From assembly GCA_020543525.1 (NCBI GenBank), contig JAHYIO010000001.1:2480001-2544000 (forward strand): 64,000 nucleotides of DNA, read 5' to 3'. The DNA comes from Coriolopsis trogii (taxonomy: Eukaryota > Basidiomycota > Agaricomycetes > Polyporales > Polyporaceae). The translations under genes and the position numbers were made by a program. A model generated the notes under the pieces. That model did no database searches. It was given only the letters and a program-made list of their open reading frames with translations, and was not told the origin of the DNA. Below, one piece after another: positions 1-64,000 of the stretch; position 1 is the first letter of the stretch, and each line of letters begins with the position of its first letter.

Positions 1-1183
1 ATACGGCCACTGCGGAGGGATATCAGTCACAAGCCAAACAAGCGCCCGAGTCGTCGGCTACAGTGGCGCGGCGCACGTACCATCCCGTCCAGCGAGGCAC
101 CATACCCAGCGCGACCAAGGTTACCCATCGCCCAGATAGCGGGCCAAAGACCGTGGATAGCGTTCGATCCAGGGAGCGTGACGGCCGTCTCGACGAGGCC
201 GCCCGTGAAGCAGAACTTGTTCCACGTCTGCATCATGCCACCGGTGTAGTCGAGGTCGTGATTCTTCTTGTCCGTGAGCGTGATCTCGAGAGCACCGTCC
301 TTGGTCGTGATGGCCGCCGGGTCATACCACTCCAAGTTGTTCGTCTGCCAATAGTGCAGGTCAACGGCCTCCCAGTAGGGATCGTCTCCAGGGTAAAACG
401 TCCGGCCGTCAACGTTGAACTCGTCGCTGAAGATCAGCTGCCAAGTCTGCCCGGTCACGTAGTCAACCTTTGTGCGAACTTCATCAGGAGTATCCTTATC
501 GATGAGTCCCCAGTTGCCAGCGATGTCTGGAACCTGGCCAGAGGCGTTGATACCGCCGTAGTTGAACCCGCCCAAGGTCGAGAGCTTAGGCTTGGTGAAG
601 TACGTAATGAGAGGGAAGCCCGCGCTGCATAGAATCACGAGTCAGCAACAAGAGAGAGAATTTGAATGTCAGAGGCACGTACAAGAGGGCTACAATACCA
701 GCCACCAGCACGAAGATGCAGCCCAGGTTCATGAACCCGCGGCTCGTCCAGATGTGCCCACCCCTGTCGTTCTTGCGGTCTCTCTGCGGGTCAGGATTGT
801 GCAACTGATCGTCCGGCTCCGGGCCATCGAAGGCAGCAGGGTCCAGGGGCAAGACATACTGTGAGGAGTGGCGACTATAAGTTGGGATTTGGGGAGCACA
901 ACAGAAGCTGCGACTGCAACCTACCTTGTCAGATATAGAGTGGGGGACATGTGTGGATGCGGTGTTCTGAGTCCGGGTTGACGTTAACATACATACCAAA
1001 CATGAGGTGAAGGGAGATGGGGGGACTTACGATAGAGCTTGTGCTCGCCGAGGCACGGAGGCCACGAGCAAACGCGGGCCTCACTTCCTCATGATGGGAC
1101 AGTAGGGAAGTGGTGGAAGGAGCTGTACGAGAGTAGGCGTTGTGTTGGCCTCCTGGCTGAGGGCCTGGCATTGCCAGCAGCAA
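1..1183 (-). CDS. KRE6/SKN1-type beta-glucan synthesis protein (GH16), 3' part cut by window edge
   Basis: Type II membrane protein of the KRE6/SKN1 family, which acts in the secretory pathway on cell-wall beta-1,6-glucan. Reconstructed exons are 1183-1031, 966-925, 858-683, 624-81 and 9-1, all with GT-AG junctions that keep frame. A low-complexity cytoplasmic N-terminus of about 105 residues precedes one membrane segment (about residues 106-134, from GFMNLGCIF to ITYF). The luminal GH16-like domain follows, with family motifs TWQLIFSDEFNVDGRTFY, GLWPAIWAMGNLGRAGYGA and, across the last junction, DGMWPY. The glycosidase catalytic motif should lie beyond the left edge and cannot be seen. Start chosen at the first ATG of the serine-rich N-terminal exon. 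Confidence 0.88.
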
Positions 1184-1807
1184 GAAATCTTGTATGAATA
1201 AGGACTGGTAGGGAGGAAAGGACCGGATACCCCTAGGGCGTGGTGGTGATACAGAGGAAAGATGTGAGATGGACTGATGGACCGCCCGGTGCGGACAAAA
1301 TCCCGCTGCTGTCTTGGAAACCCCCGGGCTGCTGAGAGAGGTCTCAGCCTTCTGTCGGCGCGCTATCCCATGTCAGGTGGATGCCGCATCAACTCCTCAT
1401 CACAGACGCCATCTACAGACTACAGCCTCATCGGAGGCTTGGCGTGCTTAAGAAGGAACAACAGAAAAGCTTCGCCCGCTCGTCTTCAAGCAGAGGAAGC
1501 CTTTCCTTGGAACCATCCTTTAGGAGCATGTCCACTCATTAGCATACGCCGATGCCTCCCATGCACAATACATGCGAGACGTGTCTGCAGGCGGATATCA
1601 CGGCATGCATGTGGGATGGATGAGAATGTTCTAGACAATAGGTGAGACCGTGCGCCACACAGGAGGCTAAGCTGGACCGCACCTATCACCACCTATCCTT
1701 CTCAAGTGGGCGGCCTGGAAAGTGTTGCAGACGGAAAGGCTGCAACATGCACACGAGACATGGATTCCAACAACGAGACACCGCTCCCCTCTCCCCGCTC
1801 GGTTAAT
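1184..1807. other. intergenic, upstream of the KRE6-like gene
   Basis: No gene is supported here. The open frame at 1277-1645 has no recognisable domain, and no adjoining exon could be joined to it. The stretch holds the presumed promoter of the minus-strand KRE6-like gene. Confidence 0.5.
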
Positions 1808-2246
1808 ATTGAGTGACTATCCGTAACGATTTGGATACAACTTTTGCTAGATGGCGGGCCGTGAAAAGTGTGACAGCCCCACCGTGTGGCCAGCGTGATG
1901 TCATCCGTAACGCTCGAGCGCACACGTCTGGATACCAACTTTCTAGATCTATAGCCACGGCCGACGGGCCTCATCGCATCAGCGGATCATGCGCTTTCTC
2001 CCATAACAAGTAGGTACGGGGTGGGAGGAGTGGGGCGAGACGTCCTAAGCGAGGTTTAGAAACGGTTTAGAGATTTGGAAAGGGGGGGTACCCCCCTTTC
2101 CAAACTTCAAGGTTTAGAACAGGTGGGGCTCGTTTGGAACAGACGTCGGACTTTGAAGATGTCACGCTCGAAGCGCCACTCCTCTCGCTGCCGAGTTCTA
2201 GAGTCTCTAAACTAGTATCTAAACACGTTACGGATAGTCACTCATT
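1808..2246. mobile_element. 433-bp MITE-like element with imperfect ~34-bp terminal inverted repeats
   Basis: The sequence GAGTGACTATCCGTAACG at 1811-1828 recurs as a perfect reverse complement at 2226-2243. Weaker pairing continues inward to about 34 bp. The element is flanked on both sides by ATT (1808-1810 and 2244-2246), a possible 3-bp target-site duplication. Inside, 1905-1949 repeats parts of the left terminus in direct orientation (CCGTAACG, GGATAC, AACTTT, TAGAT), and a GGTTTAGA-type motif recurs. A strong hairpin sits at 2074-2104. There is no coding capacity. It resembles a non-autonomous DNA transposon; the superfamily is not clear. Confidence 0.75.
2074..2104. repeat. near-perfect palindrome with G7/C6 core
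   Basis: TTTGGAAA (2074-2081), seven G, TA, six C and TTTCCAAA (2097-2104) form a hairpin with a single unpaired G. It lies inside the inverted-repeat element. Confidence 0.85.
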
Positions 2247-2624
2247 ACCCCGAGTCTGAAGAGTCGAAGTCAGGAACAGCTAGCCGCGCGCCAAGCCTCC
2301 TACTCGTTGAGTCGTTCCTGGAAACCGATTACGTCATGCTTGAAGCTTGTGAGTTCCCCTTTGGCGCAGGTGGTACTTATGTAGAGCGCGCCGGGAGCAC
2401 TGCGTATTCAAATATCCTCACCTACATTCTTTTTGCATTATGGCCAAACTTAAGCATGATGGGTTCAAGTAGTACATCACAACCCGACTGGCCTTATATA
2501 ATGTACATTCGTTGTGGCTTGCCTTCATGCGACTTGACACCGTGGTCACGTTCCAGAGCAATGCCGATTGTGTTGCATTAATGCCATATGCATTGGGAAA
2601 GGGAAACAGGGAGAGGGACAATGG
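2247..2624. other. intergenic, downstream of SNAPc subunit gene
   Basis: I see no supported gene here. Short open frames at 2336-2581 and on the opposite strand show no domain. The stretch separates the inverted-repeat element from the 3' end of the SNAPc-like gene. Confidence 0.4.
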
Positions 2625-3905
2625 TCACGAAGCGTCCATGCCAGCCCCCTCAAGAAGCCCAAGAATTCCAGCATTTGCCCCTTTTCCGATACACTGTCGA
2701 AGCTCATCCACTGCACTCTCCACGCGGGCAAGTCCAGTCTTCTCACCACCTTCACCTCCCACTTCCAACCCATTCTCAGCCGCCATCGCGTCAATCTGCT
2801 TCAAGCGAGTCAGGACGGCTTCATTCGCTCGTCGTAGAGCTGCCTGAGCCGATGCCGTATCGGACGAGTCAGCGCCATTGTGCCATACTGTGGCCAGCAA
2901 GTCGTTCTTCTTCGCCAGATAGCTATCGAGAGACGTGTGCGGTGCTTGTCCTAAGATGACGTGAGTGGACTCGAGTTGTGGACCGGGATTGTAAATTCCG
3001 CTGGGGATCGATGAAGATGCACTAGGACTGTCATCAAGAAGATAGACGGTGTTTTTGTCGACGTATTTCTCCAAAGCGGTGACGGCCTCCTTCGCTCTGC
3101 GGATTTTGTCGCGTTTCGATGGACGACCTTTCTTTTTTCGAGAGGTATTGACGTCTCCGTCCACCGCGAGGTCCTCTGATCCATGCAACGCCGTCGCTGG
3201 ATCTTGCCCTTCTGGTACGAATATTTCACGAGGTAGCACGGAGGGATTCTGCGCGCGTAGAGACGAATGCGGCAGGATGTGGAAGGCTTGGGCGTCGAGC
3301 ATCGTGGCGAGTACGTGTACAGCATAAGGTCGAACACGGAGGAGCTTGGGCTCTTTGATATCTGATGGTAAAGATATCATAGCCTCATATATGTCTGTTC
3401 ATGTTCCATAGGGACATTGAGCCAGCAAGACAGTGACAAGAGGAGTTCTCTCGCACCGATGGGTATCGAGATGTTAGGCAAAGATAATATTGGTGGCGTA
3501 GTAGTGGATGGCTGCGTAGTGTAGAACGTGTACAAACAGAACAGGGCCACGATTCGCGTGAGAGCTGTCTCTGTGGCTACGAGGTTTTCTGAGAGCTTTT
3601 ATTAGCGAGAGGTTTCGGGGATCCAGGACCTGCTTACCAGTGAAGACACGCTCAGTGATGCGGAGGAAGGTCTGACGTGCTCGTCCGTCGTAAACCCTCA
3701 TATGAAGCCAGGACCATCCTTGCTCCGCCCAAAGTCTCTTGAAGAGCTCGAAAGGCGGGCTTATATCGTCCAAACGCTCGGAATAAAGCCTGATCAGCGT
3801 TCCGAGGTCTTCTCGTAGCGCATTGACATATAGAGAGGAAGTGAAGTAGCTGGGCTGAAGAGTGATGTCTCCTCTGGACGTAGACGGCTCAGGTACAACG
3901 GACAT
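2625..3905 (-). CDS. snRNA-activating protein complex subunit 1 (SNAP43-like)
   Basis: Probable SNAPC1/SNAP43 homologue, part of the factor that drives snRNA gene transcription. Exons are 3905-3638, 3588-3457 and 3394-2625, giving 389 residues. The N-terminal half has the SNAP43 pattern: FKRLWAEQGWSWLHMRVYDG, then FLRITERVFTG, then after the first junction IVALFCLYTFYTTQP (the family's LYxxYxTQ core), then IPIDIYEAMISLP and a hydrophobic HVLATMLDAQAFHIL. A basic AT-hook-like stretch, KKKGRPSKRDK, follows, then a charged alanine-rich C-terminus. The second intron was placed at GTGCGAG...AACAG because it restores the IPIDIYEAM block. Divergent from the Ima1 gene, with about 230 bp between starts. 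Confidence 0.7.
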
Positions 3906-4137
3906 ATTCGCGTCAACTCAAGAGTCAGAGCAGGCAATTGAAAGACAATAGACGCCCGCATATGTCACTTGCTACCAAACAGGCGACAATAGCGCGAACG
4001 CGTCCGGGACACGTGCCCGGAGCCCATCGAACGCCCGAATGCTCCGTTCGTGGTAAGTACTCACTCGTCTCCTCAGCCACCGATGCTCCATCTCTCTCCG
4101 CCTTCTAGCTCATAACCCTCCTCTGGTCTCGCCCGCG

Positions 4138-6061
4138 ATGCCTGCTATTATATTCAGGCAACCCAGCCTTGTATCATGTTTTTACTGCCAATCCGCCGTC
4201 ACTCCCCCTCCGCGCAACCCGCGATCCTTCAAATGCCCACACTGCGATTGCTGGAACCACTACGATGCCCGAGGAGAAATCGTATCAGACGAGCCTGCTA
4301 TGCACGACGAGAATCTTAATGCTCGCTCTTTTGCGCGACGTGGTATGTCCGTTCATGCTGACGTCTCCAGCATGGTCTCTTGACGCGCCTTCTCACCCTC
4401 AGCGTCCCCACGAAAGGACCGACTTCCCTCCATGTACGGAAGCTCGTTCTTCTGCCATACGTGCCAGACAAACCAAGTTTTACGCAATAATTTGCTGTCC
4501 AATTACTTGCCTCCACCCAGTGTACGTTCCGAGTATCACAATAACCCGACGAACACCTATCCTAGACATATACCTCCTACTTTACAGGACCCCGAGTATG
4601 AGCGGCGCCTTGAAGAACTTCCGGAATACCAACGCTCCATTGAGATACGATACCCACCTATATGCGCCAATTGCCTTCCCACTGTTGAAGCAGAAATTCG
4701 CAAACGAGACCAAGAGGCTCGTGTCCGCGCGCTCGGCGGTGCTTTGAAGACCACAAGGGGAACAGACAACCGCAGACGTTCTTCCGCTACTCAGAAGGAC
4801 AAAGATAAACTTGAACGAGAGTTACGAATGTGGAGAGTGCGCGGATGCCTGTGGGGAGCTAGCCTAGTAGGTGCATTAGTGGGATATGCTTCTGGTCAGT
4901 CTCTCGCACAAAACGTATGGTGCCACACTAACTGCAAGATGACTGTGCTAGTTGCCGCGTCGTATTCCCTTCTCTCTCTACCAGAATCCACCCAATACGT
5001 GCTGCCCGTCATTGTCCTTGTCTCTATCTTGTGGACAGCCTGGGACCCAACTTATGCCACATTCAGAAGATACCAATTCCAAGGCAGAACGGTCCGAGTG
5101 CATGGCAAGAAGCAGTATAGCGTGAGTCTGCCAATTGGATATGTCCATGTCCTGTATGTTCACATTCTGTGCCGCGCCTCTCAGCTGATGCAGTTTATCG
5201 TATGGGTATCGCGATTGACCACCGCATCATTATGTGCATTGCCAGCAGTGAGACCGGAATGGGATCTCCTACATCTATGGACCAGTCCTCGTTCAAGAGC
5301 AGCTCGAATATACAGCGGTTCTATGCTTGCTACGGAGATCACCGTGAGTGTGTCCTATGCATATCTTTCTCATCGGATTGACTCATAATTAGCCATAGGT
5401 TCTTATATGCGCCGCGCTCTTACTGCAAGTACAACGTCCGCCTCCAGTGAGGCTGGTCGACTCGAAAAGTCACCTTCGACAGCTATCTTCTACGCCCTCC
5501 CTCACTTCCTCTCGCGACGCCACACCAATAGTCGCCGAGCCCGACATGCTCGCAAGTCTCACTCTCTCAAACAACCCGGTCCTTGCGGTACCTCCAACTC
5601 AGAATCCCATTTTCGGCATGCCCTCGCTATCTAATGTGGCGCGGTCCGTGTCACCGCCTCGTCGACCAAATAGCGCTGCTGCACGCTCTCCGGGAATGGA
5701 CATCGACATGGACGATGATGACGCGGATCCCGACGCCATGGACATCGACCCGGCTTCTCCTGTGAAGAAGCCAAGTCGTAGTGACGACGGGTCGTGGCTC
5801 CGCCCACAACGGTTCTTTGCACCGGAAGAACCAACGGGGTTGGAAACATTGTTTGCACGGACAATACGACTGGCGGATTCGTCAGAGCAGAACAGGAACG
5901 GACAGCACTCGAATGGTGCGCGCAGGAATCTTCAGTGGGGTGGAATTGTTCGCTACTGGCGAATGTGGCTTGTGCTATCTATTGTTCCATTATTCGCTGC
6001 CGTTGGATATAAGATTTGGCGTGTACGTAGGGAGAGGCCTTTTGGGCCTGATTGGCTGTGA
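4138..6061 (+). CDS. Ima1-like inner nuclear membrane protein
   Basis: Homologue of fission yeast Ima1/animal Samp1 (NET5), an inner nuclear membrane protein linked to centromere and cytoskeleton attachment. The N-terminal Ima1_N domain carries four cysteine pairs: CFYCQS, CPHCDCW, FFCHTCQTNQ and PPICANC. Introns at 4343-4402 and 4522-4587 join FARR to ASPRKDRLPS and YLPPPS to DPEYERRLEEL. Membrane segments follow around 4840-5420, then a Ser/Pro-rich stretch with a D-rich patch (MDIDMDDDDADPDAMDID). The last segment, WRMWLVLSIVPLFAAVGY, lies just before the stop. The 4522-4587 intron has a length divisible by three, so retention would stay in frame. A further in-frame intron near 4896-4949 is uncertain. 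Confidence 0.82.
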
Positions 6062-6211
6062 TGTACTCTGCTCTGTTCTCGGATACATGTTGTGTCGGGA
6101 AATCCCCGTGCTATCGAATGTCACTTCCTCGCATTGTATGGATTGTGTTCAAATGTAGCAGTAAGTCGTTGGGTGCGCCGATATTGGCGACTAATGTCGA
6201 GTCTGTTACGG

Positions 6212-7751
6212 TCAGAGTGAGTCTTCGCCTTCGGATCCTGACATGTTTCGATATCTCACCTGTTCGGCTCCAAGCAGTCGCATGAGACCTTCGTATACCC
6301 AGAGGGCAGAAGCGTTCACAGGGAATGCACGGAGCAGAGTGGGACTCAAACCGCGGAAGTACCCTCGGTATCCCCCCTCTGCAAATATTTGCTTTGCGGT
6401 CCCTATGAAGGACGGGCGGGGAAGTGTGTGTGGAGTGGCCATCATGCGACTACACTCGAGCATCAATATGTTGTAGCCCATAAGTTGGCGCACTCACTTC
6501 TTGATATTGTCGGCAGGAATAGCCATGATCCAGTACACAAAGGAGCCCAAACCACCTGATAAGAAGTTCGCTGTAGGGATACTTATCTATTCAAGCTGTT
6601 AATGCCCAATGAACCACATGTCGAGTACTTGAGATCTTATACGTACTGCATAAGGTGTCCCATCTAGTTTGGCAAAGCCTCGCATGAGCACCTATAGGCA
6701 CTCGTAATTCCGTGTTACTGACGTGAGAACGTGGAACCATACCTCGAACGACCCGAACATCCATAGGAAGTTGCTGCGAAACGCCAGGCTGCCGGTGAAC
6801 CCGGACCAAAGCCCTAACACACCGTGTGAATGGACGATTTGACGGGCGCAGTCAATTGGTCCTTTGTAGACGCGGTCTGCGGTCGATCTTTGTAGCTGAA
6901 GCTGTAGCTTCACTATACAGCCCAGCGTAGTCAGCTTTACGATTCCGACAACGAGTCGCGCTGACATAACCTACCTTTCAGTTGTTCCATAGGTGTCGCA
7001 AGTAGTGCACTGACTAGAGGCGTCAGGGATTGGTGATTGGAATCACTTCTGATACAGACCTCGTCCATCCCGCAAACAGCCCTGCAATACCGTGACCTAC
7101 GACTGTCAAACGCTTCACATCCGATCCTGGAACTGTTTCCGTGAAACCACTCTTAAACAAAAAGAGGCGGTAGTTGTGTAACGAGCCCAGGAGCAGCGAG
7201 TCTATCGCTGCCCATCCAACAGCTGGTGGAGTTGCACCCTTGTAAAGCGCAAAAATTGACTGCATGGCGAGACATATTTAGCTGGCTCGGACGACCTCTG
7301 CGACGTGGCATGAAGTACCTCGTTCCGGATAGTCTTGAGAAGACAATCAATGGCACCTCTGTACGTCCCGGGAGGAGAGCATTGCATTCGTGTCTTGATC
7401 GTGTCAAAGCTTCACGAGTAGACATTAGCGGGCAGCACATGAAACCTGCAGGCCGTCGCGTTCGTATCATGGGAGCCTCTTCCGCATGTAGATGTAAAGT
7501 CTGACGTACTGTATATGGGGCGATCCTCGTACCCGTGCCCAACGGCGACCTAGGTATGGATTCATTAAGACAAATGAGGGGACGAGTGTGAGCATGCGTC
7601 TAGTACCTTCGTCAGCCCTATGAAAGTTCAACCATGTTCGATGTTCGGTCAGCGTTGACGCAAGCAGTCTGCCTTGTGAGGTTCACTTCTCACCGCTGCC
7701 AACGCCTGCAACTGCACCGACGAAGCGCACTTGATGTTGTTCAGCCGCCAT
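6212..7751 (-). CDS. mitochondrial carrier family (SLC25) transporter
   Basis: Inner-membrane carrier of about 317 residues in eight or nine exons. The start is the ATG at 7751, opening MAAEQHQVRFVGAVAGVGSG. The three carrier signatures are GFDTIKTRMQ, PMEQLKVKLQ and PADNIKNRMM, each followed by its YKG/YRG matrix-helix motif (TYRGAIDC, VYKGPIDC, GYRGYFRGL). The first signature has Gly where Pro is usual, a feature seen in some members of the carnitine/ornithine-like branch. The C-terminus is short and acidic (GSEGEDSL). I cannot assign the substrate. Several exons are very short: the second and third coding pieces together give only LTKVAVGHG, so gene callers may misread the 5' end. Confidence 0.82.
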
Positions 7752-8013
7752 CGTCCTTGGCTGGATACCTATGTATCCGCCAGTGCCACGCACAACCTGC
7801 GACGGAGTCAGCGGAGAAAGATTCGTCAATTGCTAATTAGCCGGACTATCCCGCCGGCTGCACTGCCACTGCCGGTAATGACACGTTAACGATTCCCAGC
7901 GCTTACAATAGCCTTCCCCACACTCAGCTGGGACCGGTTGTTCACGACTCTCTTGTCTATTCCCTGCCAAAACTCCCCCTTGAGCTCGTATGCGCTGCTA
8001 AGAGCTACAGCAA

Positions 8014-8959
8014 ATGGCGGACGAAGCGGAGGAAGCGACCAAACAATGTCGCATATGCTTGGACGGCGAAGACCCGGAGCTGGGGAGGCTGATTCGCCCG
8101 TGTCTATGCAAAGGGTCCATTAGCGTAAGTTGACTCAGACCCGATATACTGACCAATTTTGACAAACCTCCAATCTCGTACACATAGTACGTCCATGTCA
8201 AGTGTCTACAACGATGGAGGAACGTATCCGCTTCGCGGAGTGCGTTCTATGCTTGTCCCCAATGCGGGTATCACTACCACTTTGCACGCACTCGTGTGAT
8301 GGGTATAGCGACAAACCCAGGTCAGCAGATATGTATGCTCCGCCTGTCGTCTCTGATTGATTGTGCTCGTAGTTGTCATTGCCACACTCTCAACGCTCTT
8401 CTTCACAATCCTCGTCCTCCTTAGTTCTTTCGTCACAACCTACTTCATGAGCGACGAGGACGACTCGACTTACTACTTCACGTTCTGGTACCCCTACGAT
8501 GTCTTCCGAAACCTTGTTAAGATGACGATTGGCATCCTCGCCGACGATAGACTGCTCGAAGATACCATCATGCGCCAGAGAGTTGGTTCTACGCGAGCCA
8601 GAGAACCGAGGGGACCTCCGACTCTCCTTCAACGTTTCATTCGACGTTTTGTGCTCGGCCTACCTGTCGTGGGCGCCGGTTCCATTGCTCACATGCTCCT
8701 ATCCTTACCCATTCACCTCCCCTGGATGCGCATGCGCGGTCGACGCGCCGCACGACAGTCCAAAGACCTTGTAGCTCTCATCATCCTGGCGGTCGTGTTG
8801 GCAGGCGCCGCAAGGCAAGTCGGCCTCCGCATTTCTCCGCATGCAGCGCACTGAGCTCCGTTGCTAAACAGAGCCTTGTACAAGGTATATCGCTTCACAG
8901 AGAGGATGACACAGCGGCTACTTTTGCGTGCCGAGGATGCGATCCTCGAGGTTGGCTAA
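8014..8959 (+). CDS. RINGv (MARCH-type) membrane E3 ubiquitin ligase
   Basis: Probable membrane-bound E3 ubiquitin ligase. The RING-CH domain is at the N-terminus: CRICLDG, then RPCLCKGSIS, then after the first intron YVHVKCLQRW and FYACPQCGYHYHF. This gives the C4HC3 set with histidine in the fourth position and the conserved tryptophan. Introns 2 and 3 use GTAAGT and GTCAGC donors. Two hydrophobic segments follow (VIATLSTLFFTILVLLSSF and a second near VVGAGSIAHMLLSLPI), then LVALIILAVVLAGAA. A final intron with a GC donor, 8815-8871, joins AGAAR to ALYKVYRF and EDAILEVG, a block typical of fungal members. Without it the frame ends early at 8854. Confidence 0.82.
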
Positions 8960-9349
8960 CTCACTGTCTTGTATCGTACGAAGAACGGTAGCAATGTAAC
9001 ACAGGACAGGCAGTATTATATATATGACACATCGGCCCGGTTTCGATTCTATATCTAAAGAATAATGCTGTCTTCAAGCGGACCAGATGCTAGGGCCGGT
9101 GGCCAACCGGGCCCTGCATGCGTTACACACGCGGGCGCCAACCTACGATAAAGACAGCAGGAGGCTGAACACTCCTTGTTAGCCACCTACATGATCTATC
9201 CCTACTATAAGACTTTGCCAGGGCATTCTCTTTACTCTGAAGTTCGACCACCGTCGCGCACACTCTACAAGGCCCTCCTTCGCTGGCTGTAGTCTACAGT
9301 ACGCACTCAAGCAGCCACAACATCGCAACCGGGCCGGATTAGGTTCAAC
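8960..9349. other. intergenic, RINGv to RNase III gene
   Basis: No gene is supported. It holds an AT-rich stretch near 9016-9026 (TATTATATATA), probably in the 3' flank of the RINGv gene, and the presumed promoter of the RNase III gene. Confidence 0.4.
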
Positions 9350-10733
9350 ATGGTCAAGCACACCATCCTTCAGTCAGCGATCGAGCAAGCGATTAACCAG
9401 CCCAACTTTGCCGCTTCACTCCCGCCCCTCTCGGACAAGACATGGCTCAAGATTCTGGCAGGCACGCAACAGGCGCGAGCAGAGAACGAACGACTCGAGT
9501 TCGTCGGGGACGCTCTCATGTACGCCACATTGGGTCGGCAACTCTACGCCCAGTTGCCCAATGGGACGCCACACCTTTATACAGTGCGTCACTCCTCTTG
9601 TGATCTTGAGCGTACGGGTCGGTCATGTCGCGAGACACCCTAGTGCGTCCGAGCGGTTCTACACTCCAACGCCACATTCTCTCTGCTCGCTGAGAAGTTG
9701 GATATCATGGCGGTCAGCAATACGGTCCTGCAAGGCTTGACCCGAAGGACCTTTGGTGAAGGTGCAATGGCTCCGAACAAAAGCAAACCTGAGGTCAAGG
9801 CCACCGCGGATCTGTTCGAGACTGTCATAGGGGCGTACTACCTAGACCGAGGATTTGAGGCGCTGTATGCATGGGTCGAGGAGATTTACACGCCTTTGAT
9901 CAAGGTAGTGTCTGATGCTTTTTTCGCATAGTAAGTTCCTTCACATGTGCACGCCCTCTTTATAATTTCCCCTTCTTGCGCAGTCAACATACTCCGTTTG
10001 GTACATATAAGGGACCTGGTGCGAAGAAGCGTACCATGGAGCCGTTTGTGTACCATTCGGGACGTTTGACCACTGGACCAGTCATACATGAACGTCCAGT
10101 ACCGAAGTCTTCGCCGAAGAAACCGCAGAGAGTACATCTCAGCCCTGTCAAACCGCGACTCCGCATGCTGGACAAACTGAAGTCACGCATGTCAGCTCGT
10201 CCAAGTGCGAAAGAGACTATCTTAGGGCCGTCCAATAGTGCGTCTTGCATTCATACGAGCATATTGCCATTCGTATTGATCCAATAATAGTCAAACCAAA
10301 GGGCAAGATAATGCCTCAGCTATCGTCAAGGAAGGCGGCCGTTCAGAAGAGTGCGCCACTGGTCAAGCAGGCTCCAATCATCATTGATCTAACGCTTGAC
10401 ACCGATTCGGACGATGATGAGCCTGTCGTTCGTCCGAAGCTCGTTGCGCCACGCATCCCGCGACCTATGGTATCCAAGCTACCGACGCCTGCTGTCGTCG
10501 TTGCTCCACCTCCTCCTGCAATGGCTCATACTGGCGGTACTTCATCAGAATCAGAAGATGAGATGATGTTGGAGAGCATGCTCACCGCAGATACACTTTG
10601 CTCCGACATGGATTTGGGTTCATCTGACGTCGAGGGGGCAGGTCCATCGAAGATTTTGTCGAAGGGACTGGATGGCTCTGTGGATATTGGCCAGTCTGGT
10701 ATGCGCGTTCCCTGGACTGCGTTCCGCCGGTGA
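9350..10733 (+). CDS. single RNase III-domain protein with disordered tail
   Basis: One RNase III catalytic domain followed by a long disordered tail; no helicase, PAZ or obvious dsRNA-binding domain. Exons begin at 9350, 9644, 9985 and 10292. The signature ERLEFVGDALM holds the first acidic pair, and DLFETVIGAYYLD holds the D-x-x-E pair, so the four catalytic acids look intact. The tail is basic and Pro/Lys rich, then carries IIIDLTLDTDSDDDE, a strong match to a SUMO-interacting motif followed by acidic residues. It is not a Dicer by architecture. It could act in rRNA or snRNA processing, or be a mitochondrial-ribosome type fold, but the intact active site argues for a working nuclease. Confidence 0.82.
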
Positions 10734-11179
10734 CTCGCCTCGTTATGCGCGGACGTACTCATCGGTCCCTTCGTATATCCTTCACCATGCCACCATACCT
10801 ATGACTCTCTATGCACTTGTCACACTACCGCCACATGATCTAGCATCAGTTTGGAATACCATGATGACACACACGACTGTCCGATGCGAGCCTGTATTGT
10901 AGCGCTTTGGCCACGAATCAGATATGCACAATTGTCGATCGCGAAGACCGTGACCGTTTGCGTTCGCATCGTGCACTGTACTGTATACAGGTGACTGCCA
11001 GTGTACATTACTTGACGCGTTGACGCGCGCACGTGGTTGTGACACACGCGTAAGAGCAACGCGAACCGCGTTTGTCTTACAGCTACCTACTTGTACTCGA
11101 CCGCCACTGCGCCACGGCTTACTCTCTGTCGACCACTGTCACCGCTCTCCCTGGTTAAAATTGCTAGGTCAACAGTATA
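10734..11179. promoter_or_regulatory. MAD2 upstream region with two ACGCGT boxes
   Basis: This 446-bp stretch has no supported gene. ACGCGT occurs at 11015-11020 and 11046-11051, about 160 and 130 bp before the MAD2 start. ACGCGT is the MluI cell-cycle box bound by MBF in yeasts. Function here is inferred from motif and gene role only. Confidence 0.5.
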
Positions 11180-12089
11180 ATGGCTCCCACCAAGCAGGCA
11201 CCGACTCGTCAGGCCATCACTCTGAAGGGCTCAACTGCGCTGGTGACTGAGTTCTTCAAGTTTGCTGCGAATACGTACGTTCTGGATATTGAAATCTTGG
11301 CCAACGACAGCTTTGTGCTGACGGGTCCTGTCGTCGTGTACAGCATTCTCTTCCAGCGCGGAGTGTACCCCGCTGATGACTTCCATATGGTCAAGAAGTA
11401 CGGGCAAACAGTGCTCGTTACGCAAGATCTCGCCCTCGAGAATTACCTTGAGAAGTGCGTGCCTTGGCGTATCATAATCGCTCACGCCACAAGGAGCTGA
11501 CGCGAACAATCCGTCTGTCAGGATCCTGAAGCAGGTAAACCGTGCGTGACACTGACATCAATGAACATGTGGACGCGCCGAGCAGGAGCTGAACTGAACC
11601 TGACAGAATGGCTTCTCACGGGCTCTATTACCCAGCTCGTTCTGGCCATCATCTCCAAGGACTCTCGAACACCGCTCGAGCGATGGGTGTTCGACATCAA
11701 TCTGGTCGAGACGCCTGCAGAGGGCTCAAAGCCGTACGTTATTCTCGCGGGCAAGAAGGCAGGGGCGTTTTGGCCACACACAAAATGCTGATGCGGCGTG
11801 TCCATTCTATAGAGCACCGCCCAAGCCGGAGAGCGAGATTCAGGCAGAAATTCGCAATATCCTGAAACAGATCGTGTCGACGGTGACGTTCCTGCCTGTG
11901 ATCGACGAGCCGACGGTGTTCAACATCCTGGCGTACACGAGAGAGTCCGCCGACGTGCCCGCGAACGAGTGGGTGGATACGGACCCGCTCGCGATCGAAG
12001 CGTCGAAGAGCCAACAAGTGAAGCTTCGGAGCTTTAGCACAGATGTGCACCGCATCGAAGCCATGGTTGCGTATCGATACGAAGGCTAG
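11180..12089 (+). CDS. MAD2: spindle checkpoint protein MAD2 (HORMA domain)
   Basis: Mitotic spindle assembly checkpoint protein that inhibits Cdc20 at unattached kinetochores. About 205 residues, as expected. Five exons join to give ITLKGSTALVTEFFKFAANT, ILFQRGVYPADDF, LENYLEKILKQVNQWLL, RWVFDINLVETPAEGSKP and APPKPESEIQAEIRNILKQI. The last exon holds ITASVTFLP-like STVTFLPVIDEPTVF and the C-terminal safety-belt region ending AMVAYRYEG. The short exon ILKQVN is defined by the donors GTGCGTGCC and GTGCGTGAC. Two MBF-type boxes lie upstream. Confidence 0.93.
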
Positions 12090-12762
12090 AGACGGCAGGC
12101 TGGACCGGGTGGGTGCCACTGGGTGGTGTCATACTATAAGGGACGCACACGGGGATGCCGGTCCCAGGGTGGTGGGTGTGATTGAGGTCGTTCGAAATGT
12201 TATATTTTTGTGGGAAATGCGCACGACGATTGGTTTCCGAGCCGTTGGTTGATTGATGAGTAGTGTAGAGCGTCTGCACTGGTGACAGATTGCTGAGTCG
12301 GGCAATGCGGACGACGTTTGGAATGGACGAGGGGGCATTTGCGGGGGCCATGAGGTGTTCAGGACAAGGGTCGAAGAGGGAGAATGAGTAATGTCTGAAA
12401 ATAGAGAAGGATCTGCAAACGGCGCAAGGACGTTGGTCTGCGGAGGATGGGAGGCCTGCGAGCCGTGTTCGCCGTCGTCTGGGCGGGAACTGATCCCGGC
12501 GAGTCGAGGTACTCGTACAGCCGGCGCCCGTCATGGGATTGCCATGCCACCCAGCACCGTCTGATACTGCCCGCTTCTCCCAGACGCAAGGGGCGCCCAT
12601 ATCCCTCTCTCCCCTTTTCTTCCCACCGCTCCCCATCCTTCTCTCCCGCCCCCGCCCCCTCCGACTTCCTCTATCCTCATTTCATTCCTTTGTCTGGCCG
12701 GCCGGACGACACTCGTTTGGTATTCTATCACTCTCAGGGACGCCACATAATCTTGCAGCACA
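12090..12762. other. intergenic, NADPH oxidase promoter
   Basis: No gene is supported. A dense pyrimidine tract runs from about 12600 to 12665, upstream of the NADPH oxidase start at 12763. Such CT-rich tracts are common before transcription starts in filamentous fungi. Confidence 0.45.
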
Positions 12763-14901
12763 ATGGGCGAAACCTGGTTTCAGCGTGAATTCCTTCAGCC
12801 CCGACGCCTGGCCTTTAACGTGATATTCTATGGCCTCCACCTATTCTTCTTCGCGTACGGATGGTACAGTCAGGTATGAGCAGAGTGTCGCTCAGCTGGT
12901 CATGACACCCCCTCATCAGTTGGCTCCTTTCCTAGGCCACCAACAAGAAGCTGTCCGCCCTCAACGGTTTAACGTGGTCCGTCTGGACGTCTCGAGGTGC
13001 TGGTCTTGTGCTTGCGTTCGATGGAGGCTTGATCCTCGTCCCCATGTTGCGGAATGTCATCCGTGTCGTCCGCCCCCGCATCACTTGGCTTTTCCCCGCC
13101 GACGAGAACATCTGGTTCCACAGACAGGTGGCCTACTCGATGGCCTTCTGGGCTATGGTCCACACCACGGCTCACTACGTCAACTTCTTCAATGTTGAGC
13201 GCACTCGTACGTCCCCGTCTTTCTTTTTGTGGCATGACAAGAATCAATGTGACTCACTCGACGTCAACAGAGGTCCGCCCCAACACCGCGTTGCAGATTC
13301 ACTACGCGCAAGCAGGAGGCATCAGTGGTCACTTCATGCTCCTCATCATGGTCCTCATGTACACCACGGCCCACCACAAGATTCGCCAACAGTGCTTCGA
13401 GGCCTTCTGGTACACGCACCATCTCGCGTTCTTCTTCATGATCGGTCTCTACGCCCATGCCACCGGATGCTTCGTCCGTGACTCCGCTGATCCCGAGTAC
13501 ATTCCCGCGTTCCCGTTCTACGGCACGACACACTGTCTCGGATATGAGAGCTGGCGATTCACCATCTGGCCTGGCATTATCTACTTTGGAGAGAGGATTT
13601 GGCGTGAGATTAGGGCTAGGCGTGCAACTCGCCTCAGCAAGGTTCTCGTTCACCCAAGCGGTAAGCCTTGCCCTGAACCTCGTAGCTGTTCCCATGGTGT
13701 TGACTTGATGTCCCATTCAGGCGCAATGGAACTGCGTATCATTAAGCCCAGCTTCAAGTACGTCGCCGGCCAGTGGTTGTTCATTCAAGTCCCGGACATC
13801 TCTGGTTTCCAGTGGCACCCGGTAGGCTTATATGATCCCTTAATATTCCACCTAGATACTAAACAGCCGGTCCAGTTCACCATTACGTCGGCGCCTGAGG
13901 ACCCCTACGTCTCCGTTCACATCCGTCAGGTCGGTGACTGGACCTATGCATTGGGAGAGCGTGTTGGTGCAGGCCCCCAGGTGGTTGCCTCCATGACCAA
14001 GGCAGCCCTGAAGGGTAGTGAGAAGGATGACAGCGTCTACGGTACTCGTGGCGACTTCGTCGAGATTGACAGCGCTGGTCGCAACCTGCCCGCTGTCCGT
14101 ATTGACGGGCCGTACGGTGCTCCGGCTGAGGACGTCTTCAACGTCGAGGTCGCCGTTCTCATTGGTGCCGGTATCGGTAAGGCACACTCTCCCTCATGTT
14201 TGGCGCGGAGATTCATGCATTTCCGCAGGTGTCACGCCGTTCGCGTCCATCCTCAAGCACATTTGGTACCGCCAGAAGAAGGGCACGCTTGGTTCCCTCA
14301 AGCGTGTCGAGTTCTTCTGGGTCTGCCGTGACGCTCCCTCGTTCGGTTGGTTCCAGACACTGCTCCAGGAGGTCGAGGCTGCCCAAGCTGATCGTGAGTG
14401 CTGTCCCTTGTACTCACGGCTGCCTCCATCTTACAGTATGTATCGCAGCCAACTTCCTCCGCATCAACATCTACTTGACGCAGAAGATTTCCGAGGACAT
14501 GCTCTGGAACATCGCTGTCAACGACGCGGGCGCTGAGTACGACCCGCTTACGCTCCTTCGTACTCGCACTATGTTCGGCCGTCCCGATTGGAAGGCGATT
14601 TACGGAAGGATGAGTCAGGCCATCCAAGCTGGTCAGTATCTTCCCGGAACCAGCGCACAGCTCAAGACCAAAGTCGGTGTAAGTAATCCAACTGGCTCAT
14701 GAGCGAGCCCTGGTATGCTCACGGGATTGCATGCGTAGACATACTTCTGTGGTCCTGGTGTCTTGGCGAAGGCAATCAAGGAGGCGTGCAACGAAGCCAA
14801 CTGTGCTGCCGTGGACTTCGCCTTTGCGAAGGTTCGTACTTCGCACGTAAGCTCAGATAATGTCTCGTGCTTACGTCCGTTTTGTGTAGGAACACTTCTA
14901 A
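12763..14901 (+). CDS. noxA: superoxide-generating NADPH oxidase (NoxA type)
   Basis: NADPH oxidase of roughly 550 residues that transfers electrons from cytosolic NADPH through FAD and two haems to oxygen; fungal members govern hyphal and fruiting differentiation. The start at 12763 gives MGETWFQREFLQPRRLAFNV, a typical NoxA opening without EF hands. Visible features in order: membrane helices; haem histidines in MVHTTAHYVNFF and WYTHHLAFFF; the FAD-binding HPFTITSAPEDPYVSVHIR (HP and FTITSAP joined across an intron); the NADPH-binding GAGIGVTPFASILKHIW, also across an intron; FFWVCRDAPSFGWF; and TYFCGPGVLAKAI. The last intron leaves a final exon encoding only EHF and the stop (14890-14901), matching the conserved KEHF/KENF ending. 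Confidence 0.93.
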
Positions 14902-15242
14902 ACGAACCAACCCTGCTGCCCGAGCTCCCCGATATCGCCGCTGTTCTGCTGTTGTGTACTATCTACGCGTTGCCGAGAGTGTGTCATTTTTTATCGCGTT
15001 GCTATGCTTTGAATTTATATTTCTTGCTCATGTGGAGGGAGAAACCTTGTATAACTACCGTGGGAACTATGGACTGAGTGACCGAGAGACGCTGGAGAGA
15101 CGCTCTGTACAAATAACGCGTCAACAACAATCACTCGCGGGCCTTCAGGTAATAGACAGCGCTATTCTCGACGCGTCTTGCGTAGCTCTACCTCTTCGTT
15201 CTTTCTCTTTCGCAACCTCCGCGCGCGAAAAACTTTGCCAGT
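14902..15242. promoter_or_regulatory. RecQ upstream region with two ACGCGT boxes
   Basis: No gene is supported in these 341 bp. ACGCGT occurs at 15116-15121 and 15171-15176, about 125 and 70 bp before the RecQ start. These match the MBF-type cell-cycle box. Confidence 0.5.
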
Positions 15243-18154
15243 ATGGAGAAGGCCCATGAGATTCTGCAGAATACCTTTGGCTTTTCGTCCTTTCGTCTTG
15301 AGCAGGAAGCGGTACGCGTCCTTCGTTCCCGAACGATCTTCGCCGGATGCGTCCTAACCTTGAATTACGCGTCAGGTCATTCGGAGGCTGATTGTAGACA
15401 ACGAGAATGCTCTTGTATTGTTCCCGACAGGAGGTGTGTGCTCAGGAACAAGTAGACTCAAGTACAAGCGTCGATGGATTACGGCTTCATAGGCGGGAAG
15501 AGTTTGACGTACCAGATACCTGCGCTATGCTTGGAGGTGTGTACGGAATGTTGCTCAGGATCGCTTGATGACTTATGTATGGACTCTCCGGACAGGGACT
15601 GACCCTTGTCATTTCGCCCTTGATCGCCCTCATGAAGGACCAAGTGGATGCTCTGGTAGCCCGTGGTGTCAAGGCTGCCAACTTTGATAGTACCCAGGGC
15701 ATGGATAGAGCGGCCTGGATCAAGAACGAGGTCCTGTCTGGCTCTATGAAGATTTTATACGTTGCACCGGAAAGGTTCGTTTCACTGTATTCTCGTGCCT
15801 GCGTCGCCGACATGCATATGCAAACGCTCTTACCGTGTGTAGGCTCAACAATGAAGGTTTCATGAATATGATGAAGAGGGTCAAGATCTCACTCCTTGCG
15901 GTGGATGAGTCCCACTGTATCTCCCAGGTGGAGACACTTGTCCCGCGTTGATGACCATATGCGCTCACACTTTCGTAGTGGGGCGCGAGTTTCAGGCCGG
16001 AATACTTGAAGATAGCCCGGTTTGCAGAAGAGATGGACGTAGAGCGAGTCCTCTGTCTGACTGCCACTGCCACACCTTCGGTCGCAAAGGACATTTGCGA
16101 CAGCTTCTTCATTGACCGCGTCGCTGGGGTCTTTCGTATCCCGGTGTACAGGTCCAAGTATGTTGGTTTCTTGCTCCCTGGGCATCTGTCTGACCCCTTT
16201 CGCTTGCAGCCTCGCTTTGAAGGTCGAAGTCTTTGACAATTTCAACCAGAAGATCACCCGCTTGGCCAGTATACTGAAGGAACGGACTGGACCGGCGATC
16301 GTGTATGTCACCCTCCAGAAGCATGCTGAGGAAGTCGCGAACTGTCTCCGGCCCCATGGATTGGACACTATGATTTATCACGCCGGACTGCCCGGCGAAG
16401 AGCGCGAGCGTGTGCAACTGGCCTTCATGGACTCGGACAAAGGTGTTGTCGTAGCCACTATTGCGTTCGGTATGGGTATTGACAAGGGTGAGTGGTTCGA
16501 GTTCATGAAAGCGATGTCAGCTCAGCTGAAGACACACTTGTTTTCTCTCAGCGAACATCCGGCAGGTGCGGAATACCCAGAAACCTCTTCAAAGTCGCTA
16601 CTGAGCTCGCACAGGTCATTCACTTCCACATGCCGAAGACCCTCGAGAACTATAGTCAAGAAGTCGGTCGAGCAGGCCGCGACGGTCTTCCGTCAGATTG
16701 TTACATGTTCCTCTGCGCAACAGACCTGCCCATCTTGGAAGGCTTTGCGCGTGGTGATACCTGTGCGAAACGCGACATTGAGTTATGGATACAGGAACTA
16801 TCCTTGACGCAGCCGGCTGGGGATGGAACTATCGACTTCAATCATTACAAGCAAGCTAAAGAGTGAGTCTTCCACCCACGGACGCATTCGGCGTCAAGCA
16901 GTTTCTTACACTCGCTGTGCAGCTATGACATCAGGGTACAGTACCTCCTTGACTCATCCGCTTGTTATCGCTGACAACAGTGCAGCAAAACGTCCTGGGC
17001 CTCATATACGCCCAGTTGGAGCTGGATTATGGCTACATCAGGGCCATCACACCTTTCTTCTCTGTTTACGACATCTCTGCTCGTAACGCAGCGGGATGGC
17101 AGAAAGTCCTGGCGGACAGTTCCCCTGCTGCCAAAGCAATAAGGTCTAGCTGGAGTGCAAAAGGTCAAGGATATTCGGTATGGGCACCATCACTGAGTCA
17201 GATGTATCGAAACTGATAGTAGTAGATCGATATGGTGGCCGTCTCGAACAGCTACAAGATAGATAGATCCGACCTCGCCCGCACTGTCAATGGTTGGGAG
17301 ATGGACGGTGGGTTCTCTCCGTAGTGTTACGTGGCTTTTTGTTGTGCTCATCAATTTCAAGGGTATGTCTTCAGCAAAGCTTCTCAAGTACGCGCTGTAA
17401 GTGAGACAGGTTTCTCATACGTGTTCCGAGAGCTGATTGGTATGATACACATCAGCGATATATGGTCATGAAGCCGATGCCGAAAGCAACCAAAGAGATC
17501 AAGGCCCTTGCGGAAATGATATACCAACGCATGGTTGCACGTGAGGATGAGGCGGTCGAGAAGATCCGCAAAGTGATAGAATTTGCAACGAACGATGATT
17601 GTGGATATCAGGTGGTTTCGTCCTTCAATGCTTGGGTCCACTGACCTTGGCGAATAGGTATGGCTAATGGTCTGGCAACTTACTTTGGGGACGAAGGTGC
17701 CGTTCCGGACGGAATGTGCGGTCGATGCACATTCTGCATGACTGGGGCTGGTATGGAGTTCTCGCCTATTGCTACCTCAGTCCCCGACCCTGGTCGCATC
17801 AAGCAAATCCTTGACGCGTGTCCGGAGCGGGACGACCCTCGTCTTCTTGCCCGCATGGCGTTCGGTATCACATCGCCTCGACTGACCTATGGGAAGTGGT
17901 CTACGGCGCATCCTCTCTTCGGTAGTATGGTCGACACCGACTTCTCCGCCCTTGTGGCCGCATTTGATGTCGAGTGCAAGAAAGCTGGTTATACTAAAGT
18001 GGAGACTGCCCTTGCGCCGCGGACCGCGCAGAAGCGTTCGTATAACCAGATGAAGACTACTTCTGGTCCTACCTCTAGCTATCGCGGAGGTCATGGCGGT
18101 CGAGGCAGTTACAACAGCGGTGGCTACAAGCGGGGGCGGCGCGGCGGCAAATAG
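15243..18154 (+). CDS. RecQ-family ATP-dependent DNA helicase
   Basis: 3'-5' DNA helicase for recombination and replication repair. The start at 15243 opens [19 protein letters not shown], the RecQ motif 0 region. The Walker A loop [16 protein letters not shown] is split by an intron inside GGGKS. Further motifs are [15 protein letters not shown] (Ia), [14 protein letters not shown] (DEAH-type motif II), LCLTATATP (III), [14 protein letters not shown] (V) and [12 protein letters not shown] (VI). The zinc-binding region includes CYMFLCATD and CGRCTFC. After a winged-helix-like stretch the protein ends in an RGG/GGY-rich basic tail ([10 protein letters not shown]...KRGRRGGK). Many small introns interrupt the middle part. 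Length fits a short RecQ rather than Sgs1/BLM, as there is no long N-terminal extension. Confidence 0.9.
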
Positions 18155-18525
18155 CTGTTTACTATGCTACAGCTCTGTGTGTTTGATGCGACACTAGTGT
18201 ACAGTATACCCGTATATTTCTTGTTAGTGTATACTTGTCGAATGTGCTATCGTATATCTTGCGTAATGGCATGACTGACTTTGTGGTCGCAAGCCACAAG
18301 CCTCGGAGACGCGATCGCGACCGTACGCGTGAGACGCGCGCCGCGCACTTGAACGAACGCGTCAATGTGGCTGCTCGCGACCCGCCACTGTGCGCGAACC
18401 TCTACCACCTGCTTTCTCCTCCGGTCTCTCTGGCCTGCGACACGTCTCACTTCGCCATCCACATGATATTATCTTGCTGACCACGAGACCGATCAACCCC
18501 TCACTCTGTTGTACACTAATCCACC
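18155..18525. promoter_or_regulatory. TAF5 upstream region with two ACGCGT boxes
   Basis: This 371-bp gap has no supported gene. ACGCGT is found at 18325-18330 and 18357-18362, within an unusually CpG-rich patch (18306-18365), about 165-200 bp before the TAF5 start. Confidence 0.4.
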
Positions 18526-21329
18526 ATGTCTGCTGCAACTCCTGCTGCCTCCACTCCTGACGGAGTTTCTACCCCCAATCCCAACGCTGTTGCGGAGTCA
18601 TCAACTAGCAATGTCTCTGATCTTGACCGAATGGTTCTCGAGTATTTGCGTGCTCGTGGACACAAGGAGCCAGAGAAGATCCTAGAGGAGATTGAGAAGA
18701 GTACCGCCCCTCCAGACGAAAAGGGCAAGCAGCCCGAGACGTCCGTGCACACCATCTCCCAGGAAGAGCTTGTCAAGCAGCTCGCGATTTTTGCTCAGAA
18801 ACCGGCTAACCCAGATGAGAATGCTCTCAAGGAAAGCACGAATGTGCTCCAGGAACTTTCGACAATGGGTAACCCCCAGAGCATCCAGAATCTCATATCG
18901 AGCATAGGGCCTGTTGGGGCCGAAGAAATCCTCTCGTTGGACCCGACGGACAAGCACGAGGGGTTCAGGGAGCTGGAGTCGTGGGTGGACGGCTCGTTGG
19001 ACATGTATAGGGTACGTTCTCGCATTCAGGTGCTTGCGCTGACTACTTATGCATATGCCCAGCCTGAGTTTCGACCTATCCTATTTCCAATATTCTGCCA
19101 TTTCTACTTGGATTTGGTGCAACAAGGATATCGAGAAGCTGGTGCGTAACCTTCGCGAGTCTGACTATGAGCACCACACTCATACATGAGTTCAGCGCAG
19201 AACTTCTATTCAACATTCTCGTCATCTATATCCCCCATCCATCACTCTACACTTCACCACTTGTCAACAATTACGTTGCCGTACCATGTACAGACAGACG
19301 AGGTAGCGCAGCGCTTTCGTACTGAGAAGTACACGGTGCGGATGAGTCGCTCAGGTTTCGGTCTGCTTGTGGGCTGGTTAACCGAAGGCTTTGGCGGTGA
19401 ACCGATCGGTTCAGGGGAAAGTTTCTCTGGCGAGAAAGGCAAGAGAGGGCGCGCTGCAGTCATGCGTGTGGTCAACAACCACCTTCGGTTCGATGGTATG
19501 TGCATCGGTGGTTATATAGGCACTCATTCTGAGTATAAATGCAGTCACGGCATCCTCCACGACCTCCGTACCTCCTCGCGCTTGGGAGGAGTCTACCGGT
19601 TTCCTATCTGCGGTGGTTCCCCAGACAAACGGGAGCACCGTAGATGCGAGCGCATACAACACATCAAAGGGCGAATTGAAGCTTGGTCCTGCACCGATAC
19701 CCGATGAGCTCCGTGCAGAAACTGAACGAACTCTGCGAGAACAGGCAATGGTCGATCATGATCCGGGTGCTCAGTACGACTTTGCCTTCGCTCGGCCGCC
19801 ACCACCGCAGGGTCTGGTTTCACCCTTGCTATCAGACCTCCCACCATATCCACCTTCATTCAAGACCGTCGACGTCAAACGTGAGGTGGAGAAGATCAGG
19901 GACGCCCGGAAACGCATACAATTGAACCCTTCTGCTTTGACCCCGACCAACCTGTCTACACCACAGGGTGCTGCTGTGCGAGCGCGAGCGTTGCCTAGCA
20001 TCTGCGCGTATACATTGAATGATGTTGGCGAAGGGTTCGTCTGTCATGTTTAAGATGGGCTGGTTCACTCATAAAACCCACGTAGAGTTCCATGTTGCGA
20101 GTTCTCTCCAGACGTGTCTCTCATGGCAGCAGGGTTCCACGAGAGTTATATCAGGCTGTGGAGCCTGAACGGGCAGAAGCTCAAGGGAATGAAAAGCGAC
20201 TTCCAGATGAGCTCAATACGCGACGGTGAGTGCTAGATCCACTCTTCCTCTGCTGAAAGCTGACACGAATTCTAGTCTCGTCTCTCAGCAAGATCCGAGA
20301 AAGAGGCGGCTCGACAACGCGCAAGCTCATAGGGCATAGCGGCCCTGTATATTCGGTCACTTTTGATCCCGTCGGCGGCTCTGGCAGCCCTCCAAGATTC
20401 CTCCTTTCGTCTTCTGCGGATGCAACTACCAGATTGTGGTCACTTGACACTATGACGAACGTCGTGGCTTACCGTGGCCACCAGAACCCCGTATGGGATG
20501 TCAAGTGGAGTCCCATGGGTGTCTACTTTGCAACTGCATCCCGAGACAGGACAGCACGACTATGGTCAACCGATAGGACGTCGGCGTTGCGAATATATGC
20601 TGGGCATCTAAGCGACGTGAATGTGAGTGTGCTCGCAATCTATCACTTGTCAGGTTCTCACTGCATCTTTACGTCGTAGGCCGTTGGCTTCCATCCGAAT
20701 TCGTTATACCTTGGGACTGCCTCGAGCGATTGCACTGCAAGGCTGTGGGACGTACAACGTGGATCCTGCGTCCGTGTATTCTACAGGCATGATGACATTG
20801 TTTCCACACTTGCGTTCAGTCCGGATGGTCGCTATCTTGCTACTGCAGGTATGTTGTCACTCATGTCTGCTGTGTAATTGTCTTCAATCATTTATACAGG
20901 TGAAGACCTCGCGATCCGTCTGTGGGACTTGGGATCAGGCAGGTGTATCAAAAAGATGACTGGGCACACCGCCTCCATATACTCTCTTGCGTTCAGTGCG
21001 GAGTCTAGTCTACTCGTCACAGGAGGAGCAGACTGGACAGTGCGATGTTGGGATGTCAAGTCAGCTGGAGGACTGCCGACGAAGGTCCGCGAGAACGGTA
21101 CAATGGTCAACGGCACTTCTGGTGACCATCTGCCTGAGAAGGACGAAGTGGAGAGCATTGAGACGTATGTAAACCTTCTACTCTAGTCGGTGGTATAACT
21201 AAAAGCTCTTGCAGGACGGATCTGTTGGCGACCTTTCCTACGAAACGGACACCCATTATTGATGTGCAGTTCACGCCTCGTAACCTCTGTCTAGTAGCTG
21301 GACCGTATTTGTCTCCCGAGACACGATGA
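18526..21329 (+). CDS. TAF5: TFIID subunit TAF5 (WD40)
   Basis: TFIID and SAGA subunit TAF5. N-terminal LisH-like segment (SDLDRMVLEYLRARGHKEPE) is followed by the TAF5 NTD2 domain (ELESWVDGSLDMYRPEF, then LPYHVQTDEVAQRFRTEKY and MSRSGFGLLVGWL). After a linker come six or seven WD repeats: VPCCEFSPDVSLMAAGFHES, GHSGPVYSVTFDP, GHQNPVWDVKWSP, GHLSDVNAVGFHPN, RHDDIVSTLAFSPDG and GHTASIYSLAFSAE, with closing WD motifs such as TARLWS, ARLWDV and IRLWDL. The final exon ends in PYLSPETR and a TGA at 21327-21329. The stop lies only 47 bp from the stop of the convergent gene. Confidence 0.92.
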
Positions 21330-21376
21330 ATATGATGACCACTGAGATATCGAACATGTAGGATCTGCTGCACCCA

Positions 21377-22155
21377 CTACCCTCGACGTTCCTGCATAAT
21401 GTCATCCCATTCTAGCAGCGCCTTCCCGTACATCGTCTTGGCAAACTGCAGCGTAATCTCCCTGTTTGCGATCTCGTGCCAGTGCTTCGCCGAGAATGCC
21501 CAGACAGCGTCGCAGGTTACGTGGTCAAGGTCGTACAGGACCTCGACCATAGTGATCCAAATCGACACTGGGAAGCCGTTCTGGCGGCGGTTCCGCAGCT
21601 CCTGACGAGATAGCAACAGGCGTCGGAACTTGTCCAGTGTGAGCTTGCCATTCCCGAGCTGCCGAAGGGGGTTTGGGAGCCCCCCGACTTCGACGTCCAT
21701 CGCGAGGTCGTCATCATCGCTGGCCTCGTGCCAGCTGTCTTCCGACATGGAGGCGTCATCCTCCTGTGCCGCTTGCGCTATCGCCGCGAACTCCCGTTCC
21801 TTGGCCTCTTCGGTGAGCTTGCCGTCGGCGTCGCGGCTCAACATGTCGATGGCATCGACTCCCAGTTCATTTACTTCTTGGGAGAGGGGCCGCTCATTGT
21901 CATCGTCGTCGTCTTGTGTTGTGGACTGAGTTGTGGATATGGTTGGTTCCCAAGCCCCGTCCTCGTCCTCGCGCTGCAACCGATCAGAGTAAGCGTTGGA
22001 AGCAACTCAAGCCAGATATCGTGGATACATACATCCCGTTGACGCTGCGAGGCGTCATGAAAATACTGTACAGCGGAATCGGGGTGCTCATCGAGCTCTA
22101 TCCCATAGTCAGTCTTGTAAATAGGGACGGTTTGCTTGCATCGCCTGCCGGACAT
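21377..22155 (-). CDS. unrecognised acidic protein, 239 residues
   Basis: I do not recognise this family. Two exons, 22155-22033 and 21973-21377, join in frame to 239 residues. The N-terminus is MSGRRCKQTVPIYKTDYGIE. A Ser/Thr/Asp-rich acidic middle (TTQDDDDDNERPLSQEV, EDDASMSEDSWHEASDDDD) follows. The C-terminal 90 residues look folded: a basic helix (LTLDKFRRLLLSRQELRNRR), then a hydrophobic segment (FPVSIWITMVEVLYDLDHV) and tryptophan-bearing helices (AVWAFSAKHWHEIANREI). No signal peptide. It shares a 386-bp divergent promoter with the gene starting at 22542, and that promoter holds three ACGCGT boxes, so a cell-cycle or chromosome role is possible but unproven. Confidence 0.65.
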
Positions 22156-22541
22156 GGGGAGGTACTAGGAAAATGTGTGGAGTGTTGTACAAGAGGTGCT
22201 GGGAGGGCTGGATATTTGTACATCTCGCACGTACATGTCCCTTTGATCAAGTCCTCAATCAACGAATGCTTTGGATGTCTTTCGCTGGATTTTCATCTTC
22301 ATGGCACATTGTTTCTCTTCAGCACACAATGAGCAGACGACCGATGAGAGTGGCGGTGGCGACGCGTGGGTGGCTGGGACGCGTCGCGTTACGCGTTAAT
22401 GGGGTCACGTGGTATCGAGCGCCCAGCCGTATTGCTTGTGTTCAGGTCAGTCGCCGTCCTGTCCTCCACCTACACACACCCCTTCCTTTCTGCCACCACT
22501 GCCGAAGTCCGCAGCCGCCTCCCTTTGCGTGTTCTGTCATT
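22156..22541. promoter_or_regulatory. divergent promoter with three ACGCGT boxes
   Basis: Between two divergently transcribed unknown genes. ACGCGT occurs at 22362-22367, 22379-22384 and 22391-22396, three copies within 35 bp. A CACGTG box (22406-22411) follows immediately. This is the densest cluster of this motif in the window. Confidence 0.55.
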
Positions 22542-23737
22542 ATGGTAAGCACACACGCACTGAAATACCGTCCTTCAATGACAACGGAATGCTGCAGCAT
22601 TCCGAAGACCAGACCATGGAGGACGTCATGGACGCCCCCATGGACGTGGGTACCTCGTCCCAAGCAATACCTCAAAATCTTCACCAAACAAGCAACATAT
22701 ACTATGCGAACACAGAAATGCCAGCTAGCGGTGAGTCTCGGCCTGCGTCCCATGCGCAATTGGCTACATCTGTCTCTTGGCTGTGCCAGTTCTGACCGAG
22801 TTGGATCGCCTATACGAACAAATGCGAGCAGTTGTGGCCAGTGCCGCCCAGAATCGCGAGCCTTTCCGCGACATCCAGGTCAAAGTCCACATTCGAAGGC
22901 CTGATAGAGATACATGGGCATACATGGGTCGCGGCATTGTCTCCCAAGAGATCACGGGGCAGACCTCCCGAGTCGGTGCGTACTCCCTTCCCGAGCTTGC
23001 AAGATACGCGTTTCTCACTGACTCAATGTGCTCAGTCGTGAGGTCTGCGTCATCGCACAAAATATTCACTGTATTTGGCGAGGTACATCAGCCTTGTCGC
23101 AGTCGTTGTGCCTGACTAAAGGTACGACATTATGCAGGGTGCTGCTCTCCAAACGGAGCGACGCGGCAACTTCGTTGTCATTGGATGTGTAGAAGGAGGG
23201 CGAGTCGTGTCTTGGTCTCTCAATGTGAGCTCCTCCTTCTATGCACTGACGATCGCGGAATTGACACTCCTGCGTCATTTCCGTGCCCTTCTTCCTGACT
23301 GCGTTTCAACTCCTGTCGTCCCCCGGCGTGCTCATTCTCTATGGCATTCCTCTGTGCCTGTCCGTCTGGCCGCTTGGCTCACCAAGGCACTGAACAACTC
23401 CGAGACTCTTCGTCTTCTTGCCAGCATCGACTTGGCATGCTACCCGTGCAAACAAGCTCTGACCGATCCCGTCACGCATGGCGCGTTCCGACGCCGTGTC
23501 GCCCGTATGATCAAGGATGACCGCCGTCGCCGGCACAAGCGCCGCAAGGATCAGGACGCAATGGTCGCGGCCTTCGCACGCACAGGCCTCGCCGAAGAAG
23601 ATGACGAGGAGAGGTCGACCGCAGGTCCTCCGCCTCCAGCGGAACCGGTGCCTATCCCAGCTCCGGTGCCAATGCCTATTCCCGAACCCGCTCCTGCACC
23701 GTCTTCACGGTTGTTCGCCGGGTACGCCCCCCAGTAG
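22542..23737 (+). CDS. unrecognised protein with compact beta-rich domain and basic/proline-rich tail
   Basis: Family not recognised. The best model starts with an exon holding only the ATG (22542-22544) before a GTAAGC donor; the next exon begins with HSEDQTMEDVMDAPMDV. A shorter alternative starts at the downstream ATG of MEDVMD. The middle reads as a compact beta-rich module: LTELDRLYEQMRAVVASAAQ, VHIRRPDRDTWAYMGRG, then VVVRSASSHKIFTVFGE, then GNFVVIGCVEGGRVVSWSL, suggestive of a PH-like or similar strand-rich fold, though this is only pattern. The rest has a helical region (LLASIDLACYPCKQALTDP), a nuclear-type basic run (DDRRRRHKRRKD) and a Pro-rich tail (PVPIPAPVPMPIPEP). The product is probably nuclear. 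Confidence 0.6.
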
Positions 23738-24913
23738 TCCCGCACGTGTACCCGTTTGAGGTTCCTTGCCCGGCCGCAGGTATCTACGTTAGTGTACTAG
23801 AAGATGGGAAGGTCTTGGTCTTGGAAGCACACGCGTTATTGCTAATGTATTCTATCATCGTTTCCCCTTTGCCCTCCCTGGCTCCTCTATTGGGGCACAC
23901 GCCCACACACCACCGTATCGTCCGATGTCGTCATGCCTCCCCGCCGTCTGTCTGTCTCTGTATTGCCACGTCTTGTTCTAGTACGCGCTCACGCCCAATT
24001 GCTAACACTATCACTCGTATCGCCTTTCTTACTGTGGACATTCCAATACCATATACAGTCGCAACATCCGCTGTGCCGTCGACGTCCGGGCAGCCCGCTT
24101 GATATGATACCGTACGGTCTCGTGCGCTGACCGCGGCAGCCCCTTTGGGAAGTGCTCGGTCCAATGCGATGACCCACAGGGACAACAGAGATAGATGTGA
24201 AACGCGTCGCCATTGTACTTACTACATCGTCGTGCGCCCCGGCAGCTGGACACATAGACACTACCTTTTACAGTAACAGTAACTATTGGTATCCTTGCGT
24301 CTGACTCGGCTGAGGGCGTTCCCGGGAGGAGTGTGGAATGAGAAGGGCAAACGGAAGTACTTGTGGCAAACGGCAAGCCGGGCTTATGAGAATGTAGCAT
24401 ATACATGATACGATAAGTGAGCACAAAGGGGGGGGAGGGGGGGCGAGGCGGACGGACGGAGAACAAGGATCCGAACAAGGTCCGACTTCCGGAGTCTGGT
24501 CAGGCCTGCGCGCGCGAGGCCGGTAGGCGAAGCAGCAAGGACGAAAATCTGCCAACGAGTGTGGAAGGGGCGCGGATGATGGTCTGGGGATATATGTCAA
24601 GAATTTGGGATGAGGGATAAGGAGTAAGGGATGGTAATGAATACGGACGAACGTTAGAGCGAGCATCGTTCGAACAACACGTAGACAAGAAACGAGGTTC
24701 GCCAGCTCCTGCCCACAGCCGACGACCGCATGCAACACAAACACAAACACCAGAACACGCGCAGGAACAGAAAGGGGTAGAGAGAGAACGAACACGACGA
24801 ACAACGGCGGCGGCCACGGGGGACATGCCGCGAGGATGAATACCGACAGCCCTATGTACGACACAAATGGTGAAAGATACGTATCATGGTCGACAGCAAG
24901 GTGAAGACTGGGG
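23738..24913. other. intergenic, 1.2 kb, with a G-rich tract
   Basis: No gene is supported. A plus-strand G-rich run at about 24426-24448 (eight G, A, seven G, then CGAGG) could fold as a quadruplex. A 281-codon minus-strand open frame (24283-25128) overlaps the real gene out of frame and shows no domain. The rest probably holds 3' untranslated sequence of both convergent neighbours. Confidence 0.45.
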
Positions 24914-26746
24914 CTATGAGGGCCGTGAGTACCCGTCCGAATACGGGAGGCCACCTGGTGAGGGAGGCATTCCCTGTCCCGACCCAGACGCAATTGATGC
25001 CGCAGGAACTCGACGCTCTGAATACTGCGGCGGTAGCTCGATGACTTCCTCCTCGGGCGGTGGCGGGAGGTCGTCCTCGATATCAGTATGGAGGATGTAT
25101 CGTGCTGACGGCTGGTACGTGGAGACACCCGCCTGCTGTGCCTTGCGAGCGGCCGCGCTCGACGTCACACTTTGGTCCCAGGACGCCACGCTACCCTCTG
25201 GAAGTGCGCCAGCAACACCGCCGTATGCAGACGCACGACCGTATGCGGACGTATCGCCATACGTAGATGCACGGCCGTACTGCGAGCCAGGCGGGGCAGT
25301 CGCAGACTGAGGATATTGCGAGGCTGAGGCGGTGTTGGGCGAGTACGCCGACGCACTGCCGGGATAGGCTGCTGCAGCGGCCGTATCAATTGGGCGTCCA
25401 TGTAGGAGGTTGGCAGAAGAATTTGGTGTGCTGCCCTCCGTTGTATAGAGTGGGTAGGGGTTGAGGGTCGCCGGAGGCGGGAGGTTGGAGTCGGACCTCA
25501 TGAGATCTACCTCATGCTTGCGGAAAGGACGCCCGAAGACACTGGTGCGCCTGAGGGGTCCAGTGCCACGGTTCCGACGACGAAGGTAGAACCATATCAG
25601 CGACCCGACGACAAGCATCGCGACCAGAGTGCCGACGATGGTCGCAGCGACTGTCCCAGCGTTGGAAGATTTCTCTGGGTCTGTATCGGGAGGCGAAGTC
25701 GAGGAAGGTTGAGAAGTGCTAGATTTTCCGCCTCCATCCGTTTTCGTTGGTGGTGCGCTGGATGTAGCAGAAGGTGCGTTCGTGACCGAAGCAGGAGACG
25801 AGGCGTCCAAACAAGATGCTTCGTCAGATATTAGTACGGGTGTGAACTCCGTCGACCCGCCCTGACGGCCATTTGCGTCAACCATAATGAACGTCACTGT
25901 CGTCCCGGAAGGGACATCGGCTATCCACGTGTAGCTTGGGCCCCTCGGCGGGTTCAATACGAAGGAAGAGCCACCAGGGACCAAACCCTGGACAAGTTCA
26001 GATATTAAGGAATCGCTCATAGAAAACGAGCCTCATACCGTGATCACAACGGGCTGCACCGCCTGATTCCCTGGGACAGCGTAGCCGTCAAACACATATG
26101 TTCTACATTCATCAATCCAATCCAGATAAGTGCTGGGAAGATGGTAGTCCGATTGTCACATACCTGCATTGAGCCAACGCAGAATTTGTCTGGTAGTAGA
26201 AGTCAGGGTCTGTATAACAAGATGGGTTAGGGAACCACGCATGAGAATATGGATTTCACAAACGTACGGGCCTCCGTGATGTTACAGTTCTTATTGCCAA
26301 CGGACGCGCCTATAGTAAGGACGGGGGTGATGCCTCCGGAGGCGAAGCCAGACGAGTCTGACATGACAGCAATGAAGCGCCTGTCGGCAGGGAGGATTAG
26401 AGGGGTAGCGAACGTCCCCTGCTTATTGCTGAAGTTGCTGTCGGGTATGGAGTAATACCGGGGGGTGCCATATGACTAGACAAAGATGAGGATATGTCGT
26501 CTGTGCGGCTAGAGGTCAGTACGTACGGGCACGAGGGCGAGTTGAAAGGGTGGCACGCCGCCTGGGTCATAGGTATGAGTACATGAAGTAGATGAAAGAC
26601 GAGAAACGTAAAGCACCTGTCCAGGAGACCTCGAAGTCGTCGCATTGCGTAGGAGGGCCGTAAGAGAAGGTAAAATTAGCGGCGTAAGATTGGGGTGGCC
26701 ATATCAGGAGGAATACTGAGAGGAGGCCGAGAGAGAGATTCCACAT
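24914..26746 (-). CDS. single-pass membrane protein with secreted N-terminal domain
   Basis: Predicted type I surface protein, function unknown. The start at 26746 gives a signal peptide (MWNLSLGLLSVFLLIWPPQS) and an ectodomain beginning FTFSYGPPTQCDDFEVSWTG, a pattern common in fungal surface proteins. Several introns are needed to reach VSWTGGVPPFQLALVP, IAVMSDSSGFASGG and GNKNCNITEA. A Ser/Thr/Pro stalk follows (SPASVTNAPSATSSAPPTK), then one membrane segment (TVAATIVGTLVAMLVVGSLI) and a basic stop-transfer FYLRRRNRG. The long cytoplasmic tail has Tyr/Ala/Ser/Gly-rich repeats (YGRASTYGDTSAYGRASAYG) and two PPxY-like proline-rich patches near the end (LPPPPEEEVIELPPQY). It could be a sensor, but nothing in the sequence proves that. 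Confidence 0.72.
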
Positions 26747-27558
26747 GGGCTAAATGGGGGTTGAGGAAAGGGGAAGACAGCCCCGAGGGGTAGGAGGGGG
26801 CCGCGAGAGCGTATAGATATGAAGAGAGTGGAAGGGGCGAGCAAGACGCTCTGCACGACGGCGGAGGACAGAGTCGGGGGCTGTCTTGGATGGTGGGGAG
26901 GAGGAAGTGGCAGTCGAGGCCGAGTCGAGCGGGCTGCCTCACCCGCACTCGCGACGACCCGACGACGCCCAAGCGATGCTCCTCGACAAGCAGGCGTCTA
27001 TCCCCTATATGTCTCTCTATCGCCACCACCATCACTCATCCACACCCGTTGTCCATCTGTTCATTTCGTGACGTCTGGTCTGCATCCCGCTGTGCAAGAT
27101 GGCCGTATTCTGTGCTCTATACGTGCAGGGACAATGCGTAGCGACATGTCAAGTTGTGGACTGCATGGTAGCATGGCGGTGCACCTCCGGCGGACACTAC
27201 CATCATCCGTCCTTCCGCTCTCTTGATCTTCGTTCGCTTGCGAGATCCAAACTAGATCCTCGCCCACTTATCGCGCACCCTGCAATGAGGCTACAAGACG
27301 TCCACCTCCTCACCAATTGCAACTCCCCGAGGCTCATTTCATGGTCGATTGGTTGACGTCGTCTTACACCTCATAAAGAATTGCGCACACTGCTAGGAAT
27401 TGCCCTAACGTGGATTGGTCCACAACCTCCCAATCGCGCTTCCCCCATAACTCATCACGGTCACATCGAGCTTGCTGACGATTTCTACTGACTTTGATTA
27501 CCGTCTCTCAATCTCGCTTCCTCACAGACCATACATACTCGTCAACTCAAAGTCGACG
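26747..27558. promoter_or_regulatory. intergenic with CCAAT boxes before the phosphoesterase gene
   Basis: No gene is supported in these 812 bp between divergent genes. Near the phosphoesterase start lie ATTGG at 27348-27352 and 27414-27418 and CCAAT at 27429-27433, plus a CRE-like TGACGTC at 27354-27360. These are candidate binding sites only. Confidence 0.4.
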
Positions 27559-28475
27559 ATGCACATTCAGGTCCTCAGTGACCTCCACCTCGAGTTCTCT
27601 CGCCCAGATGTGGCTGCACTACCAGGCAGCAGCGAGGCGTTGTCGTATACCGTGTTTGAATACGACTTCCCTGCCAAAGCCGAAGTACTCGCCCTCCTTG
27701 GAGACATTGGTGTCACTCGCGACGACCGCTTCTTCGACTGGCTCCGAAGTCAGCTCAAGCGTTTCAAGCTCGTCTTCTTCTTGTCCGGAAACCATGAACC
27801 ATACCGTTCGAGTCTGGTCAGTGACTTGTGCTCGCTCATATCCATATCCCCAATCCGCATAATAATCATTCTGCACGTGGTCTACTTTAGGAGGAGTCGT
27901 CTCGACGGTTCACTGCCTTCGTTCAAGAATGCGACGAGTTGACCCGCAACCCACCGCAAGGAGAGAACGTCGGCCAATTTGTCCTCCTCGATCGCACCCG
28001 TTACGACCTCTCTGACACCGTTACCGTCCTCGGATGCACCCTGTGGTCGCGGCTTGACCCTGACAACATCGACCTCGTGCGTATCGGCCTGAACGACTTC
28101 CGCCAGATCGAAGGTTTCACTCCTGAAGTATACCAAACTCTCCACCAGCGGGATGTCCAATGGCTCCAGGAAGCCGTCACCCAGATCTCGCGCGACGAGC
28201 CGCACCGCAAGATCGTGATCATGACCCACCACGCTCCGACAGTGGAGGGCACGTCCAACCCCAAGTACGCTGGAGGTCCTATCAGCTCGGCGTTCTCCAC
28301 TGAGCTCTCCAATGAGTCTTGGTGGAACATGGGAGTCAAGCTGTGGATGTTCGGACACACTCACTGGCCTTGCGACTTTGAGCGAAACGGGGTCAGAGTA
28401 TTGAGCAATGCGAGAGGCTATAGGAGCGTAGGCGAGGACGGCTTCGAGTCGGACATTGTAGTAGAAGTCTCGTAA
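27559..28475 (+). CDS. calcineurin-like metallophosphoesterase
   Basis: Cytosolic metallophosphoesterase-fold protein. Two exons flank an intron from 27818 to about 27891 (GTCAGT donor, TTTAG acceptor). The metal-binding motifs are in order: DLHLEF (D-x-H), LALLGDIG (G-D), FFLSGNHEPY (G-N-H-E), IVIMTHHAP (H) and MFGHTHWP (G-H-x-H). No signal peptide or membrane segment. The start MHIQVLSDLHLEF places the first metal motif at the expected N-terminal position. The physiological substrate cannot be told from sequence; family members act on phosphodiesters or phosphoproteins. Confidence 0.87.
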
Positions 28476-28856
28476 GTCCTGTTCAGGACGATAGAAAGCC
28501 TTGCGCGGTAGCTATAGACTCAATTTCAACGTTTGCATTCGGATTCAGACGCCGCACAATCCAAGTAGAGTTGATCCTGTAGACGGGCAGGCACCGTCTT
28601 CTGCTTCGACCACTTCCTCCTGGGCGATTCTCTCTCCTACCAAGTGAGCTCGCGGCGGTGCTAGGTAGCACTGACTGCCATAACGAGTGATGCGCCCATG
28701 TATGTCTCTATTTGCCTCGTGGCTGAAGACGACCTTCTAGCCGCGAAGTCGTGCAAGTACATAGCCGGTGGCTACATAGTACCACTACCCCCAGTGCCCG
28801 CAGCTCTCAATCAATCCTCCCCCTCCCCCTCCCCCTATCTCATCTCGCTCTGACCC
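28476..28856. promoter_or_regulatory. desaturase promoter with CT-rich tract
   Basis: A 381-bp gap without a supported gene. A cytosine/thymine tract (28813-28850, repeated CTCCCC units) ends a few bases before the desaturase start. Confidence 0.4.
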
Positions 28857-30671
28857 ATGGGCCTCCCACCCGCCCAAGTCTGGACCCGCGAGCAGGTTGC
28901 GAACCGGATTCTTGCCGGGGACACACTCTTCGTCCTAAACGGCACCCTCGTCCGCGTCCCGCCCTCATGGCTCGCAGCGCACCCGGGCGGCGCCCTCTCC
29001 ATCCTGCACTACGTCGGGCGCGACGCGACGGACGAAGTCGAGGCCTTCCACTCCGCCGAGACTCTCCAGAAGATGAAGGGCTTCGTGATCGGCCGCGTCG
29101 AGCTCGGCGAGGACGGCTGGGAGCCGTTTGTACCTCCGATCGCTACCGGGTGGGTGCGCAGGGTGGGGAAGGAAGGGAAAATGGAGTGGTACAACGAGGC
29201 GCGGCCGACGGCGACGCCCGCGAGCGAGGACGCTCCCGCCTCTGAGATCCTCCTCACGAAGGGCAGCGGGGAGTTTGCGGAGACGGGCCCTACGCTGGCG
29301 CAGCTGCGCCCGGTGCCGAACGGGCTGTCGATGAAGAACGAGAAGATGCACTCGGACGCGTACAAGGAGCTTCACAAGAGGGTCGTCGATGCGGGGTTGT
29401 ACAAGACGCGGTACATTACTGGGTACGGACCAGAGTTCGTTCGTTACACCCTCCTCGGGGCCGTCTCTGCGTACTGCTACCACCGAGGCTGGCTGATGGC
29501 TAGCGCGGCCTTCCTGGGGCTGTTCTGGCAACAGCTCACGTTCTTTGCGCACGATCTGGGACATGTCGGAGTCACCCATGACTGGACGCTCGACCGTCTC
29601 ATCTCGATTTTCGTTGCAGACTTCCTCGGCGGGCTGAGTATAGGCTGGTGGGTCCATGTACGTGCCCTTTCATTCACATTGTCTTCTTGTGGCTCATACA
29701 TGCTATCAGAACCATAACGTGCACCATCGTAAGTCCTGTGCTGCGTGCTTTCAGAGTGACGTACTAATGCGAACGGCTTGCTGAAGTTGTCACTAACCAC
29801 CCCTCTCAGTACGTCCCCCCAATGTCACCTGAGAGCACAGTCTAACAATCCAACAGCGACCCTGACATCCAGCACCTCCCCTTCTTCGCCATCTCCCCCG
29901 TCTTCTTCAAGTCCCTCTGGTCCTCCTACTACAAGCGCGAAATGACCTTCGACGCCCCCTCCAAGCTCTTCCTCTCCCTGCAGCACAAGCTCTTCTACAT
30001 CGTCCTCTCCCTCGCCCGCTTCAACCTGTACGCCAACTCGTACGGCCACCTCGCGAAGACCGCCTTCGAGCCCAAGAAGTTCCGCGGTGGCCGCTGGTGG
30101 TGGTGGGCCGAGATCGCCTGCCTCGGCCTCTTCGCGACCTGGTTCGGCGCCGTGCTCAAGGGCTGCGGCTCCTGGCAGCGCGCCCTAGCCTACCTCCTGA
30201 TCAGCCACATCTTCGCTAGTCCGGTACATGTACAGGTGAGCGCTATCCTGCCCCGCCGCGACCTCGATGAGGCTCGATGACTGATTTTCACCGACATCAC
30301 CTCGCTCTCATTAGATCGTGCTCTCGCACTTCTCGCGCTCGACCGCGGACCTCGGTCCCGTCGAGTCGTTCGTCGCGAGACAGCTCCGGACGACCGTCGA
30401 CGTCATCTGCTCTCCGAGCATCGAGTTCATCCACGGAGGATTACATTTGCAAGTCACGCACCACTTGTTCCCTCGCCTGCCGCGACATAACCTGCGCGAG
30501 GCGAGCTTGCTGGTGAAAGAGTTCGCTAAAGAGCGAGGCCTCGAGTACGCGGAGTTCGGGTTCGTCGAAGGGAACGAAGAGGTCACGGGTGTACTCAAGC
30601 AAGTCGCCGACCAGATCAAAATCATTGGCATGGTAGCAGACAGTGAGGTCAGAGAAGCGATGAAGACGTAG
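28857..30671 (+). CDS. delta-8 sphingolipid desaturase with N-terminal cytochrome b5 domain
   Basis: Front-end desaturase that introduces the delta-8 double bond into the long-chain base of fungal glucosylceramides at the ER. The N-terminal cytochrome b5 domain has the haem loop HPGGALSIL. Three histidine boxes are intact: HDLGHVG, NHNVHH (restored by the exon of 29711-29728) and HLQVTHH, with glutamine replacing the first histidine of box 3 as in front-end desaturases. Hydrophobic segments flank the boxes ([44 protein letters not shown]). Small exons give NHNVHHLVTNHPSHDPDIQH across two junctions. The start gives [19 protein letters not shown]. Convergent with the eL13 gene, 221 bp apart. 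Confidence 0.9.
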
Positions 30672-30892
30672 ACACCTGCTCGCCTCTCTCCCCATAGAGC
30701 CATATTGGATCACTCGCACACCGCATATTCGGATGGGTGAGCCCAACCATGGAAATGCAATCATCATATTCATGCATGTGGCATACGATGCTATATGACC
30801 CCGGGCGTGCCAGCTTTTGTGTACATGGGTGATGCGAATAGTAGCATGGTGCAGATGTCGTACAGGAAGGAAAGAAGTAGCAAACGAACAGT

Positions 30893-31693
30893 TTACTTCT
30901 TCTTGTTGGCCTCCTCCTCGGCCTTCTACATATTCCCACCAAGATAAGCTGGTGGTCAATACGAATATGGGCAAACCACGAACCTTCGCTTCCCGGAGCT
31001 TGCGCTTGCCCTCGTTGCGGGCAGTGGCGCGCTCGTTGCGGAGGGTGCGGTAAGCCTGGAACTCGCGCTCCTCTGCGGTAATCTGGCGGGGAGCCTCGGG
31101 GATGAAGGAGGAAGGAATGGGGATGGGGCCACGGGTGGTTGCTGCAGTGAGGTCGTCGCCCTACAAAAGATATGAAGGACACATCAGGTTTCGACGCGGT
31201 AGCGAAACGTACCGTCGAGTCTCCCTTCTTGGGCTTCTTGGCGTTGCGGGGGAAGACAATCAGGCGAGCCTTGTACGCCTTCAGACGTTCAACATTGAGC
31301 GCCTTGCCCTCCTCGCTCAGGTTCCGCCGCCTGTGGTCGACAACGATGCCGACACCGCGCGCCTCCTTCTTGCCAATACCAGCCTCCTTGAGCTCAGCCA
31401 GGGTGAAGCCGCGGCCCTCGCGGATTTTCCGGTTGTAGCGGACAGTCTGCGCGCGGACGGCGGGGCGGAGGAGAGTGAGGGGACGGACACCGAGCTTCGC
31501 AGCCTTGGCCTGACGAGCCTGGCGGCGGCGGAGCTTGCGGCCGGGTTGGTCGAACCAGGTGCGGACACGGCTCTGCCAGTCCTTGCGGAAGTGGTTGGCG
31601 TGGAGGACTAGATATCATCGCAGTGTGAGTTCCCTCCTTCATATTCCTGATGCCTGGACCTCTGTACGAACCGTTGTTGTAACGGAAACCCAT
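30893..31693 (-). CDS. RPL13: 60S ribosomal protein eL13
   Basis: Cytosolic large-subunit protein eL13. The first exon codes only MGFRYNN and one base (31693-31672); the second begins [20 protein letters not shown]. Conserved stretches follow: [59 protein letters not shown] and [14 protein letters not shown]. Two more introns separate GDST from [16 protein letters not shown] and LREAK from the last exon, AEEEANKKK. The very short first exon and intron-rich 5' end are typical of fungal ribosomal protein genes. Confidence 0.94.
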
Positions 31694-32065
31694 GGTTTAG
31701 TCTGTGGAAGTGGAGAGAGTCGTTAGAACATGATTCCACAGGTATACGCAAGAAGTTGCCAGATGCGAGTCGATGGTACATCCGACCCCAGCACGTCCAA
31801 TCCAGCTCGTTCCTACGCCCTTTCCACGAGAACAATACGTCCAACCACACAAACGGCATCCGTAGGAACGATTCTGAAGCATTTCGAGAGCGTATAGAGG
31901 CATACTCACCTTGAGGGGGGGCTCTTGAGGAGGCGTTCACAATTTCTGCCCTATGAGACCGACGGCGCCTTCCAGAGTCTGGCGGAGTTTGCTGCCGTGT
32001 GAATCTGGGCCGGCGTCGCCGTCCCAAACGCCCATGTCTGGGTTGGCGCCTAATCATCTGACTTT
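31694..32065. other. intergenic, eL13 promoter side
   Basis: No gene is supported. This is the upstream flank of eL13, up to the inverted-repeat element. Short open frames here show no domain. Confidence 0.4.
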
Positions 32066-32422
32066 TGTCACGACGTGCATCAGGCGAAAAACCAGACCGT
32101 GAAAGGTGAGTTTTCTTCCCGCGCAGTCTTGCCTTTCACGGGAGTTCAACACCCATATTCTGAGCAGGGATATCAATGCCTTATTGACCATTTCCATAGG
32201 TTTTTGGGAAAAGGAAGCCTTTCTCACCAAGGGAAAGGTCCACATTGTAGTGAAAGGCACAAGAAAGGCCTCCTTTCACGCTTTCTTAGTAAGTAAATGC
32301 TCGATAAAGATATACTATCCGGCCGTAGGAAATCGTCATCATATCTACGGGAAAGGAAAGACTGCGCGGGAAAATAACTCGCCTTTCACGGCCTGGTTTT
32401 TTGCCCCATGCACGTCGTGTGT
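32066..32422. mobile_element. 351-bp MITE-like element with 74-bp terminal inverted repeats
   Basis: Left arm 32069-32142 and right arm 32346-32419 are reverse complements with about 11 mismatches in 74 positions. They share perfect blocks such as CACGACGTGCAT, AAAAACCAG, CCGTGAAAGG and TTCCCGCGCAGTCTT. Both sides are flanked by TGT (32066-32068 and 32420-32422), a possible 3-bp target duplication. Termini starting CAC and a 3-bp duplication resemble CACTA-type elements, but this is inference. The 200-bp interior carries more copies of the GAAAGG/CCTTTC motif and codes for nothing recognisable. Confidence 0.8.
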
Positions 32423-33140
32423 ATTGAACACCGACCCACTTTGACGGGCTTTTGATGTATTTGGGTACTTGGCCTCGTCGAGCTGGTTCTATAGCGCACA
32501 ACAAGTCAGTAACGGAAGACGTCGCCGTGACGTGGCTCAGCTGAGCTCCCCTGATCCTCAGTAGTCAAACAGTCATCAGAGTGAGCAGAGCAGTTAAATG
32601 AGTCACCGGTCTTGTGTATACAGACTTGGTCAGAGTAGACTAACCTCCTACAGAAGTTGCACTTCCTGGCATACTGTAGGTGAGGATGCAATGGTCTATT
32701 CTTGTCGCTTCTGATTCTCTACATAGGATGGTACATGCAGCCGTCAACGTACTCCGAGAGTTGTTCGGCGTTAGAACACTCGGACTGTCAGATGCCGACA
32801 CCAGCTCACATACACGATGCATTCGCCGTCGCACCTAGTGCCAACGACGCGGGGAAACGACATGGCACGTGGACTGCACATGTCGATCGTATTACTGCAA
32901 CCCATCTCCAAGAGCGGGGCAGATCGGCCGCAGCGTTCACACCCTGCCTGATCTCGAAAGTCGCTTGCTCAAAGTGAGGACAGAATCCGATTCAAACGTG
33001 GTACGCGGCCAACGCAAATCGGCCGGGGATCGATAAGGGGACTCGCTGAGGGTACTCTAAATACTTCATAACGTCGCATCATCCCTGACTTCGACTACCA
33101 CCCTATCGCTACTTTCCTCCTTTGATCGAACACCACGAAC
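32423..33140. other. intergenic between the inverted-repeat element and the MetE-like gene
   Basis: No gene is supported in these 718 bp. Small open frames on both strands have no domain. The last 100 bp are the presumed promoter and leader of the methyltransferase-like gene. Confidence 0.4.
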
Positions 33141-34973
33141 ATGAGCACCGCCGCCGCTGCCCCCACCAAACGTATACCTCATGTGGATCACGTGGGCTCT
33201 CTCCTTCGACCCAAGGAGCTGGTCGAAAAGCGCATCGCCTACCATTCGGGACAATGCTCGCCGGAAGAACTTAAGGCTCTTGAGGACGAGACCGTCCCCA
33301 AGATAGTCAAGCTACAGAAGGACCTTGGTCTGACTGTTTTCAACGATGGCGAAGTCCGACGGTGAGTGATCAGAAACTGGAATTACTGCAATTGTGGACT
33401 GAGCCGTTCCACAGGGCCGTATACAACCATGGTATATTCGAGTCGCTCGAGGGTATGACCGTTGTGACGGATCGTGAGTGGAGAAGTCAACGTCTGTGTC
33501 CGTTGTCTGACTAACTTCACCTCGAAGGTCCATTCACGGAGTATATGGCATGTTACTCTTCTTCGTGAGGCGTTGTGTGGAACCTCATTATGACCTTCAA
33601 GCCATACTTGCCATACGTGACTATGTTCAGCGCCATGGGCATCAAAGGGTTCACATCCGTGAAGTGCACAGTGAGTGGAGCGCTGCTCGCTTTCTCCATG
33701 GGGAGCTGATTGCGCCTCGTGTAGGGCAAGATCCGGCGCACGAAGCCCATATTCAAACACGAGTTTCTGTCGTTGAAAGAACATGTAGCTCCTGAGGTAT
33801 GTCAGGCGCTCCGAGTCTCGTTCCCTCAGTGAAGGGAAAGCAATGACCGTGCCCTTAGGACGTCCCAAATCTGAAGCTCACGATGTGTGGTCCAACGTGG
33901 ATGCATCTTCGCCATGGATCCGAGCATACGTACGATCACGCAGTGTACGAAAACGATGGTACGGAGTCGAGTCAGCCTTTACGAGGTATCACTCATATTT
34001 TCCATACTTGCAGCGGAGTACTTTGCCGACTTGGTGAAGGCGTATCGGGAGGAGATACAGGAGTTGTACGGGCTGGGCTGTCGTCGTATCCAGTTTGACG
34101 ACCCAGGCTTCGCGTTCTACTGCTCGGAGTCTCTTATCGCAGGCATGGCGGCATACGGCGTAGACCATGCGAAAATGCTGAGCACGCACATTGACGTTTA
34201 CAACGCCGTCATCTCTGACAGACCAGCTGACCTCGTTGTCGGCATCCACACCTGCCGTGGTAACATGAAGGTCTGGCACGAGTCTATTATCGCCATCACG
34301 AAATGCTCACGGCAGTTTTGTCCAGGGCATGCATTTCTCGGACGGCGGCTATGAGCGTGTCGCCGGGAAACTATTCAAGGACTTGGACGTCGACGCGTTC
34401 TACGTACGTGCACAAACCTTATACCTCAGAAGACGCAGAGTGTGACGAGAAAGGGAGCAGCTCGAGTACGATACTGAACGCGCAGGGGGGCTGGAGCCGC
34501 TGAGGTACATGCCTGTCGACAAGCAGGTCTTCCTCGGTCTTGTGACGACCAAAAGCGGGCAGGTAGGAAACACGGATGCAGACGCCTGTCTTCTGGCTGT
34601 TGAGCGTCCGAGAGGCTGACAGAACTCGATATGACATTGACAGCTCGAGGACATGGAGACTATCAAGGCGCGAGTGCATCGCGCCGCTGAGATCATGAGC
34701 GAGGGCGAGCCAAAGCGGACATATGAACGTGCGCTCCAGCAGTATGTGCTTCAATGCCCGGCGGTAACGGAGTCGACTGAGACTTTGCACAGGATTTCGA
34801 TAAGCCCGCAGTGTGGGTTCGCGTCGGTGTTTGAGGGGAATCCGATAAGTGAAGAGGTGGGTGCAGTGCTGGAAACGGGACAGAGTGCGACTGACTGACC
34901 GAGATGGCTTGCGCAGGAGGAGAGGCAGAAGCTGGCGTTGGTGGTCGAGGCAGCGAAGGAGATCTGGGGATGA
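33141..34973 (+). CDS. cobalamin-independent methionine synthase-like protein (MetE C-terminal domain family)
   Basis: Single-domain relative of the MetE catalytic half, about the size of bacterial YxjG/YxjH proteins, so probably a zinc-dependent methyltransferase or thiol-binding enzyme rather than full methionine synthase. About ten short exons. Motifs: HVDHVGSLLRPKELVEK near the N-terminus, FNDGEVRR, FTSVKCTGKIRRTKPIF, MCGPTWMHLRHGSEHTYDHA, GCRRIQFDDPGFAFYCSES, VVGIHTCRGN (the zinc-ligand H-x-C) and ISPQCGFAS (third cysteine ligand). The exon junction after TDRPFTEYM needs a GC donor at 33548. The final exon ends AAKEIWG and a stop at 34971-34973. I cannot name the methyl donor or acceptor. 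Confidence 0.8.
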
Positions 34974-35521
34974 ATGAGGTCATCCTGGGCGGTGATATCA
35001 TTGGTGCAGGAGACCAGAGCATGTATGGCTTTCCCGGCTGTCTTGCTGCACTAGTTGTACGGACAGTGTCAATCACGATGGCGCTGCATGACGAGCAGGG
35101 TATTCACGCAGACGGAGGGGCGGAGAGCAAGACGGGAGTCGGACGGGGCAATGGCGGAAGGGCGGCCCCATGGCCAGGCTCGAGCTGTGCCGAGGGCCCC
35201 TTGGAGGTGTGTAAGGCTTGGGCCATGGCTCTCAAGGCTCCTCTTGCCTCTGGACGCGCAGCTATTTCCGTGCTCTCCCTCTCTCTCTTCCATACCACCA
35301 CCATCTCTCGTACTCGTCTCGTCCATTTCCCTTCCTCCTCCCCTCAGCTGCTGCACGCCCACAGCCGTCTCTATATCATCCAACCGAGTTCTTGGCGTGG
35401 GAGTTTGCCGACTCTCGAGACCTGCTGACCAGTTCCGGATTCCAACCTGTTCCTGACGCTGCCGCCCAGCAAGATTGGGTCCAAAGAACGCAACCAGTAA
35501 AGCATTACCTACATACATATC
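34974..35521. other. intergenic, Pal1 promoter and leader
   Basis: No gene is supported. A pyrimidine-rich stretch lies at 35270-35350, typical of a leader before a fungal transcription start. Out-of-frame open frames upstream of 35522 carry no domain. Confidence 0.4.
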
Positions 35522-37090
35522 ATGCAAGTTTCAAAGCATCACCCACGGCACAGATCGGCCACCATTGATCCGTTCAACGACCCATCCAACGTTTCTTACT
35601 CTGCTTACGGAGTTCCAACCCTCACAAGGAACGCCCCTCCCCACCCTTCTTCTCTCCGTCCACCACCCCCTCCCCCGAAAGTCCCCGCCAAGCCCCACAC
35701 CCGCTATCCCACCCCAGCCGGAAGGCGCGACAACATCATGGACGCCGTCCGAGACACAGTTACCATGCGCACTAGCACAGATCAGAACCCGCGTACTAGA
35801 ATGGGGCGGAGCCAGACCGAACTTCCAACGTGAGTGCAACCGTCCCCTCCTGTTGCTGTGTCGTTGCCGATCGAATTGATATCAACGCTTTCCGTCGCTT
35901 GCTCGTCTCCTTTCCCCTCTTCCTCTCCGCCCCCATCCAGTCCCACCATCTCCCGCCCAGCTGCCCCTCCTGCCTCTAGGCGCTCGCACTCTCAAGACAA
36001 CAGCATGGAGAAGGGCAAATCCAGCGGCCGTTCCAAGAAGAAAGGTTCCTCTCATGCTGATGTCATCGATAGACTCGATTTCTCGGGCGTTGGACCCAGT
36101 GAGTCTCCACTTCGTTGTCTATGTACATCCTTGCCTTACACCCAAACCCTGCGGCCAGTGTTCCATCATGATGGCCCCTTCGACGCTTGTGCGCCGTCCC
36201 GTAACCGCCACCGCACCAAGGCCCCCATGGCGGCTTGGAGCGGTCATGAGGCAGACGAGAGAGCTTTGGCCACCGCACAACCAATTCAGCCGCGCTCGCC
36301 CGACCTCTTCATTCCCTACGAAGCCCCCAAGAAGAAGCACGATGCCATCGCAGAGGCTTGGGGTATCCATGAGCCCGAGCCATTCGAAGACTTCTCTGCT
36401 GGAGGTGGTGCCACTTCCCGCCCCAGCGGAGAATATGCGAGCCGCAATGGCAACGGCTCTGGGAGGCGCACCAAGGACGGGCGAGACGCCCGGGATGTTT
36501 ACCGCGAGTATCTCGAGGAGAACCACCCCTCTCCGGCACGTCGCCCGACCAAGCGCAACATTCCCCCACCTCAGCCTATTTTCGTCCCCGAGACGGACGT
36601 AGACGGCCCGCCTTCACCTACGAGCGCCGGTTTGGATTCCGCCGGCGGGGGAGGCACTCCTCGCCGCAACAAATCGATCATGCAACGTATCCGCAAGATG
36701 CGGGACAATCCCAACGTTCCCGTCGCCAACTACGAAGATGGTCGTCGCGGCGAGCAGTCTCCTAATGGTAAGCATCTTGGTGCTGTCCAGGACGTGTCTT
36801 CACAAGACTATCATTCCAGTGGGACCGCACAGCGCTCACAAGGACAATTTCTAGGAGGGTGGTACCACAATGCAGCAACCACGCCCTCGGATGACTTCGT
36901 TCACGTGGACACCATGCCGATGAGGAAGGACAAGTCCCTTCCGACACCACCCAAGGACGGCACCCCTGCGGGCGAAAAGGATGGTTACTTTGACGGCGCG
37001 GAAGTTGGTGCCAGCGGGAGTGGGCTCGGAAGGAAGACGAGCTTGTTGAAGAAGGTCGGCACTGTGGTCAAGGGCCGCACGCCGAAGTGA
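35522..37090 (+). CDS. Pal1 cell-morphology protein
   Basis: Homologue of fission yeast Pal1, a cortical and endocytic-site protein for polarised growth. The mostly disordered protein carries the family core GVGPMFHHDGPFDACAPSRN followed by HRTKAPMAAW, restored across an intron whose donor follows GTTGGACCCA. The N-terminus starts MQVSKHHPRHRSATIDPFND and is rich in proline. Other stretches are PDLFIPYEAPKKKHDAIAEA, WGIHEPEPFEDFSAG and a basic patch before RNKSIMQRIRKMRDNPNVPV. The last exon (SPNVGTAQRSQGQFLGGWYH) and the C-terminal SLLKKVGTVVKGRTPK are well preserved. Confidence 0.88.
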
Positions 37091-37603
37091 TCCCTTCCCT
37101 TCTCTACTATGACGCGATGATGCACCCCTCCATTGAGTATTGTGACTGTATGCTTCCGGCCCTATAACTGTATCTTCCCTTCAGAGCTCATCCTGCTGCT
37201 CGCCATGTAGACTAGTTTTACGTGGTCGCACTGTAGAAGGACTCCAACACGTACCCGTTCCCGAACCCGAATTCCGTTTCTCCATTCGTCGCTTCCAACT
37301 ATGTACTTTGCAGCTTCACCTCCAAACTCCACGATCCCGTTCCTTTCCTTCGCGTAATGGTTACACATCCCCCTTGAGTGACACCGCCTCGATCGATGTC
37401 TTTGGCTTTTTTTGCATCCCTCTCGTTGTTCTCTCAATTCCTTACTTACCCTACTGTGATCACGAATCTCGCCGTCCCCAATACTACCCTTTGTATGTAT
37501 ACCGAGCTGATAGTTCCAATGGAAACCAGAAATTGCTCGATCCATTGAGTGCCGTGTACGAGCTTACTTATACATATTTTGCTTCAAACTTCGAGTGCAG
37601 GCA
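37091..37603. other. intergenic, convergent 3' ends of Pal1 and HIS7
   Basis: No gene is supported in these 513 bp. It should hold the 3' untranslated parts of both genes. Confidence 0.45.
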
Positions 37604-39383
37604 TCACGCTGTCCGAACATTGATGTTAGCATCCGCCAACGCCTTCTTCACTTCATCTATCTCGACTTCGTGCCGATGGAAGATGCCTGCGGCCAGGGCC
37701 GCCTCGACGCCCGTCTTTTGGAACACTTCCACAAAGTGGGCGGCCTGACCTGCCCCGCTGCTGGCCACGACGGGTATCCGCACGTTCCGGCGGACGAGCT
37801 CGACGAGGGCGATATCGTACCCGAGACCAGTCCCGTCCCGGTCAATGCTGTTGAGGAGGATCTCACCAGCACCGAGCTTCTCGACTCCTCTGACGAGCTG
37901 GACGACCGAAAGCGGCCTGTCCTCTCGCCCACCGCGGACAGTGCACCTGTACCACCACGCCTTCCCGCGCTCGTTCTCCGGCCCGTCGGGGCTCCCGTGC
38001 ACGACCTCGTCCTTGTACGCGCCATCGTACCCGGGCTCGACATAGACACGGCGGGGGTCGACGGAGACGACGACGGCCTGGCGGCCGTACACTCTCGCGA
38101 TCGTCTCGATCGCGCTCGTCCCGTCGCCCTCCCCGACGCCGTCCGCGCTCGGGCGCGCGCGCATCTTCTCGACGGCGAAGACGGCCTCGGTGGCGATGCT
38201 GACCTTGTCCGCGCCCGCGCGGAAGTACGCGCCGGCGACCTCGAGCGCGGAGTGGGGGGTGCCGTCCGGGTCGACGGTGTCCTTGATGCCGCCGCCGATT
38301 GTGAGCGGGACGAAGACGGTCTCGGCGGCGGCGCGGACGACGGCGAGCATCGGCTGGTCGAGGAGGGGCGAGTGGCGGAAGGAGGTGATGTTCATGAGGC
38401 AGAGCTCGTCTGCCCCTTCGGCGTAGTATCGGGCGGCGAGCGCGACGGGCTTTCCGAGGTTGCGCACCGCGCCTGCGGCTTGGGCCTGCTCCCCACTGCC
38501 TGTGATGCTGTCTGCGTTTGTGGGCGCGGTACGTTCGCGAACGTCGTATTGGTCGCCCTTGGTGACCACGAGGTCGCCGTCGTCGTTTGAGCGGACGTCC
38601 ATGCACGCTATGATGCGCTTCGTGAACCCATCTTTGCCTTTTGGTGGCCGGGCGATGCGGGGGGTCGGAGGGCTCGTGGCACGGTCTGCTTCGGACTGCC
38701 GAAGCCAGGCATCGAGAACCTGGAGCCCAGCGAGGCCCGACTTTTCGGGGTGGAACTGGCAGGCAAAGACGTTGCCTTTGCGAACCGTGGCGAGGAAGAC
38801 TTCCTGTCCGTACTGCGTGGTGGCGTGTGCCCATTGGGCAGCTTCAGGGTGCTCCCACTCGTACGCCGCACGGAAAGAGTGGACGAAGTAGTACGATGAG
38901 CGCGGATCGAGCCCTTCGTGCGCCTTCTCGTCCGGATCGAGCAAGTCGACGGAGTTCCAGCCCATGTGGGGGACAGACTTGTCTGCGTTGCTAAAGAGCC
39001 CGATGTCGCTCGGGATGATGCCTAGGCCTTTGGAGGAGGGGGATTCCGCAGAGGAACGGAACAAGACTTGCATGCCTATGCAGATGCCGAAGTATGGTTT
39101 CCCCGATGCGATGTATTCGCGGAGGGGCTCGTAGAGCCCGCGCGACACGAGACCATCGATGGCTGACCCAAAGGCACCAACGCCAGGGAAGATGAGGCTC
39201 TAATGCGATATTTGACCACAAGGTCAGTGCTGCTGGTGCAGACATGGGGCTCTGTGCACTCACCGTAGCTTTCGCGAAATCAGCAGGCGAAGCTATCCAT
39301 TGGAACTCGTGACCGAGCTTGGTGAGGGTGTTCGCAAGGCTCTGAACGTTTCCTGCGCCGTAATCAAGGAGGTAGAGACCCAT
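37604..39383 (-). CDS. HIS7: imidazole glycerol phosphate synthase, HisH-HisF fusion
   Basis: Bifunctional histidine-pathway enzyme of 571 residues: an N-terminal glutaminase (HisH) fused to the HisF cyclase, the usual fungal form. It makes IGP and AICAR from PRFAR and glutamine. Exons 39383-39264 and 39199-37604. Start at MGLYLLDYGAGNVQSLAN; an in-frame upstream ATG at 39479 is less likely. Glutaminase residues: GICIGMQVLF (catalytic Cys) and CQFHPEKSG (His and Glu). The HisF barrel has IIACMDVRSND (catalytic Asp), ITIGGGIKDTVDPDG-like LTIGGGIKD, LLNSIDRDGTGLGYD (second Asp) and VVASSGAGQAAHF. Divergent from SER3, with TGACTC sites in the shared promoter. Confidence 0.95.
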
Positions 39384-39646
39384 ATCCGGGGAGAGAGGCT
39401 GATGCAAAGGGACGAAGGCCGGAGTCGGACATTCTGGATGAGATTTGAGCAGGAGAATCGAGTCAAGAGAGGAAGGCAAAAGTGCATCTAATCTTATCTA
39501 TCCCGTCTAGTTGCACCATCTCCGCGCCATAAACTCAAATTCCGAATTATGACCAGTCCTATAACTCATTCCGCACTGCGTCGGGTAGAGTCACTTGCCT
39601 CTTGACCCCCCACCAAATTGCCCTGTATCACCTTTCGTGTATCGCT
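39384..39646. promoter_or_regulatory. shared HIS7/SER3 divergent promoter with two TGACTC sites
   Basis: GAGTCA (TGACTC on the other strand) occurs at 39460-39465, about 80 bp before the HIS7 start, and at 39588-39593, about 55 bp before the SER3 start. TGACTC is the core of the Gcn4/Cpc1 cross-pathway site. Both flanking genes make amino acids, which fits general amino-acid control. Confidence 0.6.
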
Positions 39647-41099
39647 ATGTCGTCCGCCATCTCCATTCCGACCTCCAGGCCGCATGCAGTCGCCGCCTCC
39701 GTCTCTCCGACCGCCTCTACCATCCACGACCGCATGCTCCTCCGCAAGGACTCTCTCACCTTCTCCATTCGCCAGCCCAAGGTTCTTCACCCCATAGACA
39801 ACGAGGACCTCAAGCTTCTTCTCCTGGAAAATATCAGCCAGGAGGCGGTTAAGGCCTTCCGTGCGCAGGGCTTCTCAGTTGACCACTCCACAAAAGCCAT
39901 GTCGGAGGACGAGCTCGTTCAAAAAATCGGGTCCTACCACGCCATTGGCATTCGCAGCAAGACGAAGATTTCCGAGAGGGTGCTCAAGGCTGCGAGCAAA
40001 GTACGTACAACGTCCGTAACGCGCCGAACACGCTGTCTCATGCCGGATTCTTTGCTAGCTGCTGGTGATCGGATGTTTCTGCATCGGAACGAACCAGGTC
40101 GACCTCGAGAGCGCAGCCAAGGCGGGCATCCCTGTCTTCAACTCTCCCTTCTCAAACTCCCGTTCAGTCGCGGAGCTCGTCATCTCCGAGATTGTGGCCC
40201 TCTCTCGCCAGTACTTCCAGCGCGCGTTCGAGATGCGGGAGGGCATCTGGAATAAGCAGTCCAAGGGCTGTTGGGAGATCCGTGGCAAGACCCTCGGCAT
40301 TGTGGGCTATGGACACATTGGCTCGCAGCTGTCCGTGCTTGCCGAAGCATTCGGCATGCGCGTTCTCTTCTACGATGTCGTCAACCTCATGCCTCTAGGG
40401 TCTGCGCGCCAAGTGGATACCCTCAACGCCCTTCTCTCCGAGTCGGACTTCGTCACTCTGCATGTGCCCGAGCTTCCTGAGACGATGAACATGATCTCGA
40501 CCGAGCAGCTCGCAGCCATGAAGAAGGGCGCGTACCTCATCAACAACGCGCGCGGCAAGTGCGTTGACATCCCCGCGCTCATCGAAGCCCTCAAGTCTGG
40601 CCACCTCGCCGGCGCCGCCATCGACGTCTATCCTGCAGAGCCCGGCTCGAACGGTGCACCCTTCGACGACCAGTTGAACTCGTGGGCGACCACTCTCCGC
40701 TCCATCCCGAACGTCATCCTCACCCCGCACATCGGCGGGTCCACCGAGGAAGCCCAACGGATGATTGGAGAGGAGGTCGCCACCGCCCTCACCCGCTACC
40801 TCAACTACGGTGCTACGCTCGGTGCCGTCAACTTCCCCGAGGTCGACCTCCGAGCCATCACCCTCGAGGAGCCGAACCACGTTCGGATCTGCTACGTACA
40901 CAACAACATCCCCGGTGTGCTGCGTCAGGTCAACGAGGTGTTGTCCCCATACAACGTCTCGAAGCAGTACTCGGACTCCAAGGGCGACATTGCGTACCTC
41001 ATGGCCGATATCGCGGACGTCAGCCCATCAGACGTCAACTCGCTGAAGGATCAGATCAGCAGGACCAGCGCGAACATCCTCACTCGTCTCCTTGCTTGA
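39647..41099 (+). CDS. SER3: D-3-phosphoglycerate dehydrogenase
   Basis: First enzyme of serine synthesis, oxidising 3-phosphoglycerate with NAD. 464 residues from exons 39647-40000 and 40059-41099. Substrate-binding half: HAIGIRSKTKISERVL and LLVIGCFCIGTNQVDL at the junction. The NAD-binding GYGHIGSQLSVLAEAFGMRV follows a WNKQSKGCWEIRGKTLGIVG lead. Catalytic residues: the arginine in INNARGKCVDIPAL, the glutamate region IDVYPAEP, and the histidine in LTPHIGGSTEEAQ. The C-terminus is an ACT domain (HVRICYVHNNIPGVLRQVNE), which gives serine feedback in relatives. The 40-residue N-terminal extension is Ser/Thr rich, as in yeast Ser3. Confidence 0.94.
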
Positions 41100-41466
41100 G
41101 ATTCCATAGGTCACCCATTGTCATCATATCGTCATTTGATACGTCGTCTTCTGCGCATCGAGCACAAAAGCCCGACATGGACGGTGCCTATAGCGTTTGG
41201 TAGACATTCCTACTGTTGCATTGCGGGTCACTCAACTGGTCCCTATCACTACCCATTCAACTGGCATTCATGCATTCACTAAAGGTACAACCAATGTAGA
41301 TTATACCGCTGTAGCACGATGTAGTAATGTATTGCGAAGGGGGGTATGAAAATAATGTATCATTGTATCAAATCCAGCTAAGCATACATGGGAGAACAGC
41401 GTCATACAGCGAATGCAAGGATGAGATGATGTACAACATAGCCAAGTAACCCAGACTCAACGGTGA
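41100..41466. other. intergenic, convergent 3' ends of SER3 and RAD51
   Basis: No gene is supported in these 367 bp; presumed 3' untranslated sequence for both genes. Confidence 0.45.
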
Positions 41467-42713
41467 TCACTCTTCTTCTGGATCGCCAATACCGCTGTTG
41501 AGGATGGCGAATGTCGTCTCAGACTCAGGAAGACAGGGTGAGTCGTATATCTTCGCTTGACGATTCGCTCCCCGACCTTTCTTGAGCTGAACACTGTTGA
41601 AGAGTATGTTTAGGCCAATGCGTTCTTGGTACGGCGAATTAACTCACCGAGTGGTGGATGCATGCGCGAGAATGTTGCCTCCCACTGGCTTCTTCTCATT
41701 GGCCATATACGGCCCTGCAGCGCCGTCTGGATTTGACATAACTTGGTTCGTAATCACAACGGCAATGCCAAACTACGATTCTATGTCAGTAAACAATCAT
41801 CAAGGAAAGTAGGAGGATTCGACGTACTTCGTCTGCTAGCCGTTGCAAGGTACGGAGGAATTTACCTAGATGAGCTTGTCTTGCCGACAGTTCTCCGCGT
41901 CCGTTGAAGTCTGTGCGATAGAGTGCAGTGGCGGAGTCGACAATGAGGAGACAGAACCTGAGTATCCATCGACCACTATGGTGTCAACAAGCAAACTTCC
42001 GCGCATATAATCACTTGCAAATGCTTACCTAGACTCAGACATCAGAGCACTTGCAGCAGTGAGGAGCTGGTTCTGGTGATCTGCGTTGTATGCTCTCGCA
42101 TATGCGACGTTATCCAACACCTCCTCTCCGCTCAGACCCAACCTCTCCGCGACGGCCAGCAATCGTACTGGACGGAAGGTCCCTTCGGTGTCGATGTAGA
42201 GACATTTGCCCTCTCCACCACCCATATCGACAGGAAGCTGGCATGTTACTGCGAGTGTATGGCATATCTGCGACTTCCCGGTACGGAACTCGCCAAAGAG
42301 TTCGGTGATTGCTCCCGTCTCAATCCCTCCGCCGAGTAGGGCATCGAGGTTCTTGGAGCCGGTTGTAATGTGTACAAGCTCTGCGCGTCGAGCATGCACC
42401 TCTGTCGCACTTTGGAAGCCAAGGGGGATGATCCTCAACGCTACGCGAACGTCTATGAGAGGCGCTGCAGGAGAACGACCAGCAGCGTACCTTCAGCTAG
42501 TATCTTATCCGCTTTCTGCTCCGAGATGCCCTTGATCGCTAAAAGATTCTTCTTCGGGGTGTATGCAACGGCCTCCACAGTATGTAATCCAGCCTCTGTG
42601 AGCTTCTTGATGTCCTGTGCAGTGATGCCGCACTCGGCGAGCTTCTCGACAAGAAGGGGTCCGGAAACATGGACTTCTTGGTCTTGATCTTGAGAGGGCG
42701 ATGGTGAACTCAT
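41467..42713 (-). CDS. RAD51: RAD51 recombinase
   Basis: Strand-exchange protein of homologous recombination, around 340 residues. The N-terminal helix-hairpin-helix region reads [20 protein letters not shown] and [20 protein letters not shown]. The core has the polymerisation/Walker region: [34 protein letters not shown] (Walker A), [30 protein letters not shown] (Walker B) and [19 protein letters not shown] (DNA-binding loop region). The end reads GIGDPEEE. An intron after LAEG joins to ALRIIPLGF. Start at [18 protein letters not shown]. Two ACGCGT boxes precede it. Confidence 0.95.
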
Positions 42714-43033
42714 CTCGTGTTGGCGTTCTATTACGCGAAAGAGGTGAAAGTCTGGCGGAGGAGGCTGAAGGGGATGGAGGAGGAGCGACGTCAAGCTCCG
42801 TCAGCGCGTCGCCCGGACCCGATAGAACCACACGCGTTCAGTCACGTGGACGCGTGTCACCACTATTCCTCCCAATGGGAGTCCCAAGCGCGTCGCACAC
42901 ACCTCCATAACGTCCATCGACTTCGCGTTTTGCAGGGTGAATGAGTAGACAACTCCGAAGACTCTTCTTGGTGCATTTGAGAGAACCGTCGAATACTAAG
43001 GTAATAGTCGATGCGCTACATAATATGGTACTA
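42714..43033. promoter_or_regulatory. RAD51 upstream region with two ACGCGT boxes
   Basis: ACGCGT at 42832-42837 and 42850-42855, about 120-140 bp before the RAD51 start, with a CACGTG at 42843-42848 between them. No gene is supported; the other side is the 3' flank of the mitochondrial uL4 gene. Confidence 0.5.
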
Positions 43034-43988
43034 TCATAGCTTGTACTCTCGGGCAACGGCTGGAGCTCTACCCAGAACCCCCTCGAACCATTCCACGGCC
43101 TGGAGATCAAGCACTAGCCGAGGCCACTTCAACGCGCTATAGACGTTCAGGTCCTCTGCTGCCACCATGTCCACATACGGCAGATTGCTACTCGCCCTTT
43201 TCAACCCCTCCGGAAGCTCCTCCCTCCCCGTGACGAATAGTGTTCTCTTCCACCCAAGTTCCTCAATGCGATCTTGGAGCTCCCTCGTCTTGGATCCCGG
43301 CCAGTCGAGACTCTTGACAACACCTAGTGAATGTTCCCTCACCCGCGCACTCAGCGCGACCCGCATGCCCATCTGGATGACCTTGCGGTTGAGTTTCGTG
43401 GCGAAGTCTCGGGGCTTGGGTCCAAAGGCAACACCTCCACCTCGCAGCATAGGACTTTGACCGTCTCCAAGCCGTGCGCGGCCGGAGCCCTTTTGAGGTC
43501 GAATCTTCCGTCCCGAACCACGCACTTCCCCGCGAGTCTTGGTATTCGCACTGCCTTGTCGCTGACAATCGAGATGATGCACAACGCACAGATGGAGGAT
43601 GTCTCGACGGATGGGATGAGCGAAAACATCCGGGTCTAACTCGACGAGCTCCTCCGATGGGTCGACATTGTCCTCCGGGCGGATGAGGGATGACATTTGC
43701 AGGTAAAGGGGACGTGCACCTGAGCGACATAAGTGCATATACAATCACCGACGAAACAAAGCGCACCATCGAAATGTACTACGTCTGCGACATTCTGGCC
43801 CAGCGCCGACGTGGAGGAACCATGGAGGAGTTGACTTCGCAAGTCCGCAGTGACAGGTTCCGCTGTAACGACTGTGGACAGGTGGCGGCGGGCAATGTTA
43901 GGGGTCTAATGGAGCAATTAGTCCAAGACCGTAGTCGCAAAGATGGTGTACATACCTGCCCCAGTGCACGCCTAATAACGGCCAGCAT
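43034..43988 (-). CDS. mitochondrial ribosomal protein uL4m (5' exons uncertain)
   Basis: Large-subunit protein of the mitochondrial ribosome (bacterial L4 family; yeast YML6). The clear part is 43744-43034: LDPDVFAHPIRRDILHLCVV, then TKTRGEVRGSGRKIRPQKGS, GRARLGDGQSPMLRGGGVAF, GPKPRDFATKLNRKV and the C-terminal VVLDLQAVEWFEG-like LVLDLQAVEWFEG. The N-terminus should carry a mitochondrial targeting peptide. A candidate exon starts at the ATG 43988-43986 (MLAVIRRALGQ), splices at GTATGT and continues SLQRNLSLRT. I could not find a junction with a good donor that carries this frame into the L4 frame, so exon 2 limits are open. Divergent from the uS9 gene. Confidence 0.75.
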
Positions 43989-44392
43989 GGTTGTCGCGGA
44001 AATGCAGCTCCCTTCAGGCGTCTATGGGGAATAAGTGACTTAGAGTCACATCTGTGACTTTATGGCACCCAGATATGGTGTTCCTGTGACAGGGTACCCT
44101 GGAACGCTAACGCCAAACCTCCGTCGGTCATCGAACAAGCCGACCAGCAAACAACAATCCTCGGAGGGGTGAGTCTTCGTTCATTGCTGCTCGAATACTT
44201 CCAGGGTGTCCTGCTGGACCTATGCTCGCATGCTGGAGGCGAAATATGGCAGAAGATGCGCGCATTCAGGATGGATGGCAACCTTGGACTTTGGATGACC
44301 TTCCCACTTGACCTGGACGACGCCAACGGACTGAAGCTAAAGTGTCTTCCTGTTTCCAGCCTCGCAACAGCCCACATCCCACCTACGACAAA
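43989..44392. other. intergenic, uS9 / uL4m divergent promoter
   Basis: No gene is supported in these 404 bp. A long minus-strand open frame crossing 44060-44908 is a shadow of uS9. A small inverted repeat, GTCAC-ATCT-GTGAC, lies at 44046-44059. Confidence 0.45.
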
Positions 44393-44951
44393 ATGGCTCC
44401 CACAACGCAGGCCGTCCAGACTTTTGGCAAAAAGAAGGTATGCGCACGTCCCGCTTTTCTTCATAAATGTCTGCACTCCATGTTCACAACCCTTCATCCA
44501 TAGACCGCGACTGCTGTCGCACACGCAAAGGAAGGTCGCGGCCTCATTCACCTCAATGGCTCCCCCATCTCCCTCTTGAAGCCCGAGATCTTGCGGTTCA
44601 AGGTCTACGAGCCCATCCTTGTCGCTGGCGAGGACGCGTTCTCGGCGATTGACATTCGTCTCCGTGTCAAGGGTGGTGGACACACTTCGCAAGTCTATGC
44701 TATCCGTCAGGCTATTGCCAAGGCTGTTGTTGCGTACTATGCGAAGTACGTCGATGCTGCGAGCGCCCTCGAGCTCAAGAAGAAGCTGGTCGCGTACGAC
44801 AGGACACTCCTGATCGCAGACCCGAGGAGAGCCGAGCCGAAGAAGTTTGGTGGTCATGGTGCGCGTGCCCGCAGGCAGAAGTCGTACGTCCCCTCTCCGA
44901 TCATGCACATTTGGACCTCGACGATTAACTGTCTAATCCAGCTACCGGTGA
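44393..44951 (+). CDS. RPS16: 40S ribosomal protein uS9 (RPS16)
   Basis: Cytosolic small-subunit protein, about 143 residues. The first exon codes [15 protein letters not shown]; the next begins [19 protein letters not shown]. Conserved stretches are [58 protein letters not shown] and [20 protein letters not shown]. The intron at 44884-44941 (GTACGT donor) leaves a final exon coding only YR plus stop, giving the universal C-terminal QKSYR. Stop at 44949-44951. Confidence 0.95.
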
Positions 44952-45567
44952 AGGCCTTCGTCTGTTTGCTATCATTGTTGCATTGTCATGTTCTACTTCT
45001 CTTCCCTATGCTATGCCAAGGCAACATGCAGATTATGTGACGGGCATACATGCTGGTGCAATCAATCCGTTGTACAAGTATCACACTGTGACAAAGTGGG
45101 AGCGTCTTCATGCATTTGCGTCTTGGAAGTGTTCGTTCACTAGTATGAGATCTCGAGTTCTTGACGCGCCTGTGTTTGCGCGTCATGAGAAATGTCAAAG
45201 CTTATCAGTCCACGAACCACACGAAGTGCTGATCACCGACAATGTCATCGTAAAGCGCCAAGTCGCTCTCCGTTCTCTCCAGGTCCTGCTTTGCATGTCC
45301 AAATCGCAGAGGGCCTACATCTTAGTACGCGGTTTCTGCAATAGTAGAGCATGACTGAGGCTGCATCATGTGTCCCTGAAAACGAACATGCGGTTCTAGC
45401 ACCGGGGGCACGCCGAACTTTCTCGGTCTCTGTGGCTTGAGATTCTTCTGACGGGCCACGACTGTCCCCTTTTCCCTACATACACTCGACAAGTGTCCCT
45501 CGCATCCTCCTGCTGCATCCTCCCGTTGCGACTTTCGCGGGTCCGGTCGTGTGCGGCAATCGATAAC
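44952..45567. other. intergenic, uS9 to Rap1-like gene
   Basis: Nothing recognisable in these 616 bp. Open frames have no domain. It should hold the uS9 3' flank and the Rap1-like promoter. Confidence 0.4.
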
Positions 45568-48365
45568 ATGCAGAGTCAATCTCGCCTGGACCATCAAGCC
45601 TCCCCTCAAGTCTCGAACCACATTTTCGTGAACAACGCCGGCGATCCCCTCAAAATATTTGTCGAGCCCAGCGAAGTGACCAACCGCCCGAAACTTCTGC
45701 GCACGTTGAGGGTGAGTACTCTGGATATCAGCACGTTTTGCATGATTGGAGACCTTGTTTTAGAGCGCGGGTGGTCAAGTGTGTAACGACGTCGGAGAGG
45801 CTGAGATTGTACTGGTCACGCCTGCTACCGTGTCGGCCACCCAACTCATCGCCAGTTGGCCTGCGGAGAAGGTGTTTTTGGATACGAACTGGGTGTACGA
45901 ATCGATACGGCGAAGAAGGCCATACTTGCAAAACGAGAATTGGGGTGGATTCGCTCTGAGTCAAGGCACTACAGGGGAAGTTGTACCTCCTGAAAAGTCA
46001 GTTTCCCTCGTCTGTTACGATGACACGAGCCCCGTTGACACCACGAGCAAGTCATTTGCCCACCCCTCGGGAGACTCCTTCGGAAACACATGCTCCTCAG
46101 GCAGAATCAGCCATGCAGAACCAACCACAACCACAATCACAACAGCAGTCTCAGTTTGTCCCAGCGCCACCCCTTGTCTCTCCTGGTCTGCAACAACAGC
46201 AACCGTCCTTCTCCCAACCGATGGTCAATGGGCAGTCTTTCCCCGCAATGTCGATGATCGTACAGACCCCCAACGGCCCCCAAGTTATCAGTCCCACCCC
46301 CCAGATGCTAGCGCAGATGCTGGGCAGCCTCATGCAACAGGGAATCAATACGGGCGTCCAATTAGGACAACCTCCGAACCAGATGTTGCAGGGACAGCCA
46401 TTCTTCCCTCAGCAAATGCAACAAGGCTATATGGTGCCTCAATATGCCCCTGCCCCTATGCCGATGTCTCAGCAATCTGTCTCCCTGCCCCCCGGAATGT
46501 ACTTTCAGGTGGCCCCAGCTCAGCAACCGGAGGGCGCAGGATCACCAGTTCACCAGGGCCAACCGCACAATTCGGTCTCTCCTGAGAGTTCAGCGCAAGC
46601 GCGCGGTATGTCCTATTTCATTTCTCCATGTCTGCTGTCACTCACTACTGTCCGGACATCCATTGGTAGCATCGGGCACTCCCATGGATCGAGACGACAC
46701 ACCACAGAGGAAGCGCAAAGCACGACTTTCCGAACCGTCGAGCGCTAAGAAGGTGAAGACCGAAGGCGGGCACAAATCAAAGCGTCGTCGTCATAGTGAA
46801 GGCTACGTCGAGGAGCAACCCCTTCCGTTCACCAGCTCTTCATCGTCGACCACACCTGCTCGAGTATCCACTAATCACAAGAAACTCTTTATGAAGAGTC
46901 GGAAGGAGCCGTATAAGATCTTCTTACAACTGGAGGTCCCGCATCGACAGAGATACGCAGATCCGATCAAGGTGCGCCTACAAATTCCGACTGTTGTTGG
47001 ATATGCCTCTGACGCCTGAGCGTGGCATGCGTTGTGCAGAAGCACGGCGGTAAGTTGATCGCCGACATCGCTGATGCAGACGTTGTGGTCCTCGCCCATC
47101 CATCGCAGAAGAACTTCGAGGGGTGGTTCCGGCAGGCCAACTACTTCGACAAGCCCGCGGTCAAACCTCAGTGGGTCACTGATTGCGTGGAGCAGAACAA
47201 GATCATCGACCTCGATGATTACGTGTACACGAATCTCACTGTGCAGAAGAAGCGTGGCCGGCCGTTTAGTTCAGGGCAGCGGTACGTTGTCGTGACGAAA
47301 GCCGACCTGGCGCAGCATCAAGATGCCGAAGACGAGGACGAGGACCAGCCTGCGGACCAGGAAGGGGGCGATGAGGATGACGATAATGACGAGGAAAGTG
47401 AGGAGGACGACGACGAGGTGGCGGCGAAAGAGGAGAAAAGGCGCAAGAAGAGGCTTCAGGAAAAGTCACTGGAGAGGGCATCCAAGAAGGAAAAGACAGT
47501 GAAGGAGAAACAGGTCAAAAAGGAGAAGGTGGCCACCAAGTCTAGCCGTGTTAAGGAGGATGCAGGCAGTGCGAAACGCGGTGTTAAGGCGAAGGGCGCA
47601 AAGGAGAAGGCCAACACCATAGAACGATCACCAGAACCTCATGGACCGAATTGGGCACCATCCCCGCCTCCGCCCACGCGGGTTGTCGAGCATCATCAGG
47701 GCAAGAATCGGTACACGGAGGAAGACATGGACTATTGCGACGAATACACTGCGATACTTCTGGCTCGAGATCCTACCATGACTGTTGCCGCCATTGCACA
47801 GAAGATGCATGCTAAGGTATGTATTATAATCCATACTTTGCAATGTCATAGTTCTGAGCATGGCTTGGTAGATGCCCCACCATACTGCCAGGTCATGGAA
47901 TGCTCGCATGGCGTATCCTGAGCAACGAGAGAAAACAGAGAAGATGCGACGCCGCGCGGAAATCCAGTTCCGCAAAGCCGCAGGGAATGCAAGGCGGTCG
48001 GTCAGTGAAGCAAGGCAGATCGCCGGTCCCTCTCATTCTGAGGCAACACCTATGGCCGTCGATGAGCCCCCTCTCCCCGCCGATACCACAAATACCACAA
48101 ACACAGACGCCTTCGACACCATGGTCAGATTCTTCGCAGCAGGTCGCGCAGACAATTTGGCAGACACGGAAGTGTGGCATGTCTTGGCTAGAGAGGTTGG
48201 TGGTAATCCACTGGACATGAACTCTCATCATGCTAAGTATTCTTACAGCATCCACACCTCAGCGCTGAAGCCTGGGAGGCCTTTTGGTCAGAGCACAGTG
48301 TTTCGATAGGAGAGGAGGTGAAGAGGTTGAATGACCTGGGTGAACCGAAAGCCGAACCTGAGTGA
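45568..48365 (+). CDS. Rap1-like telomere/chromatin protein: BRCT, BRCT, two Myb-like modules
   Basis: Probable basidiomycete Rap1 relative. Two BRCT-type modules: the first (LRSAGGQVCNDVGEAEIVLV ... VFLDTNWVYESI) near the N-terminus, the second (KKHGGKLIADIADADVVVLA ... PQWVTDCVEQNKIIDLDDY) after a long Gln/Pro-rich linker and a basic nuclear signal (KRKARLSEPSSAKKVKTEGG). The Rap1-type Myb follows a Lys/Glu coiled region: YTEEDMDYCDEYTAILLARD, then MPHHTARSWNARM. A second similar module is DTMVRFFAAGRADNLAD plus HPHLSAEAWEAFWSEHS, restored by an intron after VLAREH-like LAR-E. Introns at GTGAGT, GTCAGT, GTATGT and GTGCGC donors keep frame. Telomere binding is inferred from architecture. Confidence 0.72.
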
Positions 48366-48609
48366 CCATGATGAGGATACCCACTATGTTACGCTATATG
48401 ATACAAGATACTTATGTCAAAATTAGTCGGTATATGCGCCTCGTTCAGTATAATGTGTTTCTCTCGCCCATGGCATATAATATAACTTCAAGTCAATACC
48501 TCAATGTTCTTAATGATGTGATTCCGACGATGTGATGCAGTGGGATCGCATGCTGAGGCTTGGAGGACTGCAAGTAAGCATTGACGGACTCTATAATGAC
48601 AGCGAAAGT

Positions 48610-49239
48610 CTAATCCGTGTCTTCTGCTGCCGGAGACGATGATGGTCGCGGCTGCTTGAGGAACCGTTTCCGCCTTTCCTCTAACGTTTCCACCCTTCCT
48701 GGTGCGAGACCTTTACCCTGGTAATCGAAGGTGCCAACAGCAGTGCCCAAAACGGCACATGATGCGAGTGCTATGGGCAACGAACGCGCTGTTCCAGCAA
48801 TGTCAAACATTCGCTTTTCCCAGGGTGAGCCGTGATGGATACATACCTCGAATTCCAGCCAAGAAACCGGCCGCGCAACCACCCGCAGCGCCATTGAGAG
48901 GATCGTCAACCTGTCGTTGATTTGCCACGACCGACTCAGTCAATGCAAAGGTCGCGCCCATTGCAGCTGAGAAGGCAAGCTTATGGCTGAGGAATGACGA
49001 CATTACGACGAGGCCGTGTACGACGCACCGAAGAAACCAATAGTTCCCCCTGTCCTCGTGAAGAAACCGGCTGCACCACTGCTATGGCTTCCGACCGCAT
49101 TTTGAATGGCGCTGACCAGCGCACCGATGCCGGCGGCCTGGAGACCGACAGTGGACGCGTACTGGAGAGTAGGCTTAGGGTCATATGTAACTTGCTCTGG
49201 CGACTGAGCAGTCGTGATGGTGCCGTTAGGGTCGGCCAT
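48610..49239 (-). CDS. complex I subunit NDUFA11/B14.7-like (Tim17 family)
   Basis: Small inner-membrane protein of respiratory complex I, about 195 residues. The first exon, 49239-49029, starts MADPNGTITTAQSPEQVTYD and has hydrophobic helix STVGLQAAGIGALVSAIQNA. Exon 2 (48966-48847) gives MGATFALTESVVANQRQ, then DDPLNGAAGGCAAGFLAGIR, the glycine-rich Tim17/22/23 signature. The last exon reads SLPIALASCAVLGTAVGTFD and a charged tail. Divergent from the EED-like gene; a CCAAT box lies between them. Confidence 0.85.
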
Positions 49240-49497
49240 AGCGGGAGGGGGCCTTAGGAGGACGAGTATGTATGGCTGAGGTGAGAGTTCGGACGCGGTT
49301 GCTTGTCCCGGCGTCACTCGCGGTGGCTGATGCGGAACGCGCCCGGCTCCTCCGGCCAATCACCCGCCCACCTTTCCTCATCGTCCTCGCCGACGTTCAC
49401 AACGACCTCTGCGTTGACCGCGACTCTGCTGCTGTATTGCCCTCTTTCTGATCAATATATCCGATTTTACCTACTGTGGTCGATCGTATCGACAATC
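49240..49497. promoter_or_regulatory. NDUFA11 / EED-like divergent promoter with a CCAAT box
   Basis: CCAAT at 49356-49360 in a CCGGCCAATCACC context. CCAAT boxes bind the Hap complex and are common in respiratory-gene promoters. The motif is seen; the regulation is inferred. Confidence 0.4.
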
Positions 49498-51648
49498 ATG
49501 GACGCCGTTGAGCATACGGCATGGTATAGAGGCTCGAAAGATACGCAGCCCTTCAAATTGTCGAGAGTTGTCACTGTCAGTCTGCAAGGACTAAGCATAA
49601 TTCTACTATCCCGCTGAACAATCCAACAGTCCAACACCAACACATTCCATTGTTTGGCATGTTACCCGTGGACGTTCGAATCGCTGAACACGCTTTGGGG
49701 TGGCACCGCGCTACAGGACCCCAGTCAAAGGACGCAATGGGAGACTATGTCCAAAGAATGGCTGGGAGCCATCGCTATAGGAGCAACAGGTCGGCTCCTC
49801 GTCCTTCCTAAGCTTGGCACTGTCGGACCAATCCAAGTCACTCTCCCTGATGTGAGTAGAGAGCAACGACTGGCCTTTCACACACGCTTACCGCTTCGAA
49901 GGCCAATTCGGAAGTGTCGAATGTTACATGGGCACTCAGCCAACTAAAGCCGACGAAACCTCTGATCGTCTTTACGGTCACGAGTGTTGTTATGATATAC
50001 GATGTGAGCAGTCGTTCGCTAGTTGGAAAGCTTCGAGGACACGGAGGCGTAAGATTGTCTTTCTTGACTGTGGCTTGTCTAGTATGCTGACGAACGCGAA
50101 CGTCTTCACAGCATATAAAATCATTGACTACACACCCACTCCAGCCGCATCTGTTCTGTACGACCTCTCGAGACTTCACGGCTCGCATATACAATGTCTC
50201 GTTACAGCCTGTACAAACACCGAACAATCCTCATTGGCTCCCCAACAGGGAACCCAGCTTGGCAGGACCCGCCCATGGTCTTCATATGTGCGAACCAGAA
50301 GGCGAAGGTATAGGTCAATGTGTTGCTGTTATGGTAGGCGGTCGTTCTGGCGGCCATAGGGCAGCTGTGCTTTGTTCGGTCGGTCCGGCTTTGTTGCCAC
50401 ATACTGCGACGCGCCTCACCAGATGCACCTGAACGGATAGGCATTCCATCCATCTCAACCTCTCATAGCGACTGGTGGAGTGAGTTACCCGACAGTGCGT
50501 CGCAAAGAGAGTGTTGAACATGCTTTCAGGTCGACCGGGCAGTGAAGATCTGGCGTATACCACCTTCCGTGTTCTCGCCTCCACCTCCCGAGTCCCCGAG
50601 GCTAGCGAGAGAGGATAAGCCTCTGTTTAGTACAGACCTCCTCCACAAAGCGCATGTTCTTACACTCACGTGGTGGGACTCCATATCCTTCCCGTCAAAT
50701 CTGGACACTAACTTCACAACTCATACTAGGCTCGCTGACGATGTGTTGGCTTCCTGTTGCGCACCAGCCTTAATGCGATATGACCAAGACGATCCAGAGG
50801 AGACTTACTGGGAAGAGGGCACAGGTACTTAACCCCACCTCCGCGAATATGATTGATAACTGACTCGCTGTAGTTGTTGTGTGGCAGTGGCTTTCCTTCA
50901 ATCGGTTCTTCCCCGTCGGCAAACTTCCGCAAGAAGTCATGAGGGGAACGGCCAGTGTGCGTCTGCCTGTACGAATTGCTCCGACCTCATCTAACGCGCC
51001 GGACGGTGCAGGATTGGAGGAATAGCGGTCAGGCCATATGCGATCGACCTACCTTGCTACCATGACAGCTAACAGAGTGTGGATACAGAGTCGTTCAAGA
51101 TTCTCTCCGCGTACCATTTACCTATGCCAGTGAAGCACACAGGCTATTATTGCTCACCTCATCACGATCCGGTACTGCTAGTCCCGATGGGCAAGGTCAT
51201 CCACATCTTCAACATCTCCCAGTTCCAAGCGAGAATTCCTCCTAAATTCCCGTTGGACGATCTAGCCCTACTCACGGGTCGAATGCGACTGGACGACGAC
51301 GACGACGACAGCGAAGAAACAACTCGCGCGAGTATTCCCTCTGGCAAAGACGACACTTCAGACGATGCGAATGTGATAGACAAGGGCAAGGGAAGACAAA
51401 TCGACGAGGCAGTAAAGAACGCTATCACATCAACGAAGTACCCTCCACCAGCCCCACTGCAGATGTTATTTGACAGTGTCGAAGGGTGGGAAGTTGTTGC
51501 AGAATCACAACGACGCGACGGCGGACCCGAGATGGCCGACATTACCATGTGTACCATGGGTTTCGAAGGCTCACGGATTGTGGCCATTGGTCGGAATGGC
51601 ACGCTGTACATCTGGCGACTGATGGAAGGTGGCAGCTCTTTAACGTAA
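49498..51648 (+). CDS. EED/ESC-like WD40 protein, probable PRC2 subunit
   Basis: WD40 protein that best matches the EED/ESC subunit of Polycomb repressive complex 2, which binds and spreads H3K27 methylation. About ten exons. Repeats after splicing: IAIGATGRLLVLPKLG, NVTWALSQLKPTKPLIVFTV, LRGHGGHIKSLTTHP with TTSRDFTARIYN, SAFHPSQPLIATGGVDRAVK with IWRIP, then the EED-like FSTDLLHKAHVLTLTWWDSI, VVVWQWLSFNRFFP, ILSAYHLPMPVKH and the closing GFEGSRIVAIGRNGTLYIWR. An acidic insertion (DDDDDDSEETTRAS) is unusual. The junction near 51020-51077 before SVDTESFKIL is uncertain, because the best in-frame donor there is a weak GC. Stop only 93 bp from that of ESF1. Confidence 0.65.
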
Positions 51649-51741
51649 TGGGGGTAGTGATTCAGAGCCATGACAATCACAGTGTAACAGTAGTGTATGT
51701 AGCATATCTGTACTCTTGCGACAACGCACACTCGACACGCG

Positions 51742-54199
51742 TCATGACAGCTTCCGCCTCTTGCCAACGCCGGGAGCACCTGAAGTCGCGGTTTTGCGTT
51801 TGACACTCTCCACCAAGCTCTGCAAGCTAGGCTGTTGGGCTTCTTCGTTCCTGCGCTTGGTCGCGGTGGAGTCGCGATTCCCGGATGCCTTCTTCTGCTG
51901 TCTACGAGAGCGTTCGTCCAATAGCGCGGACATACTCTTCGTCTTCTTGAAGCTGTAGATGACGATGTGAGCGACTGTGGTTGAACGTACGGATGAGCCC
52001 GTATGCTTACCGAGGATTGCTCGGATCAATGGCATAGGTATGGTCCTCGAGAACGGCTTTGAATCGCTCGTCTTTGACGTCGATCGAGAAGTCTTCCTGT
52101 AGATCGAGGTCGCCATCGTCCTGAGTCTTCTTGCCCTTCTTGCCTTTTTTCTTCTTTCCACCCTTCTCGGCGCGCAGGACGGCCTTCATGTCGAAGTGCT
52201 TGACCTCGCCCTTCGGATTATCGGACTCGGCAAGCAGAGCGAGCTCCTCCGCCGTCGACTCCACCCGAGCAGGACGATCTTCATCATCCTCATCCGCAGT
52301 CTTCGACTTGCCTTTACCCTTCCTAACTTTGCCCTTGCCTTTCTTGATGGACTCTTCTTCGACCTCCTGTGCGTCGTCATCCTCGTCACTGTCGCCGCCA
52401 AAGAAGTCATCGTCGATGCTCTTCTTCGCCTGCTTACGCTCCTCCTTGTCCTCCTTGACGCGTTCTCGCAGCTCCTCCTTGCGCTTCTTCTTCTTCTCGC
52501 GCATCTTCCGCTGGTACTTCTCGAGCGTCGTCTCGTCCTTGTCGTCCTTGGCCGCGCTCAGGCCGGGGGTGAACGTGATCTCCATGTCCACGTCATCGTC
52601 GTCGCCCGCTTTGCTATTTCCCCAGCCCTCGGGCATGGTGTCGTCTCCGCCGCCAAGAAGGAGCGCGCGAAGCTTGTCGCGTTCCGAGTCCTTTGCGTGC
52701 TTCTTCTTGTCCTTCGCCTTGGGAGGCCCGGCAACGTCATCTCCTTCGTCTTCGGAAGACGAAGAGGCGATGTACGCGCGGAAATCGTTTTCTTCGATCT
52801 CCTTGCGCGTGAGGACGCGACGCGTGACTTGCGCACGCTCCGGTTCGTCCTCGTCCCAGGTCAATTTGACCTTCGAGTGACGTAGTGCCTGCGTTTTGAA
52901 AAGCGTCAGCTTGGGACAAGCGTAGAAGAGCTTAAGACAGAACACACGTCGGTGACGAAGTCAACGGGCTTGTAGGGGACGCTTAAATCATCGTTAGCTT
53001 CATCCCTGCAATCAATGATCAGACAGAGGTTGTTAACTGGGGAGGAGAGCGTTACGCACCGGAAGTCATCGTCAAAGGTCATTTCATCCGGAACGAAGCT
53101 GAGATCGAAGACATTGGCGGACCGTTCGAGTTCTGTACCATCCAACTCATTGAAGATGTGTGAAGCGGCTTCAACGGAATCACATTCCACGATGGCATAG
53201 TAGTATCTACATAATCCTGAATAAGGGGAAGTCCTACTCCTGGAGAGGCTAACATACCGAAGTCGCTCGAGTTGATACTTGCGAAGAGCATCTTCGTCGT
53301 AGTCCTCGCCCTCTCCAAGCTCATAAACAGTGCGTTCGTTGATGTCTTCCGGATCCATCTCCCGCTTTTTCTTGAACACCTCGGGCGGGGGACCTTCTTT
53401 CTCCTCTCTCGCCATGCGCTCCTTCCCAAACTGACTGGGATACACCCTGACACTGAGGACCTTACCGCGTACCACCGGTACGGAGGAACCCTTGGCAGTG
53501 CCATTTTCCTTCGAGCCAGAGGCAACGGCGGTGGCGGAGGGGGAAACGAGGGACGAGAATATCTTATAGAGATGGATAGCACGTACGTGATCCCAGTCAA
53601 GGTTGACAACGGCAATGCGGCGCGTGCGCTCAGCCTGCGCCAAGCCCTGAGCTGCCTCTGGATTGGCTTGAGCATACGCGGCGGCCTGCGCATCCAAGTC
53701 GGCGTAGTGATCCTCGTTGAGGTCCACTTCAGCAGAATCGTCAGGCACGGGGATGGGCTGTGTTATGTCGCGCCCGAGAGTGATTATGCCATCGGCATCG
53801 CTGTCATCATCGCTTTGTGCGCCAGTAGGCTGGTCGTCTTCTTCGTCGGATGACTCGAGGAGGACCTCTCCACGAGCGTAGTCCGGACCAGGCTTGACTT
53901 CGAGTTGGGCCTCCTCTTCGTCCTCAAGACGGTAGAATCTACGTAGGTTGTCGTGCTCGTGATCATCCGCGAGGGATCTCCCATACTTGTCGACACGCGC
54001 TGATCATCTCCGAGCATGAGAGAGAAGCGGTGTGCACAGAACAGGTGGTCGGCGTACCTGCACTCTTTTTGCCTTTCTTCTTGCCCTTGGCGTCGAAGAA
54101 GTCCTTGAACCGCTCGTCAACGACGACCTTGTTCTTGTCTTTCTTTATGCGCCTGAAGCGGGGGTCAGTCTTCAGACGGGCGAAACGAGGGTCAGACAT
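51742..54199 (-). CDS. ESF1: ESF1, pre-rRNA processing factor of the small-subunit processome
   Basis: Nucleolar protein for 18S rRNA maturation. Start MSDPRFARLKTDPRFRRIKK, the invariant Esf1 opening, then KDFFDAKGKKKGKKS. The central domain reads RRIAVVNLDWDHVRAIHLYK, VLSVRVYPSQFGKERMAREE, GPPPEVFKKK, YYYAIVECDSVEAASHIFNE and LDGTELERSANVFDLSFVPD. The tail is highly charged, with KRKEELRERVKEDKEERKQA, and includes IDVKDERFKAVLEDHTYAID before the last exon FKKTKSMSALLDERSRRQQ. The C-terminus ends GVGKRRKLS. Several small introns break the region 52930-53260. Convergent with the EED-like gene. Confidence 0.93.
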
Positions 54200-54647
54200 G
54201 GCGGCGGCGGGGAGAGAGAGGACGGGCGGGCTGAGTTGGGAACCAATCAGCGTCTCTGGTGCGGAAATTGTGGGCGTGACAGGACGTGACGTGTCAAAGA
54301 CAGGGTGTGTGACATGCTGGGCGTCTATTTATTAATATGAGAGCCAATAGTTGCCTGGCGACCGGGGGGCTATCAAATGATACGGCAGCTCCTCGATGCC
54401 CGCTCACAGGCACAGCGTGCCCTGCCTCTGAGTCTTATACGCCCATCTTCCTCTCTCTCCCCATTCCCCTTTCTCTTTCCCTTCTCTCGTGAGTATGCCT
54501 GCCCTCTCCGCCAGCCAGCACCCTTAACTCACCATGTCCTCCAGATTCCATTCCGCGCTAGGCCGCAGGACGACGCATTTCATCGGTTGAACCGATCCTA
54601 CGCCAGAGCATCTTCCCTCAATTCAGCACTTATTCCTTCACGACAAA
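54200..54647. promoter_or_regulatory. ESF1 / repeat-precursor divergent promoter
   Basis: No gene is supported. CCAAT at 54243-54247 sits near ESF1. On the other side lies an AT-rich TATTTATTAATATGAG (54324-54339), a dense CT tract at 54445-54490, and a short leader before the ATG at 54648. The CT tract and AT-rich box suggest strong transcription of the repeat-precursor gene. Confidence 0.45.
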
Positions 54648-55567
54648 ATGTTCTCCAACTTCCTCCGCCTTGCGGTCGCAGTCGCCCTCATCGGGCAGGT
54701 TCTTGCTAGGCCCATGCCCATGCCCATGCGTGTAAGTACTCGTCTACCGTATCGGGTCGTCCAGTCGTTGATCGCTCTATGCAGCGCGCAGCAGAGGCTC
54801 GCGCTCTGGGAGACATCGAGGTCATCGCCGCATACAGACGCGCGGTTCCTGTCGAGCAGCCCGCCATGTCTGTGAACGGCGAGATTGTTCCCTACAAGAA
54901 TCCCGACGCTAAGCAGCGGCGCGAGGTCCCCGTCGAACAGCCCGCTATGTCTGTCAACGGTCAAATTGTTCCTTACAAGAACCCGGACGCCAAGCAGCGC
55001 CGTGAGGTCCCCGTTGAGCAGCCCGCTATGTCTGTGAACGGTCAGATCGTCCCCTACAAGAACCCAGACGCCAAGCAGAGGCGTGAGGTTCCTGTGGAAC
55101 AGCCTGCCATGTCAGTCAACGGCCAGATCGTTCCTTACAGGAACCCGGAGGCGAAGGAGAGACGCGAAGTCCCTGTCGAGCAACCTGCCATGTCCGTCAA
55201 TGGCCAGATCGTCCCCTACAAGAACCCGGACGCCAAACAGAGGCGCGAGGTGCCCGTCGAACAGCCCGCTATGTCTGTCAACGGTCAGATTGTCCCCTAC
55301 AAGAACCCCGAGGCGAAGGAGAGACGTGAAGTTCCCGTCGAGCAGCCCGCTATGTCTGTCAACGGTCAAATTGTTCCTTACAAGAACCCGGACGCCAAGC
55401 AGCGCCGTGAGGTCCCCGTTGAGCAGCCCGCCATGTCTGTGAACGGCCAGGTTGTCCCCTACAAGAACCCCGAGGCGAAGGAGAGACGTGAGGTTCCCGT
55501 CGACCAACCCGCTATGTCCGTGAACGGTCAGATCGTTCCTTACAAGAACCCTGATGCTGGCAACTGA
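54648..55567 (+). CDS. secreted precursor with nine 27-residue repeats and Kex2 sites
   Basis: 288-residue secreted protein from exons 54648-54731 and 54785-55567. A signal peptide (residues 1-20, MFSNFLRLAVAVALIGQVLA) precedes a short spacer and nine tandem repeats (residues 48-288). Each unit is 27 residues: VPVEQPAMSVNG, then (E/Q)(I/V)VPY(K/R)NP(D/E)AK(Q/E), then RR, the Kex2 cleavage signal. Two further RR sites lie in the spacer (MRR and AYRR). Cleavage would release eight peptides of about 25 residues and a C-terminal one ending PDAGN. No cysteines and no membrane segment. The architecture is that of fungal Kex2-processed repeat proteins (repellents, dikaritin-type precursors). No UstY-like or tyrosinase gene lies nearby. 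Family known, product unknown. Confidence 0.9.
54842..55564 (+). repeat. nine tandem 81-bp coding repeats
   Basis: Eight full 81-bp units begin at 54842 and every 81 bp after; the ninth starts at 55490 and ends before the stop. Unit endings follow the order DAKQ, DAKQ, DAKQ, EAKE, DAKQ, EAKE, DAKQ, EAKE, DAGN. Units 2 and 7 are almost identical in DNA, as are parts of 5-6 and 7-8, which suggests exchange between units. Most differences elsewhere are silent. Confidence 0.95.
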
Positions 55568-55950
55568 GGTACGTGCGTTTTGGTGTGGGGCTGATGTGTC
55601 GCTGACTGCTATTGAGAAGGTCTGCGCTTCCCCCTTGGGCTGTCTTTGTCGGTCGATCAGTAGTTGAACACGGACACGGACTTTGTGCTATAGGTGTTAC
55701 TGGCTGTATTGATTTGCGTCCTTTATATCCTGACCATAGCCCGCTCTTTCGCTTGCGAAGGAGTTACTTACGTTCATTTTGGAATCCATGATAGGATCGA
55801 GATCGGGAAACTTACATTTATTGGCTGGGACTGAAAGCGTACACGTCAAAGGTGAGGGCAAGCATCAAGATATAGAAAATACGACTGTCGAGACGTCGCG
55901 AGTTCTGAAGTACATGCAAATGCGATCATATATCTGCGAAGCCACGTCTA
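55568..55950. other. intergenic, 3' flank of repeat-precursor and NudC genes
   Basis: No gene is supported. The two genes converge here. An AT-rich stretch around 55700-55740 may belong to the precursor's 3' untranslated region. Confidence 0.45.
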
Positions 55951-56796
55951 TCATGAGATCTTGGCCTGTGAGAAGTCCAGCTCCGGATGCGCTTCTTGGA
56001 ATTTCTTCAATGCCTAACCTAGGATTAGCGCACAACGACCTTCGAACGGGAGAGCGACTTACTTCCATCTTCTTCATTTCATCCGAGGTTGGCTTCCCCA
56101 TTTGCTGTAAGAGTTGGATATCCTGAGTGTCTATCAAGGACTACGACAGAGTGCGTTACCTTCTGCTGGTTGTCGAACTGGAAGGCTCGTCAGGATATGA
56201 CCCATAGAGATACCCACTAGAACTCACCATCATTTTCTCGACCATGGCCCTGGTTTCCCCGTCAAGGTCACTCAACTTGCTGTTCTCAGGCTGTATCTTG
56301 GTGGTGTCCAGCTTTGGATGGTGGGTCAGAACGTTCTCCCACCATTGCTGCTGGTTCAGCTTCTCGAGATGTATGAGGACGCTCTCTTGATCCTCTGAAG
56401 TCGAGTCAGCCAATTTTTCGATGACAGCATCGCGTATAAGACATACCAAGTGTCCAGGTACATTCGTCAGTCTTGACCTCTTTGCAGAGCTCTCCGGCCA
56501 TGATAGGTTCCTTGCCCTTGAATCCGACGCTCAGCTTCTTCTTCTGGATCACGACGCTGAGATCGCGAGCCCGAGTGCCCTTTGGCACTGGGACGGTGAT
56601 ATCAACGTCTCCGAGCTGCTGAGTCCATTTGTATGGCAGCGCTATTGAGAGAATGACATGTTGGTGCTTCGCATACTGAGACGGTCGATCAGAGGGCCGC
56701 ACCCGCCTGCTCAGCCGCTTCGCGTGCACGATCGGCTTTGTCGCGTTCTTCCCTTTGCTCGGGAGTGAGTTTGTCGTAGTCGTCGTTCGCAGACAT
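55951..56796 (-). CDS. NudC-like nuclear movement protein (CS domain)
   Basis: Homologue of Aspergillus NudC, an Hsp90-linked co-chaperone needed for dynein function and nuclear migration. Start [20 protein letters not shown]. The CS domain reads [20 protein letters not shown], then [20 protein letters not shown] and [20 protein letters not shown]. The NudC C-terminal part follows: [38 protein letters not shown] and [19 protein letters not shown], ending in [12 protein letters not shown]. Small introns separate these blocks, one leaving an exon coding only FDNQQK. Divergent from the Siz/PIAS gene with 260 bp between starts. Confidence 0.92.
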
Positions 56797-57055
56797 TTGT
56801 GAGTGGATGTGAGTGGCAAAGATGGATTGCAGATAGCCACAGAAGCCACAGAGACCTTGAGGCAGGGCGATGCGTCCGAGTACCCGAGCGCGATCTTCGA
56901 AGTGAGTAGAATGAGCGCGTCATTCCACGTGATGTCAGCCTTTGGCAGGAGTTTCCCACGAGCAGCTTGGCAGAGTCCCGTTTCCTGTCGTCTACCACAG
57001 CGTCGCCGTCGCTTTCCCAGCCATCCGCTCTTCATCCGGCACCTCCTCCTTCTTC

Positions 57056-59627
57056 ATGGCGAGCCAGGACCCTTGGGCGGACTATGAGGTACGTGCCTGC
57101 TCTTGTTGGCTTGCTTTATTGTCTCGTGGTTAAGGCCCTCGCGGATCCCGTGAAACAGACGCTCCGACACAATCTCAAGTACTACAAAGTGGACCACCTC
57201 AAACAAGTCATCGCAGGCTTCAACGAAGAGTGTGGCACCAATTTGATCAAGTCAGGCAAGAAGCAGGAGATACTGGATAGGATACTCAGACAACTGTTTG
57301 ACTGGCGGATGCATAACGAGGTGGACAAGTGGATGAAGGCGAAGACTCTTGCAAATCGCATTCGCACAACAGGCATGTGAGTGCTCATTTCGACGTTTTG
57401 GGCTATCCTCAACGAGTTGGGGGTGTTGGGAGCAGTCTTCTAATTCATCACGATCAAGCACTCAACATCCTCCACACAGGTACACTCCCACAACGTCCGC
57501 AGCCGCTGCTGCTGCTGCTCCGTCCTCCTCGACCAACAACGCGTCCTCGTCTGGACAACCTCACGGCTATGCGGAGATTCAGGACAACGTTCCATATCGT
57601 CCGGGTCACCTTGTTCCACGTTACGACTCGTTCGCACCGCCTCGCCGACCAAACTATGTCGGTCCGCTTTCTCCTGCGCAAGCCCCACCCATTCCCTCAA
57701 TTCGATTCAAGTTCTCCCCCTTTTTCAGGATAGAGACTATTGTCACCCCAGTGGTTGAATGTCCAGGTCAGTCGTAATTTAAATCTCGATGTTTGCTTCT
57801 TGATTGAACTTCCACGAAGAATCCACTACGTCAATGGATCGACGCTCCCAGTCGATAAGCTTCGTCATGACGAACGACCTCCTTCAGAAGCTCGCAATTG
57901 CAAGGTAGGGGCAGGACCATCTTACCAGCGTTCGTCGAAATTCTAACCCATCTGGATCTACAGTCCGAAGTATCAACTCCGTTTATACTGCACGTCGTCC
58001 ACCTACTACACGCCTCAAGGGACTTTCCGTAGTCCTGTAACCACCCCATGTCCGATTGAATTTCCTCCTACGTGCGAGGTCCGAGTCAATGGCACTCAGC
58101 TGAACGCAAATTTGAAGGGGCTCAAGAAGAAGCCGGGCACAGCGCCACCGCCCGACTTGGGGAAGGTCTTGAGAATGCAACAGAGCGCGTCGAACAGGAT
58201 TGAAATGATCTATGTCAACAGCCAGCAGCCTACTCCTCCCAAGGCGAGTCTCCCTCCGCCGCTACGCGCCATAATCTTGATTCTCATTGTATGAACAGAA
58301 GTACTACCTAGTGGTCATGTTGGTCGAAGTCACGTCTGTGGATCAACTCATCGACAGGCTTCGTAAGGGCAAGTTCAGGTCCAGAGAAGAGGTGCTTGCA
58401 GATAGTGCGTTACTTCTTACTGTCGATAAATGCTCTGATATTGAGCTTCTCCGTGAAGTGAACAAAGCCGTGTCGGACGACGACGATATCATTGCTGGTC
58501 ATCAGAAGATGTCGCTGAAGTGCCCCGTACGTCTAGACCATTGTCATCGGTTCCGACGGCGCGTCTTACGTTGCACATCTAGCTGAGTTACATGCGCATC
58601 ACGACGCCATGTCGTTCCAAGATATGCGTACACCCTCAATGCTTCGACGCTGTATCATGGTACTCAGTGATGGAGCAGACCACGACATGGATGTGTCCTG
58701 TTTGCGAGAAGGTTCTCAGCACTGAAGAACTTTACATAGACGGGTAAGTTGCCTTTGTCATTGGAGATCATATTCGTTCTAGTTTGCTCATGTATGCACC
58801 GCAGTTACTTTGATGACATCCTGAAGCAGACACCAGAAGAAGTAGAGGACGTCATTGTGGAGGCAGACGGGCAATGGCACACTGAAGATAACAAGTACGG
58901 GTCCGCTGAGTGGAAAGCTGGGCATCCCTCTGCTCCTCCGCCCAAACCTCTAGTCAGGCGTCCTCCCTCACCAACCAAGCCTGTGACCAACGGTGTTGAC
59001 GGGAAGGATAAGCCTCGTGCTCAGACACCGATCGAGATATCTGATTCCGAGGACGAAGACGAGGGTCGGGTGAAGCGGGAACTCTCTCCGTCTACTGACG
59101 GTTTGATCCCTCGAGCGAGTCAGTCTTCCAATGGGGGTTCGCAGCCGAGGCGGTCCCATGTTCCTGACATCATTGACTTAACCTTGTCGGATGACGATGA
59201 GCCGCCGCCGCCTCGCCCTTCCGCTCCTGTACAGTCCAAAAAGCGTAAGGAGATGGAGGATCTGCCTTCCCCTACCGAGCAGATTTGGAAGAAGTCTCGC
59301 ATCGACAGCAGCTTGTCGCCTACGACTGTCACACTCAACGAGCTGGTCAATAACAGCACTCTGCGTATGGCCGATGAAGCACGACGTCACGGTCCCATTC
59401 CCTCCTCATCCCACTCGCGTTACTCCTCGTCGCAGTCACCCTACCGCGGTTCCGGGTCCTCACAGTCATACGGCTCTCCCGGAGCGCTCCCACTTCCACC
59501 GCATCTGCCTCAGCGTCCCTCGTCTTCCTCGCGCGACAGTACCTATCGTAATCCTTTGCCGCCGCCTCCCTTCATCCCGCAACGTGGAAGCGGTGCGGGA
59601 AGCTCTTCACCCACCAATTGGCGGTGA
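57056..59627 (+). CDS. Siz/PIAS-type SUMO E3 ligase
   Basis: SUMO E3 ligase with SAP, PINIT and SP-RING modules. The first exon codes MASQDPWADYE. The SAP-like region is VDHLKQVIAGFNEECGTNLI with GKKQEILDRI. The PINIT region includes FRSPVTTPCPIEFPPTCEVR and VNGTQLNANLKGLKKKPGTA. The SP-RING has MSLKCPLSYMRITTPCRSKI, then CVHPQCFDAVSWYSVMEQ and TWMCPVCEKVL, which supplies the zinc ligands. The C-terminal tail carries SUMO-interacting motifs (TPIEISDSEDEDEG and IIDLTLSDDDE) and a Ser/Pro-rich end. Introns are frequent and mostly 50-60 bp. Confidence 0.92.
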
Positions 59628-60108
59628 GATGGTTGATAGGTTGACCGTTGACGGACGTGGGATAGATTTTTCATATGGATTCCAGCATGAAGTGTGCAAA
59701 TGGTAGCTACTTTAGTTCATTCGTCTACTGTCATATTATCCTTCTTGGCGCATGTAATGCCTATTCGCCGTGTCCTCGCTGTGAACACGCTGTGGTTGTT
59801 CGTTCGAACGGACGGGAAGGTTCTGCTAAGTAGCCGGTGCTGTGCACACGTCGGCTGATGGCAGGCCCGTTCAGCCAACCATCATCGGGCGCTTCGGGCA
59901 ACGCCCCCGGTCTCGCATTATTTCGGACGGGCGTTGTGATTGGTCCAGCACAATTTTGACGGCCCGGGGACTCGGCCGGACTCGGAGTTGCAAATTCCGG
60001 CGCTATCCGAAAACGTACTTAGACGTTCGCACGCGAGACTTTTTCTCCTCCAACTTGTCTTCCCCCTCCACTCAGTTCCCTCCCTCCTTTCGGTTTCACC
60101 CCGTCAAA
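59628..60108. promoter_or_regulatory. ADP/ATP carrier promoter with CCAAT box and CT-rich leader
   Basis: No gene is supported. ATTGG (CCAAT on the other strand) at 59939-59943, then a CT-rich leader at 60040-60095 immediately before the carrier start. Both are common in highly expressed fungal genes. Confidence 0.5.
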
Positions 60109-61408
60109 ATGGCCGACGTCAAGAAGGGCAAGACTCCCAAGGAGTTCCTTGGTGCGTATTTGTGTGCTCACATGCCGTCGTCGCGCGGTGTGCCCTTGGT
60201 GCTGGCGACCTTGATTGCTGACCTGGCACTTGTATGCAGTTGACTTCATGATGGGTGGTGTGTCTGCGGCTGTTGCCAAGACCTCCGCTGCTCCCATCGA
60301 GCGTATCAAGCTCCTTATCCAAAACCAGGATGAGATGGTGGGTTGAATGAGCTGGATGACGATAGTACGTGTTTCCTGATTGGTACTCCTCCCACAGATC
60401 AAGCAGGGTCGTCTCGCTGAGCCCTACAAGGGCATCGGTGACTGCTTTGCGCGTACTTACCGTGACGAGGGTCTCCTCTCCCTCTGGAGAGGCAACACCG
60501 CCAACGTCATCCGGTACTTCCCTACGCAGGCCTTGAACTTTGCCTTCAGTGCGTCATTCCCCATATATGGCAACTGCTGTAATTGGTCCTGACGTGTCGT
60601 GCAGAGGACTACTTCAAGTCCCTCTTTGGCTTCAAGAAGAACGAGGGTTACTGGAAATGGTTCGCTGGCAACGTCGCCTCTGGTGGTGCTGCTGGTGCCG
60701 CGTCCCTTCTCTTCGTGTACTCGCTTGACTACGCCCGTACGCGTCTCGCCAACGATGCCAAGTCGGCGAAGGGTGGAGGAGCCCGTCAGTTCAACGGTCT
60801 CATTGATGTCTACAAGAAGACCCTCGCGTCTGACGGTATCGCTGGTCTCTACCGTGGCTTCATCCCCTCGGTCGTCGGTATCATCGTGTACCGTGGTCTC
60901 TACTTCGGTGTCTACGACTCGCTCAGTACGTGGCACAGCATTCAGCGAATTTTCACACTATTGACATTGGATCGCAGAGCCTGTTGTCCTCGTCGGTGCT
61001 CTCCAGGGCTCCTTCTTGGCTTCGTTTGCTCTCGGTTGGGGTGTTACCATTGGTGCTGGTCTTGCGTCGTACCCTCTCGACACGATTCGGTGCGTAAATG
61101 TCTCTGATTATGGTTCTTCATGTACTGACTTCGTTGCAGTCGTCGTATGATGATGACTTCTGGTGCTGGTGTTCACTACAAGTCCATGTTCGATGCTGGT
61201 TCGCAGATCGTCGCCAAGGAGGGAATGAAGTCGCTCTTCAAGGGTGCTGGTGCCAACATCCTCCGTGGTGTTGCTGGTGCTGGTGTCCTGTCCCTCTACG
61301 ACAAGCTCCAGGAGGTCATGTTCGGCAAGGTCTACTCCGGTGGTACGTCTATGTGGGCTAGATATTCAATTGTCTCACACTCAACGGATGTTTTCAGGCT
61401 CTGGCTAA
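60109..61408 (+). CDS. AAC: mitochondrial ADP/ATP carrier
   Basis: Inner-membrane exchanger of ATP for ADP. Starts [20 protein letters not shown]. The three carrier signatures are [26 protein letters not shown] and YPLDTIRRRMMM; the last contains RRRMMM, the hallmark of ADP/ATP carriers. Repeats include [59 protein letters not shown] and [20 protein letters not shown]. Seven exons; the last codes only the final SG and stop at 61406-61408 (YSGGSG). About 310 residues, as expected. Confidence 0.96.
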
Positions 61409-61665
61409 GCGTATATGTCACGGACATTTTACACTGTATCAGCCTCTTAGTAGTATCGTTTACCTTGCACGCTATACGACTTCTTTCAATAGACGCTGTC
61501 GTTATTTTTCTGGTATTGCATCTAGAGCACGATGTTGGGCATATACTCCTAAGTACTCGTACTACACCGGAATCGAGAGATTTCTTATACCACATCACCG
61601 AGCGTCTGAGCACACCGACGACGAGAGAGTGAGAGACATCGGCAAGCGCTTCTTGCTTTCGTCCC

Positions 61666-64000
61666 ATGCCATGTCTCCTGCGGCTCTCTGTGTTTGCTGT
61701 CTGTCGCCCTAGAGGCTATTCCACTCGAGCTTCTCAGCTCATTTCACTCAGGCCATACCAGGAGTCTTGTCTCGAGGCCTGCCTGGACGCCCTCAAGAAG
61801 GGTTCAACTCGCATCGGTGTTTCGCTCCCAACCGGGGCGGGCAAAACAACCGTCTTCATCTCTCTCTTGTCCCGACTGTCGGCCCCAGTCAAAGCTCCCG
61901 ATGCGACGAGGTCCATTGTCATTGTCAACAGCGTTGAATTGGCCCAGCAGACAGCCGACCAGGCGCGAAGACTATTTCCGGAATGGAGTGTAGAGATTGA
62001 GCAGGGCAAGCATCAGGCTACGGGTACTGCAGACCTGTACGTCCAATGATATTCCGTATGACATTCCTAATTAAACCTATGTCCCCTTTAAAGCACCATT
62101 GCAACGTTCCAAACCCTGCTACGTTCCAACAGACTGGACAAGTTCAGAGCGAAATACCTGAAAGCTCTCATTGTTGACGAGGCTCATCATGCCGCTGCGC
62201 CTTCGTGAGCCTTCTTTCCCTTCATGCGGAGGACAGCCGTTGACTGGGCCAAAGATATCGTCGCATCCTTTCCCGTTTCGATCCTGCTATCAAGAGCCCA
62301 GACGAGGACGCTGAACCGCCGACGTTGTCGCACCGTATACCCATCCTCGGCTTCTCCGCCACTTTCAGCCGCCATGACGGTCTTGCCCTCGGTTCAGTGT
62401 TTGAGCAGATTGTCTATCATCGTGACTTTTTGGAGATGATCAAAGAGCAATGGTGCGTGTGCCTTGCGAGCTGTTGTAATAATCGTCTGACGTGGACGGT
62501 TCTGCCAGGCTCTGCAAGGTTCGCTTCACCACTGTCAGGGCGAATGTCGACCTGAGCCAGGTCACCGTGAATTCGCGCTCTGGAGACTTCAATCCCACCA
62601 GTCTGGCGCATGTCATCAACACGGACACCGTGAACGAGCTGATTGTCCGTACATGGCTAGACAAAGCAGGTGTGTCCCCATGTTCGTGCTGGAAAGCTTT
62701 ACTCTCATTCTATGTCCACCAGCGGATAGGAAGTCAACGCTTGTGTTCTGTGTGAACATATCGCATGTTGCGAATGTCACAGACGCTTTCCGGAGAGCAG
62801 GTATCGATGCTCGTTATGTCCATTCGGGTACGCCTGCGGTCGAGCGGAAGGCGTTGATTGCAGCCTTCAAAGCTGGAGAGTTTCCCGTTCTGGTGAACTG
62901 CGGTAAGGAGAACGCCAGACTCGTCAAATTCATCGAAGTTAACCATCGCCTCTAGCCGTCCTCACTGAAGGGGCAGACATCCCAAACATTGACTGTGTTA
63001 TGGTAGCGCGTCCGACAAGGTCCCGGAATGTATTTGCACAAATGGCAGGTCAACTGTCCACGTATTCACGGGTTTAGGCTGACTATGCATGTAGATCGGA
63101 CGTGGTATGCGACTATCCCCGGATACTGGCAAAGAAGACTGCCGTATCATCGACTTCGTCGACTCTCAAGACCGCGTTGCGGGAGTGGTATCTATGCCTA
63201 CGTTATTAGGCTTGGACCCAGCAGCACTCAGCGATGGTGAACAAACACTTGCTTTTCTGTAATCCCTCGCGCTCAGAGTGTGTGCGTAGATGAGACAATT
63301 GAAAGCCTCGAGGCCCGTCGCGATACACTGGAAGAAGGCGACCCCGACAATCCAACGGCTGGCCGTTCCAACACGACGAGTCCCGTTCCGCAACCGAAGT
63401 CGGTGACGTATATCGACCATGAAAATCCGTTCGTGCTTGCGGATAATGGCTCTGGGGACCCCAACATCCGGAATCTGAGTCGCAACGCTTGGGTATGCTG
63501 TGGCGACGATGTCTATGTGCTAGAGTGTCTTGGCAAGGGCTATATTCGTGTAGAGCCTGTGCAGAGTGATAGCAACGAAGGTATGTCCAGCTTTGGCTTT
63601 CCACTCACTCTGTCGTACTCTGAACTGACTTGTCTGTATGTTATACACGCAAGACGCGCAGGCAGCGCAATATGTCGCCTACTACACTCCACAGACGATG
63701 CCCCGGGGCACTGCCTTCATCTTGAAGGTCTCGCCCTTCAGACAGAAGAAGAAGATCCTGTCGGCTCAGACCTTGCAGGAGGCCATCAGAGGTTGTGATA
63801 CGTACGCGCAGGACAAGCTGGGTGGTACGCTCGCCCTCGGCTTGCTTCGCACGGCCAAATGGCGGTGGGAGCAAGCCTCGGAGTCTCAAAAGCAGTTCAT
63901 CTTCAAGAGGTGGAAGGCCCGCAAGCACGTTGCTGTCGCTTACGGGGAAGACGGCTCACCGCTTGCGTCCGGGAACAGACTTGATGGGATGAAGAAAGGG
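61666..64000 (+). CDS. IRC3: mitochondrial DEAD/DEAH-box helicase IRC3, cut by window edge
   Basis: SF2 double-stranded DNA translocase/helicase for mitochondrial DNA maintenance, running off the right edge. The N-terminus [20 protein letters not shown] looks like a mitochondrial targeting peptide. Motifs after splicing: [35 protein letters not shown] (Walker A), [20 protein letters not shown] (DEAH), [71 protein letters not shown], and [20 protein letters not shown]. The C-terminal part beyond 63280 is less conserved. Exons are many and small in the first 1.4 kb. Confidence 0.9.

What the first reader, a model, noticed from the sequence alone, without database searches (positions are those of the whole stretch)
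54648..55567. Nine-repeat Kex2-type secreted precursor with an unrecognised peptide
A signal peptide followed by nine near-identical 27-residue units, each closed by RR, is the layout of a Kex2-processed precursor. The predicted peptide is about 25 residues, has an invariant core MSVNGQIVPYKNP with one tyrosine, and lacks cysteine. I recognise the architecture but not this peptide. The DNA of the units differs mostly at silent sites, so the peptide sequence looks conserved by selection. Possible roles are surface repellent, signal peptide, or RiPP precursor; none is proven. No UstY-like or tyrosinase gene lies in this window.
Basis: partly seen in the sequence, partly recalled or inferred. Interest (0 to 1): 0.88.

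Follow-up and report, generated by a model that had tools for sequence, protein, structure and literature searches.

The report
Polypore copy of known mushroom peptide precursor
This gene makes a secreted protein that is probably cut into nine copies of a small peptide, and it belongs to a peptide-precursor family already described in mushroom-forming fungi, whose job is still unknown.

Summary
The gene is real: two exons, 288 residues, a signal-like N-terminus and nine repeat units, the first eight closed by RR. Of 24 variable columns over 69 nt, 20 are third codon positions, so the peptide is conserved. The Kex2 reading holds; "unrecognised peptide" does not. The commonest unit aligns without gaps to the mass-spectrometry-proven peptide of Coprinopsis cinerea KEP 497993, pyro-QIPAELPTKSINGNIEPY (PMC9769878): 9 of 18 identical; 0 of 20,000 shuffles reach the score. 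A profile search lists 18 relatives, 3 of them in the profile, mostly Agaricomycetes where named, plus the ascomycete Cyphellophora. It is probably Umemura's type #7, found in 49 genera (PMC7329392). The host is Polyporaceae-like. The gene was found at one locus, a kexin gene exists, and no UstYa or tyrosinase match lies on this contig, so a cyclised RiPP is unlikely. The C. cinerea knockout had no visible phenotype. Differences here: units start with E or A instead of Q, and a 7-residue tail follows the conserved PY. New member of a known kind; function open.

The parts
54648..54731 (+). Exon 1: likely signal peptide (MFSNFLRLAVAVALIGQVLA) and start of the propeptide (RPMPMPMR)
   Evidence: ATG and sequence; 11-residue hydropathy mean up to 2.55; similar MFSR...GQVLA N-terminus in P0003 and MF...GQVLSSP in P0002. 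No signal-peptide predictor was available.
54732..54784 (+). 53-bp intron, GTAAGT...ATGCAG
   Evidence: Consensus splice sites; removal keeps the frame and gives ...PMPMR|RAAEAR. Not checked against RNA.
54785..54841 (+). Exon 2 start: propeptide RAAEARALGDIEVIAAYRR, RR at residues 28-29 (across the junction) and 46-47
   Evidence: resembles ...L.TIP.Y.KR before the first unit in several relatives
54842..55489 (+). Units 1-8, 27 residues each, [EA]VPVEQPAMSVNG[QE][IV]VPY[KR]NP[DE]AK[QE]RR
55490..55567 (+). Unit 9, EVPVDQPAMSVNGQIVPYKNPDAGN, ends at TGA without RR

Best explanation
A single-locus, Polyporaceae-like member of the agaricomycete KEP family typified by Coprinopsis cinerea KEP 497993. 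The preproprotein enters the secretory pathway (inferred). Kexin cuts after the ten RR sites (inferred). Kex1-like carboxypeptidases remove RR, and probably much of the tail, towards a core ending ...VPY or ...VPYK, as seen in C. cinerea (inferred by homology). One precursor gives up to nine linear peptides, [E/A]VPV[E/D]QPAMSVNG[Q/E][I/V]VPY plus a tail of varying length. They are exported, and most likely act in interactions with other organisms or between hyphae, not in axenic growth or fruiting (weak inference from the knockout of the C. cinerea member).
For: Gapless match to the C. cinerea peptide: the commonest unit has 9 of 18 identical, BLOSUM62 score 56 against a maximum of 40 in 20,000 shuffles; five of the six distinct unit sequences were tested (8 or 9 of 18 identical) and none of 20,000 shuffles of each reached its score (the sixth, unit 6, has the same 18-residue core as unit 2). 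Profile search: 18 proteins, E 1.2e-8 or better, of which 3 were in the profile and 15 are new; each of the 18 has at least one 18-mer over the score threshold. Among type #7's listed Pfam names, Cytomega_UL20A is the top hit of this protein, DUF2188 is a weak hit of P0003 and PF09954 is precomputed for P0004 (that this is DUF2188 shows). Type #7 genera include Lentinus, Polyporus, Trametes, Dichomitus, Coprinopsis and Cyphellophora, at 1.03 copies per strain, 0 of 64 near DUF3328 genes. One locus here. A kexin gene on C3 (PDB 'Kexin' 1ot5, E 9e-71). No UstYa match on the contig. Units under purifying selection. PMC9769878: peptides found by LC-MS/MS, lost in the KEP knockout, no visible phenotype, and no antibacterial activity of the synthetic peptides tested against five strains.
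Against: Identity to the C. cinerea peptide is only 8-9 of 18. No protein named as polypore was returned (only the about 8,000 candidates sharing most words were scored), so no polypore orthologue was compared. In C. cinerea the KEP 497993 peptides persisted in the kex knockouts where they could be tested, including kex2a/c (the authors argue redundancy among three KEX2), so cutting by one particular kexin is not proven even there. Units here start with E or A, so the Gln-derived pyroglutamate cap is not possible. A tail of 0-1 residue before KR/RR is the rule in relatives (48 of 74 rows), against 7 here. Only 1 of the 4 Pfam names over cut-off on this protein is in the type #7 list, and the type's profile logo could not be seen. 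No expression or peptide data for this species. The function step rests on a negative knockout in another order.
Confidence: 0.85

Rival explanations
1. Precursor of a modified or cyclic RiPP (dikaritin type, UstYa oxidases acting on the Tyr).
For: Kex2-repeat layout with one Tyr per unit; the genome holds UstYa genes (10 matches) and tyrosinase-like genes (7 matches).
Against: None of those 17 matches is on contig C1. Type #7 has 0 of 64 members near DUF3328 genes (membership inferred). The C. cinerea peptides reported are linear with only a pyro-Glu change.
Confidence: 0.04
2. Surface-active repellent peptide of the Ustilago maydis Rep1 kind.
For: Multi-copy secreted peptides from a Kex2-type precursor, without cysteine.
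Against: Units look disordered in the model (mean pLDDT 49.9). Knockout of the C. cinerea member showed no macroscopic growth or fruiting defect. Rep1 peptides are reported as 37 residues (passage). No sequence comparison with Rep1 was made.
Confidence: 0.06
3. Alpha-pheromone-like mating peptide.
For: Kex2-repeat layout as in ascomycete alpha factors; an STE13-like (DPPIV_N) gene is present.
Against: No run of XA/XP dipeptides after RR and no tryptophan; PMC6339444 states that basidiomycete sexual pheromones are not made this way (passage); type #7 has no pheromone annotation.
Confidence: 0.03
4. The RR sites are not used and the whole repeat protein is a structural wall or matrix protein.
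For: No peptide evidence in this species.
Against: In relatives 50 of 74 core rows directly follow KR or RR (the rest include single-R and off-register rows), and the C. cinerea member yields peptides in vivo.
Confidence: 0.03

Closest known systems
Coprinopsis cinerea KEP 497993 (Vogt et al. 2022, PMC9769878)
   Same: Repeated core aligned without gaps over 18 residues (P3, E5, P7, S10, N12, G13, I15, P17, Y18 identical in the commonest unit); the detected peptide QVPVDEPA matches EVPVDQPA of unit 9 at 6 of 8 positions and the other units tested at 5 of 8.
   Different: Here the first residue is E or A, not Q; a 7-residue tail follows PY; RR only. I saw only its printed peptides, not the full precursor.
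KEP type #7 (G-1/P-2) of Umemura 2020 (PMC7329392)
   Same: Genus list includes polypores and Cyphellophora; near single copy; no DUF3328 neighbours; Tyr-rich profile; Cytomega_UL20A shared.
   Different: Profile logo and Table S2 not seen, so membership is inferred, not shown.
Cyphellophora attinorum AB675_10866 (P0001)
   Same: MSVNGQVVPYKN, a 12-mer identical to unit 8 here (read); long tail after PY.
   Different: Ascomycete; units mostly Q-first with an extra residue near the start; over the 18-mer its best identity is 11 of 18, no better than several agarics.
Ustilago maydis Rep1 and ustiloxin precursors
   Same: Kex2-repeat layout only (paper passages and recall).
   Different: No UstYa match on the contig; sequences not compared.

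Membership tests
KEX2-processed repeat proteins (KEPs) | N-terminal signal peptide | tested here: inconclusive
   Hydrophobic stretch and VLA before RP by eye; no trained predictor run
KEX2-processed repeat proteins (KEPs) | Near-identical internal repeats | tested here: met
   Nine units
KEX2-processed repeat proteins (KEPs) | Dibasic sites between repeats | tested here: met
   RR after 8 of 9 units, plus two upstream
KEX2-processed repeat proteins (KEPs) | Peptides released in vivo | not testable with these tools
   Needs peptidomics of this fungus
KEP 497993 family | Core x-[IV]-P-x-E-x(6)-N-G-x-[IV]-x-P-Y (my summary, not a published motif) bounded by dibasic sites | tested here: met
   8 of 9 units fit; unit 9 has D for E and ends at the stop codon
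KEP 497993 family | N-terminal Gln giving pyroglutamate | tested here: not met
   E in 8 of 9 units, A in unit 1. Not treated as defining: relatives P0006, P0008 and P0012 also have D- or E-first units
Umemura type #7 | BlastP cluster membership | not tested
   Table S2 not readable here; indirect evidence only
Dikaritin RiPP precursor | UstYa gene in the cluster | tested here: not met
   10 UstYa matches in the genome, on C33, C5 and C28, none on C1

The most novel reading that the evidence does not exclude
Polypore members form a distinct maturation variant: by replacing the N-terminal Gln with Glu and adding a 7-residue tail, the peptide escapes Gln-derived pyroglutamate capping and is released as a longer, differently trimmed ligand. 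This long form, not the agaric short form, is the one shared with the ascomycete Cyphellophora, pointing to a role common to two fungal phyla. Against it: only one polypore was seen, Cyphellophora is Q-first, and its 18-mer identity (11 of 18) is no better than that of several agarics.
Probability: 0.15. Interest if true: 0.55.

Novelty: new member of a known kind. Interest (0 to 1): 0.3.

Why it matters
If it is type #7, it belongs to the KEP type found in the most genera of that survey (49), for which my searches showed no assigned function. This copy adds a uniform long-tail, Glu-first form under strong purifying selection, which helps to tell the conserved parts (P-x-E and NG-x-[IV]-x-PY) from the free ones. 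It does not open a new kind of system.

Tried and rejected
Pfam: 7 families listed and 4 over cut-off on this protein (best Cytomega_UL20A, 61.5 bits), each with zero stretches passing on their own; rejected as repeat-driven chance hits. Only one of the 4 names is in the type #7 list.

Structure: AlphaFold on the nine units with 10 of the 18 relatives gave mean pLDDT 49.9, pTM 0.15 and no secondary structure; read as disordered; no fold search made. No PDB sequence relative at E 1 for two units.

Second kexin: the P-domain match on C1 (L015, 24.9 bits, over the cut-off of 21) lies beside frames that look to me like an alpha-galactosidase (by eye) and was dropped; only the C3 gene is counted. 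A search with its catalytic piece found only itself; C. cinerea has three KEX2, so divergent copies may be missed. L014 and L015 were first read on the wrong strand, then on the right one.

Glutaminyl cyclase: no PF05096 match. PF04389 gives 11 matches of mixed M28 peptidases; none was singled out as a cyclase.

Counts use a score threshold and include off-register 18-mers, so column tallies there (Gly13 in 62 of 62) are partly built in. The window's preceding 'RR' was set by hand in that script.

Papers: PMC9769878 read as abstract, Results and Discussion; PMC7329392 one section (two parts) and passages; PMC6339444 passages only; all others only as search listings. Of six core strings, one (SINGNIEPY) was found, in PMC9769878 only; '497993' with Coprinopsis and peptide occurs in that paper only.

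Full report
The feature. At 54648-55567 (+) lies a two-exon gene: exon 1 54648-54731, a 53-bp intron 54732-54784 with GTAAGT and CAG ends, exon 2 54785-55567. The spliced protein has 288 residues: MFSNFLRLAVAVALIGQVLA as likely signal, a propeptide ending ...IEVIAAYRR, then nine units. Units 1-8 are 27 residues and end in RR; unit 9 has 25 and ends PDAGN at the stop. Splicing itself creates an RR at residues 28-29. The array gives three of the four Tandem Repeats Finder rows of the 64-kb window.

Selection. Across 36 unit pairs pS is 0.60 and pN 0.052 (pairs not independent). Over the 69 nt shared by all nine units, 2, 2 and 20 of 23 columns vary at codon positions 1, 2 and 3. Units 2 and 7 differ at only 3 of 69 positions while the other 35 pairs differ at 7-15, so local copying within the array also occurs. 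The peptide, not the DNA, is what is kept.

Host. A HIS7 frame 15 kb away (37604-39148, -) matches Lentinus tigrinus, Polyporus arcularius, Trametes and Dichomitus at 83-88% (best 120 of 7,922 listed): a Polyporaceae-like polypore. Upstream of the KEP gene is an ESF1 gene on the minus strand (RRM_ESF1 in 52906-53748; a further piece up to 54199 is assigned by eye and had no Pfam hit). Downstream is a CS-domain gene on the minus strand (56406-57035), probably nudC-like by eye. The genome has 38.8 Mb in 39 contigs.

Identity of the peptide. A single-sequence search gave 3 relatives. A profile of these and the window protein gave 18, that is 15 new; both searches scored only the about 8,000 candidates sharing most words. 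Ten bear names: Amanita thiersii, A. muscaria, Lentinula edodes, L. raphanica, L. lateritia, Mycena alexandri, Hymenopellis radicata, Russula decolorans, Agrocybe chaxingu and the ascomycete Cyphellophora attinorum; eight are unnamed. Most of their units align without gaps, typically QIPAEQAVKSPNGQIVPY, then 0-1 residue, then KR or RR (48 of 74 rows; units). The printed peptide of C. cinerea KEP 497993, QIPAELPTKSINGNIEPY (PMC9769878), aligns to EVPVEQPAMSVNGQIVPY with 9 of 18 identical; for five of six distinct units none of 20,000 shuffles reaches the observed score. So the peptide belongs to a family already in print. It is probably type #7 (G-1/P-2) of PMC7329392: 64 proteins, 49 genera including Trametes, Lentinus, Polyporus, Dichomitus, Coprinopsis and Cyphellophora, 0 of 64 near DUF3328 genes. 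Chance Pfam names of that type recur here: Cytomega_UL20A on this protein and DUF2188 on P0003 (weak) and P0004; three other names over cut-off on this protein are not in its list. I could not see the type's profile, so this step is inferred.

What is known of function. In C. cinerea three peptides of KEP 497993 were found: pyro-QVPVDEPA in culture fluid and mycelium, and pyro-QIPAELPTKSINGNIEPY with and without K mainly in young caps. They vanish in the KEP knockout, which grows and fruits normally; the synthetic peptides tested inhibited none of five bacterial strains. They persist in the kex knockouts that could be tested, which the authors put down to redundancy of three KEX2 enzymes. The authors propose a role with the biotic environment. 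I adopt that, weakly.

Machinery. One kexin gene is clear (C3; a piece matches PDB 'Kexin' at E 9e-71). An STE13-like gene is on C30. UstYa (10 matches) and tyrosinase (7 matches) occur in the genome but not on contig C1. The KEP is found at one locus.

What differs here. Eight of nine units start with E and one with A instead of Q, so Gln-derived pyroglutamate is not possible; a 7-residue tail follows PY (KNPDAKQ or variants; KNPDAGN at the end). The Mycena relative P0006 has D-first units with a 7-residue tail before R or RR, and P0014 (unnamed source) has a 7-residue tail with Q first, so the two traits are not strictly tied. P0014 has the closest core (14 of 18). Cyphellophora shares the 12-mer MSVNGQVVPYKN with unit 8, but over the 18-mer it reaches only 11 of 18, as do P0002, P0003, P0010 and P0013.

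Verdict. A genuine, well-formed KEP gene; new member of a known family of unknown function. Interest modest.

Noticed in passing
P0001 (Cyphellophora attinorum) versus window 55409-55489: An ascomycete protein on a 978-kb contig carries MSVNGQVVPYKN, identical to unit 8 of this polypore gene; possible transfer between phyla (Umemura also lists Cyphellophora in type #7).
   Followed up: partly
window 54842-55567: Units alternate DAKQ and EAKE from unit 3 to unit 8, and units 2 and 7 differ at only 3 of 69 nt: signs of block duplication or conversion inside the array.
   Followed up: partly
G000:C33:1815914-1817006 (L006, L007): Two UstYa matches facing each other, and five more on C5: candidate RiPP clusters elsewhere in this genome.
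   Followed up: no
protein searches: No protein named as polypore was returned although PMC7329392 lists several polypore genera in type #7; perhaps a limit of the word-based search or of gene models.
   Followed up: no
window 13054-14331 (+): Ferric reductase-like frame (FAD_binding_8 and Ferric_reduct).
   Followed up: no
window 54648-55567, Pfam: Repeat proteins can exceed Pfam gathering scores by summed weak hits (UL20A 61.5 bits with no stretch passing alone).
   Followed up: yes
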